64,000 nt of DNA, taken from assembly GCF_000455345.1 (NCBI RefSeq), contig NZ_HG315690.1, positions 2,766,339 through 2,830,338 of the forward strand. The letters are read 5' to 3'. Position numbers and translations under genes: made by a program. Each line of letters begins with the position of its first letter. The first letter of the stretch is position 1. The DNA is from Halopiger goleimassiliensis. GTDB lineage: Archaea > Halobacteriota > Halobacteria > Halobacteriales > Natrialbaceae. Below, in pieces: positions 1 to 64,000 of this stretch. Below the pieces are notes generated by a model. That model saw nothing but the letters and a program-made list of their open reading frames with translations. It ran no database searches and was not told the DNA's origin.

Positions 1-461
1 ATGACCGGGTCACCAGAGGCTTCCTCGTGATCCTGCGTGAGGTCCTCGACGAGGACGCCGTCGAACCGATCGCGCAGTTGATCGACGATCTCGGCGATGT
101 CCTCGAGTTCGAGGGTCCGGAACGACAGCAACAACGCGCCGTCCTGAGCGCGGACGGACGTCACCGGCGTTCCGGTCTCCTCGACGACCTCACACGCACA
201 GTTCGAACTGGTCTCGCGTTCGAACCGGTAGACTGCTTCCCGTTCGTTTGACTGTACCGGGACCATCTCGTGGTCGTCAGAGACCACGCTGTCGTCGACG
301 GTCGCGTCGGCCTCGACGCCGAACTCCTCGACGACCGTGCCGTTTTCCCCCGCCCGGGTACGACTCACCGAGTCGATCGGGTCGTCGGTGGTGGCCGAGA
401 TCTCCGCGACCGGACACGTCGCCGGCTCGTCGACCACGACTGTTGCACGAAAGCCTGACAT
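1..461 (-). CDS. HTH-10 (bacterio-opsin activator-like) regulator, partial
   Basis: The gene starts at an ATG (459-461) and runs off the left edge, so 153 codons of the N-terminal part are visible and the C-terminal helix-turn-helix would lie outside. The visible part begins MSGFRATVVVDEPATCPVAE and contains a mixed alpha/beta domain with a CAC motif near residue 95 and a stretch LSFRTLELEDIAEIV. This is the usual N-terminal sensor half of haloarchaeal Bat-like regulators, which pair such a domain with an HTH-10 DNA-binding domain. The family assignment rests on recalled similarity of the N-terminal domain, because the DNA-binding part is not in the window. It is transcribed away from the ABC operon that follows. 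Confidence 0.65.
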   Translation of the reverse strand, partial: MSGFRATVVVDEPATCPVAEISATTDDPIDSVSRTRAGENGTVVEEFGVEADATVDDSVVSDDHEMVPVQSNEREAVYRFERETSSNCACEVVEETGTPVTSVRAQDGALLLSFRTLELEDIAEIVDQLRDRFDGVLVEDLTQDHEEASGDPV

Positions 462-1095
462 ACTCGAGTCTATCCGTGCCGGTACCATAACCGCCACAGG
501 AATTCCCGCCCGGTGAAAATACCCACCGAACGCGGGGCGAACGTGTTCGACCCGCTATTCGTCCCCTCCCCAGTCGCGACTCGTCCGTACCCCGGTCGAC
601 CGCTGCAACGCGTCTCGGCCTCGCGTCGCTCGCCGAGGAGTTCCTGAATCTCCGTACAGCCGGCCTATCGAGGGCGTCCGAGCGGTGTTCGTCGTCGCGG
701 TCGTCGCCGTCCTTCCGTCGGTCGCTTCGACCCTCGTCGTCGCTCCTGCCGTGGCACGGTCGAACTGGTGTACCCGCGCGGTTCAGCGGTTGGGGCTCCC
801 GATTCGTGCCGTCGTACTCGCTGCGATCTTGCTCGTGCGTGATGCCGACCGACCCTCTGGGATCACGCTACGCCCGTGCTTCGGATCGAGCGTTCCGTCA
901 CCGAACGCAGTACGCCCTGGCTCTGCCAGGGGAGTTTTAATAAACCACATTCAGAAATAAGAATATTTATTAATACTGTGTTCGCCTCTATTAACTGTGG
1001 GAGACCTACCAGCACAGGTGGTACCTGATCAGCACGAGACGACGGAATGATCGTAACAACTAACAAGTGAGATTTAATTAACTAAATTGAGATTG
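462..1095. other. Intergenic region, no convincing gene
   Basis: This 634-base gap lies between the divergent regulator and the ABC operon. The only open frame of any length (685-960, plus strand) has a compositionally odd product and overlaps a terminator-like hairpin, so I do not call it. From about 935 to 1090 the sequence turns AT-rich, in sharp contrast to its surroundings. It holds TATA-like stretches (around 968-977 and 1072-1080) that could serve the ABC operon. Confidence 0.6.
915..938 (+). terminator. Hairpin followed by T-run
   Basis: CCCTGGC and GCCAGGG form a perfect 7 bp stem around a TCT loop, followed within four bases by TTTT. On the plus strand this resembles an intrinsic terminator, but no convincing plus-strand gene lies upstream. 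It may end an unrecognised transcript or act at the DNA level. Confidence 0.35.
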
Positions 1096-2667
1096 ATGGA
1101 CGAGACGAACGGAGACCACACTAGACCAGCCCCCACGAGACGACGACTGCTCGCCGGTCTCGCCGGCGGAAGCGTCGTCGGAATCGCCGGGTGCGCGGAC
1201 GGTGCGTCCGACCACACTGGCGAGAAAACCATTACGATCGTTCCGCCGTTGAACCCGGCCGACAGCACCGATCGATGGGACCGGTGGGGCGGCATGACCC
1301 CCTACTGGACCCGCGTCGTCGAACCCCTCGTCTGGGGAACCGAGGAGATGCAACCGAAGCCGTGGCTCGCCACCGACTGGGAACCGACCGGCGATACGAC
1401 GTGGGTGTTCGAACTCCGCGAAGGCGTACGGTTCCACAACGGCGAAGAGCTGACCTCCGACGACGTCGTCCACTCCTACGAAAACGACATCCTCGAGCGC
1501 TACGGCGACTTCGTCTACGGCTGGCTCCACCTCGAGCCGGGAAGCGTCGAGAAGATCGACGAGTACACCGTCGAGTTTACGACCACCGACCCGTTTCCGG
1601 ACTTCCCCGGAACGATCGGCCACAACATGCTCGATATTCACCCACCGTCGGCCGATCCGTGGAACGGCGACGTCGTCGGAACCGGCCCGTTCACGCTCGA
1701 GCAAGTCGAGAACGGGCAGTACGTCGAACTCGGGACGCACGACGAGTACTGGGGAGGCGACGTCGAACCAGACGGGCTCACGTTCCGTGCAGCCGAGGAC
1801 GAAACCACGCGGACGAACCTGCTCGAGTCCGGCGACGCCGACGTGGTGTTCGAGCCGGCGAAACCGCGTCTGGGATCCCTGCGAGAACGCGACGAGTATA
1901 CCGTCGCGACCCAGCAGTCGTCGGGATCGACGTTCGTCTCGTGCAACCTGTACAGGGAGCCGACCGACGACGCGGACCTCCGGCGAGCGCTCAACTACGC
2001 GGTGTCCCAGTCCGAGATCGTCGACGAGGTCCTGAACGGACTCGGAAAACCGGCGAGAGGTCCCATCTCCACGGTCATCGACTGGGCGGCGTACGACGAC
2101 CTGCCGGCGTACGAGCGCGATCACGGGACGGCACGTGACCTCGTTGCCGACTCGTCGTACGACGGCGAGGAGCTGACGTGTCTCGTGCGAAACGACCGAG
2201 ACGACGACGACCTCATCGCGCAGGTCCTCCAGTCGGAGTTCGCGGCGGTCGGCGTCGATCTCGACATCGACGTACTCGAGCGTGCCGCCTACCAGGACCG
2301 GACCGGCCGCGGCGAGTTCCACCTCGCGGTCGACGGGACCCAATCGAACAGCCCCGGGGCCGACTATCTCATGTGGGAGAACTTCCACTCCCGCGGAATC
2401 GACAACGTCGATCGGTACGAATCCGATGGGACGGGGCTGTTCAATCTCGGCGGCGAGGTCGACGACCGCATCGAGACCGGGTTCCAGTCGTACGATCCCG
2501 AGCAGCGACGCGAGGCCTACCTCGAGGCCCAGCGGCGGATCGTCGAGGAAGCCGTGGTCATTCCGATCGCCTATCGCGAGTACGCCGTCGCGATGGACGC
2601 GGACCTCGAGGGGATCGATCTGCACCCCATCGACAGGCTGCTCGAGTGGCGAACGCTCAGCCGATAA
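1096..2667 (+). CDS. ABC transporter substrate-binding lipoprotein (SBP_bac_5 family)
   Basis: This 523-residue extracellular binding protein is of the dipeptide/oligopeptide/nickel type and would deliver substrate to the permeases encoded next. The N-terminus carries a twin arginine (TRRRLLAGLAGG) and the lipobox GIAGC near residue 33, so the protein is probably Tat-exported and lipid-anchored. The mature part has the family landmarks: WVFELREGVRFHNGEELTSDDV near residue 110 and a C-terminal half with ALNYAVSQSEIVDEVL. The ATG at 1096 was chosen over the in-frame TTG at 1087 because it directly precedes the signal peptide. It is the first gene of a five-gene plus-strand cluster, with the next start 9 bases downstream. 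The true substrate (peptide, nickel complex or other) cannot be read from sequence. Confidence 0.9.
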   Translation: MDETNGDHTRPAPTRRRLLAGLAGGSVVGIAGCADGASDHTGEKTITIVPPLNPADSTDRWDRWGGMTPYWTRVVEPLVWGTEEMQPKPWLATDWEPTGDTTWVFELREGVRFHNGEELTSDDVVHSYENDILERYGDFVYGWLHLEPGSVEKIDEYTVEFTTTDPFPDFPGTIGHNMLDIHPPSADPWNGDVVGTGPFTLEQVENGQYVELGTHDEYWGGDVEPDGLTFRAAEDETTRTNLLESGDADVVFEPAKPRLGSLRERDEYTVATQQSSGSTFVSCNLYREPTDDADLRRALNYAVSQSEIVDEVLNGLGKPARGPISTVIDWAAYDDLPAYERDHGTARDLVADSSYDGEELTCLVRNDRDDDDLIAQVLQSEFAAVGVDLDIDVLERAAYQDRTGRGEFHLAVDGTQSNSPGADYLMWENFHSRGIDNVDRYESDGTGLFNLGGEVDDRIETGFQSYDPEQRREAYLEAQRRIVEEAVVIPIAYREYAVAMDADLEGIDLHPIDRLLEWRTLSR

Positions 2668-2676
2668 CCCCAGGTC

Positions 2677-3621
2677 ATGCGAGCGTACCTCACCTACCGG
2701 TTCGGAACGTCGGCCATCGTCATGGTCGGCGTTTCGCTCGTGACGTACGGAATGATCTTTCTGACCCCGGGGAACCCGGCCAGGGTCATCCTTTCCGAAC
2801 GGCTGGGTCGCCCCCCATCACAGGCCGAAATCGAGGCCTTCGAAGCCGAGCACGGCCTCAACGATCCCTTCCTCGTCCAGTACGGCCGCTGGCTCGCGGA
2901 CGTGCTTCGTGGTGATCTGGGCACCTCCTACTACGCGGATACCCAGGTATCGGCGATGATCGTCGACGCGTTGCCCGTGACGATCGAACTCGCAGTGGCG
3001 TCGACGATCGTCGCACTCGCGATCGCCGTCCCCACGGGGGTGATCAGTGCGGTCCACCGGGGAACCAAAGTAGACGTGGTCTGTCAGGTGGGCTCGCTGA
3101 TCGGCGTCGCGATGCCGAACTTCTGGCTCGCGTATCTGCTCATCCTCGCGTTCCCGCTGACGCTTGGGATCCTCCCCGTCGCGGGTGCCGGACGGCCGAG
3201 CCAACTCGTCTTGCCCGCGGTAACGCTGGGAACCGGGATGGCGGCGGTGTTGACCCGGCTGATTCGCGCCTCGATGCTCGAGGTACTCGACGAGGCCTAC
3301 GTCGACACCGCCCGATCGAAGGGGCTTCGCGGACGAATCGTCCGCTACAAACACGCCCTGCGAAACGCGCTCGTACCCGTGCTTACGATCATCGGACTCC
3401 AGTTCGGCTCGCTGCTCAACGGGGCAGTCGTCGTCGAGGTCGTCTTTCAACGCCCCGGTCTCGGTACGCTACTCGTCGACGCGGTTTTCAACCGTGATTA
3501 TCCCGTCATCCAGGGAATCGCGCTGATTACGGCAGGGGTGTTCGTCGTGACGAACCTGCTCGTCGATCTCGGCTACCGCTATCTCGACCCGCGGGTCTCG
3601 CTGGGAGGTGAGACGGCGTGA
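2677..3621 (+). CDS. dppB: ABC transporter permease, DppB/OppB type
   Basis: This 314-residue inner-membrane permease would form one half of the channel of the peptide/nickel-type importer. It starts with the family pattern MRAYLTYRFGTSAIVMVGVS, followed by an extracellular loop with AEHGLNDPFLVQYGRWL and about six membrane segments. The ATPase-contact (EAA) loop is seen as DTARSKGLRGRIVRYKHALRN near residue 210. Its TGA overlaps the GTG start of the next gene, which implies translational coupling. Confidence 0.93.
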   Translation: MRAYLTYRFGTSAIVMVGVSLVTYGMIFLTPGNPARVILSERLGRPPSQAEIEAFEAEHGLNDPFLVQYGRWLADVLRGDLGTSYYADTQVSAMIVDALPVTIELAVASTIVALAIAVPTGVISAVHRGTKVDVVCQVGSLIGVAMPNFWLAYLLILAFPLTLGILPVAGAGRPSQLVLPAVTLGTGMAAVLTRLIRASMLEVLDEAYVDTARSKGLRGRIVRYKHALRNALVPVLTIIGLQFGSLLNGAVVVEVVFQRPGLGTLLVDAVFNRDYPVIQGIALITAGVFVVTNLLVDLGYRYLDPRVSLGGETA

Positions 3622-4541
3622 CCGGACCCGACGAATCGATCGGAACCGACCGTACACCTGGTCGGGTCCCGTCTCTCGTTCGGTCGCTCCGTACGTCACG
3701 CCGCGTTCGCACGTTGCTCTCGAGTCCGCTCACCCTGGCCGGGATGGCGATCGTCACCGCTCTCCTGGCCGTCGCAGCGATCGGCCCGACCGTCGTCCCG
3801 CACGATCCGACGACACAGGACCTGGCCAACAGCTTACAGCCACCGTCGACCGCCCACCCGTTAGGAACCGACGAACTTGGCCGTGACGTCCTCGCGCGAC
3901 TCGTGTACGGCGCACGTATTTCGCTCGGGATCGCCGTCGCAGTGACCGCGGTCCGTCTGGTGCTGGGGACGACGATCGGACTGCTTGCCGGCTACGTCGG
4001 CGGCCGAGTCGACGAGGCGTTGATGCGATTGGTCGACGTCCAACTGGCGTTTCCCGGGCTCGTCCTCGCGCTCGTCATCGCAGGCATCCTCGGACCGAGC
4101 CTGCGAAACGTCCTGATCGCACTCGCGGTCGTCGGCTGGGGCTCGTACGCCCGTCTCGTCCGCGGGAGCGTCCTCTCGACGAAAGAACGGGAGTTCGTCC
4201 GCGCGGCGCGGTTGCTGGGAGCCTCGCGAACGCAGATCGTGACCAGACACCTGCTGCCAAACGTCGTCAGCCCCGTCGTCGTGCTGGCGACGCTGAATCT
4301 GGGAACCGTCGTCCTCGCGACGGCCGGACTCTCGTTCATCGGCCTGGGCGCACAGCCGCCCACGCCGGAGTGGGGAACGATGCTCTCCGACGGGCGACAC
4401 TACCTCAGAGACGCCTGGTGGATCGCGAACGCCCCCGGGGTCGCGATCATGCTGACCGTCCTCGGGTTCAACCTGCTGGGCGACGGCCTCCGGGACGTGC
4501 TCGATCCGAACCACGAAACGACCCTCGAGAAACCGACCTGA
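3618..4541 (+). CDS. dppC: ABC transporter permease, DppC/OppC type
   Basis: This 307-residue protein is the second permease of the importer. An N-terminal cytoplasmic stretch of about 35 residues precedes the first membrane helix. The periplasmic-type loop HPLGTDELGRDVLARLVYGA near residue 75 is a DppC signature, and the EAA loop RAARLLGASRTQIVTRHLLP lies near residue 195. It begins with GTG inside the dppB stop region (GTGA overlap), and the ATPase gene follows after 2 bases. Confidence 0.93.
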   Translation: MTGPDESIGTDRTPGRVPSLVRSLRTSRRVRTLLSSPLTLAGMAIVTALLAVAAIGPTVVPHDPTTQDLANSLQPPSTAHPLGTDELGRDVLARLVYGARISLGIAVAVTAVRLVLGTTIGLLAGYVGGRVDEALMRLVDVQLAFPGLVLALVIAGILGPSLRNVLIALAVVGWGSYARLVRGSVLSTKEREFVRAARLLGASRTQIVTRHLLPNVVSPVVVLATLNLGTVVLATAGLSFIGLGAQPPTPEWGTMLSDGRHYLRDAWWIANAPGVAIMLTVLGFNLLGDGLRDVLDPNHETTLEKPT

Positions 4542-4543
4542 CC

Positions 4544-6742
4544 ATGAGCGAGATACTAACCGTCGAGAACCTACACACGCAGTTCGACACGGCCGACGGT
4601 ACCGTTCGTGCAGTCGACGGCGCGTCGTTTTCCGTCGAGAGGGGTGAGGTCGTCGGTATCGTCGGCGAGAGCGGCTCCGGCAAGTCCGTAACCGCCAGAT
4701 CGATCGTCGGCCTCCACGACCCCGGCGAGATCGTCGCCGGATCGATCGTCGTCGACGGCGTCGACGTGACCGACGCGACCGACGCGCAACTCCGTCGACT
4801 CCGGGGGAACACCGTTTCGATGGCGTTTCAGGACCCCACCGAGACGCTCAATCCCGTCTTCGACGTCGGCGAGCAGATCGCCGAAGCGATCCGGGTCCAC
4901 TGCGATACCAACTCGCAAGCGCTGCTCGATTACCTCCACGTGCCGCTTTTCAGCCGCCGATCGGCCTGGCGGGACGCACGCGAGCAGGCGATCGACCTCA
5001 TGAAACGGGTGGGAATCGCTTCGCCCGAAGACCGCGTCGACGCCTACCCGCACGAACTCTCCGGCGGGATGCGTCAGCGTGCGATGCTCGCCATCGCGCT
5101 CGCCTCGCAACCGGACCTCCTGCTCGCCGACGAACCGACGACTGCCCTCGACGCGACGACCCAGGCCCAACTGCTCGAGTTGCTCCGGGAGTTGACCGAC
5201 GAGCGCGACCTCGCCACCGTGTTGATCACCCACGATCTGGGCGTCGTCGCCGACGTCTGCGACCGCGTCGTCGTGATGTACGCCGGCGAGGTACTGGAGA
5301 CTGGACCGACCGATCGCATCCTCGAGGACCCGCGTCATCCCTACACCCGAGCGCTGCTCGCGTGTCTCACCCAGCGTGCCGACCCGAAATCGCGGGTGCC
5401 TGCCATCGAGGGGCGACCGCCGGAACTACACGCCAAACCGGACGGCTGCCCGTTCGCTCCGCGGTGTTCACACGCTACCGATCGCTGTCGGACCGGCGAC
5501 GTCCCCACCGTCGACCTCGAGAGCGGCACCGTCACGTGCGGCGAACCGATCGCCCTGGAGTCGGCCGACGCGCCGCCCCACTCGAGAGTAGCCGACGGCT
5601 CGAGAACGGCAACCTCGGGGACGGGATCGACCCCGTCGGAGACGACAGCCCCCGGTTCGCCGCTGGTCGACCTCTCGGGCGTCACCAAGCGATATACGCT
5701 CGACGACGGCCTGCTTGACGGGATTTTCGGCGAACGCCGGGAGCTGCCGGCGGTCGTCGACGTCGATCTCACGGTCCACGAGGGCGAAACCGTCGGTCTC
5801 GTCGGCGAGAGCGGCTCCGGCAAGTCCACCGTCGCCGACCTCGTCACCGGGCTCGAGGCTCCGACGGACGGTGAGGTCCGCTTCGACGGGACCCCGGTGG
5901 GGACGGCACGCGACCGCTCCGCGGACCAACTGGCCGACGTCGGCGTGGTCTTCCAGAATCCCCGGTCGAGTTTCAACCCGCGTCGGACGGTCGAGCGGGC
6001 GATCGCGGAGCCGTTGCGCCAGCAGGGGTGGTCGCGCGAGCGTCGCCGGGAGCGGGTCGCGGACCTGCTCGACCGCGTCGGCCTCTCGGAGACCCACGCG
6101 TCGCGGTATCCCCACGAACTCTCCGGCGGCCAGATACAGCGAGCCGCGATCGCTCGAGCGATCGCACCGAATCCGCGGCTGCTGGTCCTCGACGAACCGG
6201 TGTCGGCGCTCGACGCCTCCGTCACGGCCCGGATTCTCAACCTGCTGCTCGACCTGCAGGCGGACCTCGAGTTGACCTACCTGCTCATCTCTCACGACCT
6301 CGACGTCGTCGCCCACGTCGCCGACCGGATCGCCGTGATGTACCTCGGGACGGTGATGGAGGTCGGTCCAGCGGACCGGGTGCTCGACGACCCGACCCAT
6401 CCCTACACGCAGGCGTTGCTCGAGGCGATTCCGTCCGTCGATCCGGACGACGACCCCGCCGTCCCGCTCGAGGGGGACCTCCCCCAGTCGGTCGAGCCGC
6501 CGGCCGGGTGTCCGTTCCACACCCGGTGTCCGATCGCCGAACCACGATGTCGGACCGAGACGCCGACGTTCACGTCGATCGACGCGACGCGATCGCGCTG
6601 TCATTTCGCCGACGAGTTCAGCCGCGACAGCGGTAACGAGCACGAGGAACGGGGGACCGACCGCCAAAACGAGCACGAGGACCGGAGGACCGACCGCCGA
6701 ACCGACGAGGCGGTTCGCCCCGATCGCTCACGATCATCCTGA
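4544..6742 (+). CDS. Fused double ATP-binding protein (DppD-DppF type)
   Basis: This 732-residue protein carries both ATPase domains of the importer on one chain. Each half has a Walker A GESGSGKS (near residues 43 and 422), a signature motif (LSGGMRQRAMLA and LSGGQIQRAAIA), and the C-terminal Cys-rich oligopeptide/dipeptide transporter domain (GCPFAPRCSHA and GCPFHTRCPIA). These Cys-rich tails are known to bind an iron-sulfur cluster in some peptide ATPases. The start ATG at 4544 lies 2 bases after dppC; the frame is open further upstream, but that part overlaps dppC. The tail after residue 700 is a low-complexity Arg/Glu/Asp stretch. In most bacteria the two halves are separate genes. Confidence 0.93.
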   Translation: MSEILTVENLHTQFDTADGTVRAVDGASFSVERGEVVGIVGESGSGKSVTARSIVGLHDPGEIVAGSIVVDGVDVTDATDAQLRRLRGNTVSMAFQDPTETLNPVFDVGEQIAEAIRVHCDTNSQALLDYLHVPLFSRRSAWRDAREQAIDLMKRVGIASPEDRVDAYPHELSGGMRQRAMLAIALASQPDLLLADEPTTALDATTQAQLLELLRELTDERDLATVLITHDLGVVADVCDRVVVMYAGEVLETGPTDRILEDPRHPYTRALLACLTQRADPKSRVPAIEGRPPELHAKPDGCPFAPRCSHATDRCRTGDVPTVDLESGTVTCGEPIALESADAPPHSRVADGSRTATSGTGSTPSETTAPGSPLVDLSGVTKRYTLDDGLLDGIFGERRELPAVVDVDLTVHEGETVGLVGESGSGKSTVADLVTGLEAPTDGEVRFDGTPVGTARDRSADQLADVGVVFQNPRSSFNPRRTVERAIAEPLRQQGWSRERRRERVADLLDRVGLSETHASRYPHELSGGQIQRAAIARAIAPNPRLLVLDEPVSALDASVTARILNLLLDLQADLELTYLLISHDLDVVAHVADRIAVMYLGTVMEVGPADRVLDDPTHPYTQALLEAIPSVDPDDDPAVPLEGDLPQSVEPPAGCPFHTRCPIAEPRCRTETPTFTSIDATRSRCHFADEFSRDSGNEHEERGTDRQNEHEDRRTDRRTDEAVRPDRSRSS

Positions 6743-6760
6743 CTCACACCGACCACGAAC

Positions 6761-7531
6761 ATGACGAACTCGGACACGACTGACGCCGATACCACGACGC
6801 GAGCAACGACTGACAGGACGACGGATTCCGCGCGGACCGACGCGTTCGACGTCGCCGTCGTCGGTGCCGGGCCGGCCGGCTGTGCCGCCGGCGTCTTCTG
6901 TGCTCGGGCCGGCCTCGAGACGGTCGTCCTTTCGAACGGTCGCTCGACGCTCACCAAGTGTGCGTACGTCGAAAACTACCTCGGCTTTCCGGCGGGTATC
7001 GAGCCGCGAACGCTGCTCGATCTCGCCAGGGAACACGCCCGCGAGGCCGGCTGTGAGCTTCGAGCCGGGACCGTCGACACCGGGCGACGAACGGACGACG
7101 GGTTCGACCTGGTCGTCGACGGCGAATCGATCCCCGCCGACTTCGTCCTCGCCACCTCGTGGGCCGACAGCGACTACCTGCAGGATCTGGGCGTCTCGAC
7201 CGAACCCGAAGAACCGGGGCCGGTCGACGTCGTCCCGACCGACGCGGACGGCCGAACCGACGTCGGCGGCGTCTACGCCGCGGGCCGCATCACGAGCACC
7301 CACCACCAGGCTCTCGTCGCCGCGGGCGACGGTGCGCGCGTCGCACTGACGCTGATCAACGACGTCGTTCCGGACTTCTACAACGACTGGGTTGTACCCG
7401 AGGGGTACTACGAACAGTACGACCGCGAGGTCCCGGTCGGCGTCGAAGCGATCGGCCACGAGGAGCGACGTCGGCGGGCCGAACGCGGTCGTGAGCGACT
7501 GCGAGAGGTCCTCGATCGGGATCGGTCGTAA
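6761..7531 (+). CDS. Short FAD-dependent, thioredoxin-reductase-like flavoprotein
   Basis: This 256-residue protein has an N-terminal FAD-binding motif VAVVGAGPAGCAAGVFCARAG after a Thr/Asp-rich leader of about 25 residues. The stretch CAYVENYLGFPAGIEPRTLL matches the thioredoxin reductase fold, and a C-terminal GGVYAAGRI motif binds the FAD ribityl part. The redox CxxC pair and the NADPH-binding insert of true thioredoxin reductases are missing, so the donor and acceptor are unknown. It starts 18 bases after the ATPase gene, which suggests co-transcription with the importer. The C-terminal part is Arg/Glu-rich. A role in processing the imported compound is possible but is inference. Confidence 0.8.
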   Translation: MTNSDTTDADTTTRATTDRTTDSARTDAFDVAVVGAGPAGCAAGVFCARAGLETVVLSNGRSTLTKCAYVENYLGFPAGIEPRTLLDLAREHAREAGCELRAGTVDTGRRTDDGFDLVVDGESIPADFVLATSWADSDYLQDLGVSTEPEEPGPVDVVPTDADGRTDVGGVYAAGRITSTHHQALVAAGDGARVALTLINDVVPDFYNDWVVPEGYYEQYDREVPVGVEAIGHEERRRRAERGRERLREVLDRDRS

Positions 7532-7637
7532 GAGCCTCGCACGAGGCGATCGAAGCCCGTGGTCGCAGAATCCGTCTGCGCCGGCCTCGAGAGCGCGCCA
7601 CCGTCAGGACCGCACCGACCTCGAGCGAAACGGGTAA

Positions 7638-8000
7638 CTAGAACGACTGGCCGAGTTTCTCCCGACTGACGCGGACGCCGGTCGGCGTGATGATCATCTG
7701 GTCGTCGCCTTTCCGGACGATGTCGCCGTCGACCTCCTGGGCGACCTGTCGGAGTTCGTCGACGATGTGTTCGACGGTGCTGTCCTCGGTTCGGAGACGC
7801 GTGATGTCGGCGATGACGATGTCACCGTCGTAGACTGCCTCCTTGATGTCGATCGCGTCGGCCTGACTGTCGACCTCGGCGATGTGTACCTGCATGGCCG
7901 CGTCGGCCGTCCCCGTCGATACGTCGTCGAGATCCAGTTCGACGTAATCATCGGCGGACCGGGACTGGTCCCCGCCGATGATTCTGCTCATGAGTCCCAT
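7638..8000 (-). CDS. sepF: Archaeal cell division protein SepF
   Basis: The 120-residue product begins MGLMSRIIGG, the N-terminal amphipathic membrane-targeting segment of SepF, followed by an acidic linker. The core runs from residue 38 to 115 with VHIAEVDSQADAIDIKEAVY and DGDIVIADITRL. SepF anchors FtsZ to the membrane in archaea that lack FtsA and is essential in haloarchaea. The length fits the archaeal family. A TATA-like AACTATACTG on the minus strand lies about 25 bases upstream of the start, so the mRNA is probably leaderless. The gene converges on the flavoprotein gene. Confidence 0.93.
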   Translation of the reverse strand: MGLMSRIIGGDQSRSADDYVELDLDDVSTGTADAAMQVHIAEVDSQADAIDIKEAVYDGDIVIADITRLRTEDSTVEHIVDELRQVAQEVDGDIVRKGDDQMIITPTGVRVSREKLGQSF

Positions 8001-8144
8001 CGCCCGTATCCACTTGCGGAGTCAGTATAGTTCTTACGTCAGACACGACGCAGGTCGCTCGAGACCGTCGGATCCCTCGATCCGTTCTGTCGGCCGGGTG
8101 TTATCGCCCGCATGCGACCGAGTACCGACGGAAAACGTGTTCGG

Positions 8145-8310
8145 GTAAAAAAAGGGGGCCGGGTTCGGAGCCAACCACGGCTCGAAAACCGGATAACGGG
8201 GCTTCAAGACGCCCTTGTAACGGTTCAAGGGGCCGAATCGGCCAGCAGATTTAGGAGGGATGGGGAACCATCGATGACCTGGCGGGGATGTGGGGGTTCT
8301 CGTCACTAGC
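8145..8310 (-). ncRNA. Candidate structured RNA ending in a U-run
   Basis: Four adjacent inverted repeats fill this gap: 8159-8172 with 8179-8192 (core GAGCC/GGCTC), 8211-8217 with 8226-8232, GGCCG/CGGCC at 8231-8243, and GAACC/GGTTC at 8265-8299. On the minus strand the block ends in CCGGCCCCC followed by seven Ts (8147-8153), as expected for a terminated non-coding RNA. The open frame on the same strand (8034-8339) reads through the T-run and resembles no family I know. I could not match the sequence to RNase P, SRP or other known RNAs. The minus-strand sense is inferred only from the T-run, and I see no clear promoter. Confidence 0.45.
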
Positions 8311-8462
8311 CACACGCTGGCCCTGTATCCCACCGCCACACGGCCACACCACCTGACTGTACACCCATACGGTCACACCGGCTTCGCGCCGGTGTTCCGC
8401 TGGCGATCGTTCTCGAGCGTCGTCGCTCCACCAACGTTAAGGGACGAACACACCGAGAGGTA

Positions 8463-8501
8463 CGTATACCGACGGTATTCGCGTCCCTGACGCTTCGGAG
8501 G
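8463..8501 (+). promoter_or_regulatory. TATA-like box and Shine-Dalgarno of hyuA
   Basis: CGTATACC at 8463-8470 is a plausible TATA box. GGAGG at 8497-8501, 5 bases before the ATG, is a good ribosome binding site, so this mRNA should carry a leader, unlike many others in the window. Confidence 0.5.
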
Positions 8502-8506
8502 ATTCG

Positions 8507-10516
8507 ATGACAGGCCCCGAAATCGGCGTCGACGTCGGCGGCACGTTCACGGACGTCTCGCTGTACGTCGACGACACGCTCGTCACGGCGAAAGTACCGA
8601 CGACCGAACAGGACCAGAGCGTCGGCGTCCTCGAGGGCATCCGGAAGGCCTGCGAGCGCGCCGGCGTCGCGCCCGAACGCGTCGAGACGTTCGTCCACGC
8701 GATGACCGTCTCGGTCAACGCCCTCCTCGAGCGCGAGGGCGCGAAGACGGCGCTCGTGACGACTGCAGGCTTCCGGGACGTCCTCGAGATCGCCAGACAG
8801 GATCGGCCCGCGCTCTACGATCTCGAGGCCGAGAAACCGGCTCCGCTCGTGCCGCGACGGCGGCGGTTCGAACTCGCGGAACGGGCGACGAGCGAAGGAG
8901 TCGAGGACCCGGTCGACCCCGACGACGTGCGCGACCTCGCCGCCGAGATCCGCGACTGCGACGCCGAGAGCGTGGCCGTCTGTCTCCTTCACGCCTACGC
9001 ACACCCGGAGAACGAACGCCGCGTCGCCGAAATTCTCCGCGAGGAACTCGACGTTCCCGTCTCGGCCTCCCACGAGGTGCTCCCCGAGTTCAGGGAGTAC
9101 GAGCGGACGGCGACGACGGTCGTCGACGCCTACGTGACGCCGGTGATCGAGGGCTATCTCGGTCGGCTGACCGACCGAGCGACGAAGGAGGGCCTCCCCG
9201 AACCGCGAGTGATGCAGGCCAACGGCGGCCTCGCGACGGCCGACACCGTCCGCGATCGGGCGGTCGAGACCACCATGTCCGGCCCCGCGGCGGGCGTCGT
9301 CGGGGCCGCGGCGACCGTCGACGGCGACGTCGTCACCTTCGACATGGGCGGCACCTCGAGCGACGTCAGCGTGGTCCGCGACGGGGCCGTCGAACGAACC
9401 GCCGAGGCCGAGGTCGGCGACGTGCCGATCGGGACGCCGATGGTGGACGTGAACACGGTCGGCGCGGGCGGCGGGTCGATCGCCTGGACCGACGCCGGCG
9501 GGGCGCTTCGGGTCGGCCCCGAGTCGGCAGGTGCCGATCCCGGTCCCGCCTGTTACGGCAACGGCGGCCGGCGGCCGACGGTCACCGACGCGAACGTCGT
9601 CCTCGGCTACATCGGCCCCGAGACGGCGCTCGGCGGCGAGTTGACCATCGACGTCGACGCCGCTCGAGCGGCCCTGGATCGCCTCGCCGAGGAGGCGGGT
9701 CTCGAGGGACCCGAAGCCGCCGCGCGCGGCGTGTTCCGGGTCGCGAACGCGACGATGACCCGCGCCATCCGCTCGGTCACCGTCGAACGGGGGTACGACC
9801 CCCGCGAGTTCGGCCTGGTCGCCTTTGGCGGCGCAGGACCGATGCACGCCGCTGCACTGGCAGACGGACTGGATATCTCGCGGGTCGTCGTCCCCGCGCC
9901 GGCCGGCGTGCTCTCGGCCTACGGACTGCTCGCGGCCGACGAGACCCACGACGCCCTGCGGACGGTCAAGACGCCCCTCGCCGAGGCCGATCCCGACGCG
10001 CTGCGGTCGGTCTACGCCGACCTTGCCGACGAGGTCCGCGAGGACGCCTCCGATCCCGGCGCGCTCCGCCTCGAGCGGGCGGCCGACTGCCGCTATGCCG
10101 GGCAGAGCTTCGAGTTGACGGTCCCCGTCGACGACGTCGACCGCGAGGTGATCGAACGCCGGTTCCACGAGCGCCACGAGGAACGGTACGGCTACCGCCT
10201 CGAGGAGCCGGTCGAACTGGTCACGCTCCGCCTGACGGGGACCATCGACCGCTCGGCACCGACGCTGCACCACGAAGGTGGCGGGGCGGCGACGGTCGGG
10301 ACGAGAGCGGCCCACTTCCCCGAACACGGCACGGTCACGGCGACAGTCTACGACCGGGCGGCGCTCGCACCCGGGGCGACCGTCGACGGGCCGGCCGTTC
10401 TCGAGCAGGCCGAGAGCACGACGGTCGTCCCGCCAGACTGGACGGGAACCGTTCGACGCGACGGTGCGCTCGTGCTCGAGCGCGACGCCGACGCGGAGGT
10501 GGACGAGGATGAGTGA
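8507..10516 (+). CDS. hyuA: Hydantoinase/oxoprolinase family protein, subunit A
   Basis: This 669-residue protein is the N-methylhydantoinase A / 5-oxoprolinase alpha type. Enzymes of this family hydrolyse cyclic amides such as hydantoins or 5-oxoproline with ATP, or carboxylate acetone, as an A-B complex. The actin-like ATPase signatures are visible: EIGVDVGGTFTDV at the start and FDMGGTSSDVS near residue 280. The family motifs VNTVGAGGGSIAW and FGGAGPMHA follow. Its end overlaps the start of the B subunit gene by 8 bases. The exact substrate cannot be told from sequence. Confidence 0.92.
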   Translation: MTGPEIGVDVGGTFTDVSLYVDDTLVTAKVPTTEQDQSVGVLEGIRKACERAGVAPERVETFVHAMTVSVNALLEREGAKTALVTTAGFRDVLEIARQDRPALYDLEAEKPAPLVPRRRRFELAERATSEGVEDPVDPDDVRDLAAEIRDCDAESVAVCLLHAYAHPENERRVAEILREELDVPVSASHEVLPEFREYERTATTVVDAYVTPVIEGYLGRLTDRATKEGLPEPRVMQANGGLATADTVRDRAVETTMSGPAAGVVGAAATVDGDVVTFDMGGTSSDVSVVRDGAVERTAEAEVGDVPIGTPMVDVNTVGAGGGSIAWTDAGGALRVGPESAGADPGPACYGNGGRRPTVTDANVVLGYIGPETALGGELTIDVDAARAALDRLAEEAGLEGPEAAARGVFRVANATMTRAIRSVTVERGYDPREFGLVAFGGAGPMHAAALADGLDISRVVVPAPAGVLSAYGLLAADETHDALRTVKTPLAEADPDALRSVYADLADEVREDASDPGALRLERAADCRYAGQSFELTVPVDDVDREVIERRFHERHEERYGYRLEEPVELVTLRLTGTIDRSAPTLHHEGGGAATVGTRAAHFPEHGTVTATVYDRAALAPGATVDGPAVLEQAESTTVVPPDWTGTVRRDGALVLERDADAEVDEDE

Positions 10517-12116
10517 GGAGGACGAGATCGACCCCGTGACCCTCGAGGTACTTCGGAACCAGCTCGAGAGCGCGGCCGAGGAGATGGGACAGGTGCTCAT
10601 CCGGGGCGCGTACTCTCCCAATATCAAGGAGCGCCAGGACTGCTCGACCGCGCTGTTCGACCGCGAGGGACGGCTGGTCGCCCAGGCCGAACATATCCCC
10701 GTCCACCTCGGGGCGATGCCGGAGGCGGTCGCGGCCGTCCTCGAGCGCGATCCGCGGCCGGGCGACGTGTTCGTGCTGAACGATCCGTTCACCGGCGGCA
10801 CCCACCTGCCGGACGTGACGCTCGTCTCGCCGCTCGCACCCGACGGGGAGATCGTCGGCTACGCCGTCTCGCGGGCCCACCACGCCGACGTCGGCGGGAT
10901 GACACCCGGCAGCCTCCCCGCCGGTGCCCGCGAGATCTACCAGGAGGGGCTCCGGCTCCCGCCGACGCGGCTCGTCGAGGGCGGCGACCGCAACGAGGAT
11001 CTCGAGTCAGTCCTGCTAGCCAACGTCCGCAACCCGGAGGAACGGCGGGCGGACCTCCGCGCCCAGCTGGCCGCCAACGAGCGGGCCGAAACCCGTCTCG
11101 CGTCGCTGTTCGACGAGCACGGTCGCGAGCAGGTCCTCGCGGGGTTCGACGCGGTGATCGACTACTCGCAAGAGCGGATGGAAGCCGCCATCGCGGAGTT
11201 GCCCGATGGCAGTTACGAGGCCGAAGACGTCCTCGAGGGCGACGGCGTGACCGACGACGACGTCGAGATCCGCGCGACGGTGACGATCGACGGGAGCGAG
11301 ATCACCGTCGACTTCGCGGGGACGAGCCCCCAAGTCGCGGGCAACGTCAACGCGCCGCGGGCGGTCGCGACGAGCGCGGTCTACTTCGTCGTCCGGTGTC
11401 TGACCGACCCCGAGATCCCGCCGAACGAGGGCTGTTACGAGCCGGTGAACGTCGAGATCCCCGACGGTAGCCTCCTGAACCCCGACCCCCCCGCGGCCGT
11501 CGTCGGCGGCAACGTCGAGACCAGCCAGCGGGTGACCGATGTCGTCTTCCTCGCGCTGGGCCAGGCCGCGCCCGAGCGCGTCGCCGCCCAGGGTCAGGGA
11601 ACGATGAACAACCTCACCGTCGGCGCGCGCGACGACTCGTTCACCTACTACGAGACGATCGGCGGCGGCTTCGGCGGCCGGCCCACCGCCGACGGCATGG
11701 ACGGCGTCCAGGTCGGCATGACGAACACGCTCAACACGCCCGTCGAGTCCATCGAGACCGAGTACCCGCTGCGCGTCGAACGGTACGCCCTCCGTCCCGA
11801 CACCGGCGGCGACGGCGAACACCGCGGCGGTCTCGGCCTCGAGCGACGGCTCCGCCTCGAGGTACCGGCGACTGTCTCGGTGCTGACCGACCGTCGCCGT
11901 CATCGACCGCAGGGGATCGACGGCGGCGAACCGGGTGCGACCGGCGAGAACCTGATCGACGGCGAGCCGATCGGCTCGAAGACGACCGTCGACGTCCCCG
12001 CCGGCACGACCGTCACCGTCCGCACGCCGGGCGGCGGCGGCCACGGCGATCCGGCCGAGCGCGACCCCGCCGCGCGGGAGCGGGATCGACGAGACGGCAA
12101 GGTCAACGAGGACTGA
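10509..12116 (+). CDS. hyuB: Hydantoinase B/oxoprolinase family protein, subunit B
   Basis: This 535-residue partner of HyuA starts DEIDPVTLEVLRNQLESAAEEMG, the usual N-terminus of the family. It carries ILRGAYSPNIKERQDCS-like and VLNDPFTGGTHLPDV motifs (residues 35-105) and ends in the glycine-rich VRTPGGGGHGDP. The ATG at 10509 was chosen because it overlaps the hyuA stop (ATGAGTGA) and lacks extra N-terminal residues; the frame stays open upstream but inside hyuA. Together with HyuA it should act on a hydantoin-like or oxoproline-like amide. Confidence 0.92.
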   Translation: MSEEDEIDPVTLEVLRNQLESAAEEMGQVLIRGAYSPNIKERQDCSTALFDREGRLVAQAEHIPVHLGAMPEAVAAVLERDPRPGDVFVLNDPFTGGTHLPDVTLVSPLAPDGEIVGYAVSRAHHADVGGMTPGSLPAGAREIYQEGLRLPPTRLVEGGDRNEDLESVLLANVRNPEERRADLRAQLAANERAETRLASLFDEHGREQVLAGFDAVIDYSQERMEAAIAELPDGSYEAEDVLEGDGVTDDDVEIRATVTIDGSEITVDFAGTSPQVAGNVNAPRAVATSAVYFVVRCLTDPEIPPNEGCYEPVNVEIPDGSLLNPDPPAAVVGGNVETSQRVTDVVFLALGQAAPERVAAQGQGTMNNLTVGARDDSFTYYETIGGGFGGRPTADGMDGVQVGMTNTLNTPVESIETEYPLRVERYALRPDTGGDGEHRGGLGLERRLRLEVPATVSVLTDRRRHRPQGIDGGEPGATGENLIDGEPIGSKTTVDVPAGTTVTVRTPGGGGHGDPAERDPAARERDRRDGKVNED

Positions 12117-12152
12117 CCGCGGATCACCCCGCCACGTCGCCGGTAACAGGAC

Positions 12153-12159
12153 CCTTATT
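12153..12159 (+). promoter_or_regulatory. TATA-like box of the DUF1028 gene
   Basis: CCTTATT lies about 29 bases before the ATG at 12185. This suggests a leaderless transcript separate from hyuAB. Confidence 0.45.
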
Positions 12160-12184
12160 CCGCTGTACGGTCATCCCTCGAGCG

Positions 12185-12949
12185 ATGACGTTCAGCATCT
12201 GCGTCCACGAGAGCTACGAGAACAACGCGGGCGAAGAGCACGATCGGTTCGGCGTCGCGGTGACGACACGACTGCCCGGCGTCGGGACGCTCTGTCCGTT
12301 CGTCAGCGAGAACGGCGCGGTCGCGACCCAGAGCCTGGTGAACGTTGACCTCGGGCGGAAGGGCATCGCGTACATCGACGACGGCCTCGCGGTCGACGAC
12401 GCGCTCGAAGCGCTGCTCAACGCCGACGACGGCGCACCCCAGCGCCAGCTCCACGGCGTCGACGGCGAGTCGACGTTCGCCTTCTCCGGCGCGGAGTGTG
12501 GCGACTGGTTCGGCCACGAGGAACGCGACCACGTCACCGTCGCCGGCAACCTGCTCACCGGCGAGGACGTCCTCGAGGCCACGCTCGCGAACTACGAGGC
12601 CAACGCCGTCCACGAGACGACCGATTCCTGGACCGGCTCGGACAGCGTCGTGGACGACGCCGAGACCGATCCGCTCGCCAAACGGCTGATCGACGCCCTC
12701 GCGGCCGGTCACCTCGAGGGCGGGGACAAACGCGAGGAGCTGACCGTCCAGAGCGCGGCGGTTCGGGTCGAGACGACCGAGTCGTTCGCCTTCGAGCCCT
12801 CCTACAACGACCTCCGGGTCGACGCGACCGAGACGCCGATCGCCGACCTGCGGGAGACCTACGACCTCGCGATGGCCGGCTACGAGGATACGCTGGCCCT
12901 GTACGAGGAAGCCTACGAGGAGGATTCGATGGAGGAAATCGACGAATGA
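12185..12949 (+). CDS. DUF1028 family protein
   Basis: The 254-residue product begins MTFSICVHESYE and has the DUF1028 pattern of an early FGVAVTTRLPGVG and TQSLVNVDLGRKGIAYIDDG. It continues with VAGNLLTGEDVLEATLANYE and an acidic C-terminal tail. The family has an Ntn-hydrolase-like fold, and members sit near hydantoinase/oxoprolinase genes in many genomes. A related amidase or peptidase role in the same pathway is therefore likely but unproven. It follows hyuB by 68 bases and has its own TATA-like box. Confidence 0.82.
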   Translation: MTFSICVHESYENNAGEEHDRFGVAVTTRLPGVGTLCPFVSENGAVATQSLVNVDLGRKGIAYIDDGLAVDDALEALLNADDGAPQRQLHGVDGESTFAFSGAECGDWFGHEERDHVTVAGNLLTGEDVLEATLANYEANAVHETTDSWTGSDSVVDDAETDPLAKRLIDALAAGHLEGGDKREELTVQSAAVRVETTESFAFEPSYNDLRVDATETPIADLRETYDLAMAGYEDTLALYEEAYEEDSMEEIDE

Positions 12950-13038
12950 GATCCCCTGCTGTGACGAGTTACCAACACGAGCGCCGTCTCTAGTCGCAGT
13001 TCTACCAGCACTGACACACACCAAACCGGACAGTGACG

Positions 13039-13392
13039 TCAGATATCTCGTAGTCCGAGACTGTACTCGAGGGCCCGGTCGACGTCGTCCATCCGGTCGT
13101 CCGGAACCGATCCGACGACGTCGGGGATTCGGTGATCGATCGAGGCGGTTCGGATCTGGCTACAGAGCGCAACGGGGTCCTCACGTAGGGAACACTCGGC
13201 CGCAGGAAGCCGTACCTCGAACGGATACAGATCCTCGCCGAACGAGGGCGTCAGCGGAACGACGATAGTCGTCGGTGCGTTCTCGTTACCGACGTCGTTT
13301 TGGACGACGAGACACGGCCGCGTCCCGCGTCGTTCCGATCCACGCGTCGGATCCAGCTCCACGATCACGATGTCGCCACGGCGAACGTGCAT
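13039..13392 (-). CDS. mazF: MazF/PemK-type toxin
   Basis: The 117-residue protein begins MHVRRGDIVIVELDPTRGSERRGTRPCLVVQND. This is the MazF fold with the conserved RGDIV start, the G-x-RP-LVVQND strand and TIVVPLT near residue 42. Family members are endoribonucleases that cut mRNA and are held by an AbrB-type antitoxin. An antitoxin-like gene ends 6 bases upstream in the same direction, giving the standard antitoxin-toxin order. An alternative is a non-toxic PemK-like regulator. Confidence 0.88.
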   Translation of the reverse strand: MHVRRGDIVIVELDPTRGSERRGTRPCLVVQNDVGNENAPTTIVVPLTPSFGEDLYPFEVRLPAAECSLREDPVALCSQIRTASIDHRIPDVVGSVPDDRMDDVDRALEYSLGLRDI

Positions 13393-13398
13393 CGGTAC

Positions 13399-13629
13399 TC
13401 ACTCCGCCCAGTCGGGAACGTCACCGAGTTGCGTATCGGCTTCGCGAGAGACGGCCCCCATCTCGTCGTCGAGTTCTCGGTGAAGATCAGCCCGTTTTCG
13501 GTATCCCTCGGCGAGTTCGTCGCGGGACGTCGGTTTCTCGATAACGATCTTGTCCCCTTCCTCACGGATCGTCACGCTGTCTCCGCCGCGAATGTCGAAC
13601 GCCTCGCGGAGTCGTTTCGGTAACGTCAA
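13399..13629 (-). CDS. AbrB/MazE-type antitoxin with doubtful start
   Basis: The protein includes TLPKRLREAFDIRGGDSVTIREEGDKIVIEKP, the swapped-hairpin AbrB DNA-binding domain, followed by a helical tail of about 40 residues that would bind the toxin. The only near-standard start in frame is TTG at 13627-13629, which removes the first beta strand. In frame upstream the codons read R-R-P-P-E-T-R before that TTG and match the expected AbrB N-terminus, but no ATG or GTG occurs there; a GTC sits where a GTG start would be expected. The gene may use TTG, a non-standard start, or have lost its start. Confidence 0.75.
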   Translation of the reverse strand: MTLPKRLREAFDIRGGDSVTIREEGDKIVIEKPTSRDELAEGYRKRADLHRELDDEMGAVSREADTQLGDVPDWAE

Positions 13630-13654
13630 ACGAGTTTCGGGCGGCCGTCGGACC

Positions 13655-14134
13655 CTATCCGGAAAACTGGTAGAGGTCGTCGCCGACGTGGTGCAGCGAG
13701 TCGACGACCTTCCCCTCGTCGCCGACCATCTCGTCGGCGTCGACGCGGGCGCGACCGATCGCCAGCACTTTGCCGTGGGACTCCTCGGCGATCACGACCA
13801 GGTCGCCCGCCGAGATGTCGTCGGTGGCCTCCGTGATCCCGGGACGCATCACATCCGCACCGTCGCTGACGAACGAGATGGCACCCGCGTCGACGGTCAC
13901 GACGCGCTTGTCCGGGTCGTAGGCGTTGGCACCCCGCACCGTCAGGAACGGTTCCTCGTCGAAGTAGGCGACCTGTGGCTCGCCGTCGATGAGGACGACC
14001 TCCCAGTCCATCTCCTCGAACTCGACGCGCTCGTAAGCGTCGCCCTCGGGCGTGACCCCGAGTCCGTCCGCGAGCGCGTCCTCGAGTTCCGAGACGGCGT
14101 CGCTTCGCAGATGATGGCGAGACTTGACCTGCAT
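13655..14134 (-). CDS. PUA domain RNA-binding protein
   Basis: The 159-residue product begins MQVKSRHHLRSDAVSELEDAL. A C-terminal PUA domain runs from about residue 75, with EPFLTVRGANAYDPDKRVVTVDAGAI, DVMRPGITEATDDISAGDLVVI and GKVLAIGRA. Proteins of this size with an N-terminal helical domain plus PUA resemble archaeal relatives of MCT-1, which is linked to tRNA binding and translation re-initiation. I chose the ATG at 14134; a GTG at 14146 would add four residues (VTPD). The stop lies 26 bases before the antitoxin frame. Confidence 0.8.
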   Translation of the reverse strand: MQVKSRHHLRSDAVSELEDALADGLGVTPEGDAYERVEFEEMDWEVVLIDGEPQVAYFDEEPFLTVRGANAYDPDKRVVTVDAGAISFVSDGADVMRPGITEATDDISAGDLVVIAEESHGKVLAIGRARVDADEMVGDEGKVVDSLHHVGDDLYQFSG

Positions 14135-14243
14135 ATCCGGAGTCACGGCGGGTCCGGGGATAAATGGCCCGTTCCACGGTTCGCGTCAGCCCGGGGATCC
14201 GTCGTCGCCCAGGCTACGACTTGCCGACGCATGCGCCCACCCC

Positions 14244-14250
14244 TAAGTAA
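14244..14250 (+). promoter_or_regulatory. TATA-like box of the small zinc protein gene
   Basis: TAAGTAA is centred about 25 bases before the ATG at 14272, the spacing expected for a leaderless haloarchaeal mRNA. Confidence 0.45.
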
Positions 14251-14271
14251 TTGCACGGCCTCGTTTGGTCC

Positions 14272-14562
14272 ATGTGGCCCTCCCGGAACCGAACTGAGAC
14301 GGTCACGTGTCTCGCCTGTGGTGACCAGGTCACGCGGTCGAAGGCCCGCGAATACGACAAACACGGCGACCGCTGGGACCGCGAGGACAAGGCGTTCGAA
14401 CACCTCTGCAAGGAGTGTCACCGCGACCTCTGTCACCACCCGCGGAACGAACTCGAGGACCTGCTCGTCGATCTCGAGGCGGGGTCGGTCCCGACCGACC
14501 GCTTTCTGGCCGACTACCTCGCCGCCGTCGAGGACCGCTACGGCACGCTCGAGGAGCAGTAA
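14272..14562 (+). CDS. Small four-cysteine zinc-binding protein, unknown role
   Basis: The 96-residue protein has C13-x2-C16 and C46-x2-C49, a likely single zinc site, within ETVTCLACGDQVTRSKAREYD and EHLCKECHRDLCHH. The C-terminal half is a charged helix pair. The ATG at 14272 was preferred to upstream starts because a TATA-like box lies 25 bases before it. I recognise no specific function; this looks like a conserved haloarchaeal small zinc protein. It is divergent from the PUA gene. Confidence 0.7.
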   Translation: MWPSRNRTETVTCLACGDQVTRSKAREYDKHGDRWDREDKAFEHLCKECHRDLCHHPRNELEDLLVDLEAGSVPTDRFLADYLAAVEDRYGTLEEQ

Positions 14563-14671
14563 CCGAATCGGGCGCGGCGCGTGATGACCTACGACCGGGA
14601 CGACGTCTCGCAGACACCCCACCCAGCCGACGGTAACGACAGTCGAGAAAACGAGGTCGCCCGGCGGGGCG

Positions 14672-14890
14672 TCACGGCTCCCGGTCGACCACCGTCACGC
14701 AGTCGGGGTCGATTTCGACGCGGTAACCGGCGTAATCGAAGCGAACGGTGACGGCGGGGTTCGACGCGAGAACGGCGGCCAGCGCCTCGGGGTCGACGGC
14801 CCTGTATAGCGGTGGTAGGTCCGTCCGGTCGCAGCCCTCACGGGCCGCGATGCGATCGAGTACCGTGACGAGTGCCGGGTGCACGATCAC
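14672..14890 (-). CDS. HalOD1-domain protein
   Basis: The 72-residue protein is a single HalOD1 output domain. It has a helix ALVTVLDRIAAREGCD, the motif DLPPLYRAVDPEALAAVL, and beta strands VRFDYAGYRVEI and CVTVV. HalOD1 domains occur in haloarchaeal signalling proteins and as stand-alone proteins of unknown mechanism. Its first 53 bases overlap the end of the zinc-ribbon gene upstream in another frame, so the two are probably co-translated. Confidence 0.75.
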   Translation of the reverse strand: MIVHPALVTVLDRIAAREGCDRTDLPPLYRAVDPEALAAVLASNPAVTVRFDYAGYRVEIDPDCVTVVDREP

Positions 14891-15017
14891 CGTCGGGGTG
14901 TTCGATCAGCGAGAGTTCGAACGCCGTCTCGCAATCGGGGCAGCGTGCTGGATCGTCCGGCGTCGTGATACGGACGGCTGTGCCACAGTCGCAGTGGATG
15001 GTGATACTCGAGACCAT
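14838..15017 (-). CDS. Small zinc-ribbon protein overlapping the HalOD1 gene
   Basis: An ATG at 15015-15017 opens a 59-codon frame whose product begins MVSSITIHCDCGTAVRITT. It carries CDC near residues 9-11 and CPDC near residues 26-29, a compact zinc ribbon. The frame continues to a TGA at 14838-14840, 53 bases inside the HalOD1 gene. The clean Cys pattern and the start position support a real gene. The last dozen residues, in the overlap, are Arg/His-rich and probably not conserved. Confidence 0.6.
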   Translation of the reverse strand: MVSSITIHCDCGTAVRITTPDDPARCPDCETAFELSLIEHPDGDRAPGTRHGTRSHRGP

Positions 15018-15111
15018 GTCTGAATCGGATCGCTGGCCCCGACGTAGCAGGAGTCGATCCAGCAGGTAAATCGGCGACAGTGGCGACTGGTCGGCGGACG
15101 TCGGCAGGTCT

Positions 15112-15117
15112 TTATTT
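15112..15117 (+). promoter_or_regulatory. TATA-like box before the candidate RNA
   Basis: CTTTATTTC around these positions is the only AT-rich block in the area. It sits about 25 bases before the first paired base of the RNA candidate, as expected for an RNA gene promoter. Confidence 0.45.
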
Positions 15118-15132
15118 CGCCAACGACAATGG

Positions 15133-15262
15133 TGGATTGCTCCCGCTACGCGGGGGCGACCGTTGAGCCGGAGTGTGAGCTTGGTCGTGAGGACTCCGGC
15201 TCAGCGCACTTTCGTGCGCGTCTGTGCGGTACGCAATCTATCCTAAAGAACGGTAGGATGCT
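15133..15262 (+). ncRNA. Candidate multi-helix structured RNA
   Basis: The segment folds into a closed multi-branch shape. GATTGC at 15136-15141 pairs with GCAATC at 15234-15239 and encloses three hairpins: GCTCCCGC/GCGGGGGC (15140-15158, 3-base loop), a perfect 11 bp stem TGAGCCGGAGT/ACTCCGGCTCA (15165-15175 with 15194-15204) and a perfect 6 bp GCGCAC/GTGCGC with a TTTC loop (15205-15220). The first hairpin shares two bases with the closing helix. A last hairpin ATCCTA/TAGGAT lies at 15241-15260. A TATA-like box lies about 25 bases before the first helix. The frame through it (15129-15344) codes for nothing recognisable. I do not know the RNA family; GTGA...GTGAG in the 18-base loop could form a kink-turn, as in H/ACA guides. 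Confidence 0.55.
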
Positions 15263-15449
15263 GACTGGTTGGCCGTCTCGCCTGTGCGGTGACCCATCGC
15301 GAGCGTCACCGTCGACCGTGGACCGTCCGACCAGACGAAACTGAGCGGAACGAACCGGCCTGGACGCGTCCAGCCTATCACGGTGCCGGCATCCGTCTAG
15401 GTATCGGCGACGCTTCGACCACGGCCACCGATGCGGTCGAAACCGCCCG

Positions 15450-15914
15450 TCAACACGGCGATCCCGGAAGGTACTCGCCGCTCGAGATCGCCTCGAGTTG
15501 CATCCGATCACCGGTCGTCATCGCCGAGTAAATGACGAACCGAAACAGGCTGGTCGGCCGGCCGCCGTCACAGGTGACTTCCTGCGTCGCCTCGTACGTC
15601 TCGTCCTCGACCCGGACCGTCGCGAGGACGCGTTCGCCATCCGGTACTCGAGCGATGTCCGCGAGCGAGATCGTCTTCCGGTCGTCGACGGCGTTCGGTG
15701 CCGGAATATCGATCTCACCCTCGAACCGAGTGGCGTCGGAGTCGTCCATAACTCGTACCTCCGCACTGAACTGCTCCGGTCGGGCGTTGAGGATCGTCAC
15801 GTTCACTGGAATTAGGTCAGCCCCACCCGACAGACATCCGGATACCGAAAGTACCCCGGTAGAGACCCCACTGGCGAGGAATCGGCGGCGACTAAAGACG
15901 GATTCACGACTCAT
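15450..15914 (-). CDS. Small Tat-exported lipoprotein, unknown role
   Basis: The 154-residue protein starts MSRESVFSRRRFLASGVSTG and has the lipobox VSGC near residue 27, so it should be Tat-exported and lipid-anchored. The mature part is a predicted beta sandwich (VNVTILNARPEQFSAEVRVMDDSD, VLATVRVEDETYEATQEVTCDG) typical of small haloarchaeal surface lipoproteins. No enzyme motif is visible. An AT-rich ATTATATC at 15929-15936 may be its TATA box. Confidence 0.75.
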   Translation of the reverse strand: MSRESVFSRRRFLASGVSTGVLSVSGCLSGGADLIPVNVTILNARPEQFSAEVRVMDDSDATRFEGEIDIPAPNAVDDRKTISLADIARVPDGERVLATVRVEDETYEATQEVTCDGGRPTSLFRFVIYSAMTTGDRMQLEAISSGEYLPGSPC

Positions 15915-16131
15915 GAAGACTCGTTTTCATTATATCGTAGTGTTTCTTTCGAAGAGACTATTCTAGGAACAAGGTGAGCCGACTTCGCTGCGCCGTTGGC
16001 CCGAGAAATCCGAACACCTCGCCGGATTCGACCCTCCTAAAGAATACTGACTGGTCGGAGCAGTTGGTAAAGCCCCAGATGAGGGAACCGCCGTCTGTAA
16101 CCAGCGGCCACGACGTCCCCAGAGACACCGG

Positions 16132-17340
16132 TCAGTCTCGGTCGGAAGCGGTACTCTCCAATCGACGGGCCAGAGCATAGCTCCCGCCAGCTAGTGCCGT
16201 CAGTGCCCCGGCGAATCCGAATCCGGGAATCCCATCGTCCTCGTCCGATTGCGTCGAGCCGTCAGGAACCGTGCGAAGTTCCGGGTATCCTGGTGGATCG
16301 GTAACGACGCGCCACCGCTCCTCGAAGTCCAGCGTCGACATCGTCTGAGCGGCGGATTCGCCCTGCATCTGGTCGGTCTCTACTCCAGCAACGTCACCGC
16401 GGACCTCGATCGTTCCATCGGACTCGGAGGCGAAGCCAACCGGGTCCGTCTGCCCGGTGGCCTGCGTGTCCCAGTAGCTATCCCGCAGGATTGCATCCTC
16501 GTCAGCGTCGAGGAAGTAGACGCCGAGTTGCCCGACGAGACCACCGACGTCGTCCTCGCCGGAGACGTCGCCGCTAGCCCACGAGTTACTCACCTCACCT
16601 TCTACGTTCAGGCCGACGAGGCCCCCGACTTGTTCCTCACCGGTGACATCGACGCTGGCCGACGATCCCACCACCTCAGGGCCGTGGCCGTTGACTCCGA
16701 CAAGACCGCCGACCTCCTCATCGCCAGTGACGTCACCACTGGCCGATGCCCCTCTCACCACGTCGTGGTTCGTCCCGATGAGACCCCCGACTTTTTCCTC
16801 ACCGGTGACATCGACGCTGGCTATCGTCCGTTCTACCGTCCCGTGGTTTTGCCCGACGAGACCGCCGACCCACTCGCCGCCAGTGACAGTACTATCGACG
16901 AGCCTGACCGCGGAGATGGTTGCATCGTCGGTCAGAGCGAACAGTCCGACCTCGCGATCAGTCGGTCGATCGATAACGAGATCACGGATCCGGTTACCCC
17001 GTCCGTCGAACGTTCCACTGAACTCGCCAATCGGATCGAACCCACGACCGTCGTTGGCGTCTTCCCCGGCGATTTCCTCGTAGCCGTCCGTGTCCACGTC
17101 GAGATCGTTCACCAGCACGTAGTCGCCCTGGAGGTCGTCACGAACGGCGTCGAGATCGTGCCAGTCCTCGATCTCGATAGCACTCTCCTCCGAGTCGTCC
17201 TCGTCGGCGACTGCGAGGCTGACCGGCTCGCCGGTGAGAGAGACACAGAATGCAGTTCCAACTCCGATCGCTCCGGCCCGGGAAAGAACGCTTCGACGGT
17301 CGACGTGTGATGGAGCCGGATCAGTGGCGTCGTCGCTCAT
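16132..17340 (-). CDS. GLUG-repeat surface protein with PGF-CTERM anchor
   Basis: The 402-residue secreted protein has a Tat-like N-terminus (HVDRRSVLSRAGAIGVGTAF) and a core of GLUG-type repeats. The repeat unit VGGLVGQNHGTVERTIASVDVTGEE recurs about five times with variations such as VGGLIGTNHDVVRGASASGDVTGDE and VGGLVGVNG. Such repeats form beta-helical surfaces in adhesin-like proteins. The C-terminus DDGIPGFGFAGALTALAGG plus basic residues is a PGF-CTERM signal, which is cut and lipid-anchored by archaeosortase. I chose the ATG at 17340; ATG 17349 would add three residues. No partner genes are evident. Confidence 0.85.
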   Translation of the reverse strand: MSDDATDPAPSHVDRRSVLSRAGAIGVGTAFCVSLTGEPVSLAVADEDDSEESAIEIEDWHDLDAVRDDLQGDYVLVNDLDVDTDGYEEIAGEDANDGRGFDPIGEFSGTFDGRGNRIRDLVIDRPTDREVGLFALTDDATISAVRLVDSTVTGGEWVGGLVGQNHGTVERTIASVDVTGEEKVGGLIGTNHDVVRGASASGDVTGDEEVGGLVGVNGHGPEVVGSSASVDVTGEEQVGGLVGLNVEGEVSNSWASGDVSGEDDVGGLVGQLGVYFLDADEDAILRDSYWDTQATGQTDPVGFASESDGTIEVRGDVAGVETDQMQGESAAQTMSTLDFEERWRVVTDPPGYPELRTVPDGSTQSDEDDGIPGFGFAGALTALAGGSYALARRLESTASDRD

Positions 17341-17707
17341 TAATTCCATTGTGTCCGATGAGAACAATCAAGGTTGCGATACTGTGAGTTAGAACGGAAC
17401 GTCGCGAAGACTACCTACTCGAAAACGAACACGAGCGCGAACTGACAGTCTGCCTCTCGTTTCGGCCTTCCGTTCCGGTATTCTGACCCTACACTCGAGC
17501 CGATCGAGGCGGTCTCGAGGTTCCTGCGCGACCAGTACGTGACCGCGACAGCCGTAGCCAACTGCTACGTGTTCACGATGGCAGGTCACTTCGGAGTACC
17601 AGCCTATCGCGACGGCGGGCACGCCACTCTCGAGGGTCCATTCGCGACCCTCTCGCACCCACCGCCATCCCGACACGTCTTTCACCCGCTCGTCCGTAGG
17701 CGGAGGT
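17341..17707. other. Divergent intergenic region
   Basis: This 367-base gap separates the GLUG gene and the RNase gene, which point away from each other. I see no gene or repeat. GGAGGT sits directly against the RNase start codon, too close to act as a normal ribosome binding site. Confidence 0.5.
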
Positions 17708-19012
17708 ATGAGCGACGACGCTGACGCACAGGCCGACGCCGGCACGGCCGAGGGGCAAGGCCCCGTCCAGATCTCCGAGGACCTCGCGCGCCACCTCGAG
17801 AACAAGCGCGAGGAACTCTTCGAGAAGTTCGAGATTCGCGACGAGTTTCCCGCCGAGGTGCTCGAGGAGGCCGAGGAGTTGACGGGCGACGTGCAGGCGG
17901 CGATCGACGCGGAGATCGACGAGCGCGAGGATCTCCGCGATCTGACCACGTGGACGACCGACCCGATCGACGCCCAGGACTTCGACGACGCCCTCTCGAT
18001 CGAGGAACGCGAGGACGAGTACGTCCTCTGGGTACACATCGCCGACGTCACCCACTACGTCAACCCCGACACCGCGATGTGGGACGAGGCCGTCGAGCGC
18101 TGTAACACCGTCTACCTGCCGGGCTACACGATTCACATGCTGCCGCCGATCCTGGCGGAGTCGGTCTGCTCGCTCGTGCCCAACGAGGAGCGGTTCGCCC
18201 ACACCGTCGAGATGCACCTCGACAAGGAGACGCTCTCCTACGAGACCATCGACATCTACAAGTCGGTCATCGAGTCCGACGAACGACTCACCTACACCCA
18301 GGCCGAGAACCGACTCGACGATCCCGAGGCACCGCTGCACGAGGAGAACGTCCTGGTCCACGACCTCGCCAACCGGATGCACGAACAGCGAAAGGAGGAC
18401 GGCTCCCTCGTCCTCAACCCGGCCCGGGATCGCGCCCACACCATCATCGAGGAGTGCATGCTGAAGGCCAACAAGGCCGTCACGCACACGCTGATGTGGG
18501 ACCGCGGCGTCGAGGCGATGTACCGCGTCCACCCCCAGCCCAGCCCCGACGAGTGGTCCGAGGCCCTCCGCGAGATTCAGGATCTGGACGGCGTCTCGAT
18601 CCCCGGCGACACCTGGGACGATCCGCGAAAGGCCGTCAACGCGACGCTCGAGGAGGCCCCCGGCCGCCAGCTGGACAAGATCCAGTGGGCCGTGATGAAG
18701 GTGATGCCCCGCGCGAAGTACATGAACGATCCCTTCGGCGGCCACCACGCTCTCAATTTCGAGATCTACGGCCACTTCACCAGCCCCATCCGACGGCTCT
18801 CGGACCTGATCAACCACTGGATCGTCTACCAGAACGACGTCCCGGAGAACCTCGTCGAACTCTGTGACCGCGCCAGCGACAAGCAGAAAGACGCCGAACA
18901 GTGCGAGCGCGAGTACAAGCAGTTCCTCCAGGAGGTCGGCCTCGACCCGATGGCGGTCAACAACCGGGGGATCGAAATCGTGGACGACGACGTGGCCGAG
19001 AAGACGTTGTAA
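17708..19012 (+). CDS. rnr: RNase R-family RNB-domain 3'-5' exoribonuclease
   Basis: The 434-residue protein consists almost entirely of the RNB catalytic domain. The metal-binding acidic cluster TTDPIDAQDFDDALSI lies at residues 83-98, DVTHYVNPDTAMWDEAVERCNTVYLPG follows, and the C-terminal active-site motif HFTSPIRRLSDLINHW is near residue 358. RNB enzymes degrade RNA from the 3' end; the haloarchaeal form lacks the cold-shock and S1 domains of bacterial RNase R. A region of about 75 residues, rich in Glu, precedes the domain. The gene stands alone. Confidence 0.9.
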   Translation: MSDDADAQADAGTAEGQGPVQISEDLARHLENKREELFEKFEIRDEFPAEVLEEAEELTGDVQAAIDAEIDEREDLRDLTTWTTDPIDAQDFDDALSIEEREDEYVLWVHIADVTHYVNPDTAMWDEAVERCNTVYLPGYTIHMLPPILAESVCSLVPNEERFAHTVEMHLDKETLSYETIDIYKSVIESDERLTYTQAENRLDDPEAPLHEENVLVHDLANRMHEQRKEDGSLVLNPARDRAHTIIEECMLKANKAVTHTLMWDRGVEAMYRVHPQPSPDEWSEALREIQDLDGVSIPGDTWDDPRKAVNATLEEAPGRQLDKIQWAVMKVMPRAKYMNDPFGGHHALNFEIYGHFTSPIRRLSDLINHWIVYQNDVPENLVELCDRASDKQKDAEQCEREYKQFLQEVGLDPMAVNNRGIEIVDDDVAEKTL

Positions 19013-19880
19013 GCGCGGCTTCGACAACAGCGACGCCCCGCTAACACCTCGTCACTCCTTCCGAACCCCGACTTCGAGCGGAACCGATCGAACCGAGCAG
19101 CTCGCTGAAAGCGCGTCCGCGGGGAGGAAACCGACACACCGGCCGGCTGTGCCCCCGCTCGAGCCGGTGTGTCGGGTGGATCACGATCACAGGGCCCCGT
19201 GCCCGGAGTGTCGTCTCGTGACGGGGCCAGTGCCATCCTCCGCGAAAGAGGCCTATAACTGCGTACCGTGACATCGCCGGCCTAGCACCGTCGTGGTCCG
19301 GCCGGTGCTCGTCGCTGCCGGTGCCGTCGTCGAACCGATCACTGGCACTCGGCGAGGGATCGTCGAACCTGTTCGTTGTAGTGGGCGAACTGCAACCGAG
19401 ACGAGAGCCCCTGTGGGCCCGTGTCACCGGTCCGAACCGGTGGCTCGAGGTGGAGTCGACGCGACCTGACTCGTCGTGAGTATGTCGATAAATGAGACGT
19501 TTTTCCGGGGGATCGTCGGTCGTATCGGCGGGGCGAGCAGTCGCCGCCGATGGAGCGCCGGCCCGGCATTTCGATGAGCCTACTGGGCGTCCGAACGGGG
19601 AGATACGACCGGCCGTCGGACGCGGACGAAGCGAGAGGATCGGGGCGACGACGTAGCGTCCCGCGCAGACCCGGTTCCCGCCGTCGGCCCGGCAGTTCCG
19701 TCACAATCACCTGTTTCCGATCCGATCGGATCGGCAGTCGTTTTCGGAGGGAACCACGTCTCAGACGGCCGTCGTGGCGTTAGCTCCGAATTGCCGGCCG
19801 GAAAGCACCGTAACGATCGAACTCACTTATGGAAAAACTCGGCCAAGAACTGTCACCCCCGAAAGGGGTGCGTGAGAGAC
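19013..19880. other. Long intergenic region without a recognisable gene
   Basis: In 868 bases I find only Arg/Ser/Pro-rich open frames of the sort produced by random high-GC sequence. The minus-strand frame with an internal ATG near 19271 gives no known motif. The last 60 bases hold the promoter and leader hairpin of the next gene. Confidence 0.5.
19824..19870 (+). promoter_or_regulatory. TATA-like box and 5' leader hairpin
   Basis: CTTATGG near 19825-19831 is a possible TATA box that would place the transcript start near 19853. A perfect hairpin CACCCC/GGGGTG (19854-19859 with 19865-19870, loop CGAAA) begins right there and ends 10 bases before the ATG, so the mRNA would start with this hairpin. 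Confidence 0.45.
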
Positions 19881-20495
19881 ATGACAGATGAACCCGACTC
19901 AAGCGGCGACAGCAGACGCTCGTTCATGAAGAAAGGTGCCCTCGCGACGACCGCAGTCGCACTCGGTGCCGGCGCGACGGCGGGGACTGCCGCGGCACAG
20001 GACGACGGTGATGGAAACGAAGTCGTGGTGTTCGGCGACGACTACATGCCGGGCGTCGACTTCACCGTTGCCTCGGGACTAGACGACGGCACGCGAGACG
20101 AACTGTTCCAGGAAGCCGAGTTGGAAGACGAGTTCGACTCGCCGGAGGACTGGGACGCGTACATCATCAGCTACGACCTCGGCGGCTCCGCCCCGAAGCT
20201 GGGTCACGTGCTGACCGAGCAAGCCGACCTCAGCGCCGGCGATAGCGAGACGATGGGCGAGGACGGCTCGTTCCGCGCCGCCGACCTGAACCTGATCGAG
20301 ACCAGCCTCGGTGGTGGCGGTGGCGGCGACGACGACGAACCCGAGGACGAAGACGAGCCCGAAGACGACGGTCCAGATGCCGAAGACGAACCCGAAGATG
20401 ACGGTCCGGGTGCCGAAGACGAACCGGACACCGACGACGGTCCAGGTGCCGAGGACGATGGCCCGGGTGCCGAAGACGAGGGTCCGGATAGCTAA
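19881..20495 (+). CDS. Tat-exported acidic protein with repetitive tail, unknown role
   Basis: The 204-residue protein starts with a Tat signal (SRRSFMKKGALATTAVALGAGA), a twin arginine and an Ala-rich hydrophobic segment ending near AAAQ at residue 46. A folded domain of about 100 residues follows (FGDDYMPGVDFTVASGLDDG, WDAYIISYDLGGSAPKLGHVL). After a Gly6 run, the tail of about 60 residues repeats DDGPGAEDE-like units. I chose the ATG at 19881 because it places the signal peptide at the N-terminus. I recognise no family. Confidence 0.7.
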   Translation: MTDEPDSSGDSRRSFMKKGALATTAVALGAGATAGTAAAQDDGDGNEVVVFGDDYMPGVDFTVASGLDDGTRDELFQEAELEDEFDSPEDWDAYIISYDLGGSAPKLGHVLTEQADLSAGDSETMGEDGSFRAADLNLIETSLGGGGGGDDDEPEDEDEPEDDGPDAEDEPEDDGPGAEDEPDTDDGPGAEDDGPGAEDEGPDS

Positions 20496-20877
20496 CCGGA
20501 GCGACTGACCGATCTTTTTCTCCCTTCTGTCCCTGCTGCGGCCCGTTCCTGCCGAGACGATCCCGGCCGAAGAACCGTCGGTGATCGATCCTCCGCGATG
20601 TGACTCCGAGCCACTCGAGCCGGTCGGTAGAAAGTCGACGTTTCGGCCGCGGTCGCCGATTTAACGTCCGATTCGGCACCGAAACCGACGGTGAAAACGA
20701 GGTTTCCGTGCCGGTAGCTGTCCGTTGGTGGTCCCCCAGCGTCACGTGGCAGCCGGTCGTCTGCAGGCGGACGCCGTCGTTTACACAGCCGCCTCATACG
20801 GGTTCCTGTCCGTCAGTTCCGGTGGATCCACGACCCGGGCCGGCGAGTGTGCCGGTACGTCGGTACAGCAAGCCCTC
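20496..20877. other. Convergent intergenic region, no gene seen
   Basis: In this 382-base gap the acidic Tat protein gene (plus) meets the acetyltransferase gene (minus) tail to tail. The open frames inside are low-complexity, and no clear hairpin terminator was found. Confidence 0.5.
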
Positions 20878-21423
20878 TCAGTCCGAGAGGCGTTTCTCGT
20901 AGACGAACTCCTCGAGTCCGTCCGCCAGATCCGTCTCGCGGGTGGTGACCCGATCGAACCCGCTGGATTCGTAGAACGACACGCCGATCTCGTTGTCGGC
21001 GAGGACGTCCAGCCGGAGGCGGTCGAATCGCTCGGGCAGATCGCTCTCGAGACGCTCGAGTAACGCGGTGCCGATTCCCTCGCCCCACCGGTCGGGGCGA
21101 ACGTAGATCCGAACCAGATAGGCGACGGTCTCGTCCTCGGGCCAGGGAACGACGTGGGCGAAGCCGGCCGTTCCGGTGTCGTCGTCTCCTGGCACGACGA
21201 GAAACGCCGCATCCGTACGCTGGCTCGCGTCCTCGATCGACGACTCGAGGTCGCCCAGCGCGTACCAGTCGTCGACGACGTCGTCGACCCGCTCCGGGCC
21301 GAGGACGTCGTCGTAAGCGGCGTGCCAGCTTTGCCGGGCCGTTTCGTGGATCGCCCAGACGTCGTCGGTCGTCGCCTGCCGTACGTCCCCAGTCACGAAC
21401 GGCCGTAGGCGAGCCACCGGCAA
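20878..21423 (-). CDS. GNAT family N-acetyltransferase
   Basis: The 181-residue protein has the GNAT fold. VRQATTDDVWAIHETARQSWHAAYDDVLG forms the first strand and helices, and the acetyl-CoA-binding motif A is VRPDRWGEGIGTALLERLESDLP (R/Q-x-x-G-x-G/A form) near residue 128. LDVLADNEIGVSFYESSGFDRV is the usual C-terminal part. The substrate is unknown. The first dozen residues may not all be real, because the domain proper starts near residue 13. Confidence 0.88.
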   Translation of the reverse strand: MPVARLRPFVTGDVRQATTDDVWAIHETARQSWHAAYDDVLGPERVDDVVDDWYALGDLESSIEDASQRTDAAFLVVPGDDDTGTAGFAHVVPWPEDETVAYLVRIYVRPDRWGEGIGTALLERLESDLPERFDRLRLDVLADNEIGVSFYESSGFDRVTTRETDLADGLEEFVYEKRLSD

Positions 21424-21467
21424 AAAGCGGTCGGAGGCCGAACGAAGTGCAGGAGCGGCGAAACGCG

Positions 21468-22769
21468 TCAGCGTCGGAGGCCCAAAGCCGTCGCGAGAGA
21501 CAGCGCGACGAGCGGGACGAGCGGACCGAACCCGGGGATGCTGTCGTCGCCGGCGTCGGACCCGTCGTCGGTCTCGTCGCCGTCCCCGTCGGCGTCGGCT
21601 CCATCGCTGGATCCGTCCGTATCGGTCTCGTCGCCGGATTCGTCCGCGTCGGTTCCTTCTTCGGACTCGTCGGTTTCCTCGTCGGACTCTTCGGATGTCG
21701 AATCGTCGGTTTCGTCCGCCGTCGTGTCACTGTCGTCGCTCTCGATCGTCGCCGTTCGCTCCGAGAAGTGATTGAACGCGACGTACACCGTGGCTTCGCC
21801 CTGTGCCTCGGCGTGCTGGGCGACCTTGTAGGCCGAGCGGTCGCCGCCGAGCGCGCCCTCGAGTTCGCTCTCGGAGGACGCCTCGACGGCCGCCTCGCCG
21901 TCGACGGTCACCTCGAGGTCCTCGAGGCTCCCGACGGCTTCCTCGGAGACGGTCGTGATGACGACCGTCCCCTCGCCGTGAGTGCGTTCGACGGTCATCT
22001 CGACGCGGTTTTCGGCATCCGCGGAGACCTCGGCGGTCGTCTCCTCGCCGTAGGTGACCGCGCTCGAGGCGATGCCCTCGGTTCGGTCCTCGACGTGAAC
22101 CTCCGCGGCCGCCTGGCCACCGGCGATCAGCGACTCCTCGTACTCGGCCGCGTCGTCGCGTTCGCCGTCCTCGTAGGAACGGAACGCGAGCGTCGCGTCG
22201 CCCTCGAGGTCGGCCACGACGTTACCCTCCTCGTTGACGGTCACCTCGCCCTCGCCGACGACGAGGAAGGTGCCGGTCTGGCCGTCCGTCTCGACGCGGA
22301 CCGCGCCGTCGCCCTCGCGTTCGGCATCGGTGCCCGCGGCGAGTTCCGCTTCGACGTACTGGCCCTCGCCGCCGGCCTCGACGACGAGCGTCCCACGCTG
22401 GGTGTCGTGGGCCTCGAGCGTCGCGCCACTGTCGGCCCGGACCTGGGCGCTGGCTTCGGATTCGGCCGCCATCGACAGTCCAGCACCCTCGAGGCCGGCC
22501 ACGGCGTCGAGTTCGAGGTCGACGCCGAGTCCCGCGCCGAGGTCGGCGTCGCTCCGGGACTGGACCGCCACCGACGAGAACGTTCGGTCGCCGTCGACGC
22601 GATAGTCGGTGATGGCGTCACCGTCGACCTCGAAGTCGACGTGTGCACCGGCGTACGCGTCGGCGCTCGATTGGGACCCCGATGCCGTCGTTGCCCCAGC
22701 GATAGCTGTCGCTCCGACGACACTTACGATCAACAGCAATGCCACGGACAGTGCAGTTCCACGTCTCAT
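21468..22769 (-). CDS. Large secreted protein with PGF-CTERM anchor
   Basis: The 433-residue protein begins MRRGTALSVALLLIVSVVGA, a Sec-type signal peptide. Its long beta-rich domain is dense in Ala, Glu and short repeats such as VEAGGEGQYVEAEL and VTVDGEAAVEASSESELE. A stretch of about 90 Asp/Glu/Ser/Thr residues forms a stalk before DDSIPGFGPLVPLVALSLATA and a final RR, a PGF-CTERM signal for archaeosortase. I chose the ATG at 22769; CAAACTATTTTG on the minus strand about 28 bases upstream is a likely TATA box. The fold and function are unknown to me. Confidence 0.8.
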   Translation of the reverse strand: MRRGTALSVALLLIVSVVGATAIAGATTASGSQSSADAYAGAHVDFEVDGDAITDYRVDGDRTFSSVAVQSRSDADLGAGLGVDLELDAVAGLEGAGLSMAAESEASAQVRADSGATLEAHDTQRGTLVVEAGGEGQYVEAELAAGTDAEREGDGAVRVETDGQTGTFLVVGEGEVTVNEEGNVVADLEGDATLAFRSYEDGERDDAAEYEESLIAGGQAAAEVHVEDRTEGIASSAVTYGEETTAEVSADAENRVEMTVERTHGEGTVVITTVSEEAVGSLEDLEVTVDGEAAVEASSESELEGALGGDRSAYKVAQHAEAQGEATVYVAFNHFSERTATIESDDSDTTADETDDSTSEESDEETDESEEGTDADESGDETDTDGSSDGADADGDGDETDDGSDAGDDSIPGFGPLVPLVALSLATALGLRR

Positions 22770-22895
22770 CGTATCCGGGAAACTGAAATGGCGTTCAAAA
22801 TAGTTTGTGGAACGTCCCGTCAAATGACGGATAGCTGATCGGAACGGTCACCAGTCGCTAGGTAGCGGCTCGATCCGGCGAATCGATCTCCAGGA

Positions 22896-23849
22896 TTAGC
22901 GGGAGAGCGTTTCGCTGCTGTTCCGGACGACGGCCTCGACTTCCTGTTCGGTGACGAGCGCGACGTCACCCGGGATCGTTCGTTTGAGCGCCGCGGTCGC
23001 GGCGGCGTACTCGAGGGCGATCGGAACGTCCTCGCCGTCGAGTCGGCTGGCGATGAACGCGCCGGTGAAGGCGTCGCCGGTGCCGATCTCGGAGACGGTG
23101 TCGGTCTCGTAGGCGTCCTGGACGTGGACGACGTTGTCGTGCCAGCCGATCGCGCCCTCCGATCCCCGGGTGACGACGACCGTTTCGAAGGAGTACTGCG
23201 ACCCCAGACGGTGGGCGAGCTGGCGCGGATCGCCCTCGATACCCAGCACTTCGCGGGCGTCGCGGGCGGCGATCACGAGCACGTCGATACCCGGAAAGAG
23301 CGACGTCAGCGTCTCCTCGGCCTCGTCGGGCGACCAGAGCTTCCGGCGGTAGTTGACGTCGAAGGCGGTCGTCGTCCCGCCCTGTTTGGCCGCCTTGAGG
23401 AGGTTCATCGTCGTCTCCCGGACCGTCGCGGACAGCGCCGGGGTGATCCCCGAGGTGAAGAAGACGTCGGCGTCCTGTACCAGGTCGAGGTCGATCTGGC
23501 GCGTCTCCGTCGTCGTAAACGCGCTGTTCGCGCGGTCGTAGACGACGTTCGTTCCCCGGGGAGCGCCTGCCCGCTCGAGGTAGTAGGTGCCCTGTCGACC
23601 GCTGGGGCTCCAGACGACCTCGGTCTCGATGCCGTACTCGCGGAGTTCGTTGACGACGCGCCGGCCGGGTGGCGTCTCGGGGACCTTCGAGAGCCACGTC
23701 GCGTCCACGCCCAGTCGGCTGGCGGCGACGGCGACGTTGCTCTCCGCGCCGCCGGCGTGAACCTCGAGTTCCGAGGCGCGCTCGAGTCGTTCGTTGCCGG
23801 GCGGCGAGAGGCGCAGCATCGACTCGCCGAAGGTGACGAGTTCGCTCAC
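22896..23849 (-). CDS. kdgK: 2-keto-3-deoxygluconate kinase (PfkB family)
   Basis: The 317-residue protein starts MSELVTFGESMLRLSPPGNERL with the PfkB pattern EVHAGGAESNVAVAASRLG, and has DVNYRRKLWSPDEA and the ATP/anion-hole motif SEIGTGDAFTGAF near residue 250. The sugar-binding and length features match haloarchaeal KDG kinases of the semiphosphorylative Entner-Doudoroff pathway, which make KDPG. The aldolase partner would be a DapA-family protein; one occurs in this window at 35.5 kb but is not adjacent. Assignment to KDG rather than another sugar acid is likely but not proven. Confidence 0.82.
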   Translation of the reverse strand: MSELVTFGESMLRLSPPGNERLERASELEVHAGGAESNVAVAASRLGVDATWLSKVPETPPGRRVVNELREYGIETEVVWSPSGRQGTYYLERAGAPRGTNVVYDRANSAFTTTETRQIDLDLVQDADVFFTSGITPALSATVRETTMNLLKAAKQGGTTTAFDVNYRRKLWSPDEAEETLTSLFPGIDVLVIAARDAREVLGIEGDPRQLAHRLGSQYSFETVVVTRGSEGAIGWHDNVVHVQDAYETDTVSEIGTGDAFTGAFIASRLDGEDVPIALEYAAATAALKRTIPGDVALVTEQEVEAVVRNSSETLSR

Positions 23850-23998
23850 GGTTCGGCCCCCCAGCGTCCCGTCCGCGTATCTGGCTCCGTCATGGATCTA
23901 TCCACGTCCGGGAGTCTCAAAATTGTATCGTTACTGTCTCTTTCCTCAATCCCCTCTGACCGTGGATCATCGCTGCCGTCTCAGGGTCGATCGCCGCC

Positions 23999-25053
23999 TC
24001 ACGGTCGGCCGGGATCGATCGCATCATCCGGCTCGACTGCGACGACCCGCTCCCTCTCGGTCGGCGGATCGACGGCGACGCCGAACGACTCGAGCAGGTC
24101 GCAACTGGCCGCGACGTGATCGGTAACGGCGGGAACGCGAACCTGCCCGCCGGCGAGCGCGAGGAAAACCAGCAGTTGATCGGCCATGTGTCGGTCGACG
24201 GGCGCGTCCCCCTCTAGGAAGCGATTCGCCGCGTCGGCCGCGTCCTCGCCGACGCGTTCGGCCGGCGTCCCCCGTTCGCCGAGGGCGTCGACGCCCGCGA
24301 GGCCGGTTCCGTGGTCCATCCGAAGGACGATCGCCACCCGGGGGACGGACTCTCGGCGGTCGTCCCCCGACGCTCGAGGACGCCGTCGAACTGGCCCGTC
24401 TCGAGGCGCTCGAGCGCACCTGTGGCCTGCCGGAAGGCGACGTCGCGGTCCGCGAGCGCCGCGGCCTCGGTCGAGTAGATGCGGACGCCCTCGAGCGGGC
24501 CGCGTTCGGCGAGCTCGATCCGCTCGAGCCGCGAGGGTGCGAGGGAAAGCGTCGCCCGCCCGCCGCCGTCGGGGTAGAAGCCTCGCCGGTCCACCTCGCA
24601 GGCCGCGGTGAGCCCGTACCGTCGCAGGAGTGGCAGTTTGACCTCCCGGAAGTAATCGAGCGGCGGCGACCACGCGACGTCCGTCCCGCCGGTGACGGTC
24701 AGCCGTAGCGGCTCCTCGAGGCGGCTTGCCAGCGGGAGGACGGCGTCGAACAGCAGGGTGATCGAGCCCGCCGTCCCGATAGTTGCCTCGTAGGTCCCGC
24801 CCGGAATCGACGCCGTCCCGGGATCGAACGTTACCGTCTCCGCGCCCAGTTCCGCGCCCGTAACGTCGGCGTCGGCGAGTTCGGCGAGCGTCTCGAGGAC
24901 GGCCAGGTGCTGGTGTCGGAGGCCGGGCGTCGATCGGTTCCCGCGGACGTGCTCGACTCGGACCGGTTCGTTCCGAACCACAGCCAGGGACAGCGCCGTC
25001 CGCAGGAACTGCCCGCCCGCCTCGGAGCCGTCCAACGTCCGCATTGCGGTCAT
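23999..25053 (-). pseudogene. rtcA: RNA 3'-terminal phosphate cyclase, frameshifted
   Basis: Two frames together encode a full RtcA. The first (from ATG 25053) gives RTLDGSEAGGQFLRTALSLA through GVLERRGTTAESPSP. After 24337-24346 the sense continues in another frame as VAIVLRMDHGTGLAGVDALGE through to a TGA at 23999, including the catalytic-His segment VDRHMADQLLVFLALAGG. Between the frames there is one base too few, in a run of three C and five G (as read on the plus strand), so a one-base deletion or a sequencing slip explains it. With one base restored the product is 351 residues, normal for RtcA, which makes 2',3'-cyclic phosphates at RNA ends. As it stands the product loses the catalytic half. 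Confidence 0.85.
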
Positions 25054-25086
25054 GCGGCGGAATACGACCTCGAACGGGATATGTTC

Positions 25087-25464
25087 TCAGGAGAGCGATC
25101 CGTCGGTATCGGCCGACGACACCGAGAGCGACTGGACGATCGTCCCGTCGTCTTCGCTGAACCCGCTGGACTCGTAGAACGACCGCGCCGGCCCGTCGCT
25201 GCTCGTGAGGAGGTAGACGCGACGGACCGACGCCTCGCGTAACCGCTCGAGCAGGTGCTCGAGTAGCCGGCGTCCGATCCCCTGTCCCTGAACGTCGGGA
25301 TCGACGAACAGTTCACGGAGCGAGAACCGCCGACCCGCGTCCCACTGCTCGAGGTTCCCCACTGCGGCACCGACGAGATCCTCCTCGCTGAGCGCAGCGA
25401 AGCCCCGGAATCCCGGCGTCTCGAGGATCTCGGTGAGCCGCGTCCGGGCCGATTCGACGGTCAC
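25087..25464 (-). CDS. Short GNAT acetyltransferase, N-terminus missing
   Basis: From GTG 25464 the product is 125 residues. It includes ETPGFRGFAALSEEDLVGAAVGNLE, the acetyl-CoA motif VDPDVQGQGIGRRLLEHLLERL and SFYESSGFSEDDGTIV. Relatives carry about 25 to 30 extra residues (first strand and helix) before the ESARTRL segment. Here the upstream frame stays open but its residues do not resemble a GNAT start and run into the DUF418 gene. It may be a remnant or a shortened enzyme. It lies between rtcA and DUF418 on the same strand. Confidence 0.65.
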   Translation of the reverse strand: MTVESARTRLTEILETPGFRGFAALSEEDLVGAAVGNLEQWDAGRRFSLRELFVDPDVQGQGIGRRLLEHLLERLREASVRRVYLLTSSDGPARSFYESSGFSEDDGTIVQSLSVSSADTDGSLS

Positions 25465-25522
25465 GTGGAACCCGTGTGAGGAAAGCGACAAAAGCGTTGT
25501 CGTCGGCTCCCCCCTCCCGGAG

Positions 25523-26761
25523 TCACCGGATCGGCTGCCACTGCCCGTAGGTGAGCACCCGCCAGAGCCACTCGAGCGGGCCGTAGCGGAAGTACCGCAG
25601 CCACAGTACCGACAGCGGCACCTGGATAGCCCAGATGGCGACGACGACGCCGAGCAACTCGACGCGCTCGAGGTGGCCGAACAGGCCGAGGCCGTGCCCG
25701 TAGAAGATCGACGTCGCCAGCAGGGTCTGCAGGATGTAGTTGCTGAAGGCAGTCCGCCCAACGGCCGCGAGCGCGTCGGTTACCAGTCCGGTCGGTCGCC
25801 ACCGGCAGTACAGCATCACCAGGCCGACGTACGCCCCGGCCAGGACGATCGCTCCCCAGTAGTTGAACTGTCGCCAGAACAGCGCCACCTCGATCGCCCA
25901 GTCGTGGGCCTCGATGTAGGCGACACCGGCGAGGATCGTGCCGAGACCGACCACCGAACAGCCGGCGATCAGCCGACGGTAGAACGCGGGCGACCGCTCG
26001 TTCGAGAGGACGCCCCGCTTGTACAGCGCCATGCCGAGCAGCATGATGCCGGCGACGCGCCAGCCGGAGTAGCTGATCAGGCCGGCCGTCTGCCGCTGGA
26101 GGGCCGACGGCACGCGGTGTTCCAGCTGGGTGATCCAGTCGCCCCGGTAGCTGGCGACCTCCTGCTGGATGACCGACTCGGCCGGCCGCCACGTCCCCCG
26201 GATCGTCTCCGGGTCCGCAGTCACGCCGGACAGCGCCTCGAGCAGGGAGGGGACCGCGACGATGACGACGCCCAGGGTCGCGAGCGTCCGCGGCCGACGT
26301 CGGCGGAGGCCGACGACGAGCAAGCCACAGACGCCGTAGGCGACGAGGATGTCGCCGTACCACAGCAGGTAGGCGTGCAGGAGACCGAAGCCGACGAGCA
26401 ACAGCGACCGGCGGACGAACACCGGCACCGCGGCCTCCCCCTTCGACTCGAGGTTGTGGGTGAAGAGGACGATGCCAGCGCCGTACAGCACCGTAAACAG
26501 CGTGATGAACGTGCCCTCGGCAAAGAGGTGACCGGCGAGCCAGGCCCAGTAGTTGCCGCCGGAGAAGTCGCCGTACGCCGTCGGATTGGCCAGCGTCACC
26601 TCCGGCATCGCGAAAACGCGGACGTTGATGACCAGGATGCCGAGCAACGCGACGCCGCGCAGGACGTCGAGGCTGACGATCCGTTCTGACGGGGGCGTGG
26701 GTCGGGCCGCCGCGTCGGGTTCCGCGTTCGCCGTCGACGAGTCCGCGTCTGCGTCCGACAT
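25523..26761 (-). CDS. DUF418 membrane protein
   Basis: The 412-residue polytopic membrane protein has an acidic N-terminal 25 residues, then ERIVSLDVLRGVALLGILVINVRVFAMP, the typical DUF418/DUF405 start. About ten membrane segments follow, with the conserved C-terminal GRTAFSNYILQTLLAT and RYFRYGPLEWLWRVLTYGQ. The family is related to acyltransferase-like membrane proteins, but no activity is established. It begins 3 bases after the mutL stop, so it is probably in the mutL transcript. Confidence 0.88.
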   Translation of the reverse strand: MSDADADSSTANAEPDAAARPTPPSERIVSLDVLRGVALLGILVINVRVFAMPEVTLANPTAYGDFSGGNYWAWLAGHLFAEGTFITLFTVLYGAGIVLFTHNLESKGEAAVPVFVRRSLLLVGFGLLHAYLLWYGDILVAYGVCGLLVVGLRRRRPRTLATLGVVIVAVPSLLEALSGVTADPETIRGTWRPAESVIQQEVASYRGDWITQLEHRVPSALQRQTAGLISYSGWRVAGIMLLGMALYKRGVLSNERSPAFYRRLIAGCSVVGLGTILAGVAYIEAHDWAIEVALFWRQFNYWGAIVLAGAYVGLVMLYCRWRPTGLVTDALAAVGRTAFSNYILQTLLATSIFYGHGLGLFGHLERVELLGVVVAIWAIQVPLSVLWLRYFRYGPLEWLWRVLTYGQWQPIR

Positions 26762-26764
26762 CGG

Positions 26765-29059
26765 TCAACCACCGTGGCCGGGGTAGTCCCGTTCGAAGCG
26801 CGCCTCGAGTTCGTCCTGATCGAGGTGGACGATCACCGGCCGGCCGTGCGGGCAGGCGTAGGGGTTCTCGCAGTCGTCGAGGGCCTCGAGCAACTCCAGC
26901 ACCGAGCCCTCGGTCAGCGAGGTGTTGCCCGTGATCGACGGATAGCACGCGAGGTCGCCGAGGAACTCGTCGGCCAGCGCGTCGACGGTCTCCGCGCCGG
27001 CCTCGCGGTCGCCCTCCACGACCGCGGTGAGGACGTCGCGCAACCGTTCGGGCTCGAGCGTCTCGTCGAGGACGGCAGGGACAGTGGTGACGGCGACGGT
27101 CCGGTCGTCCACCCTGTCGGCGTAGAAGCCGAGTCGCGCCAGCGCCTCCCGGTAGCCCTCGAACGTCTCGGCCTCGGCCGCGGTCAACTCGAGTTCGACG
27201 GGGTCGGCCAGCGCCTGCGCGGGCGGGTCATCCGCGAAGGCCGCCTGCAGGCGTTCGTAGTTGACCCGTTCGTCGGCGGCGTGCTGGTCGATCAACGCCA
27301 GCCCGTCGGGCGTCTCGCAGACGACGTAGGTGTCCGACAGCTGTCCCAGCACCCGCAGCGGCGGCAGCGAGTCGTACTCGGTTTCGGCCCCCGTCGCGGC
27401 CTCGCCCTCGAGGGTCCGCTGTTCGGTCGCGCCGGTAAACTTCCGATCCGAATCGACGCGTGGGACGGTCGAGGCCGCGTCAGCGGCCTCCTGCGACGGT
27501 TCCGTCTCGCCTCCGAATCCAGCCGACGCATTCGACGGGTCGTCGGTCGGTCCCGAGCCAGCCTCCGCGCTCGTCCGCGGGTCGCTCGAGTCCGTGGTTC
27601 CGTCGGGGTCGCCGAACGTAGCGGGCGAGTCTGCGGTCGATCCGGCCGAATCCTCGGTCGCCCGCGATCGACTGGACGAGGCGGACGTTCCTGCACCGGC
27701 AGCCGCTTCCGACCCGTCCGATTCGGTCGGAGCGTCGGATCGGGAGCCGTCAGCGTCCGTAACTGGGCGGTTCTCGACGGCCTCGTTGCTCGAGGCGTCG
27801 GGGGCGCTCGCCGATCCCTCGGCTTCGGCGTCGTCCATCTCGCTCGCGTCGTTCGTCGACTGATCGCTTCCCGCGGCTGCCGACTCGCTCTGGCGTTCGT
27901 ACCGTTCGGCCGCTGCGGATCGGTCGGTTACGATACGGGCTTCGTCGGGAGCGGACCGGCCACGTGGCGCTCGCGAGCGGAGCAAGCCGTGCTCGAGCAG
28001 CGCCGACTCGACGGCGGCGTCGACCTGTCGGCGGACCGCATCGTCGTCGTCGAACCGGACCTCCCGTTTGCGCGGGTGGACGTTGACATCGACGGCGTCG
28101 CCGGGCACCTCGAGGAAGAGCACCACGAAGGGGTAGCGGTCGCTCCCCAGTTGCGTGCCGTAGGCCCCCATGACCCCCTCGCGGATCGCGTCGGCGGTCA
28201 CGGCGCGGTCGTTGACGTAGGTCGCGAGGTACTCCCGGCTCGAGCGGTTGGTTTCGGGGTGGGAGACCAGCCCGGAGACGGACTCGAGCGGCCCCGGCGG
28301 TAACTCGTCGGCGTCGACCTCGACGGGGATCATCGAAGAGGCCACCTCGCGGCCGTAGACGGCCAGCACTGCGGCCTGGAGGTCGCCCTGACCTGTCGTA
28401 GCGAAAACTTCGCGGCCGTCGTGGGTCAGCGAGACGGCGACGTCCGGATTCGCGAGCGCGTACCGGGTGACGACGCGGTTGACGTGGGCGAACTCGGTGG
28501 CCGTCGTCTTCAGGAACTTCCGGCGTGCGGGCGTGTTGTAGAAGAGGTCCTCGACCTCGACGACGGTGCCCGCGGGACAGCCGGTCGGCTCGACGGAGAC
28601 CACCTCACCGCCCTCGTAGACGAGTTCCGTTCCGACCGCGGCGTCGACGTCGCGGTGTTCCTCGTTCGGTCGGGACCGGATCGTCAGCCGGGAGACCGAC
28701 CCGATGGTGTGCAGCGCCTCCCCGCGGAAGCCCAACGTTCCGACGCCGGACTCGAGGTCCTCGAGCCCCTCGATCTTGCTCGTCGTGTGCTCGCGGACGG
28801 CGGCGCGCAGGTCGGCCTCGGTCATCCCGTGGCCGTCGTCGGCCACGCGAATCAGTTCGGTGCCGCCCTCCTCGACGGTGACGTCGACGCGTGAGGCGTC
28901 GGCGTCGAGGCTGTTCTCGACGAGTTCCTTGACCGCGCTGGCGGGTCGTTCGACCACCTCGCCGGCGGCGATGCGGGCGACGGTGTCCTCGTCGAGACGG
29001 CGGATGGTCGTCCCCGCGTCCGACTCGCCGTCCTCGAGCGGTTGACCGTCGTCGCTCAT
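26765..29059 (-). CDS. mutL: DNA mismatch repair protein MutL, endonuclease type
   Basis: This 764-residue protein has the N-terminal GHKL ATPase motifs VKELVENSLDADASRVDV, VADDGHGM and GTLGFRGEALHTI within the first 115 residues, then the transducer domain with VDVNVHPRKREVRF. A linker of about 190 acidic Ser/Ala/Asp-rich residues leads to a C-terminal domain with DQHAADERVNYE. That matches the DQHA(x)2E(x)4E endonuclease motif, and the later CPHGRP matches the metal site. So this MutL should nick DNA itself, with no MutH needed. I chose the ATG at 29059 (MSDDGQPLEDG). MutS lies 12 kb away. Both are thought to be bacterial-derived in haloarchaea. Confidence 0.94.
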   Translation of the reverse strand: MSDDGQPLEDGESDAGTTIRRLDEDTVARIAAGEVVERPASAVKELVENSLDADASRVDVTVEEGGTELIRVADDGHGMTEADLRAAVREHTTSKIEGLEDLESGVGTLGFRGEALHTIGSVSRLTIRSRPNEEHRDVDAAVGTELVYEGGEVVSVEPTGCPAGTVVEVEDLFYNTPARRKFLKTTATEFAHVNRVVTRYALANPDVAVSLTHDGREVFATTGQGDLQAAVLAVYGREVASSMIPVEVDADELPPGPLESVSGLVSHPETNRSSREYLATYVNDRAVTADAIREGVMGAYGTQLGSDRYPFVVLFLEVPGDAVDVNVHPRKREVRFDDDDAVRRQVDAAVESALLEHGLLRSRAPRGRSAPDEARIVTDRSAAAERYERQSESAAAGSDQSTNDASEMDDAEAEGSASAPDASSNEAVENRPVTDADGSRSDAPTESDGSEAAAGAGTSASSSRSRATEDSAGSTADSPATFGDPDGTTDSSDPRTSAEAGSGPTDDPSNASAGFGGETEPSQEAADAASTVPRVDSDRKFTGATEQRTLEGEAATGAETEYDSLPPLRVLGQLSDTYVVCETPDGLALIDQHAADERVNYERLQAAFADDPPAQALADPVELELTAAEAETFEGYREALARLGFYADRVDDRTVAVTTVPAVLDETLEPERLRDVLTAVVEGDREAGAETVDALADEFLGDLACYPSITGNTSLTEGSVLELLEALDDCENPYACPHGRPVIVHLDQDELEARFERDYPGHGG

Positions 29060-29313
29060 GCCTGGAGTACCCTCTCGACGGCTGTTTCGATCGCGTCGCG
29101 GCCGTCGTCGGTCACCTCGCGGCCGCGCCGCCGTTCGTCGCGCGGCCGGCTGGGGAACTCGCCGGCCGTCCCGCACGGGATCGACGCCGGCGTCCCGCCC
29201 GGGAGGGGCGTCTCGAGGAGGGCCGCGAGGACGCCCTCGTCGACGTCGTTCACGTCGTCGAACGGCGTCGCGACCGGACGCGTCCTGCTCGCGAGAGGCT
29301 CCTGAATATCCAT
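29056..29313 (-). CDS. Small protein translationally coupled to mutL, unknown
   Basis: A frame from ATG 29313 (MDIQEPLASRTRPVATPFDD) encodes 85 residues and ends in an ATGA overlap with the mutL start. It includes EGVLAALLETPLPGGTPASIPCG and RDAIETAVERVLQA. The overlap and the order argue that it is real and co-translated with mutL. I recognise no domain. Confidence 0.6.
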   Translation of the reverse strand: MDIQEPLASRTRPVATPFDDVNDVDEGVLAALLETPLPGGTPASIPCGTAGEFPSRPRDERRRGREVTDDGRDAIETAVERVLQA

Positions 29314-29420
29314 ATCGGGTTGTGTCGCGGCGGTCGCAAAAACGTATTCACTCCGCGTCCCGTTCGGGGCCGGGACCGAAAGACGAGCGCCAGCCTGCAC
29401 CCCAGTTCACTCGGCCGGCC

Positions 29421-29645
29421 TCAAAAGAGCATGGTGGGGCTTCCAAACGCCATGATGAGGGCAAGTACGCCGACGATCACGCCCATCACGCGCATCACGA
29501 GGAGGCGCGTCTCTCCCGGTTCGATCCGGGCGTCTCCGCCGGGGCCGCGCATCTGCCAGCGACTCATCTGCCGGGGGAAGGCGGCCTGTGCGAACGCAAA
29601 AACCGCAATCAGGATCGCAAACACCTGGAAGATCGCGGGGGCCAT
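29421..29645 (-). CDS. Small two-helix membrane protein
   Basis: The 74-residue protein has two hydrophobic segments, IFQVFAILIAVFAFAQAA and LLVMRVMGVIVGVLALIMAF. Between them lies a hydrophilic loop with Arg and Trp (FPRQMSRWQMRGPGG). It looks like a conserved small haloarchaeal membrane protein; no function is known to me. Confidence 0.7.
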   Translation of the reverse strand: MAPAIFQVFAILIAVFAFAQAAFPRQMSRWQMRGPGGDARIEPGETRLLVMRVMGVIVGVLALIMAFGSPTMLF

Positions 29646-29767
29646 AGGTAGGGATCAGGGACGAGTTACGAAAGTCTTGTGATTTATCTAACTAATTTCG
29701 CTCGCGTCGATCACTCGTGTACCGTCCGAAGCAGGTGACGGCCGTGCTCCCGCGAAGCCGGCAACTC

Positions 29768-32533
29768 TCAGGCGTCGCCGGGCGCGGCCGTCGTCGGTTC
29801 GTCGGCCTCGCCGGTCGCCCGTTCGCGGTTCCCGTAGCTGAGCGCCAGCAACATCGCGAGGCCGACGACCCGCAGCGGGAAGGTGACCTGGAAGACGGTC
29901 AGCGCCGAGGGGACCCCGAACAGGCCAAGCAGGGCCTCGGTCATCAGCAACGGGATCTCCGGCACCATCAGGAAGATGGAGGACAGCGAGTAGAACACGC
30001 GCCGTATTCGGCCGACGCGGGTGTACTGGTAGCCGATGATCGTCACGCCCAGCGCGTAGACCCCGAGGAACATGCCGACGACCGGGATCACGACGTCGGG
30101 GACGAAAAACCCCAGTTCGCCGACGTCACCCCAGTCGATCAGCCCCCACTCGCCGTCGGTCTCCCGGAACAGCAGGATACCCGGCGAGAAGACGAACGCG
30201 AACGGCACGAGGACCTTGTTCAGCGAGAGCATGAAGGCCGTAACCGCCGTCTGCATCTCGTCGGCCTTCGCTACGCCCGCCCCCGCGAAGGCGGCGACGG
30301 CGACCGGCGGCGTGACGTCGGCCATCAGCCCCCAGTAGAGGACGTAGAGGTGCGCCGCGAGGACGAAGATACCAGCGGCCTGGAGCGGTGCCTCGAGCAT
30401 CGCGATGAGGATGATATACATCGCCGTCGTCGGCATCCCCATCCCGAAGATGATCGAGGCGATACCGGTCAGCGTCAGCAACACGAGCATCGACTCGCCG
30501 CTGACCTGGCTGATGAGTGCGGCCAGGTTCGGCCCGAGGCCGGTGACGCTGATGACGCCCGGAACGACGCCCGCGGCGGCGACGGCGACGACGACAGTCG
30601 TCGCGGTCCGCGCGCCCGAGTCCATCGACCGCAGGACGAACGCGCCGAAGCGGTAGGCCCGGTTGCCCGCGAGCGACGGGCGACCGACGGCCTCGGCCGA
30701 CCGCTGGGCGGCCTCCTCGACCGCCGGATCGAACTCGAGCAACGGCGCTTCGGCGCGGGGTCGCAGGAGGACGAAGACGACGCTGACGACGATCACGAGT
30801 TGCGCGAAATCGCCCACGACGGCCCACGCCGCCTCACCAGCTGATAGCCCTGCCCCCGCCGTCTCGAGGCCGGCGACGACCAACAGGACGTCGGCGAGGC
30901 CGCCGCCGACCGTCGCGTACGCCAGGCCCTGCAGCACCGAGAGACCGGCGATGGTCGCGAACAGCGGCACGCGGGTGCGCTCGTCGTAGGCGGCCACCAC
31001 CGCGAGCAGCGCGACGACCGCGACGATGGTGAGCCAGCCAGCCCGGTTGATCGACAGGCGGGCGACGATCAGGTAGTACAGCAGGAGGACGATCGGGATC
31101 AGGTAGAACCAGCCCCGTTTCAGGGCCGCCGGCACGTTCGGCAGTTCCGACCGCGGCAGGCCGCCGATCCCCCCGCGGACGGCCTCGAAGTGGACCATCA
31201 CCCACATGCCGAAGAAGAAGGCGATCGCCGGGAGCGTCGCGGCGATGATCACGTCGGCGTAGGGCGTCCCGGTGAACTCGACGATGAGAAACGCCGCCGC
31301 CCCCATCACTGGCGGGAGCATCTGTCCCCCCGAGGACGCCGAGGACTCCACCGCGCCCGCGAACTCCGGCGAGTAGCCCGACCGTTTCATCAGCGGAATC
31401 GTGAACGCGCCCGTCGTGACCGTGTTCGCGATCGACGACCCGCTCAACATCCCCATGAAGCCGCTCGAGACGACGCTGGCCTTCGCCGGGCCGCCGTCGC
31501 GGGTGCCGGTCGCCGAGTACGCGAGGTCGATGAACCACTTGCCCGCGCCGCTCATCTCGAGGAAGGCCCCGAAGAGGATGAAGATGTAGATGAAGCGGAC
31601 GCTGACCGACACCGGCTGGCTGTGGACCCCCGCTTCGACCGTGTACCAGAGGTTGTAGACGATGTTGTCCCAGGTGTCGGGCTGGACCCAGAGCGCGCCG
31701 ACGACCGAATCCCGCGGGATGTGGTACCCCCACCGAGCGTAGACGATAAAGAGGCCGACCAGCGTGGCAAGCATCAAGCCGAGCGCGCGACGGGTCGCCT
31801 CGAGCACCAGCAGCATGCCGAGCACGCCCAACCAGAAGGCGGCCGACACCTCGTCGAGCGGGACGCCGACCGATCCGAGGCCCGAAACGATGGCACCCGC
31901 GATATCGTACTCGACTCCGGTGAGCCACTCGAGGGGGTACTCGATCGGCGCGAAGATCGGCGGGATCACCTCGTCGATCGTCCGCGTGCCGTCGAACCGA
32001 TGGACCGCGATCCTCGTAATCTCGTCGTAGTTGGTGGCGATGTAGTACGCGGGCAGCGTCGCCAGGATCGCAAGCAGCGCGTCGACCGGTGCGATCCGGT
32101 CCATGTCGGGATCGAGGAAGAACCACCGGAACGCGCCCGAGACGCTGGCGGTCGCCCGCGTGAGCGGGTGGTCGTCGCCGAACCGTCGTCTGGCCGCGGG
32201 TTCGATCCGACCCAGGTTGCGGGCGACGAACCCCGTTCCCCTGCTCGTCGGGAACAAGAGGAACGCGAGGACGAGCGCGAACGCGACGTGGATCGCGTTG
32301 ACCTGGAGTTGCTGGAAGCCGATCAGGTCGATCTCGCCGACGACCGGGAGCGTCGTCCCGAACGTGTAGCCGCGGGCGGCGATCCACATCTGGAACGCCG
32401 AAAACGCGACCGCGATCAGCGCGACGAGAACCACCGCCGCGCCACGGTGGGTGCGGCGTCGCTGGACCTCCTCCATCAGCTCCTGCTGTTCCTCCTCGGA
32501 GAGTTCCTCGGCGTCGTCGGGATCGATGCTCAT
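29768..32533 (-). CDS. TRAP transporter fused permease (TAXI-type)
   Basis: This 921-residue membrane protein fuses the small (DctQ-like) and large (DctM-like) TRAP subunits and has about 18 to 20 membrane segments. The DctM part shows ASVVSSGFMGMLSGSSIANTVTTGAF, SGGQMLPPVMGAAAFLIVEF and the later IFGMGMPTTAMYIILI. Its start overlaps the DUF1850 stop (ATGA). The complex imports a substrate such as an organic acid or amino acid using an ion gradient. The C-terminal membrane helices and short tail resemble other fused haloarchaeal forms. Confidence 0.92.
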   Translation of the reverse strand: MSIDPDDAEELSEEEQQELMEEVQRRRTHRGAAVVLVALIAVAFSAFQMWIAARGYTFGTTLPVVGEIDLIGFQQLQVNAIHVAFALVLAFLLFPTSRGTGFVARNLGRIEPAARRRFGDDHPLTRATASVSGAFRWFFLDPDMDRIAPVDALLAILATLPAYYIATNYDEITRIAVHRFDGTRTIDEVIPPIFAPIEYPLEWLTGVEYDIAGAIVSGLGSVGVPLDEVSAAFWLGVLGMLLVLEATRRALGLMLATLVGLFIVYARWGYHIPRDSVVGALWVQPDTWDNIVYNLWYTVEAGVHSQPVSVSVRFIYIFILFGAFLEMSGAGKWFIDLAYSATGTRDGGPAKASVVSSGFMGMLSGSSIANTVTTGAFTIPLMKRSGYSPEFAGAVESSASSGGQMLPPVMGAAAFLIVEFTGTPYADVIIAATLPAIAFFFGMWVMVHFEAVRGGIGGLPRSELPNVPAALKRGWFYLIPIVLLLYYLIVARLSINRAGWLTIVAVVALLAVVAAYDERTRVPLFATIAGLSVLQGLAYATVGGGLADVLLVVAGLETAGAGLSAGEAAWAVVGDFAQLVIVVSVVFVLLRPRAEAPLLEFDPAVEEAAQRSAEAVGRPSLAGNRAYRFGAFVLRSMDSGARTATTVVVAVAAAGVVPGVISVTGLGPNLAALISQVSGESMLVLLTLTGIASIIFGMGMPTTAMYIILIAMLEAPLQAAGIFVLAAHLYVLYWGLMADVTPPVAVAAFAGAGVAKADEMQTAVTAFMLSLNKVLVPFAFVFSPGILLFRETDGEWGLIDWGDVGELGFFVPDVVIPVVGMFLGVYALGVTIIGYQYTRVGRIRRVFYSLSSIFLMVPEIPLLMTEALLGLFGVPSALTVFQVTFPLRVVGLAMLLALSYGNRERATGEADEPTTAAPGDA

Positions 32534-33084
32534 CGGTCAGTGTGAATCGGATCGGCGGTCCGAGTCGTCCCGTCGCTCGATTCGGAACGCGACGGCGGTA
32601 ACACCGCGCCGGCGAGTCCCTCGAGAGCGGATCGGTCGGCCACGTACAGCACGACGGAGCCGTCTGCGACGTCGACGAGGTCGTAGCGCTCGTCACCGAC
32701 GACGAGTTCGTGCCCCGCGACCTCACCGGGGGCGACGCGGAGTCGCGCGTAGGATCCCGATCCCTCGACGACGTAACCCTCGTCCGTCCGTTCGACGTCG
32801 GTGGGCAGTCCAGCGCCGAAGGAGTGAAACACCGATCGATCCGCCCGCAGTTCGTCGCCGTCGACCACGTAGACGTCCTCGACGGGCGTGCGTTCGACGC
32901 TGTGGGTGTACGCGAGCGTCACCTCCTGGCCCTGTTCGACGTCGATCTCGAGCAGGCGCTCCTCGGTCTCGGCGTCGGCGACGACCAGCGTGGTGCCGCG
33001 CAGGACCGACGGGGCAGTGATAGCGGTCGCTCCGCACAGCGCGAGGGCAGACGCACAGAGTCGCCGTCGGGTCAGTACGGCCAC
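32530..33084 (-). CDS. DUF1850 protein of the TRAP operon
   Basis: The 184-residue product starts at GTG 33084 with TRRRLCASALALCGATAIT, a probable export signal. The body has the DUF1850 pattern EVTLAYTHSVERTPVEDVYVV and RADRSVFHSFGAGLP. This family sits between the TAXI binding protein and the fused permease in many archaea and bacteria, but its job is unknown. It overlaps the permease start by 4 bases. Confidence 0.85.
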   Translation of the reverse strand: MAVLTRRRLCASALALCGATAITAPSVLRGTTLVVADAETEERLLEIDVEQGQEVTLAYTHSVERTPVEDVYVVDGDELRADRSVFHSFGAGLPTDVERTDEGYVVEGSGSYARLRVAPGEVAGHELVVGDERYDLVDVADGSVVLYVADRSALEGLAGAVLPPSRSESSDGTTRTADPIHTDR

Positions 33085-33153
33085 GGTACGTGAGCAGTGG
33101 TCGACGGTGGGAAGTCCGGTCGGCGGTGCGATCGCTCCGAACGAGTCTGACGG

Positions 33154-34260
33154 CTATCCGTCCTCGGATTCGTTACCGTCCTCGGATTCGTTACCGTCCG
33201 CCGGTTCGTCGCCGCCCCCGCCCTCGAGGTCGACGTCCGTCCCCTCGAAGTAGGCCTGCGCGCCGGGGTGGAGTTCGATGGGCATCGCCTCCTGGGAGGT
33301 CTCGAGGTCGATGAACTCCGACTGGGTGGTGAACTGATCGACGTTGTCGAACATCGCCGCGGTGACCTCCTCGACGACCGTCTCGTCCACCCCGTCGTGG
33401 GTCGCGAGCATCGCCTGGACGGAGATGGTCTCGACGTCGTCCTCGACGCCGTCGTAGGTGCCGCCGGGGATGGTGTCCTCGGCCAGCCACTCCGCGTCCT
33501 CGAGCAACTGATCCCTGACGTCGCCGTCGATCTGGACGAAGTTGATGTCCTGGGTGGTCGCCAGATCCTCGATCGCGCCCAGCGGATAGCCGCCGACGGT
33601 GATGGCGGCGTCGACGTCCCCGTCGGCGATCTGGTCGGCCGCCGTCCCGAAGTCGGTGTTCTGTTCGTCGAAGTCCTCGATGCCGGCCGACTCGAGGATC
33701 TGCAGGGCGTTGACCTGGGTCCCACTGCCCAGGTCGCCGGTGTTGATCGTCGCACCCTCGAGGTCCTCGACGGACTCGATCCCCGAGTCGGCCTGCGTGA
33801 CGAGGTGGATCGTCTCCGGATAGAGCGAGGCGATGCCCCGGATGTTGTCCAGCGGTTCGCCCTCGAACTGGTCGAGTTCGACCCCGTTGTAGGCGAAGTA
33901 GGTGATGTCGTTCTGGACGAGCGCGAGTTCGGCGTCCTCGCGGCCGAGGCTCGCGGCGTTCTCGACGCTCGCGCCGGTCGACTGGACCTGAATGCCGTGT
34001 GAGGTGTGGTCCTCGACGATGGTCTTCATGTCCCCGGCCAGCGGGTAGTAGGTCCCCTCGGTCCCGCCGGCGTGTAAGGACAGCACCTCGCCCCCTTCCT
34101 CGGCCTGGGCCTCCTCGGGGTCCTCCCCGTCCCCGTCACCGTTTCCGTTACCGTTCCCCTCTCCATCTTCGGCGTCTTCACCGATACACCCCGCGAGTGC
34201 GGACGTTCCAGCAATCCCAGCCGCCGCGATCAGACGACGGCGCGTGACAGGTCGCACCAT
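33154..34260 (-). CDS. TAXI family TRAP solute-binding lipoprotein
   Basis: The 368-residue binding protein has a Tat-type start (MVRPVTRRRLIAAAGIAG), the lipobox SALAGC near residue 24, an acidic/Gly linker, and the TAXI motifs LSLHAGGTEGTYYPLAGDM and GATINTGDLGSGTQVNA. The last residues repeat GNESED, encoded by two exact 18 bp tandem units (33161-33178 and 33179-33196). It would capture the substrate for the permease downstream. The substrate is unknown; many TAXI proteins bind glutamate-like acids. Confidence 0.9.
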   Translation of the reverse strand: MVRPVTRRRLIAAAGIAGTSALAGCIGEDAEDGEGNGNGNGDGDGEDPEEAQAEEGGEVLSLHAGGTEGTYYPLAGDMKTIVEDHTSHGIQVQSTGASVENAASLGREDAELALVQNDITYFAYNGVELDQFEGEPLDNIRGIASLYPETIHLVTQADSGIESVEDLEGATINTGDLGSGTQVNALQILESAGIEDFDEQNTDFGTAADQIADGDVDAAITVGGYPLGAIEDLATTQDINFVQIDGDVRDQLLEDAEWLAEDTIPGGTYDGVEDDVETISVQAMLATHDGVDETVVEEVTAAMFDNVDQFTTQSEFIDLETSQEAMPIELHPGAQAYFEGTDVDLEGGGGDEPADGNESEDGNESEDG

Positions 34261-34303
34261 GTCAGAGTACGCCCCGCCGACGCAGAAATATCTAACTTAT
34301 GAT

Positions 34304-34312
34304 ATTATATAA
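34304..34312 (-). promoter_or_regulatory. TATA box of the TRAP operon
   Basis: On the minus strand CTTATATAATATC is a near-ideal archaeal TATA element inside a conspicuous AT-rich block. It lies about 48 bases before the ATG at 34260, which implies a short leader of about 20 bases. Confidence 0.55.
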
Positions 34313-34464
34313 GACTCGAGAAGATATTCCCGATACCCGGACTCTCAGGAGACAGTGATCAGCTGACGACTACGGTCTCGAGGGCGGACGACACGTCGCC
34401 CGCCGCAGGGGTAGACGGTGTACCGAACGGCACCGACCGACCCGACGCGTGACGCTCGCTTCCC

Positions 34465-35424
34465 CTAGCAGAGACAGAAGGTAGAACCCTCGAGTCCCTC
34501 GTAGAGTCCATCAGAGAGGTACTTGAGACCGGTGTCGCAGGCGACGGTGACGACCGTCTCGTCGGGGTCGTGCTCGGCCGCGATCCGCCGTGCGGCAGCG
34601 ACGTTCATGCCCGTGCTCGTGCCGACGAGCAGTCCTTCCTCGCTGGCCATCTGCTGAACGCAGTCGATCCCCTCCTCGGTCGGGATGGTGTAGACGCGGT
34701 CGTACGCCTCCGGATCGACCAGCGGCGGCGAGCCCACGATTGCCGTTCCCTGGACGGGGTGCTCGCCGGTCGTCCCGTCGGTGAGGACGGGCGACTCCGC
34801 GGGTTCGACGACCGAGAGGCGGACGTCCGCGTCGCGTTCGGACAGCGCCCGTGCGGTGCCCATCGCACAGCCGCCGGTGCCGACGATCATGGCGAACTCG
34901 TCGACGTCCGGCCGCTGTGAGAGAATCTCCCGGCCGAGTGCCTCGTAGCCCTCGAGCTGGTCGGAGTTCTCGAACTGGTTCGTGAAGTACGCGCCCGTCT
35001 CGTCGCGGACGCGTTCGGCTTCCGCTCGCAGGTCGTCGAACAGCCCGTCGTAGGGGCTCCCGTTCGGCGTCTCGAGCGTCTCGACCCGCGCACCGAGCGC
35101 GCGCATGGACGCGATCTTCTCCTCGGCGACGCAGTCGGCCGTCACGACGTGGAACGGGTGATCGAGTACCGCACAGACGAACGCGAGGCTCGAGCCGGTG
35201 CTCCCGCCCGTGAACTCCACGACGGGGTCGCCGGGCTCGAGGTCGCCTCGTTCTCGAGCGGTTTCGATCATCGCGAGGGCCATCCGGTCTTTCAGGCTCC
35301 CGGTCGGGTTCGCACCCTCCCACTTCACGTGGATCGACGCGCCGCCGTCGGGCCGAAGCGCCGGCAGTTCGACCATCGGCGTGTCGCCGATCGCCTCGAG
35401 CCCGTTCGCGTAGTCCGCTGGCAT
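34465..35424 (-). CDS. PLP-dependent cysteine synthase-like enzyme
   Basis: The 319-residue fold-type II PLP enzyme shows the PLP-lysine motif NPTGSLKDRMA (Lys45), VEFTGGSTGSSLAF near residue 69 and GTGGCAMGTARAL near residue 180. Such enzymes make cysteine from O-acetylserine or O-phosphoserine, or cystathionine. The C-terminus ends in an unusual EGSTFCLC with two Cys, not typical of CysK and perhaps a metal or disulfide tail. It lies 63 bases after the DapA-like gene on the same strand. The specific substrate is unclear. Confidence 0.85.
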   Translation of the reverse strand: MPADYANGLEAIGDTPMVELPALRPDGGASIHVKWEGANPTGSLKDRMALAMIETARERGDLEPGDPVVEFTGGSTGSSLAFVCAVLDHPFHVVTADCVAEEKIASMRALGARVETLETPNGSPYDGLFDDLRAEAERVRDETGAYFTNQFENSDQLEGYEALGREILSQRPDVDEFAMIVGTGGCAMGTARALSERDADVRLSVVEPAESPVLTDGTTGEHPVQGTAIVGSPPLVDPEAYDRVYTIPTEEGIDCVQQMASEEGLLVGTSTGMNVAAARRIAAEHDPDETVVTVACDTGLKYLSDGLYEGLEGSTFCLC

Positions 35425-35487
35425 CCGTTTGGGCTGTGACCTTCTGTCGAATATACCTGCCGAACCGCAATCGATCTGTCGCCACCG

Positions 35488-36375
35488 TTACCACTCGAGC
35501 AGCGCGTCGACCCCCGTTTCGATCGCCTCTCGACCGTCCTCGGGGACTGCGACCAGCGGCGGGCGGACCGCGTCGGACTCGAGGACGTCGCGGTACGCGA
35601 GGGCCGCCTTGGTCGCCGGTGCGAAGCCGTACTCGTCGCAAGCGTCGAAGTAGGGTGCGATCGCGTCCTGAATCGCCGCGCCGCGGTCCTCGTCGGCGGT
35701 CTCGTACAGTTCGCGGTAGACCGCGGGCGCGACGTTCGACCCCGCGTTCAGTCCGCCATCGGCACCCATCCGGAGCGCCGGGACGAGCAAAGCGTCGTAG
35801 CCCTGCAGGACGACGAACGCCTCGGGCGTCTCCCGCAGGATCGACAGGAGAGAGGCGAGGTCGCCGCTCGAGTCCTTGATCCCGATCACGTTCTCGTGGC
35901 GCGCCAGCGCGGCGACCGTCTCGACGGCGATCGACCCGCCCGTACACGGCGGGATGTTGTAGAGGAGGACGGGCAGCGGTGACCGATCGGCGACCCGTTC
36001 GAAGAACTGCCGATTCCCGTCGGGATCGTTCGGCCCGTGGAAGTACGGCTCCGTGACGACCGCCACATCCGCCCCGATCGCGGCCCCGTGTTCGGCGTAG
36101 TCGACCGCCTCCCCGACGGTCGTCGCCGCACCGATCAGCACCGGCACCTCGCCGTCGACCCGGTCGACGACGACCTCGTGGACCCGCCGACGTTCCGCAG
36201 GTTCGAGGCTCGTGAACTCGCCCGTCGTCCCGCAGGGAAAGAGGCCGTCGATCCCGCCGTCGAGACAGTGGCCGACGACTGCCTCGAGTCCCGCCTCGTC
36301 GATCTCGTTCGTCCCTGGCTCGAAGGGGGTGACCAGCGGCGTCGTGATGCCCTCGAGGGCGTGCTGAAGCGACAT
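35488..36375 (-). CDS. DapA-family (dihydrodipicolinate synthase-like) lyase/aldolase
   Basis: The 295-residue TIM barrel of the DapA/NanA superfamily has FPCGTTGEFTSL (residues 46-57), the catalytic Tyr in VLLYNIP (Tyr139) and the Schiff-base Lys in VIGIKDSSGD (Lys167). Members make dihydrodipicolinate or cleave 2-keto-3-deoxy sugar acids such as KDPG. Because this window also holds a KDG kinase, a KDPG-aldolase role is possible, but DapA or another aldolase fits equally. It is followed by the cysteine synthase-like gene. Confidence 0.85.
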   Translation of the reverse strand: MSLQHALEGITTPLVTPFEPGTNEIDEAGLEAVVGHCLDGGIDGLFPCGTTGEFTSLEPAERRRVHEVVVDRVDGEVPVLIGAATTVGEAVDYAEHGAAIGADVAVVTEPYFHGPNDPDGNRQFFERVADRSPLPVLLYNIPPCTGGSIAVETVAALARHENVIGIKDSSGDLASLLSILRETPEAFVVLQGYDALLVPALRMGADGGLNAGSNVAPAVYRELYETADEDRGAAIQDAIAPYFDACDEYGFAPATKAALAYRDVLESDAVRPPLVAVPEDGREAIETGVDALLEW

Positions 36376-36493
36376 ACCGCGAGGTTGTCGCCGCGCGCGG
36401 AAAGTGTCACTGGTAGCGGAGAACGGCGACTGATTACGGAACCATCCGACGGTACGGGTTAGCTATTTGTCGATTCGCGACGTACGCAACGAT

Positions 36494-37363
36494 ATGCACT
36501 GGTCCCCCGATCGCCGCCTCCAGGTGCGGATGGTCCTCGCCCTCGCACTCACCCTGGTGGGCTACGGCGCGTTGCTCTGGATCGTCTTCGCGCTGTTGCC
36601 GACGCCGCTCGCGCTGGTGACCTGTGGGGTTCTGGCGCTCGTGATCCTGGTGGGCGTTACCCGGGCCGACGTCATCGCCTACTGGACGACCAACGCCGTC
36701 GCCATCGAACGGGAGCAGTATCCGCTGCTGTACGACACCGTCGAGCGACTGGCCCGCCAGGCCGACCTCCCGCGACCGCCGGTCGCCGTCGTCCCCTCGG
36801 ACGAACCCAACGCCCTCTCGGCGGGCACCGGTAACCGGACCGTCGTCTGCGTGACGACCGGCCTCCTGAAGGCCCTCGACGAGGACGAACTCGAGGCCGT
36901 CCTCGCCCACGAACTCGCCCACCTCAAGAACGACGATTCGACGGTGATGACCGTGGCGGGATTCCCGACGGCCATCTCGGTGATCGCGCTGACGACGGCC
37001 AGTCGGACGTTCACGTTCACGGGGTTCCTGCTGGGGTTCCCGCTGTGGATCGGCATCTACCTGCTGTTCGTCGGCCTGCCGGTCTACCTCGCCAGCCTCC
37101 CCGGCACGCTCGTGCTCTCGCGCTATCGCGAGTACGCCGCCGATCGGGGCGCGGTCGCGATCACGGGCAAGCCCTACGCGCTGGCCAGCGCGCTCGCGAC
37201 GCTCCACGGGGCGTCGTCCCCGCCCGAGACGGACCTCCGGCGCGTCGCCGGCTTCAACGCCTTCTGCATCGTCCCGACCGATTCGATGGTGCCGTTCGCG
37301 ACCCACCCGCCGACGCACAAGCGGATCCGGCGGCTCCGCGAGGAGTTCGCCGACGACGGATAA
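36494..37363 (+). CDS. M48 family (HtpX-like) membrane metalloprotease
   Basis: The 289-residue protein has two N-terminal membrane helices (residues 12-55) and the zinc motif HELAH at 139-143 in LEAVLAHELAHLKNDDS. Two further hydrophobic segments and the third ligand Glu in SRYREYAADRGA (Glu213) follow, then the conserved THPPTHKRIRRLREE near the end. HtpX-type proteases remove damaged membrane proteins. I chose the ATG at 36494; a TATA-like TTAGCTATTTG lies about 30 bases upstream. Confidence 0.9.
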   Translation: MHWSPDRRLQVRMVLALALTLVGYGALLWIVFALLPTPLALVTCGVLALVILVGVTRADVIAYWTTNAVAIEREQYPLLYDTVERLARQADLPRPPVAVVPSDEPNALSAGTGNRTVVCVTTGLLKALDEDELEAVLAHELAHLKNDDSTVMTVAGFPTAISVIALTTASRTFTFTGFLLGFPLWIGIYLLFVGLPVYLASLPGTLVLSRYREYAADRGAVAITGKPYALASALATLHGASSPPETDLRRVAGFNAFCIVPTDSMVPFATHPPTHKRIRRLREEFADDG

Positions 37364-37649
37364 TCTCACTCGACTTCTCGAGAGTCATCGCGTACAGGGC
37401 GATAGCGTCCGCCGTACGGGAACGATCGATCTCGGGAGAACTCGGTCGACGTCAAGCTATTATGCAGATCACATATCGGTTACCGACCACACGATCGCCA
37501 CGTCGATGCGGAATCGAAACACCGACCGCATTTTTGCCTCCGACGGCGATTTCGAGACGCTCGGGCTATCCGTCGTTCCACGATAATCGAATCGAAGATA
37601 GCAACAGAAGGTCTCGGTTCCCGTCGCCAATCCCACGCCCGACTGGTAC

Positions 37650-38486
37650 TCACCGCTTGAGTTCGAGCACCCGCGTTCGCTCGACGGTCAGTTCGTCCAC
37701 GCCCGGAACCCGCTCGCGGGGGTCGGGCAGCGAACACTCCGCGACGTCGAAGGTGACCGTGCCCTCGCCCTCCCGACAGCGGAGGTAGACCGGAACGATC
37801 GGCACCTCGGACGGAACGTTCTCGGCGAGCGCCAGCACCGGATAGACGAGTTTGTGCGCCGCAAGGGAGTCCCGCGGGCCGGTCTTCGCCTCGAGCACGA
37901 ACAGCGTCCGCTCGCCGTCCCGTCGTTCGGCGAACACCGTGTCGATCTCGACCTGGCCGTTGCGATGGGTGAGTGCGTCCGGAGACGCCCGGTGGGGCCG
38001 GAACGCGAAGGTGAACGTCGAGCGCCCGGTCGCCGGCGGCGCGAGCGCGCCCGACGTATCGAGCGAGAGCGCCTCCGCGAGCACGCCGGAGGCCAGCGCG
38101 AGGTTGACCAGCGACGTCTCCGACCGCGACGGGAGGAGGTCGTAGCTCACCAGTCGCTCGTCCGCGACCGGACTCGCGAACCGCTCCGGTCGCCGTCCGC
38201 CGAAGATCGCCTCGTCACGCAGGAAGAACTCTTCGAGGCCGTCGGGGCCGTCGACGAGCAAAAAGCCGGTCCCCCGCCCGTCCGGGGCCGATCCGGCCCG
38301 CAACACCGTGACGCCGGCTTCGCGCAACTCCGGCTCGAGGTCGCCGATCGCGTCGACGGAGATGTACCGCGGCGTCCGCGGGCCGGCCTCGAGGTCGTGG
38401 CGCTCGACGTACTCACGGAAGGAGGTCGGCCCGTAGACCGACCGCTCGGACGCGGCCAACTCCTCGAGCGCGGGTTCGAAGACCAT
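37650..38486 (-). CDS. PD-(D/E)XK nuclease-like protein, unknown role
   Basis: The 278-residue protein has an N-terminal winged-helix-like region (VYGPTSFREYVERHDL) and a central part ending in VEIDTVFAERRDGERTLFVLEAKTG. The ID...LEAK arrangement matches the core of PD-(D/E)XK nucleases (acid, then E-x-K). SLAAHKLVYPVLALAENVP resembles the helix after the core in restriction-endonuclease-like folds. No methylase or helicase lies next to it, so it is not an obvious restriction system. DNA binding is inferred. Confidence 0.65.
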   Translation of the reverse strand: MVFEPALEELAASERSVYGPTSFREYVERHDLEAGPRTPRYISVDAIGDLEPELREAGVTVLRAGSAPDGRGTGFLLVDGPDGLEEFFLRDEAIFGGRRPERFASPVADERLVSYDLLPSRSETSLVNLALASGVLAEALSLDTSGALAPPATGRSTFTFAFRPHRASPDALTHRNGQVEIDTVFAERRDGERTLFVLEAKTGPRDSLAAHKLVYPVLALAENVPSEVPIVPVYLRCREGEGTVTFDVAECSLPDPRERVPGVDELTVERTRVLELKR

Positions 38487-38523
38487 CGGTCGTCCGTGGA
38501 ACGGTTTCGGTATTTCGTGGGCG

Positions 38524-39366
38524 TTACTCGAGGCCGAGGTCCTGCGACATCGAGTTGCCGGGACGGGGGACGCCCTTGACGGTCAGGGTCTCGCCGTTGA
38601 CGAACGACGCCGCGGGGCTGGCGAGGAAGTGGACGACGTCGGCGATCTCCTCGACGTGGCCGATGCGGCGGTCGGTCTTCTCGCGGGGCGGCATGTCCTC
38701 GCTGTCGATTCCCAGGGTTTCGGCGACGCCGGGGGTCTGGATCAGTCCCGGCGCGACGCAGTTGACGCGGATACCGTCGGCGGCCCACTCGGTGGCCAGC
38801 GTCTCGGTGAGGCGGATGATCGCCGCCTTCGAGGCGCTGTAGTGGCTCTCGCCGGGCGCGGCGTGCTGGCCGTTGACCGACGAGAGGTTGACGATACAGC
38901 CGCCGTCGCCCTCGCGCATCACCTCGCCCGCGAGTTGGGTGCAGTGGACCGCGCTGTTGAGGTTGAGGTCGATGATGGTCTTCCAGCCGTTCTCGGAGAT
39001 CTCCTCGAACGGGGCGACGAACTCGCCGCCGGCGTTGTTCACCAGCACGTCGATGTCGCCGAACTCCTCGACGGTGGCGTCGACGAGGTCCTGGACTTGA
39101 TCGCGTTCGCGGACGTTGCACTCCACTGCGAGTGCCTCCCCGGTGCTCGCGGCGTCGCCGCTCGCGTTCCTCGAGGCGCGTTGCGCCTCGCCGTCCGCGT
39201 CGTTGATCTCGTCGGCGACGGGGCCGACCCGGTCGATCGAGCGGGAGCAGATCGCGACGTTCGCGCCGCTGGCCGCGAGCGTCTCCGCGATTCCCTTCCC
39301 GATGCCCTGGCTCGCACCCGTGACGACCGCGGTCTTGCCCGCGACGTCGTACGCTGGTTCGTGCAT
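38524..39366 (-). CDS. SDR family oxidoreductase with an in-frame insert
   Basis: The 280-residue classical short-chain dehydrogenase has the cofactor motif VVTGASQGIGKGIAETLA, NNAG (VLVNNAGGEF), the Ser in NLSSVNGQHAAPG and YSASKAA. The C-terminal VAPGLIQTPGVAETLG and TVKGVPRPGNSMSQDLGLE are shared by haloarchaeal relatives. Between EINDADGE and ALAVECNV sit about 16 extra residues (QRASRNASGDAASTGE-like), encoded by 39143-39190. That segment ends in a perfect 8 bp hairpin CGAGGCGC/GCGCCTCG (39172-39190). I chose the ATG at 39366. The substrate is unknown. Confidence 0.88.
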   Translation of the reverse strand: MHEPAYDVAGKTAVVTGASQGIGKGIAETLAASGANVAICSRSIDRVGPVADEINDADGEAQRASRNASGDAASTGEALAVECNVRERDQVQDLVDATVEEFGDIDVLVNNAGGEFVAPFEEISENGWKTIIDLNLNSAVHCTQLAGEVMREGDGGCIVNLSSVNGQHAAPGESHYSASKAAIIRLTETLATEWAADGIRVNCVAPGLIQTPGVAETLGIDSEDMPPREKTDRRIGHVEEIADVVHFLASPAASFVNGETLTVKGVPRPGNSMSQDLGLE

Positions 39367-39433
39367 CGTCCTAGGGGCGGCCCTTTGATACGAAAATTCT
39401 ACCGGAACCGACCCGATCAAAACGCCCGCCGAG

Positions 39434-40486
39434 TCAGCGGGCGTCGGCGCGCTCGAGCAGCGTCCGCACCGTTTCCCGATCCGCCGGTTGCCCGTACTCG
39501 ACGGAGGCGACCGCACAGCAGTTTCCGAGCGCGAGCGTCGGGTCCCACTCCCAGCCGCGAGCGCGGGCGAAGGCGAGACCTGCGCTGAAACAGTCGCCCG
39601 CGCCGGTGCGTCGGCGCGGGTCCTCGACCGGGAGGTTCCGGACGGCCCGTTCGTCGTCGAGCGTCGCGACGGCCGCGCGTTCGGTGTCGTGGAGGACCGC
39701 GGCGTCGACGTCGGCTGCCGCTCGAACCGCCGACAGCGCCTCGAGATCCCCCCGTTCTCCCGAATCCTGCAGCGACGCGCCGTCGCCGCCGACCGCCTCG
39801 AGGGTGGCAGCGAGTTCCGTCCGGTTGACGCTGTAGACGACCTCGGTTCGCGTCGCGAGGTCGCCCAGAACCGACAGCAGGTCCTCGAGGTCGGCTGCCG
39901 ATCGCCGCCGGACCGGCCCCGGATCGAGCACGAAGACGCCGCCCTCGAGCGGCCCGTCGGCGAGCGTCGCGAGCGCGTCGGTCAGCCCGTCGATCGACGC
40001 CCAGTTACCACAGCAGACGGCGTGGGCGGCCAGCGCCTCGCGACCGTCGGTCGCGGCCGCCCGCTCGAGGTCGGCCAGCGTCCAGGATCGGACGTCCGCG
40101 GACTGCTCGACGAGGAGGAGGTCGTCGTCCGCGAACGGGAACACCCGCACGCTGGCTGGCTCGCCCATCGAGTGCGTCTCGAACGGGAGGTCCGCGAAGA
40201 CGGGATCCTCGAGGTGACCGTACAACGTCACGTCCGCGCCGAGGTGGTGGACCTGCCGGGCCATGTTGGGTGCCTGCCCGCCGGGTTCGCGGGAATCGCA
40301 CTCGATCGGGACGGACGCGGATGCGCCGTGGGCGATGCGCTCGCCGAACGTCTCCCGAGTCTCGATGCGATCGCCGGACGACTCGAGCGCGCCGTAGTAG
40401 CTGTCGACGCTCCCGTCGGGCAGGCAGACGACGCGGGTCGGGGTGTCGTGGCTCGAGAGCCGGTCGGCGAGGTCGTCGTACGCCAT
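39434..40486 (-). CDS. PfkB family carbohydrate kinase
   Basis: The 350-residue kinase has EPGGQAPNMARQVHHLGADVTLYGHL (substrate-binding N-terminal motif) and RRTGAGDCFSAGLAFARARG (ATP and catalytic Asp motif) near residue 290. The ends are well formed and the length is typical. The substrate sugar is unknown; the divergence from KdgK at 23 kb indicates a different one. The gene is preceded by a short palindrome and one copy of the dispersed element. Confidence 0.85.
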   Translation of the reverse strand: MAYDDLADRLSSHDTPTRVVCLPDGSVDSYYGALESSGDRIETRETFGERIAHGASASVPIECDSREPGGQAPNMARQVHHLGADVTLYGHLEDPVFADLPFETHSMGEPASVRVFPFADDDLLLVEQSADVRSWTLADLERAAATDGREALAAHAVCCGNWASIDGLTDALATLADGPLEGGVFVLDPGPVRRRSAADLEDLLSVLGDLATRTEVVYSVNRTELAATLEAVGGDGASLQDSGERGDLEALSAVRAAADVDAAVLHDTERAAVATLDDERAVRNLPVEDPRRRTGAGDCFSAGLAFARARGWEWDPTLALGNCCAVASVEYGQPADRETVRTLLERADAR

Positions 40487-40579
40487 ACCGGTATCCCGTC
40501 GGGCGCACGGAAAAGCGGCGTCCCGGATGCGTCGGGTTGACGTCGATGGATGGGAATCGGATTTCGGGGTTCACTACAG

Positions 40580-40595
40580 CCAGTTCGGTAACTGG
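40580..40595. repeat. Short palindrome upstream of the PfkB gene
   Basis: CCAGTT and AACTGG flank a CGGT spacer, a perfect 16-base inverted repeat 94 bases before the PfkB start. It could be an operator or a small RNA hairpin. Confidence 0.4.
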
Positions 40596-40633
40596 ACGTG
40601 CGTATTGATCGCGGTGTTCGTTGCGAAGTTTGG

Positions 40634-40782
40634 TGAAACGAAGCGTTCTGCTATCGTGGACTCGAGGAGTAGCCACACCCTCCCCAGCCGATTCGCTCCG
40701 TTTCACTCCGCTCATCCCTCGCACGGTTTCGTCGTGTGGCCTCCCCATCGGTCGGCCACACGACAGCGCGCGCCACCGCACG
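40634..40782 (+). repeat. Dispersed hairpin element, copy A
   Basis: This copy starts with CTGCTATCGTGGAC, continues with CCCTCCCCAGCCGATTCGCTC and TCATCCCTCGC, and then has a perfect 11 bp hairpin (40731-40741 with 40754-40764, stem GTCGTGTGGCC, 12-base loop). It lies between mutS and the PfkB gene, both on the minus strand. Confidence 0.8.
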
Positions 40783-40863
40783 CCAGTTGATCAAGTAGGG
40801 AATGATATCTAACAGCCAGTACTGAACACGGTGTTCAGGGCTCGACTGCTAACGACGACGCCG

Positions 40864-43500
40864 TCACTCGGCGTCCTCGAGTCGCTCCTTGAGTTCCTGC
40901 ACTTTCGCCATGAGTTCGACCGGCGGCGTCTCGTTGACGTCGAGGGTCTCGAGGTCCTCCAGTACGGCCTTGGCCTCGGGCGGGACGGTCTCGCCGCCGC
41001 CGTCGGCGTTGGCCGGGCCGCGGAATTGGCCGCTCGAGAGGTCGAAGACGGTCTGGACGGGTTCGCTCGAGCCGCCGCCCTTGGCCTCGATGGCCTTCTC
41101 CTCGCGGAGGCGCTCGAGGACGTCCCGCGCGCGGTCGACGACGGGGTCGGGGACGCCCGCGAGGTCTGCGACGTGGATGCCGTAGGAGCGATCCGTCGGT
41201 CCCTCGCGGACGGTTCGGAGGAAGGTGACCTCGCCGTCGCGCTCGTCGGCGGCGACGTGGACGTTGGCGACGCGGGGGAGTTTCTCCGCCAGGCCGGTCA
41301 GTTCGTGGTAGTGGGTCGCGAAGAGGGTCTTGGCTTGGACCTCGTTGTGGAGGTACTCCGTCGCGGCCCAGGCGATCGAGATGCCGTCGTACGTGGCGGT
41401 TCCCCGGCCCACCTCGTCGAGGATGACCAGCGAATCCTCGGTGGCGGTGTGGAGGATGTTCGAGAGCTCGCTCATCTCGACCATGAACGTCGACCGACCC
41501 TGCGCGAGTTCGTCCAGCGCGCCGACGCGGGTGAAGATGCCGTCCACGAGACCGATCTCGGCGTCCTTGGCGGGGACGAAGCTGCCGATCTGGGCCAGCA
41601 GGACGATGCAGGCGACCTGGCGCATGTACGTCGACTTGCCCGACATGTTGGGTCCCGTGACGACCAGGAAGCCCCGGTCCTCGTCCATCGCGACGTCGTT
41701 CGGGACGAACTCCGTGGTCTGCTCGACGACCGGGTGCCGTCCCTGCTCGATCGCGAGGCGGTCGCCCCGGTGGAGGTCGGGTCGAACCCACCGGTTCTCG
41801 GCGGCGTGGGTCGCCAGACTCGCCAGCGCGTCGACGGTCGCCAGGGTTCGCCCGACGTCCTGTAACAGTTCGGCGCGGGCGGCGACCCGCTCGCGCAACT
41901 GTTCGAACAGGTCGTACTCAAGGTCGCCGCGGCGCTCCTCGAGTCGGAGAATCTCGCGTTCTTTCTCCTCGAGTTCCTCGGTCGTGAACCGCTTCGAGTT
42001 CTTGAGGGTCTTGATCTCCTCGTAGTGGTCCGGCACGTCGTCGGCCGCGGACTTCCCGACCTGGATGTAGTAGCCGTCGGTCTTGTTCCGGTCGACGGTG
42101 ACGTGGCTCAACCCGTGCTGGCGTTTCTCCCGCTCGGCGAGCGTGTCGAGCCACTCCCGGACCTCCTCGTGGCGCTCGATCACCTCGTCGAGGTCGTCGT
42201 CGTAGCCCCGGCGGAACAGTTCGCCCTGGGTCACCGTCGACGGCGGCTCGTCGACGACGGCCGCCTCGAGGGTCTCGCGCAGGTCGGCCGCGGCCTCGCG
42301 ATCCGGTCGGTCGACGATCGACGAGAGCGGCGACTCCGCGAGGTCGGGGTTCGACGACACGATACTCGCGATCGTCGGCAGGACCGCCAGCGTCTCCCGG
42401 ACCGCGACGAGGTCCCGGGCGTCGGCGCTGCCGTGGCTCGCCTTCGACGCCAGTCGGGCGAGGTCGTAGGCCTCGCCGAGGGCGTCCTGGAGTTCGTCCC
42501 GGGCGAGCGCCGCCGACGAGAGCGCGGCGACCGACGCCTGTCGGCGCTCGAGCGTCTCGAGCGACCGTCGCGGCCGACAGAGCCACTCCTTCAGCAGCCG
42601 TCGGCCGGCGCTGGTCTCGGTGTGATCGATCGTCTGGAACAGCGACCCCTCGCTGTCGCCCTGCATCGTCTCGGTCAACTCGAGGTTGCGCTGGGTGGTC
42701 GCGTCGAGCGTGACGTGGTCGTCGCCGTGATGGGTCTGGACGCGCGTCATCGACGCGAGGACGCCGGTCCCGGTCTCCTCGACGTACGAGAGGATCGCGC
42801 CGGCGGCGGCGAGCGCCGAGTCGCCGACCGCCAGCCGATCGACCGTCTCGCCGCCGAACTGCTCGCGAACGGCGTGTGCGGCTCGTTTCGGGGCGAACGC
42901 CTCCGTCTCGTGGAGAGTGAGCGTCGCGTCGAAGCGCTCGCGAACGGCGGTCACCAGTTCGTCGTCGGTTCGGGCCTCGGGACCCGGCAGTACTTCGACG
43001 GGGTCGAACCGGTAGAGTTCCGTCAGCGCCTCGTCCTCGTCGTGGGCCTCGGCGACGAGAAAGCGGCCGGTCGTCACGTCGGCGAACGCGAGGCCGTAGG
43101 CGGCGTCGTCGCTCCCGCTCGCGCCCTCCCCCACGATGGCCGCGAGGTACTGGGCGTCGGCGTCGGTCGTCTCGAGCAACGTTCCGGGGGTGACGACGCG
43201 GACGATCTCGCGGGCGTGGCCGCCGTCGGTCTCGTACTGGTCGGCGACGGCGACCCGGTAGCCGCGCTCGACGAGCGCCTTGAGGTAGGGCGTCAGGTCG
43301 TCGAGCGGGACCCCCGCCATCGGGTACGACTGTCCCTGCGAGGACTTCGAGGTCACCTTCAGGTCGAGTTCCTCGCCGACGCGTTCGGCGTCGTCCCCGA
43401 AGAACTCGTAGAAGTCCCCGCACTGCATCGCCAGCAGATCGGCGTCGGTCTCCTCCTTCAGCGAGAGGAACTCCCCGACGATCCCCGTCGGTTCGGTCAT
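40864..43500 (-). CDS. mutS: DNA mismatch repair protein MutS
   Basis: The 878-residue protein opens with the mismatch-recognition motif QCGDFYEFFGDDAERV (the Phe-x-Glu wedge, F-Y-E), preceded by Cys instead of the usual Met. Connector, lever and clamp domains follow. The ATPase near residue 600 has Walker A TGPNMSGKSTYMRQV, DELAQGRSTFMVEM, Walker B VILDEVGRGTATYDG and ATHYHELTGL. It recognises mismatches and recruits MutL. I chose the ATG at 43500 (MTEPTGIVGEF) because the upstream residues are not MutS-like. Confidence 0.95.
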   Translation of the reverse strand: MTEPTGIVGEFLSLKEETDADLLAMQCGDFYEFFGDDAERVGEELDLKVTSKSSQGQSYPMAGVPLDDLTPYLKALVERGYRVAVADQYETDGGHAREIVRVVTPGTLLETTDADAQYLAAIVGEGASGSDDAAYGLAFADVTTGRFLVAEAHDEDEALTELYRFDPVEVLPGPEARTDDELVTAVRERFDATLTLHETEAFAPKRAAHAVREQFGGETVDRLAVGDSALAAAGAILSYVEETGTGVLASMTRVQTHHGDDHVTLDATTQRNLELTETMQGDSEGSLFQTIDHTETSAGRRLLKEWLCRPRRSLETLERRQASVAALSSAALARDELQDALGEAYDLARLASKASHGSADARDLVAVRETLAVLPTIASIVSSNPDLAESPLSSIVDRPDREAAADLRETLEAAVVDEPPSTVTQGELFRRGYDDDLDEVIERHEEVREWLDTLAEREKRQHGLSHVTVDRNKTDGYYIQVGKSAADDVPDHYEEIKTLKNSKRFTTEELEEKEREILRLEERRGDLEYDLFEQLRERVAARAELLQDVGRTLATVDALASLATHAAENRWVRPDLHRGDRLAIEQGRHPVVEQTTEFVPNDVAMDEDRGFLVVTGPNMSGKSTYMRQVACIVLLAQIGSFVPAKDAEIGLVDGIFTRVGALDELAQGRSTFMVEMSELSNILHTATEDSLVILDEVGRGTATYDGISIAWAATEYLHNEVQAKTLFATHYHELTGLAEKLPRVANVHVAADERDGEVTFLRTVREGPTDRSYGIHVADLAGVPDPVVDRARDVLERLREEKAIEAKGGGSSEPVQTVFDLSSGQFRGPANADGGGETVPPEAKAVLEDLETLDVNETPPVELMAKVQELKERLEDAE

Positions 43501-43611
43501 GTTCGCTCGAGTGTGTTCCGAGGGGTAAAGTGCTACGCTCCGGTTCGCCCCCGGGACGTCACGGGGTGACCCGCAGCACGGAACCACTCGAGGGCAGGTT
43601 CGTCGTCCGTC

Positions 43612-45087
43612 TCAGACGACGTCCTCCACGTCGTCCATTCGATCGATCGTCTCGAGGAGGTCCATCGAAGTCGCTTCCGCCGCCTCGTTTACCTCCAGGA
43701 GGTCGTCGAGTTCGCTCGTCAGCGTCTCGGCGTTGTCCATCACCTCGTCGGCCATGCTGGCGAGTTCCTCCGTGCTCGCGGCCTGTTCGTCGGTCGCGGT
43801 CGCCACCTCGTCGACGCCCGAGGCCGCCTCGCTGACCGCGGTCTCGATCTCGCCGAGGTTGTCAACCGTCTCCTCGACCAGGTCGACGCCGTCGTCGATC
43901 TCGGCGTTGGCCTCCTCGAGGCTCTCGACCGTCTCCTGGGTGTCGTTCTGGATCTGGGTGACCATCCGCTCGATGGTGGCCGCCTCCTCCTGGGACTCCT
44001 CGGCGAGTGATTTGACCTCGTTCGCGACGACGGCGAAGCCGTCACCGGCCTCGCCGGCGGTCGCCGCCTCGATCGAGGCGTTCAACGCCAGCAGGTTCGT
44101 CTGGTCGGCGATGTCGTTGATCACGTCGACGATCTCGTCGATGCGCTGGACGCCCTCCCGGAGTTGTTCGACGTCCTCCGTGACCTCGCCGGCCGCCTCC
44201 TGGACGCCCTCCATCTTGTCGATGGCTTCCTCGGCGGTATCGGTCGTCTCGCCCGCGATCTCCTCCGCCCGCTCGGTGGTCGCGCTGACCTCCTCCGTGT
44301 TCGAGGCGATCTCCTCGACGGTAGCGCTGAGGGTCGACATCTCGCTCGCGATTTCGGCCGTCGAGGACGACTGTTCGGCCGCGACGTCGGCGATCTCGGC
44401 CGTCCCCTGCCCGATCCGTTTCCCCTGCTCCTGGAGGTCGGACGCGACCTCCTCGAGGTCCGTCCGGATCGACTGGCGCTGCTGGTGCATCGCGCCGAGT
44501 TCGGCCATGAACTCGTCGACTTTCGCCCCCATGACGAACTGCTGATCGAGCACCGCCAGCCGGAGGAACGAGAGGGTGCGCTCGACCGTTTCGTCTACCG
44601 CCTCCGCGACGGCGTCACCGTCCGCGTCGTCGCCGTACTCGGATTTGACGTCCGAGCCGATCTCGTCGACGATCCGATCGTAGTACTGCATGTACGACGC
44701 GACGAACTCGTTGAGCCCGGGTTCGACGAACGGGTCGGCGGGGGCGAACTCGATGCGCTCCTCGAAGAACGACCGGTCGTACTCGCCGCGACCCATCGCC
44801 TCGAGGTAGGCGCTGTGCTCCCGCTCGAACGTCTCCGGATCGAGTTCCGACTCGGCGATCGCGTCGGCCAGTTTCGGATCGCTCCGGACGTTCTCGGTGT
44901 ACGCCGCCGCGAGGTCGTCGCTGACCCGCTCGAAGAGGTCCGCCTGTGACTCGAGTCGCCGTTCGTCCGCGGGTCCGAACCCGACGAGGTCCTTGGCCCG
45001 CTCGACGGTCGTTCGATCGAGGCTCGCTCCCTGGGTGGTTCCGTCGGGGCTTCCCGCTCCTCCGGGCGACCCGTCCTGACGAGACAT
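43612..45087 (-). CDS. Soluble chemotaxis transducer with degenerate protoglobin domain
   Basis: The 491-residue protein lacks membrane segments. Residues 25-140 look like a protoglobin sensor (ERAKDLVGFGPADERRLESQADLF, HSAYLEAMGRGEYDRSFFEERI, FVASYMQYYDRIV) as in HemAT. The rest is a methyl-accepting signalling coiled coil with the conserved tip DQTNLLALNASIEAATAGE. In HemAT-type proteins a heme-binding His is expected after the EYD helix; here that position appears to be Asp118 (FAPADPF). It would pass a signal to CheA/CheW. A TATA-like element at 45112-45120 about 28 bases upstream supports the ATG at 45087. Confidence 0.85.
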   Translation of the reverse strand: MSRQDGSPGGAGSPDGTTQGASLDRTTVERAKDLVGFGPADERRLESQADLFERVSDDLAAAYTENVRSDPKLADAIAESELDPETFEREHSAYLEAMGRGEYDRSFFEERIEFAPADPFVEPGLNEFVASYMQYYDRIVDEIGSDVKSEYGDDADGDAVAEAVDETVERTLSFLRLAVLDQQFVMGAKVDEFMAELGAMHQQRQSIRTDLEEVASDLQEQGKRIGQGTAEIADVAAEQSSSTAEIASEMSTLSATVEEIASNTEEVSATTERAEEIAGETTDTAEEAIDKMEGVQEAAGEVTEDVEQLREGVQRIDEIVDVINDIADQTNLLALNASIEAATAGEAGDGFAVVANEVKSLAEESQEEAATIERMVTQIQNDTQETVESLEEANAEIDDGVDLVEETVDNLGEIETAVSEAASGVDEVATATDEQAASTEELASMADEVMDNAETLTSELDDLLEVNEAAEATSMDLLETIDRMDDVEDVV

Positions 45088-45111
45088 ATCCTTGCCACGG
45101 TAACTCACGTC

Positions 45112-45120
45112 CATAAGTAT
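45112..45120 (-). promoter_or_regulatory. TATA-like box of the transducer gene
   Basis: On the minus strand the element reads ATACTTATG. It lies about 28 bases before the transducer ATG, compatible with a leaderless mRNA. Confidence 0.45.
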
Positions 45121-45259
45121 TCTTGCCAGATGTACGTCACCCACCCAACAGATAGCAGTTTGCAGCGATTTAGAAGCCACTTCACCACACTGATGAGCAG
45201 ACAACTCGTTTACCGTTGAACGGGCGATCAGAAAGTCACGCGTCTCCCTCGGCGGGGTT

Positions 45260-45269
45260 CTTTTATGCC
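45260..45269 (+). promoter_or_regulatory. TATA-like box of the first Usp gene
   Basis: CTTTTATGCC is centred about 31 bases before ATG 45295. The alternative ATG at 45265 falls inside this box, which supports 45295 as the start. Confidence 0.5.
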
Positions 45270-45294
45270 ACACGTGGTAGGGGACGCCCAGCCA

Positions 45295-46086
45295 ATGGCC
45301 GTCTCTCCCGACCACCGCGTCCTCGTCCCGGTCGACGTCCTCGGCGGCGAGAGCGTCCCGCAGCGCCTCGTCGACGTCCTCGCGTCCGTCCCAGTGGTGG
45401 TACTCGCGTACCGCGAGATCCCCGATCAGGTGGGGACCGATCAGGCCCGCGACCAGTACGCCGACCGCGCCCGGTCGAAACTCGCGGACCTCCGGACGGC
45501 GTTCGAGGACGCGGGCTGTCCCGACGTCTCGACGCGACTCGTCTTCACCCACGATCGGCTTCGGACCTTCGAGCGCATCGCGCTCGAGGAGGGCTGTACC
45601 GCGGTGGTGTTGCTCAACCCGGCCCCCGTCCTCGAGTCGGTGCTCGTCGCCGTCAGAGGGGACGTCCACCTCGAGCACATCGCCGCGTTGCTGAGCGCCG
45701 TGCTGGCCGGCACCGACCTCGCGGTGACGTTCTTCCACGTCGTCGACGAGGAAGGGGATCGCCAGCAGGGAGAGGCTATCCTCGAGGACGCCACCGAGGC
45801 GCTGGTCGCCGCCGGCGTCGACCGTGGCCGCATCGAGACGCGGGTGGCCGTCGACGGCTCGCCGTCCCAGGAGATCATCGCGGCCGCGGACGACCACGAC
45901 CTGCTCGTCGTCGGCGAGAGTCGGCCCTCCGTCCGCCGGGTGATCTTCCGCGACCGGGCGAAGACGCTCGCCCGCGGAACCGTCGATCCCGTACTGGTGA
46001 TCCGCGGCGAGTACCTCGAGCAGGACGAAGACGACGACTCGAACGACGGCGGTCCCGCCGAATCGTCGGACGACGAACCGACCTGA
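45295..46086 (+). CDS. Tandem universal stress (UspA-like) protein, first copy
   Basis: The 263-residue protein has two Usp-type domains. The first opens with RVLVPVDVLGGESVPQRLV and carries CTAVVLLNPAP. The second opens with LAVTFFHVVDEEGD and ends in HDLLVVGESRPSVRRVIF and DPVLVIRGE, close to the ATP-binding site motif of Usp proteins. It has an acidic tail. The product resembles the one encoded by the next gene on the opposite strand. The start at 45295 is supported by the TATA-like box before it. Confidence 0.85.
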   Translation: MAVSPDHRVLVPVDVLGGESVPQRLVDVLASVPVVVLAYREIPDQVGTDQARDQYADRARSKLADLRTAFEDAGCPDVSTRLVFTHDRLRTFERIALEEGCTAVVLLNPAPVLESVLVAVRGDVHLEHIAALLSAVLAGTDLAVTFFHVVDEEGDRQQGEAILEDATEALVAAGVDRGRIETRVAVDGSPSQEIIAAADDHDLLVVGESRPSVRRVIFRDRAKTLARGTVDPVLVIRGEYLEQDEDDDSNDGGPAESSDDEPT

Positions 46087-46160
46087 CTCGAGAATCCGCG
46101 AGCGCCCCGCCGACGCGAACCGGAGCCCTCACTCGAGCGGACGAACAGGCGTCGCGCCCG

Positions 46161-46925
46161 TCAGGGGTGGTCTTCCTCGAGCCGTGGATCGGCCTCGTCG
46201 GTGCGGTTCTCCCGACCGTCTTGGCCCTCGCGGTGGCGAACGACGATTACCGGGCCAACCGTCTCGGTGGCCACGCGCTCGGCCGCCTCGCCGAAGAGGA
46301 GCGAGCGCAACGACGGGGCGCGTTCGCCCATCACGACGGCGTCGTGGTCGGCCGCGGCGTCGACGAGCCCCTTGAGCGGCGCGCCGTCGACGACGAGTTC
46401 CGACCGGGCGTCGATCCCGTCGTGCTCGAGGTCCGCCGCGGCGATCTCGAGGAGTTCGCGGCCGGCGGGGGCGTCCTCGGTCGCGAGAAAGAGCGTGACG
46501 CCGACGTCGCGCTCGTCGATCAGGGCCGCGACGAAGGCCCGGATGCGGTCGACGGCGACGTCGCCGGTCAGCGCCACGAGGAGTCGATCGACCGGTCCCG
46601 TCGCACCCGTGATGGCGTAGGCGTCCGCGGCCGTCTCGGCGGCGACGCGATCGATCGTCCGCTCGCGGTCGTGGGTGAACACGAGTCGGTGGTCGGCGTC
46701 CTCGAAGTCGGCGGCGAGGTCCTCGAGCGCGGCGGTCGCCCGCTCCTCGTACTGCAACCGGGCCTGATCGGGCGGCGTCTGTTCGGGGAGGACGTGGTAG
46801 CCCAGCAGGGTCACGGCCGTCGGCTCGAGCAACGTCGCGAGCCCGGCGGGTACCGTCTCGCCCTCGAGGATCGAAAGCGGGACGAGTACGCGGCGACGGT
46901 CGCGGGTAGGATCGTCGGTCGTCAT
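46161..46925 (-). CDS. Tandem universal stress (UspA-like) protein, coupled to the permease
   Basis: The 254-residue protein is a paralogue of the previous one ([67 protein letters not shown]) with the same two-domain layout. Its ATG overlaps the stop of the APC permease gene, so it is co-translated with the permease, as Usp partners are in many haloarchaeal amino acid transporter genes. The tail is acidic. The two paralogues converge tail to tail. Confidence 0.85.
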
Positions 46926-48346
46926 CGGATTGCCCCCTTCAGCGTTACGTCCCGGGCGTAATAGGCGTACCAGCCCGCCGTCAGCACGACGATGGCCGCC
47001 CCGACGAGTTGCGACGCCGGTTGCATGAACCACACGAGGACGAAGCTCGCCACCGCGCCGAGTACCGGGACCACGGGATACCCAGGGACCCGAAAGTCGG
47101 GATCGTACCAGTCGGGGTCCTCGCGCCGTACGGCCAGCAGCGCAACGCAGATCAGCCCGTACATCACGAGGTGGAGCACGGAGGCGACCTCGGCGAGCAA
47201 CTCGACGCGGCCGGTCGCCGTCAGCACGAGGATCGGTCCGCCGGCCAGCCCCAGCGCGACGTGTGGCGTGCCGTACCGGAGGTTGATCCGACTCGCCCGC
47301 CGCGGCAGCAGGGCGTCCCTCGAGACGGCGTAGATGGCCCGGGACGTGCTCAGCACCGAGGCGTTGGCGCTGGACATCGTCGCCAGCAGGCCGCCGAAGA
47401 CGATCGCGAGCGCGCCAGCCGTTCCGAGGTAGTGGCGACCGACCTCGACCATCGCCGTCTCGCCGAGTCCGGCCAACTCGTCGCTGCCGAACGCGCTCGT
47501 GGCCACGAAGATGGTCGCGACGTAGAGCACGCCGACGACGAGCACCGAGCCGATCATCGACAGCGGCAGGTTCCGCCCCGGATTCCGCATCTCGCCGGCG
47601 ACGGTCGCCACCTGCGCGAAGCCGAGGTACGAGGTGAACACGAGCGCCGCGGTCGTCAGGATCGGCACCGCCCCGTGGGGGGCGAAGCGCTCCGGCGCGC
47701 TCGGTTCGCCGATCAGCCCCACCGCGTCCAGTCCGCCGAAGCCGAGAAAACAGACGAGGATCGACAGCAGCAACGCGACGATCCCGTTCTGGAGTTTGGC
47801 GGCGTTCTCGGTTCCCGTCACGTTCAGGACCGTAAAGCCCGCACCGGCGAGCAGCGCTACCGGGACGACCAGCGTCTCGCCAACCGCGACGCCGATTTCC
47901 GCGAGCGCGTCGACGACGTAGTAGCCGAACCCGACCAGGTAGAATGCCGTCGCGAACACCAGCCCGAACCACAGCGAGAGACCGACGACGGCCCCCGCGA
48001 GCGCCCCCAGGCCGCGGGAGATGAAGTAGTAGCCGCCGCCGCTTCTGGGCATCGCGGTCGCGAGTTCCGACGTCGGCAACGCGACCAGCAGCGCGACGAC
48101 GGCACCGATGGCGAACGAGACCGCGGCGGCGGGACCGGCCTCCCCCGCGGCGAGTCCGGGGAAGACGAAGATGCCGGCCCCGATCATCGTTCCGATCCCG
48201 ATCGCCAGCCCGCCGGCGAGCCCGAGCGTTCGCTCGAGTTCGGCGTCGTCGGTGATCGTCGCCGCGTCCGTCTCGACCGCCGGCTCGATCCGGGGCGACT
48301 CGCCCTCGAGGTTCGCCCCCACGGTCGACGCCGAATCGTCGGCCAT
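46922..48346 (-). CDS. APC family amino acid permease
   Basis: The 474-residue transporter has 12 predicted membrane helices after an acidic N-terminus of about 40 residues. It has the APC signature [27 protein letters not shown], then [22 protein letters not shown] and [25 protein letters not shown]. The substrate is probably a neutral or cationic amino acid. It is coupled to a Usp gene by an ATGA overlap. Confidence 0.9.
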
Positions 48347-48431
48347 ACCGACCGTACGGTTGCCGAACGTATACCCCTACTGTCGAGTGTCGGGACGGTC
48401 AGAAACTGACGACGGTGAACCTGCGAATAAA

Positions 48432-48761
48432 TTAAAACAACAGCCCGCCAAGCGGCACGTCCTCGTCCGGCTCGACCAACACCGGATACCCCTCCTCGTC
48501 GGGGACGCCGACGGTCAGCGCCTCGGATTTGAACCCCGCGATCCGCACGGAACCGAGGTTCGTCGCACACAGTACCTGCCGTCCCTCCAGTTCCGCGGGG
48601 TCGTAGTGGTGGTCCAGCTGCGCCGCGGACTGGACCTCGCCGTGCTCCTCGCCGAGGTCGATCCACAGCTTCGTCATCTTCGGCTTGTTCGCTTCCTCGA
48701 ACCGCTGCGCCTCGAGTACTTCGCCCACGCGAATATCGGCGTCGAAAGGCGTCTCGACCAT
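48432..48761 (-). CDS. CsaA-like tRNA-binding (EMAP/OB fold) protein
   Basis: The 109-residue protein has the OB-fold tRNA-binding pattern of CsaA and Arc1p/MetRS C-termini: DIRVGEVLEAQRFEEANKPKMTKLWIDLGEE and GRQVLCATNLGSVRIAGFKSEALTVG. Bacterial CsaA is a small dimeric export chaperone and binds tRNA; the archaeal role is not established. I chose the ATG at 48761 (MVETPFDADIRVG). Confidence 0.85.
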   Translation of the reverse strand: MVETPFDADIRVGEVLEAQRFEEANKPKMTKLWIDLGEEHGEVQSAAQLDHHYDPAELEGRQVLCATNLGSVRIAGFKSEALTVGVPDEEGYPVLVEPDEDVPLGGLLF

Positions 48762-48860
48762 GTGGTGTGAGAACACGAGGGACCGTAAATAGCCGACGAA
48801 CGCGGCGACGTTCGATCCGTTCTCCCACTCGAGACCGGTCCCGGGTGACCGACTCCGTCG

Positions 48861-49661
48861 CTACCGGTCGACCGAGTGGTTGACCGCACCCGGTCCTCGC
48901 CCCACGTCGTAGTAGGAGGCGATGGCTCGAGCGAGGAAGTCCGTCGCACCCTCGACCGCCGACTCGAGGTCCTCACCCCGGGCCAGTCGGGCGGCGATGG
49001 CCGCCCCGAGCGAACAGCCCGAGCCGTGGGTGGCGTCGGTGTCGACGCGCTCGTGTTCGAACGTCGTCGTCCCCTCGGGCGTGACGAGGTGGTCCCGAAC
49101 CGTGTCGCCGGGGACGTGGCCGCCCTTGACGAGCGCCGCGTCGGCACCCATCTCGAGCAGCGCGTCGCCCGCCTCCCGCGCGGTCCCGTCGTCCTCGACC
49201 GTGATGCCGGTCAGCACCTCGGCCTCGTCGGCGTTGGGCGTGACGACCCGCGCGTGGGCGATCAGGTCCTCGTAGGCCGCTTCGGCGGACTCGTCGAGCA
49301 ACCGGTCGCCGGAGGTCGCGACCATCACGGGGTCGACGACCAGCGGGAAGTCAAAGTCGGCGGCACGCTCGGCCACGAGGTCGACGACCTCAGTCGTCGC
49401 GAGCATCCCCGTCTTCGCCGCGCCGACGTCGAAGTCGCCGACGACGGCGTCGATCTGGGCCGCAATTTCGTCGGTCGGGAGGACGGACGACGACTCCACA
49501 CCGCGGGTGTGCTGGGCCGTCACGGCGGTGATCGCCGACGTACCGTAGACCTCGTGCGTCGCGAACGTCGCCAGATCGGCCTGGATGCCGGCCCCGCCGC
49601 CGGAGTCGCTGCCCGCGATCGTCAGCGCGACCGGTCGCCGTTCGGGCGTCGGTTGCTTCAT
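48861..49661 (-). CDS. thiD: Phosphomethylpyrimidine (HMP-P) kinase
   Basis: The 266-residue ThiD domain has [30 protein letters not shown] at the start, [12 protein letters not shown], and the ATP-anion hole [13 protein letters not shown] near residue 222. It phosphorylates hydroxymethylpyrimidine phosphate for thiamine synthesis. Archaeal ThiD proteins are often fused to a ThiN domain; here the chain ends after ThiD. No other thiamine gene lies nearby. Confidence 0.9.
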
Positions 49662-49775
49662 AGGCGAGTCTATTCGCCGGTTATACAAATCGATGATGGT
49701 CCTCTCCGCACTTTTCTTTCGGGAACGGTAGAGAGCCAGTATCGGTAGAGACCTACGATTCGACTGCCATCCACC

Positions 49776-49915
49776 GGTGGTGCGCGCTGTCGGCCAGCCG
49801 AACGACTGTGAGGCTGGCCGACGAAGTCGCGCGAGGGATGAGCGAACGCAGTGAGCGAATCGGCTGGGGAGGGTGTGGCTACTCACCGTGTCCACGATAG
49901 CAGGACGCTTCGTTT
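49776..49915 (-). repeat. Dispersed hairpin element, copy B
   Basis: Read on the minus strand it matches the other copies. The hairpin stem is perfect at 11 bp (49789-49799 with 49812-49822, GTCGGCCAGCC) with a 12-base loop. It lies between thiD (minus) and the MBL gene (plus). Confidence 0.8.
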
Positions 49916-49955
49916 TGACATCCCCCCTTCGAACGCACCATTCAGTCTTCGAGTC

Positions 49956-49979
49956 TACGATAGCAGGACGCTTCGTTCA
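49956..49979 (-). repeat. Duplicated end of dispersed element B
   Basis: The element end around CACGATAGCAGGACGCTTCG at 49892-49915 recurs about 60 bases on, with one change near its start, as the core ACGATAGCAGGACGCTTCGT. This is a partial second copy of the element terminus. Confidence 0.65.
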
Positions 49980-50033
49980 TAACAAGAACGGTCTCGGCGT
50001 ACTTTCAAGGTGTCCTGGGAAGACGATACGGCC

Positions 50034-50942
50034 GTGACCGAACGCGATCCCGACCTCGAGCGCGTGCCCGGAACGGAGGACGGCTACCGCATCGACGGGC
50101 GGCTGTTCGGCCAGCCCGGTCGGGTCGCCGTCTACGTGCTCGATACGCCGAAGCCGGCCGTGATCGACACCGGGACGGCGGATACGACGCCCGACGTCGT
50201 CCGGGCCGCGCTCGAGGAACTCGATATCGCTCGCGACGAGGTGGCCCACCTGATTCCCACGCACGTCCACCTCGACCACGCCGGCGGAGCCGGTGAACTG
50301 GCGCGAGCGTGTCCGAACGCGACCGTCCACTGCCACGAACGGGGGATCGACTTCCTCACCGATCCCGAGTTGCTCGAGAAGCTGAAACGGAGCGTCGAGA
50401 GAGCCCTCGGCATGGAGGCACCCTACGGCGATCCCGACCTCGTCCCGGCCGAGCGCGCCCGGGCGATCCGCGACGGCGACACGATCGACCTCGGCGACCG
50501 GACGCTCGAGGCCATCGACGCGCCGGGGCACGCACCCCACCAGGCCTGCTTCTTCGACGGGACGACCGACACGATGTTCGTCGCCGACGCCGCCGGGATG
50601 CTGCTCGAGGGCGACCTCTCCCCGGCCACGCAGCCCCCGAACTTCGACCTCGAGGACGCCGTCTCGACGGTCCGCCGTCTCCAGACGTTCGACCCCGAGA
50701 CCCTCTGTTATCCCCACTTCGGCGTCGCGACCGACGCGACGGCCCGCCTCGAGACCTACGAGGCGATGCTCCCCGAGTGGGTCGAGACGGTCGCCGCGGC
50801 GGCCGAGACGACCGACGACCCGCTCGAGATCGCGAACGACCTCCGCGAGGAGTGGGGGTCGATGGGCCTCGAGGGCGACGTCGCGGGAGTGTTGCAGTAC
50901 CTCGAGGAAACCGGCGATACGCGACGGTCCGATACCGAGTGA
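50034..50942 (+). CDS. MBL fold metallo-hydrolase
   Basis: The 302-residue metallo-beta-lactamase fold protein has the metal motif THVHLDHAGG (His77, His79, Asp81, His82) after DTGTAD, and further ligands at GHAPHQA and in a later ADAAG region. Start candidates are GTG 50034 (chosen) and GTG 50010. The protein could be a glyoxalase- or lactonase-like hydrolase. It follows element B and its tail. Confidence 0.85.
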   Translation: MTERDPDLERVPGTEDGYRIDGRLFGQPGRVAVYVLDTPKPAVIDTGTADTTPDVVRAALEELDIARDEVAHLIPTHVHLDHAGGAGELARACPNATVHCHERGIDFLTDPELLEKLKRSVERALGMEAPYGDPDLVPAERARAIRDGDTIDLGDRTLEAIDAPGHAPHQACFFDGTTDTMFVADAAGMLLEGDLSPATQPPNFDLEDAVSTVRRLQTFDPETLCYPHFGVATDATARLETYEAMLPEWVETVAAAAETTDDPLEIANDLREEWGSMGLEGDVAGVLQYLEETGDTRRSDTE

Positions 50943-51037
50943 CCTGCCACACACCGCCTGTGGACCCACCATCCGGCTCGATCACGAGCCCTCTCTGGTT
51001 CCACCCGACTTATCACCACGGGAGAACAGCAGGGCGT

Positions 51038-51640
51038 ATGCTCTTTCCCGAGCACCTCGAGACGGAGCGGCTCCGCCTCGAGCGGCTGTCCCCCGAGACG
51101 GTCGACGTCTTCGCGTACTACGAGCACTGCTCGCACCACGAGCCGGCGATCGACGAGATCACGGCGTATCTCCCGTGGCACCCCCACGAGACGGTGAAAG
51201 AGACGACGGAGTACCTCGAGGAGCTGGCCGCGAAGTGGGAGGCGGGAACCCGCGCGGAGTACGTGCTCCGACCGAAGGACGGCGAGGACGGCGCGGACGA
51301 GATCGCGGGGTCGGGCGGCCTGCTCGTCGACTGGGAGCGACGGACGGGAAAGCCGGCGATCTGGCTCCGCAAACGGTTCTGGGGCCGGGGCTACTCCGGC
51401 GAGCGGGCGGCCGCCGTGCTCGAGCTGGCTTTCGACCGGCTCGAGCTGGACCTCGTTGCCGTCCCCGTTCAGGACGGCAACGAGAACTCGCGGGCGGCCG
51501 TCGAGCGCTACGTCGAGGCCCACGGCGGCCAGTACGACGGCATCGTCCGGAACGCGACGGTCCGCCCCGACGGCGCGATCGTGGACCACCACCGGTACAC
51601 GATCACCCGCGAGCAGTACCGCGGTGCGGTCGACGACTAG
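51038..51640 (+). CDS. GNAT family acetyltransferase (RimJ/RimL-like)
   Basis: The 200-residue protein starts MLFPEHLETERLRLERLSPETVD, the RimJ/RimL-type pattern (ET-RL-L). It has the acetyl-CoA motif LRKRFWGRGYSGERAAAVLELAFDRL near residue 115 and VQDGNENSRAAVERYVEAHGG. Such enzymes acetylate protein N-termini or small amines; the target here is unknown. Confidence 0.88.
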   Translation: MLFPEHLETERLRLERLSPETVDVFAYYEHCSHHEPAIDEITAYLPWHPHETVKETTEYLEELAAKWEAGTRAEYVLRPKDGEDGADEIAGSGGLLVDWERRTGKPAIWLRKRFWGRGYSGERAAAVLELAFDRLELDLVAVPVQDGNENSRAAVERYVEAHGGQYDGIVRNATVRPDGAIVDHHRYTITREQYRGAVDD

Positions 51641-51753
51641 CCGCGACGTACGTTTCGGCCGGGGCGTAACCACCTTCGGCCTCACGAGCCGGTTTCGAAA
51701 CGGGAACGGGTTACTCCAAAGCGTAACAAGGGACTCCGGCATAGCAGGGGTAG

Positions 51754-52860
51754 ATGGCCCACTCGCTGCCGACGTCCCGTCGGTCGGACCTCGAGTTCTC
51801 CACGCGGGAGCTGACGGGTGCGCTAGGGGATTCGGTTACCGTCCTCCCCCTGCTGGTCGCGCTCGGGGCGACGACGAGCGTCTCCCTCCCCCACGTGCTG
51901 GTCGGCTTCGGCGTCTTCCAGATCGTCTGGGGACTCTACTACGGCCTGCCGCTGTCGGTCGAGCCGATGAAGGCGCTGGTCGGGCTGGCCATCGTCGGCT
52001 CGCTCTCGTACCCGGAACTGGCCGCCGCGGGGCTGCTCGCGGGCGGGGTCTTGCTCGTCGTCGGCCACCTCGGCTGGATCGGCGAGATTCAGCGCCTCGT
52101 CGGTGAACCCGTGATCCGGGGCATCCAGTTCGCCGTCGCCCTCCTGTTGCTCGAGGCCGCGGTCGACCTCTCGCTCGCGTCGCCGACGGTCGCCGCCGCG
52201 GGCGTCGCGGTCGTCGGCCTGGTCGCGCTCGCGGGGTACAGCCGCTCGAGCGTGCTGGTCGTCCTCGCTATCGGCGGCGCAGCGGCGGTCGCGACGGCTG
52301 GCGTCCCGACGCCTCACGTGCCGGACCCCGCGCTGTTTCCCGCCGGAACGCCGACGGTCTCGGCGGCGGCGCTCGAGGGAACCGTCGCACAACTGGGGAT
52401 GACGATCGGGAACGCGGCCATCGCGACCGCGTTGCTCTGTGGCGACCTCTACGATCGGGACGTCTCGGCCGACGCGCTCTCGAGGAGCATGGGCGTCACC
52501 TGCCTCGCGGCGGTGCCGATCGGCGGCGTCCCGATGTGTCACGGCAGCGGCGGGCTCGCGGGCAAGTACGCCTTCGGCGCGCGAACGGCGGGCGCGAACG
52601 TCCTGCTGGGGCTCGGCTACGTCGCGCTGGCGCTGGTCGCGACCGGGACCCTGCTGGCGGCCTTCCCGATGGCCGTGCTCGGCGTCTTGCTCGTCGTCGT
52701 TGCGGTCGAACTCGGCCGGGCCGCGTTCGCTCCGGTCGAGGGAGTACCGGCGCTGGCGTTCGTCGTCGTCGTCGGTGCCGTCGGCCTCGCGATCAACGTC
52801 GGGGTCGCATTCGTGCTCGGGGCCGTCGGCTACTGGTGGTGGGAGAATCGGCCGGCCTAG
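51754..52860 (+). CDS. MOT1-type molybdate/sulfate transporter
   Basis: The 368-residue polytopic protein has the family signature FSTRELTGALGDSVTVLPLLVALG at the N-terminus, GLPLSVEPMKALVGLAI and the conserved GGVPMCHGSGGLAGKYAFGARTAG in the second half, with about ten membrane segments. The family imports molybdate or sulfate. No Mo-cofactor genes lie adjacent. Confidence 0.85.
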   Translation: MAHSLPTSRRSDLEFSTRELTGALGDSVTVLPLLVALGATTSVSLPHVLVGFGVFQIVWGLYYGLPLSVEPMKALVGLAIVGSLSYPELAAAGLLAGGVLLVVGHLGWIGEIQRLVGEPVIRGIQFAVALLLLEAAVDLSLASPTVAAAGVAVVGLVALAGYSRSSVLVVLAIGGAAAVATAGVPTPHVPDPALFPAGTPTVSAAALEGTVAQLGMTIGNAAIATALLCGDLYDRDVSADALSRSMGVTCLAAVPIGGVPMCHGSGGLAGKYAFGARTAGANVLLGLGYVALALVATGTLLAAFPMAVLGVLLVVVAVELGRAAFAPVEGVPALAFVVVVGAVGLAINVGVAFVLGAVGYWWWENRPA

Positions 52861-52869
52861 CGGGCGATA

Positions 52870-53538
52870 CTACTGCCACTTGACGCCGACGTCGTGCAGC
52901 TCGTCGTTGTACTTCGCGATGTTGATGACCAGCGGCGTGACGCTCTCGACCTCCGCGGCGTTCGCGAGCGGGCCGGCGTCTAACGCGCGCAGCCCCTCGA
53001 TCTCGTTCGAGAGGTCGAGTACCGTCCGCTTCGCGTCGGCATCGTCGGCGACGACGAGCGTATCGAGGTCGAACGCGACCTCGAGGTCGGCGAGTTTGCC
53101 CGCCGCGAGGTTGTGGAAGGCACCGACGACGGGCACCTCGTCGGGCGCACGCTGGGCGACGAGTTCGGTGACGCTGCCGGCACCCGGCGGGTGGTAGTGC
53201 ATCCCGTCCTCGTCGCCTTTCATGCCGACGGCGGGCGTCACGAGGATCGTGTCCGAGTCGAGGCGGTCCGCGACCGCCTCGACCGTGTCGCCGGCGTAGT
53301 AGGGAGGTACCGAGAGGACGACCACGTCGGCCCGGTCGGCGGCCATCTCGTTGGCGAACCCCTTGACGTCGGCGTCGACGCCGCGGTCCTCGAGGGCGGC
53401 CTCGTAGTCGGCGACCGCGTCGCGGGCCTTCTCCGGGTCGCGCGACCCGATCAGGACCTCGTGGTCCGTGTCGTGCGCGAACCGGAGCGCCAGTCCTTCG
53501 CCGATGTCGCCGGTGCCGCCGAGGAGTGCGATTCGCAT
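52870..53538 (-). CDS. npdG: NADPH-dependent F420 reductase
   Basis: The 222-residue protein has the N-terminal nucleotide motif MRIALLGGTGDIGEGLALRFA and EVLIGSRDPEKARDAV, then VVLSVPPYYAGDTVEAV and GAFHNLAAGKLADLE. This is the Fno/NpdG family that passes hydride between F420 and NADP. The length and features match haloarchaeal orthologues. Confidence 0.9.
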   Translation of the reverse strand: MRIALLGGTGDIGEGLALRFAHDTDHEVLIGSRDPEKARDAVADYEAALEDRGVDADVKGFANEMAADRADVVVLSVPPYYAGDTVEAVADRLDSDTILVTPAVGMKGDEDGMHYHPPGAGSVTELVAQRAPDEVPVVGAFHNLAAGKLADLEVAFDLDTLVVADDADAKRTVLDLSNEIEGLRALDAGPLANAAEVESVTPLVINIAKYNDELHDVGVKWQ

Positions 53539-53700
53539 ACTCGCTTCTCCGGGCGGTACCCGAATAAAAGAACCGGAGAGCGGCCGATCTCGCCGCCAGT
53601 TCGGGTATTGGGGTTCGAGAGCGATACACAGCGTATCGGAAGTCGTTCATAGGAGTCGGTAGCGCTGTGAACTGAACGGTGAGTTCGATCGGCGACTATC

Positions 53701-53847
53701 GAAATGAAGCGTCCTGCTATCGTGGACACGGGGAGTTGCCACGCCCTCCCCAGCCGATTCGCTCCGTTTCACTCCGCTCATCCCTCGCACGGTTTCATCG
53801 TGCGGCCTCCCAATCGGTCGGCCGCACGACAGCGCGCGCCACCGCAG
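53701..53847 (+). repeat. Dispersed hairpin element, copy C
   Basis: This copy matches A closely along its length. The stem is 10 bp perfect (53798-53807 with 53820-53829, TCGTGCGGCC) around a 12-base loop. It lies between npdG and the secreted protein gene. Confidence 0.8.
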
Positions 53848-54014
53848 ATCAATCGATCAGACACGAAACAATACCTACACAGCCTGAACTAATCGAGTTC
53901 GAAATCCACGCGACCCGATCTACGACGCTCCCGCACACGATCTACTGTACGTCACGGCCGGCCCACCCGAGACCGGACGACGGTCGCGGCGGTACGTCGG
54001 TACGGCAGTCCGCG

Positions 54015-55334
54015 TCAGGTATAGACCGAGACCTGCGTCTCGGCCTCGTCGTCCGGGCCGATCACGCGGGCCGGAAACGTCTGGTCGGTCGCGGCGGGGT
54101 AGGTCTCGAACTCGAGCGTCGCCGCACCGGACTCGCCGGGGCCGAGGGTGATCTCCTGGGTGTCGACCAGTTCCGGGTCGTGCCCGACGACGAGTTCGAG
54201 GTGCTGGGTGACCGCCGACGACCCCTCGTTCGCGACGTCGACGATCACCTCGAGCGTGTCCCCGGCCGGCAGCGGCGCGTTCGTCGAGCGGATCGAGACC
54301 GAGACGCCGTCGTCCGGGTCCTCGCCCTCGAGGAGTTGCCAGCCGTCGGCGACGGCGATCCGGCCGTCGGAACAGATCACCCACGGCAACACGGTACAGG
54401 TGTGACAGAACGCGTCCGTCGAGAGCGTCGCGGTGTCGCTCTCGCCCGCCAGGTCCTGGACCTCGAGCAGCACGTCGGCCTGGGTGAGCCACCAGACGAC
54501 CCGATCCAGGCCGCCGCCGGGATCGGACGCCGAGAGGGAGACCTCGTACCGGTCGCCGCGGCCGACCGCGAGGGTATCGTCGGCCGGCGTCCTGTCCTCG
54601 ACGGTGGGCGGTCCGTTCGCGTCGGGACCGACGTCGACGGTCCACGTGGCGGCGTACGACCCCCCGTCTTCGGGGAGGACCGCCGCAGCGACGTCGTGCG
54701 TGCCCGGCGACTCGAACTCGTGGCGGAAGTAGTCGGCGTCGGCTTCCCCGAAGTAGGCGTGCTGCCAGGGGCCGCCGACCCCGCCGGCCACTCGATCGCC
54801 GTCCACCCACCACACCGTCCGCTGGGAGCGGCCCGGGTCGACGGCACCGGCCTCGAAGAACACCTCGGTTCCCGTCCCGACCGCGAGTTCGCCGTCGGGG
54901 CTGGCCGCGGGCAGCGGTGACGCCCCCTCGACCGAGACCGTCGTCTCGGCCGTTCCGTAGTCCGTCTCGACGCGAACGGGGAACGCGTCGTCCCGCGGGA
55001 CGGGGTAGGTGTAGAACCCCTGCCGAACGGTCTCCGTCTCGCCGGCGCGAACGGTCAACACGCGGCGTTCGATCCGCTCGGGATCCTCGCCGACGATCAG
55101 TTCGACCGCAGTCCGGACGTCCGACGTCCTGCGGTTCTCGAGCGCGGTCGTGACGCGGAGGTACTCGCCCGCGGGCACCGGCCCGTCGGTCTCCACGATC
55201 GACACCTCGAGGGGGCCGTCCTGTCCTCCCGCGGCGGCCCCGGCGTCGCGGGCACCGACGGCCTCGCCCAGCGTCCCGAGAACGAGCCCACCTGCTGAGA
55301 TCCCTTCCAGGAGACGGCGTCGCAGTTCGTCCAT
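54015..55334 (-). CDS. Exported protein with CARDB/Ig-like domains
   Basis: The 439-residue protein starts MDELRRRLLEGISAGGLVLGT, a probable Tat-like signal. Two similar beta-sandwich repeats are visible (VSIVETDGPVPAGEYLRVTTALENR and VSIRSTNAPLPAGDTLEVIVDVANEG). Each begins with a P-x-AG-x-x-L and ends with a polypeptide resembling FPVRVETDYGTAETTVSV, the CARDB pattern. Between them is an Ig-like region with WWVDGDRVAGGVGGPW. No membrane anchor is seen at the C-terminus. The role is unknown, perhaps cell-surface. Confidence 0.75.
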   Translation of the reverse strand: MDELRRRLLEGISAGGLVLGTLGEAVGARDAGAAAGGQDGPLEVSIVETDGPVPAGEYLRVTTALENRRTSDVRTAVELIVGEDPERIERRVLTVRAGETETVRQGFYTYPVPRDDAFPVRVETDYGTAETTVSVEGASPLPAASPDGELAVGTGTEVFFEAGAVDPGRSQRTVWWVDGDRVAGGVGGPWQHAYFGEADADYFRHEFESPGTHDVAAAVLPEDGGSYAATWTVDVGPDANGPPTVEDRTPADDTLAVGRGDRYEVSLSASDPGGGLDRVVWWLTQADVLLEVQDLAGESDTATLSTDAFCHTCTVLPWVICSDGRIAVADGWQLLEGEDPDDGVSVSIRSTNAPLPAGDTLEVIVDVANEGSSAVTQHLELVVGHDPELVDTQEITLGPGESGAATLEFETYPAATDQTFPARVIGPDDEAETQVSVYT

Positions 55335-55482
55335 GTCGGTCGCTACCCAAAAGGCCGACAAAAAGCGCCGCCACGGTTGCGACGGCAACGGCTCGTTACC
55401 GCTCGCGCCCGAATCCGGCTGTGGGCGGATGCGCCCGAGGACTCGCCGTAGGGGTCGCTTACCGGGCGCGTTGCAAAGCCGA

Positions 55483-55740
55483 CTACGGTGCGTCTTCCTC
55501 GTCCGGGTTCATCGCCGCGCCGAGTTCGCTGTCGTAGGCGTCCCTGTTCTCGATCTCCCGAATGCGTTGATCGAGGCGATCCTCGAGTTCCTGACGGCGC
55601 TGCTCGTCCACGTCGGGATCGTTCCCCAGCGCCTCGAGGTCCGATCGGGCCGTCCGCAGCGTCGACAGCGCCTCCTCGGTCTCGAGATCGGTCGCGCGAT
55701 CCAGGCTGCGTTCGACGTCCGCGAGGGTCGTGTCGGTCAC
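55483..55740 (-). CDS. Small coiled-coil protein, unknown role
   Basis: From GTG 55740 the product is 85 residues, acidic and all-helical: MTDTTLADVERSLDRATDLE, RRQELEDRLDQRIREIENRD, with a C-terminal PDEEDAP. It appears to be a conserved haloarchaeal small protein; no function is known to me. Confidence 0.65.
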   Translation of the reverse strand: MTDTTLADVERSLDRATDLETEEALSTLRTARSDLEALGNDPDVDEQRRQELEDRLDQRIREIENRDAYDSELGAAMNPDEEDAP

Positions 55741-55881
55741 GGGTTCTTTTCCACCCGAGCGGTGTTCAATTGCGGGCCGGGAATCGCCACGGACCGGCCG
55801 ACGCCTCCCGTTCAGGTCGTCTCGGCCGGGAACTGACAGCGCAAGCCCGACACTTTCCGGCGGCTCCCCGTAACGACGGGT

Positions 55882-56460
55882 ATGAGCAACGAAACGGCGA
55901 CCCCGACCGGGTACGGCTTCGGCGGCAGCTTGAACTGGCTGCTCGGCGGTGCTGTCGGCGGCCTCGTCGGGTCGGCCATCTTCGGCGCGCTGCTGTGGCT
56001 CGTCGATCCGACCATCGTCACCGACGACATCCCGGCGATCTACGGGCTCGAGCCGGGGACGATCGGCTGGGGCTTTCACCTCCTGCACGGGCTCGTTCTC
56101 GGCTCGATCTTCGGCTTTCTCGTCACTCGAGGCCCGGTCTTCGGCACGCTCACGGCGGACGTCGAGACCGGTTTTCTCGCCCGGATGGGACTGGGGACGC
56201 GACTCGCGCTCGCCGGCTTCGTCTACGGGCTGGCGGTGTGGGCCGTCCTCCCGATGATCGCCCAGTCGCTGCTGCTGGTCCTCGGCGGCGCGGGTGAGCC
56301 AGCCTTCCCCGTCGCGGCCTTCGAGAGTCTCCTCGGGCACCTGCTGTACGGGCTCCTCCTCGGCGCGCTGTTCTCGCTGTTCGTCGACGTGTCCCGCGCC
56401 GAGGCCGAAGGGGGCGACGCGCCGTTCGAAGAGGAACACGAGTCGACGGGCGGTCGGTAG
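55882..56460 (+). CDS. Small polytopic membrane protein, unknown
   Basis: The 192-residue protein has about four membrane segments (GGAVGGLVGSAIFGALLWLV, HLLHGLVLGSIFGFLV, LALAGFVYGLAVWAVL, LLYGLLLGALFSLFV), an acidic tail and a Gly-rich start. No family is recognised. Confidence 0.65.
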   Translation: MSNETATPTGYGFGGSLNWLLGGAVGGLVGSAIFGALLWLVDPTIVTDDIPAIYGLEPGTIGWGFHLLHGLVLGSIFGFLVTRGPVFGTLTADVETGFLARMGLGTRLALAGFVYGLAVWAVLPMIAQSLLLVLGGAGEPAFPVAAFESLLGHLLYGLLLGALFSLFVDVSRAEAEGGDAPFEEEHESTGGR

Positions 56461-56533
56461 CGGAATCGAGCGACCGAGACGTAGCAGCCGGACCTCCGGA
56501 CCGCGGGCGGGCGTCGGCGGCGGTCACCAGCTA

Positions 56534-56540
56534 CTATAGT
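56534..56540 (+). promoter_or_regulatory. TATA-like box of the glycerophosphodiesterase gene
   Basis: CTATAGT is centred about 24 bases before the ATG at 56561, the spacing of a leaderless promoter. Confidence 0.5.
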
Positions 56541-56560
56541 CGCGCGGTCGTCGCTCCGCT

Positions 56561-57388
56561 ATGGAGCCTACCGCCGTCGCCCACCGCGGCTACGCCGGCG
56601 TCGCCCCCGAGAACACCGTCGGTGCGGCCGTCGCGGCCGCCGAACGGGACGAGACCGCGATGATCGAAATCGACGTCCAGCCGGCCGCCTGCGGGACCCC
56701 CGTCGTAATCCACGACGAGCGACTCGAGGGACAGCGAGCGGGACGGCCGCTCACCGACGCCGAGGGACCCGTCCGGGAGACGCCGCTCGAGACGCTCCAG
56801 TCGGCCAGGGTGCTGGGGACCGACGAGACGGTGCCGACGCTCGCCCGACTGCTCGAGGCGCTCCCGGAGACGGTCGGCCTCAACGTCGAACTGAAGAACC
56901 CGGGCGTCCCGGCGGCCGACCTCCGGACCGGCGAAGCGCTGTCCGACGCGGAACGGGAGCGTCGCCGCGAGGGCTGGCAGCCCTTCGTCGAACGCGTCGT
57001 TGCCGAGTGCGACGCCTTCGACGGGGAGGTACTGTTCTCGTCGTTCTGCGAGGGCGCGCTCGCCGCCCTTCGGGACGTCACGCCCGACTACCCCGCGGCT
57101 GCGCTCGTCTGGGACGACCTCGAGGCCGGCCTCGAGGTGGCCCGACGGTACGACTGCGAGGCGATCCACCCGCCGAAAACCGCCATCGCCGGGACCGACC
57201 TGGCGGGGACCGCGTACGCCGGGTTCCCGGGAGAGGAGCCGACGGTGGACGTACTCGAGGTCGCTCACGACGAGGGGATGGTGGTCAACGTCTGGACGGT
57301 CGAGACCTGGCTCGAGGCCGACCAACTGGCCGCGGCGGGCGTCGACGGCGTCATCGTCGACTACCCCGGTCTCGTCTCGAGCGGGTGA
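56561..57388 (+). CDS. Glycerophosphodiester phosphodiesterase
   Basis: The 275-residue GDPD barrel has the catalytic HRG (AHRGYAGVAPENT, His8-Arg9), IEIDVQ (Glu36, Asp38) and His51 in VVIHDE. NVELKNP and VVNVWTVETW complete the family motifs. It cleaves glycerophosphodiesters to glycerol 3-phosphate and an alcohol. The stop directly abuts the stop of the next gene on the other strand (57388/57389). Confidence 0.9.
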   Translation: MEPTAVAHRGYAGVAPENTVGAAVAAAERDETAMIEIDVQPAACGTPVVIHDERLEGQRAGRPLTDAEGPVRETPLETLQSARVLGTDETVPTLARLLEALPETVGLNVELKNPGVPAADLRTGEALSDAERERRREGWQPFVERVVAECDAFDGEVLFSSFCEGALAALRDVTPDYPAAALVWDDLEAGLEVARRYDCEAIHPPKTAIAGTDLAGTAYAGFPGEEPTVDVLEVAHDEGMVVNVWTVETWLEADQLAAAGVDGVIVDYPGLVSSG

Positions 57389-58015
57389 TCAGGGGACCGT
57401 TTTCGTGAACCCGAACCAGCAGGCAGCCACCTGGACGAGGCCGGCCAGCGTTGCGGTGACGCGGTCCGTGGTCAGCCAGTCGAGATCGAACAGGACGAAG
57501 GCGGCGATCGGGAGCGCGCCCAGCGCGATGGCGTAGAGAGTCACCCGGATGAAGTCGTCCGGCTCGAGCCCGAGCCGTTCGAGCCCCCCGTAGAACGCCA
57601 GCCAGCCGGCGGCGACGGTCGCCGCGAGGGCGAACGCGGCGTTGAGGAGCATCGTCTCGGTCGTGAACGCCTCGAGAGCGACCCGCAGCGGGAGGAAGGC
57701 CAGCGGCAGGAAGACGATCGCGAGCCAGACGAAGGTCCAGACGCCGGAGGGATCGACGCCGAGACGATCGAATCCGTCTCCGACGAGCCACGTAGCCCCG
57801 ATGGCGGCTACGACGAAGACGACGACCCAGAGCAACTCCCCCGGTATCGGACCGGCGGCCGGCGATCGGTCGGCCAGACCGGTACCCACCATCACGACGA
57901 CAGTCGCGATCCAGACCAGCGCGATGAACGTACCGATCGATCGCGAGAGGTCCGTGACGGTCGTCTCGAGGGTCGCTCTGACAGACCCCGTCATCGACCG
58001 TCGATACGCCATCAT
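57389..58015 (-). CDS. Polytopic membrane protein, unknown
   Basis: The 208-residue protein has about six hydrophobic segments (IGTFIALVWIATVVVMVG, LLWVVVFVVAAIGATWL, VWLAIVFLPLAFLPL, AAFALAATVAAGWLAFYG, ALPIAAFVLF, GLVQVAACWFGF). The start could also be ATG 57994 (MTGSVRATLETT). No family is recognised. Confidence 0.65.
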   Translation of the reverse strand: MMAYRRSMTGSVRATLETTVTDLSRSIGTFIALVWIATVVVMVGTGLADRSPAAGPIPGELLWVVVFVVAAIGATWLVGDGFDRLGVDPSGVWTFVWLAIVFLPLAFLPLRVALEAFTTETMLLNAAFALAATVAAGWLAFYGGLERLGLEPDDFIRVTLYAIALGALPIAAFVLFDLDWLTTDRVTATLAGLVQVAACWFGFTKTVP

Positions 58016-58114
58016 GTCTGATAGTTGTTCCGTTCGTTCCTGTTCGCAGCGAAAGAACCGTCCCTGGGCGTCAACGCGGTCGTTCGACGGATTCCGATGC
58101 GCCCATCCGCGTCG

Positions 58115-59674
58115 TTACGTCGACTCGCCCGGCCGGTCGGGGTGGCGGGCGTCCAGGTCCTCGTTCGCCGGTCCCTCGAGCACCTCCCCGTCGGGCGAGA
58201 AACGGGAGCCGTGACAGGGGCAATCCCAACTGGCCTCGGCGTCGTTCCACTCGACGAGACAGCCCATGTGCGAACAGACGGCTGAGACCGCGTGGACCTC
58301 GCCGTCCTCGTCGCGAGCGACGGCGACGGGGTGGGAACCCTCCCGGACGACGAGCCCCTCGCCGCGATCGACGTGCTCGAGGTCGGGGGACAGCAGCGTG
58401 CGCGCCCAGTCGGTGACGAACTGGCTCGCCGCGTCGGCGTTCTCGGTGACCGTCTTCCCGAGGGACGCTTTCGGCGTGAACCGCAGCGGATCGAACAGGT
58501 CGGCTTCGGGCGGCCGATCGCCCGTGAGCAGGTCGGCCAGCAGTCGGCCGGCGGCGACGCCGTTGGTCATCCCCCAGCCGCGAAAGCCGGTCGCGACGTA
58601 GACGCTCTCGGTTCGGGGTTCGGCGCGGCCGACCAGCGGCACCTTGTCGGCCGAGACGTAGTCCTGGGTCGACCAGCGGTAGGCCACGTCCTCGACGGGG
58701 AATCGCTCGCGCGCCCAGTGCAGGAGTCGGCGGTAGCGCTCGATCGTCGATCCGCCCTGGCCGGTCTTGTGGTCCTCGCCGCCGACGAGCAGGAGGACGC
58801 CGTCCTCGTCGCGGTGGGTCCGGACCGACCTGTAGGAGTCGCCCGTCCGGTAGTACATCCCCTCCGGCGGCCGCCCGTCGATCCGCAACCCGAGCACGTA
58901 GGAGCGTTTCGGATGCACGCGCGCGAAGTACCCTGCCCGATCCCGGATCGGAAAGCCGGTCGCCACGACGATATCGGCGGCCCGGACGATCCCCTCCTCC
59001 GTGCGGACGCGGGCCGGCTCGCCGGGGTCGACGTCGGTGACCCGCGTCCCCTCGTAGATCGTCGCCTCGTCGTCGGCGTGTAGTTCGTCCGCAACTGCGA
59101 GCAGGTACTTCCGGGGGTGAAACCACGCCTGATCCTCGAACCGCATCGCCGCCTGGGCTCGCTCGAACGGCGGCACCGAGGTGACGTAACTGGCCTCGAG
59201 TCCCGCCACGCGGGCGGCGTCGGTCTCGCGTTCGATCGCGTCGGGTTCGTCGCCGTAGAGGTAGGAGGGGACGCGCTCGAACGCGGCGTCGATTCCCAGG
59301 TCGTCGATGCGGTCCTCGACCCTGTCGATCGCCTCCTCCTGGACCGCAGCGTACCGGCTCGCTGCCTGGCGACCGAACTCCCGCCGCAGGTGATCGTAGA
59401 TCGCGCCGTGCTGGCTCGTCAGTTTCGCCGTCGATTTGCCCGTCACGCCCGTCGCTACCCGATCGCGCTCGAGGACGACGACCGATCGGCCCCGCTCGCG
59501 GAGTTCGATCGCCGTCGACAGGCCGACGATGCCGCCCCCGACGACGGCGACGTCGGCCGAATCGGTCCCCTCGAGTCGCGTTACATCCGCCTCCCGGGTC
59601 TCCTCGGACGTGCTCGCGAGCCAGGGGGAGGTCGGTTCGCCCGGCAGCGCGTGGGTGCGTGAAAAGTCGGCCAT
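58115..59674 (-). CDS. FAD-dependent oxidoreductase with C-terminal Rieske domain
   Basis: The 519-residue DAO-type oxidoreductase has the FAD motif DVAVVGGGIVGLSTAIELRERG after residue 42 and GFRGWGMTNGVAAGRLLADLL near residue 365. A Rieske [2Fe-2S] domain follows with CSHMGC and CPCHGSRFSPDGEVLEGPA. This matches the haloarchaeal YhfW-like family of unknown substrate. The start was placed at ATG 59674. A second Rieske protein of different design lies 0.8 kb away. Confidence 0.88.
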   Translation of the reverse strand: MADFSRTHALPGEPTSPWLASTSEETREADVTRLEGTDSADVAVVGGGIVGLSTAIELRERGRSVVVLERDRVATGVTGKSTAKLTSQHGAIYDHLRREFGRQAASRYAAVQEEAIDRVEDRIDDLGIDAAFERVPSYLYGDEPDAIERETDAARVAGLEASYVTSVPPFERAQAAMRFEDQAWFHPRKYLLAVADELHADDEATIYEGTRVTDVDPGEPARVRTEEGIVRAADIVVATGFPIRDRAGYFARVHPKRSYVLGLRIDGRPPEGMYYRTGDSYRSVRTHRDEDGVLLLVGGEDHKTGQGGSTIERYRRLLHWARERFPVEDVAYRWSTQDYVSADKVPLVGRAEPRTESVYVATGFRGWGMTNGVAAGRLLADLLTGDRPPEADLFDPLRFTPKASLGKTVTENADAASQFVTDWARTLLSPDLEHVDRGEGLVVREGSHPVAVARDEDGEVHAVSAVCSHMGCLVEWNDAEASWDCPCHGSRFSPDGEVLEGPANEDLDARHPDRPGEST

Positions 59675-59841
59675 CGGAACGACCCTCACTACGGGAACCG
59701 GCGGCAAAAAACGCGGTCCCGTCGATAGCCACCATCGTCACTCGCGCCTCGGGAAACCACCGAAACCAGTACGGGAGTTCGTTGCAACTACGTTCGATCG
59801 AATTGCCCCTCAGTACAGGCCGTATCGCTATCGTGCGTTAT

Positions 59842-59979
59842 GCGATGGCGTGCGCTGTCGATCGGCCGAGCGACTGAGAGGCCGATCGACGAAGTCGCGC
59901 GAGGGATGAGCGACCGGAGGGAGCGAATCGGCTGGGGAGGGCGTGGCCACTCCTCGAGTCCACGATAGCAGAACACTCC
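59842..59979 (-). repeat. Dispersed hairpin element, copy D
   Basis: Read on the minus strand it matches the other copies, with a perfect 11 bp stem (59857-59867 with 59880-59890, GTCGATCGGCC) around a 12-base loop. GCTATCGTG at 59827-59835 and CACGATAGC at 59961-59969 form an inverted repeat spanning this copy. Confidence 0.8.
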
Positions 59980-59981
59980 AG

Positions 59982-60047
59982 TTCGTCACACCAAACGCAG
60001 TACGCTCCGATTCGTCACCACCTAACGCGGCACGCTCCGATTCGTCA
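59982..60047. repeat. Short tandem repeat next to element D
   Basis: Roughly two and a quarter copies of a 29 to 30 base unit that contains ACGCTCCGATTCGTCA follow element D and run up to the stop codon of the NTF2-like gene. The second and third units share CGCTCCGATTCGTCA exactly. Confidence 0.6.
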
Positions 60048-60368
60048 TCGAGAGTAGGTCTCGAGCGCGACGATCCGACCGGCGTCGAGTTCGAAGAAGT
60101 CCGCGAACGCGAAGAGTACCCGGTCGCCGTCCAGCACGCGACCGCGTGCGGCCACCCGCCCGTCCTCGCCGATCACGGCCTCGAGTTCGTGGGTCGTGTC
60201 GGGATTGGGGCGCTCCTCGCGCATGAACCGGACGAACGCCTCGCGCCCCTCGAACGTCCGATCCGGCCGGCGCTGGCGGAACTCTGGGGCGAGGATCGAC
60301 TCGAGCGCCGCGTAGTCGTGCTCGTCGAGCGCGTCGTAGTACCGACGGACGAGGGCGACCCGGTCCAT
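60045..60368 (-). CDS. NTF2-like/SnoaL-like small protein
   Basis: The 107-residue protein begins MDRVALVRRYYDALDEHDYAALESILAPEF and continues with GREAFVRFMREERP and LFAFADFFELDAGRIVALETYSR. It is a cone-shaped NTF2-like fold of the ketosteroid-isomerase/SnoaL group. The ligand is unknown. The stop codon lies within the tandem repeat described beside element D. Confidence 0.85.
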   Translation of the reverse strand: MDRVALVRRYYDALDEHDYAALESILAPEFRQRRPDRTFEGREAFVRFMREERPNPDTTHELEAVIGEDGRVAARGRVLDGDRVLFAFADFFELDAGRIVALETYSR

Positions 60369-60502
60369 ACGCGGGTGGTTTCGGCTCGAGGGGCAAAAGC
60401 GTGGTACTCGTCCGACGGCCCAACCGGCGACTCAACTATCGGGAGGGTTACAGGAACTGAGTTCAGCGAACCCTTACACGATATCCCGTCGTGTGTGATC
60501 CC

Positions 60503-62296
60503 ATGGCAACAGCCGACGACTTCCACGAAGTCGTTCCGCTCGCGGACCTCGAGGAGAGCGGCCGCGAACTGACGAGCGTCGACGGGGTGCCGATCGCCCT
60601 CTTCCACCACGAGGGAGAGGTCAGGGCGGTGAACAACCGCTGTCCCCACATGGGGTTCCCGCTGGTCGAGGGCACCGTCGACGACGGGATCCTCACCTGT
60701 CACTGGCACCACGCCCGGTTCGAACTCTCCTGTGGCGACACGTTCGACCCGTGGGCCGACGACGTCCAGACCTACCCCGTCGAGGTACGCGACGGGACCG
60801 TCTACGTGAACCCGACCCCGGCCCGGGAGCTGCCGCCGGCGGAGCACTGGGCCGACCGGCTCGGGACGGGGCTCGAGGAGAACCTGCGGCTGGTCGTCGC
60901 GAAGGCGACCATCGGACTGCTCGACGCCGGCGTCGACTACCGCGACCCGGTCGCCCGAACCCTGGCGTTCGGGACGCAGTACCGCGACGCCGGCTGGGGG
61001 CGCGGGCTCACCGTCCTCGGCTGTATGGCGAACATGATCGACGACCTCGAGGGGCGGGACCGGAAGCGGGCGCTGTACACCGGCGTCAGGTACGTCGCGA
61101 ACGACTGCGCCGGCGAAACGCCGAACTTCGAGCAGCCGGCGCTGTCGACCGACGCCGTCGGATTCGACCGCCTCAAGACCTGGTTCCGCGACTGCGTCGA
61201 GTTGCGCGACGCCGACGGCGCAGAGCGCTGCTTGCGGACCGCCGTGGCGACGGGCCGCTCGGAGGCCGAACTCGCAGAACTGGTCTTCGCGGCCGCGACG
61301 GATCACCCCTATCTCTCGGCCGGCCACGTCCTCGACTTCGCGAACACGGCGTTCGAGACGCTCGATCACGTCGACGACGACCACACCGCTGACGCGCTCG
61401 CGAGCCTCGTCGAGCCGCTCGTCACCGCCGATCGCAGCGACGAGCAGTCGGCCTGGCGACAGCCCGTCGACCTGGTCGCGCTCCTCGAGGACGTCTACGG
61501 CGGCGACGTGACCGAGACGAGCGGCCTCGAGGCGCTGGCGAGCGAGGGCGACGGCGCGACGTGGTCGCCGCCGGCCGACTTCCAGGAGACGCTGCTGGGG
61601 GACGACCCCGACGCGATCGTCGACGCCCTGGCCGGCGCGGTCCGGGCGGGTGCGACGACCGAGGATCTGGCCGCGGCGGTCGCCCACGCCGCCGCGACCC
61701 GGGTCGCGCAGTTCGGCACGGCCAACGAGTTCGGCGACTGGGACACCGTCCACCACACGTTCACCTACGCCAACGCGGTGGAGGGAGCGACCCGCCGAAC
61801 CGACGCGGTCGAACTCTACCGGGCCGTCTTCGACGCCGCTCTGAGCGTCTACCTCGATCGGTTCCTCAACACGCCGCCCGCGCGGGTCCCCGAACCTGGC
61901 GAGGACACCGGCCGCGATCCGGACGCGATCCGGGAGGAACTGCTCGAGACGTTCGACGCGGACGGCGAGGTCAACCGCGCGGGGCGGCTCGTCGGAGAGT
62001 TCTTCGACTGCGGCGGCGACCCGGCGGCGCTGAAGCGGACGCTCGGACACGGCCTCCTGCGCGAGGACGCCGACTTCCACACCCTCCAGAACGTCGAGGC
62101 GGCGTTCCGCCGGTTCGACCGCGTCGGGGAGCGTCGGTTCGAGGCCGAGGAAAGCGCCGACCTCGAGCAACGCCGCCGGGTTCCGCTGATCGCGACGGCC
62201 CGCTACATGGCCGCCCACTTCCCGACGCGCCGCGAGGCCGAGCAGACGTTTTCGATCGCGACGCGGCTCGGACGCGGGGAACGGCTTCACGAGTGA
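60503..62296 (+). CDS. Rieske domain fused to a long helical domain, unknown role
   Basis: The 597-residue protein has an N-terminal Rieske [2Fe-2S] domain with C47-P-H49 and C66-H-W-H69. A region of about 490 residues follows, predicted all-helical, with several His clusters (DHPYLSAGHVLDFANTAFE near residue 270, DTVHHTFTYANAVEGATRR near residue 415). The C-terminal domain could be an oxygenase-like or redox partner, but no family is recognised. A TATA-like CTTACAC lies about 27 bases before ATG 60503. It stands alone, divergent from the NTF2-like gene. Confidence 0.7.
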   Translation: MATADDFHEVVPLADLEESGRELTSVDGVPIALFHHEGEVRAVNNRCPHMGFPLVEGTVDDGILTCHWHHARFELSCGDTFDPWADDVQTYPVEVRDGTVYVNPTPARELPPAEHWADRLGTGLEENLRLVVAKATIGLLDAGVDYRDPVARTLAFGTQYRDAGWGRGLTVLGCMANMIDDLEGRDRKRALYTGVRYVANDCAGETPNFEQPALSTDAVGFDRLKTWFRDCVELRDADGAERCLRTAVATGRSEAELAELVFAAATDHPYLSAGHVLDFANTAFETLDHVDDDHTADALASLVEPLVTADRSDEQSAWRQPVDLVALLEDVYGGDVTETSGLEALASEGDGATWSPPADFQETLLGDDPDAIVDALAGAVRAGATTEDLAAAVAHAAATRVAQFGTANEFGDWDTVHHTFTYANAVEGATRRTDAVELYRAVFDAALSVYLDRFLNTPPARVPEPGEDTGRDPDAIREELLETFDADGEVNRAGRLVGEFFDCGGDPAALKRTLGHGLLREDADFHTLQNVEAAFRRFDRVGERRFEAEESADLEQRRRVPLIATARYMAAHFPTRREAEQTFSIATRLGRGERLHE

Positions 62297-62371
62297 CCCG
62301 ACGGGGCGAGCGATCGAGTCTCGCGCTCGCCCATCGACTGGCTTTTTTCCGCTCCCGCCGTAGCTCCCGAC

Positions 62372-62872
62372 GTGGAGTGTCACGTCTACTACGAGGGCGA
62401 CGACGACCCCGAGAAGTGCACCGCGCGCCGCCTCGAGCGGTTCGACGAGGCGACCCTCTACCGCTCGATGGGGCAGGTGCCCTACGGGATCGTCCTCAAC
62501 CCTCACGCCGAGCAGGCGCTCTCGCCGGCCGACGCCGACGAGGGGCTAGGGACCCTCGTGGCACTCGACTGCTCGTGGGAGTCGGCCGAGGCCGCCTCGT
62601 TCCGGATGAACGGCGTCCACCGGGCGCTCCCCTTCCTCGTCGCCGCGAACCCGGTCAACTTCGGGAAGCCGTTCCGCCTCACGACCGTCGAGGCGCTGGC
62701 TGGCGCGTGCTGTATCCTCGGTGCCCGGGAACGGGCCGAGGAGCTGCTCGAGCCGTTTCGCTGGGGCGAGACGTTCCTCGAGATGAACGCCGAGCCGCTG
62801 CGCCGGTACAGCGAGTGTACCGACTCGAGCGAGGTCGTCGCCGTCCAGGACGACTATCTCGCCGACGAGTGA
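62372..62872 (+). CDS. tsr3: 16S rRNA aminocarboxypropyltransferase Tsr3
   Basis: The 166-residue protein, from GTG 62372, has the DUF367/Tsr3 motifs [51 protein letters not shown] and [24 protein letters not shown]. Tsr3 transfers the aminocarboxypropyl group from SAM to a hypermodified uridine in small-subunit rRNA. The L40e gene lies 67 bases downstream. Confidence 0.92.
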
Positions 62873-62910
62873 TAGCGAGCGAGAGGATACGCGTCGAGGG
62901 ACCACAGCGG

Positions 62911-62916
62911 TTATAT
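62911..62916 (+). promoter_or_regulatory. TATA box of rpl40e
   Basis: TTATAT is centred about 26 bases before ATG 62940, giving a leaderless mRNA for the ribosomal protein. Confidence 0.55.
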
Positions 62917-62939
62917 GCGCCACGGGCCAACGGAGCGAT

Positions 62940-63089
62940 ATGGCACGCTTCGACGCCGCAGAAGACCGGACGCTCGAGAAAATGATCTGCATGCGCTGTA
63001 ACGCGCGCAACCCCGAACGCGCCGACACCTGCCGCAAGTGCGGCTACGGAAACCTCCGTCCCAAGGCCAAGGAACCGCGCGCAGCCTGA
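62940..63089 (+). CDS. rpl40e: 50S ribosomal protein L40e
   Basis: The 49-residue protein is the small zinc-binding L40e with Cys17, Cys20, Cys31 and Cys34 ([24 protein letters not shown]) and a basic C-terminus ([12 protein letters not shown]). It is part of the large ribosomal subunit. It is short and easily missed by gene finders. Confidence 0.93.
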
Positions 63090-63265
63090 TCGCGGCTCGA
63101 GCGGTCGGTTCTCCGACAGTTCGTTCGCTACGTCGCCGTCGGCTCGAGGCCGGAGTCGGGCGTCGGCTCCATCGGCGTCGCGCATCTCCCAGCTCGCCGA
63201 CGCGAACTGGGGTCGTATTTTCATCAAATCAAAGATACTAATTACCCCGGTTCCAATAGCCGGGT

Positions 63266-63334
63266 ATGAAGCAGTTAGTAACACTGACTGAACGGCACAT
63301 CGAACTGTTCGCGTCGCTGGGAGGTGAGCGGTAA
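63266..63334 (+). CDS. 22-residue leader ORF overlapping the channel-like gene
   Basis: ATG 63266 to TAA 63334 encodes MKQLVTLTERHIELFASLGG with two further residues. Its stop codon overlaps the ATG of the next gene (TAATG), and a strong Shine-Dalgarno (GGAGGTGA, 63320-63327) lies inside it. It may couple or regulate translation of the channel-like gene, or simply be a chance frame over the leader. Confidence 0.4.
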   Translation: MKQLVTLTERHIELFASLGGER

Positions 63335-64000
63335 TGGAGCCGACTGTGGGGCCGTCGTTTAGCGACCGGATCGCCGCTGTAATCGAGAACAGTCTCCTCA
63401 CCGCCATCGACCTGATTCCGACGGTCATCGGCATGGTCCTGATCGCCTACGCGGGGCTGTTCCTGGGTCGAAAACTCCAGCCGACGATCACGAACGCCGG
63501 TCGTCAGATCGGACTCGACGAGAAGGTCCGCGAAACGCCGTTCGCGGCCGTCTTCCCGGACGGTGAGGACGGGGTCTCGCGGACCTTCGCGGGCCTGTTC
63601 AAGGCCTACCTCGTCGTCGTCGCCTTCCTCGTGGCCGTCGAGTGGTTCATGTACAGCGCCGCCGGCACCTCGCTGGTCTACGTGACGAACATCGGTCAGG
63701 ACCTCCTGAGCTACGTTCCGGGCCTCGTCCTCGGCCTGTTCGTCCTCTTCATCGGCTTCTTCGTGGCGAACTGGGCCGCCGAACAGGTCCGCGAATCCGA
63801 CGTCGCCAACCAGTTCACCCCCGCGCTGAGCGGTGCGACGAAGGCGATCCTCTACTTCGTCGTCATCGTCATCGGCCTCGACACGATCGACGGGATCAAC
63901 GCCGGCGTCCTCCACACGTTCGCCGAAGCCTTCGCCTACGCCGCCGGCCTTGCCGCCGCCATCGCTATCGGCGTCGCCTTCGGCTGGGGTGGCAAGGACT
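63334..64000 (+). CDS. Membrane protein with MscS-like transmembrane helices, partial
   Basis: The frame begins MEPTVGPSFSDRIAAVIENSL and runs off the right edge after 222 codons. Four hydrophobic segments are visible (LIPTVIGMVLIAYAGLFLG, AYLVVVAFLVAVEWFMYS, VPGLVLGLFVLFIGFFVANW, AAGLAAAIAIGVAFGWG). The repeats resemble the conserved TM-helix family found near mechanosensitive channels. A strong ribosome binding site lies 6 bases upstream, within the 22-residue leader frame. Confidence 0.7.
   Translation, partial: MEPTVGPSFSDRIAAVIENSLLTAIDLIPTVIGMVLIAYAGLFLGRKLQPTITNAGRQIGLDEKVRETPFAAVFPDGEDGVSRTFAGLFKAYLVVVAFLVAVEWFMYSAAGTSLVYVTNIGQDLLSYVPGLVLGLFVLFIGFFVANWAAEQVRESDVANQFTPALSGATKAILYFVVIVIGLDTIDGINAGVLHTFAEAFAYAAGLAAAIAIGVAFGWGGKD

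Follow-up and report, generated by a model that had tools for sequence, protein, structure and literature searches.

The question raised by this locus is what is encoded around positions 15112–15262 of the window (the whole 64,000-nucleotide stretch of Halopiger goleimassiliensis DNA that was analysed), where a first-pass annotation had read a discrete RNA gene, and how the locus relates to its neighbours. We put at about 92% the probability that the locus holds a genuine, new gene for a structured RNA and that this gene is tied to a pair of small protein genes. The family, of about 135 nt, is previously undescribed and absent from Rfam, and it adds to the known RNAs a strongly covarying one; the portions of the open literature on HalOD1, DdfA and haloarchaeal zinc-finger micro-proteins that were available to us make no mention of such an RNA, though an earlier description elsewhere is possible. 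What the first reading missed is that the gene is multi-copy, that it stands head-to-head with a zinc-ribbon/HalOD1 gene pair and that it stands at one edge of inserted DNA. The RNA gene and its parts are as follows.

15139–15273, plus strand: structured non-coding RNA gene (predicted transcript), delimited by conservation, covariation, promoter spacing and the loss of conservation at its end
15098–15106, no strand assigned: conserved block ACGTCGGCA, directly upstream of the TATA box
15111–15117, plus strand: TATA box of the RNA gene (TTTATTT)
15128–15129, plus strand: promoter-proximal AA, at -11/-10
15139–15146 with 15150–15157, plus strand: hairpin P1 (8 bp)
15165–15174 with 15193–15202, plus strand: hairpin P2, with a small apical helix
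15204–15219, plus strand: hairpin P3 (GCGCAC-TTTC-GTGCGC)
15220–15259, plus strand: probable helix P4, GTCT (15220–15223) with GGAT (15256–15259)
15243–15273, plus strand: conserved 3' tail CTAAAGAACG(G/T)TAGGATGCTGACTGGTTGG and junction to variable DNA, from the alignments and a synteny break in 13 Natrinema loci

Of 125 genomes of the family that were searched at the DNA level, 30 had matches, and the conserved stretch runs from 15084 to ~15273. The element itself lies where it had been placed, its end at 15262 having been set too early. The genome of H. goleimassiliensis carries three copies, of which the other two are 89% and 86% identical to that of the window, and its relatives within Natrialbaceae have up to eight, the genera recognised being Natrinema, Natrialba, Natrarchaeobius, Halopiger, Halobiforma and Natronococcus. 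A first covariance model (R1) recovered the RNA in 34 of the 392 genomes of the class, mostly from the same family but including diverged copies in two other families, and a second model (R2), refined with these diverged copies, in 36. No match was found outside the order in a phylum-wide sample of 295 genomes, nor in collections of plasmids, phages and viral contigs. At some loci (L033, L126, L124, L043), two or three modules form arrays, 0.9–5 kb apart and with other genes between them; in the array of L033, the copies lie at 2030, 7720 and 9207, a decayed copy is found near 11113–11229, and a MazE/PIN pair and transporter genes separate the modules.

Archaeal promoters have a TATA box near -27 and a proximal element near -10. 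The TATA-like box of the first-pass annotation is present as described (TTTATTT) and corresponds to positions -28 to -22 from P1, which are A/T in 98–100% of the Natrialbaceae copies (64); in 11 diverged copies, it is found at an equal distance from P1, even though most of the intervening positions differ. Likewise, the promoter-proximal AA is A/T in 100% of the near copies and in 91–100% of the far ones. Since this spacing is fixed in both near and far copies, the predicted start falls at or beside 15139, and the RNA should be transcribed from its own promoter, starting at the first hairpin. The block ACGTCGGCA, near-invariant in Natrialbaceae copies and lost in far copies, is a possible regulator site. 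At the other end, the boundary is set at ~15273 because conservation stops there; no obvious terminator was found at this 3' end.

The region 15112–15262 folds at -70.5 kcal/mol (z = -4.5), none of 200 shuffled sequences being equally stable, and the predicted transcript (15139–15275) has a z of -3.4. In the unfitted alignment of 51 family copies, P1, P2 and P3 are 98–99% paired, which bears out both the long stem (10–11 bp, here P2) and the 6-bp stem with a TTTC loop (P3) of the earlier reading. When the diverged copies are added (69 sequences), the proportions of paired cells are 98.7% for P1, 98.5% for P2 and 98.6% for P3, with four, five and two pairs, respectively, showing two-sided changes. 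Covariation of the paired positions in homologues was the test set beforehand, and both partners turned out to have changed in 15 pairs (shuffles: 5.1 ± 1.4), in an alignment that is fitted to the model but with which the unfitted one agrees in direction; overall, 97.9% of the cells are paired, compared to 28–57% when the partners are slid. For example, GAGCCGGAG/CTCCGGCTC in P2 becomes GAGAGGGAG/CTCCCTCTC and GAGAAGGAG/CTCCTTCTC in other copies, while the apical pair is G-C in 29 and C-G in 28. In six of the 51 copies (L013, L015, L025, L037, L041, L044), the apical part of P2 is inverted (CCAA, not TTGG), apparently through an inversion between the two arms of the stem; this suggests that what matters is the stem and not the orientation of the loop. 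Among the cells that are not Watson–Crick, G.U wobbles largely outnumber A.C ones (231 vs. 17), which points to an RNA made from the plus strand and speaks against both the minus strand and a DNA hairpin. Together with the promoter spacing, these wobbles support the prediction of a separate RNA gene on the plus strand, served by a promoter of its own.

The overall architecture has to be revised, however. A closing helix GATTGC/GCAATC had been proposed to enclose the hairpins in a multi-branched structure, but its A/T pair (columns 7/115) is broken in 14 of the 51 copies and the C opposite the inner G is replaced by G in several of them; moreover, a start at 15139 would leave most of GATT outside the transcript. 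A better description of the RNA is a row of three hairpins (P1–P3) followed by a conserved 3' tail. The further hairpin is present at 15240–15259, albeit weak, with 88% of cells paired and no two-sided change; it overlaps the probable helix P4, which is paired in 99% of the cells of the unfitted alignment, its variation being all one-sided.

As to the identity of the RNA, no match reached the gathering score of Rfam in the window and the diverged loci, and the best one at a permissive threshold was unrelated (E = 3.1). ARAGORN detected a single tRNA in the window (tRNA-Ala at 6535–6622), with neither tRNA nor tmRNA at the RNA gene. These results agree with the initial view that it is not a tRNA, RNase P or SRP RNA, and extend it to any Rfam family. 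By eye, a C-like motif (ATGRTGG) precedes the predicted start and a D-like CTGA is often TTGA, while no ANA box is found at a constant position in the RNA copies, as regards box C/D and H/ACA RNAs, respectively. A protein-coding sense, already denied by the first-pass annotation, was rejected: the copies (142–148 nt) differ in length by single bases and each plus-strand frame is open in at most 10 of the 51.

On the minus strand, two overlapping genes face the RNA.

14838–15017, minus strand: zinc-ribbon protein of 59 aa (CxC...CxxC), head-to-head with the RNA, recognised by a zinc-ribbon profile
14672–14890, minus strand: stand-alone HalOD1 protein of 72 aa (PF18545, E = 1.5e-16)

With 60.7 bits against PF18545 (cut-off 26.3), the 72-aa protein is a member of the HalOD1 family, while the cysteines C9, C11, C26 and C29 of the zinc ribbon are invariant (alignment A4), and the zinc-ribbon proteins beside RNA copies (42–60 aa) form a subfamily with an RGP C-terminus. 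AlphaFold models the zinc ribbon as a small two-strand ribbon (mean pLDDT 73), the model of the HalOD1 protein (mean pLDDT 63) being insufficient for a fold search. The two genes overlap by ~50 nt (14838–14890) in different frames, as they do in nearly all copies, and may thus be translationally coupled.

This arrangement is not peculiar to the window. We compared the 750 nt lying divergently upstream of 76 RNA copies with a matched 750 nt downstream: the zinc ribbon is encoded upstream in 69 copies, HalOD1 in 64 and at least one of them in 72, whereas neither occurs downstream of any of the 76. Four copies have no partner at all, two of them with undetermined bases at that place. All diverged RNA copies but one (L110) have retained one or both partners, zinc ribbon and HalOD1, in an unchanged orientation, and the divergence of the RNA correlates with that of the protein region (rho = 0.60, partly through shared ancestry), the RNA having diverged less. 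Conversely, zinc-ribbon matches better than E = 1e-13 are confined to RNA-positive genomes. Yet, the idea that the zinc ribbon always marks the RNA throughout the class was rejected, since its weaker, diverged stand-alone relatives in other genera have no RNA, nor do ~22 of the 25 HalOD1 genes of the H. goleimassiliensis genome. Hence, neither protein family needs the RNA. On the strand divergently upstream of some other HalOD1 genes (L092, L097, L090, L098), strong folds are predicted (z -4.1 to -5.1, from 25 shuffles and for the best of several windows), which might possibly be further RNAs.

The surroundings of the module were then compared among genomes; the features concerned are given below.

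14563–17700, no strand assigned: insertion between a DUF7562 gene and an RNase R-like gene, these flanking genes being 41–240 bp apart in 17 relatives
16038–16055, plus strand: shortened duplicate of the RNA 3' tail (TAAAGAA-TACTGACTGGT), 0.77 kb downstream and inside the insert

In the window, the 3.1-kb insert begins with the module, followed by two accessory genes (lipoprotein and GLUG-protein genes). Apart from the three full copies, the tail duplicate is the genome's only fragment of this kind (none for the reversed control); it suggests a nested insertion or a recombination between modules. In 13 Natrinema genomes, the module occupies one and the same locus, between two genes that we take to be pabA and pabC (from their sequences, without a profile search). 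At these 13 loci, synteny spans the module, is lost precisely at the 3' end of the RNA and returns after 0.4–7.5 kb of species-specific DNA, while pabA and pabC are directly adjacent in RNA-negative Natrinema genomes. The copies of the pab locus resemble one another more than they resemble the other copies of their own genomes, for both the RNA (distances 0.146 vs. 0.172) and the protein region (0.199 vs. 0.260), which implies that the module has resided there for some time. We read the module as one that is acquired at sites of chromosomal insertion, the variable accessory genes on the 3' side of the RNA arriving together with it or after it. As a genomic signature, it predicts where insertion hot spots lie in Natrialbaceae.

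The cargo is heterogeneous: restriction-like or ATPase genes occur in some species, the cargo of two species including a large PHP/AAA-like ATPase and a GHKL-ATPase/methyltransferase cluster, with unrelated genes present as well, so that the idea of a cargo made of defence genes was dropped as not consistently true. Short repeats (~170–180 bp, ~90% identical) are common to the cargo of different copies and genomes, downstream of the RNA (L183, L184, L186). For a second copy of H. goleimassiliensis (2588570), the search for an empty site gave an unclear synteny. At L251 (C1 near 1059003 in the same genome), the pabA homologue is followed by a frame resembling an RNA polymerase B subunit, not by pabC.

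What the RNA does is a matter on which we lean, at a little under even odds, towards a protein-partnered regulatory RNA working with its own small protein(s). This reading draws on linkage. The RNA, the zinc-ribbon micro-protein and the stand-alone HalOD1 would make up a three-gene module, in which the RNA, presumably transcribed from the plus strand, and the protein pair are read away from each other out of a shared intergenic promoter region; the RNA hairpins would be bound by the zinc ribbon and probably also by HalOD1, and the RNA would control its partner proteins or be controlled by them. A bolder version, which we regard as a long shot, is that the RNA and the two micro-proteins constitute a new archaeal ribonucleoprotein module at chromosomal hot spots, governing the capture or the expression of the accessory genes that gather at the RNA 3' end; if true, HalOD1 proteins would gain an RNA-linked function.

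Other explanations compete with a protein-partnered RNA. The best of them, though rather unlikely, is an addiction or defence module, in which one of the small proteins would be toxic and neutralised by the RNA, alone or with the other protein. It would explain the patchy (30 of 125 family genomes), multi-copy and island-edge distribution, and is consistent with the arrays, one of which includes a MazE/PIN pair, and with the restriction-like or ATPase cargo at the insertion sites of some species; haloviruses also encode HalOD1 proteins (PMC5847659). Yet, the RNA is divergent and devoid of the tandem repeats of known RNA antitoxins, the module proteins match no toxin family in Pfam or NCBIfam, and in the H. 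goleimassiliensis copy at 2987627 an intact RNA adjoins a decayed HalOD1 reading frame. Slightly less probable is an independent trans-acting sRNA that base-pairs with distant mRNAs, the neighbouring proteins being merely co-inherited: a predicted promoter of its own, a tail that is likely single-stranded and a better conservation than that of the adjoining genes would all fit, but mere co-inheritance would not keep a head-to-head linkage that persists across families and insertion sites. We hold it doubtful that the RNA gene is above all an integration landmark, its 3' end serving as a recombination site in the manner of tRNA 3' ends and its own function being secondary. The synteny break at the 13 Natrinema loci, the position of the window insert, also on the RNA 3' side, the tail duplicate and the decayed 3' copy that ends an array speak for this idea, whereas no direct repeat of the RNA 3' end was found at the far end of the Natrinema cargo (13 loci), no integrase was recognised in the inspected cargo, and the covarying hairpins would need another explanation. 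Finally, a minus-strand, riboswitch-like leader of the zinc-ribbon/HalOD1 mRNA, or a DNA-level hairpin element, is very improbable, despite the intergenic region shared with the protein genes and the inverted P2 arm of some copies (expected if a DNA palindrome alone mattered), for the wobble asymmetry and the fixed plus-strand promoter spacing put the RNA on the strand opposite to these genes, and the conserved promoter that such a leader requires would have to lie past 15273, whereas conservation stops there.

The proposed protein-partnered RNA can be set against several known systems. Protein-binding regulatory RNAs, such as CsrB with CsrA, carry a repeated GGA-loop binding motif; the RNA of the window is likewise short and multi-hairpin and could titrate or serve a small protein, but it has no repeated motif of this sort and is divergent to the protein genes. 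In type III toxin–antitoxin systems, the toxin is immediately preceded, on its own strand, by an RNA made of tandem repeats. Our module shares with them the combination of a small protein and a structured RNA, as well as a patchy distribution, but its RNA is single, divergent and of unique sequence, and thus falls outside that type. tRNA genes serve as integration sites, and the 3' end of the RNA gene similarly borders variable DNA, with the difference that a clear att repeat is missing from the far end and that no integrase was recognised in the inspected cargo.

On the protein side, PMC6562870 describes haloarchaeal one-domain zinc-finger micro-proteins (<70 aa), several of which are important for biofilm formation and swarming, with strong deletion phenotypes; the zinc ribbon of the window is similarly small, but in its subfamily the C-terminus is RGP, the gene overlaps one for HalOD1 and there is linkage to an RNA. 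HalOD1 is a widespread domain whose mechanism is unexplained, with more than 2,000 stand-alone proteins spread over almost every haloarchaeal genome (PMC5847659), and the DdfA protein of Haloferax volcanii is needed for the disk cell shape (PMC10869688). The 72-aa protein belongs to the same family, slightly below the cut-off of the DdfA equivalog profile NF053557 (62 vs. 70 bits), and it differs in having an RNA and a zinc-ribbon partner, of which the consulted parts of these two papers make no mention. With an RNA tied to one HalOD1 branch and its zinc-ribbon partner, the module offers a concrete biochemical hypothesis for HalOD1.
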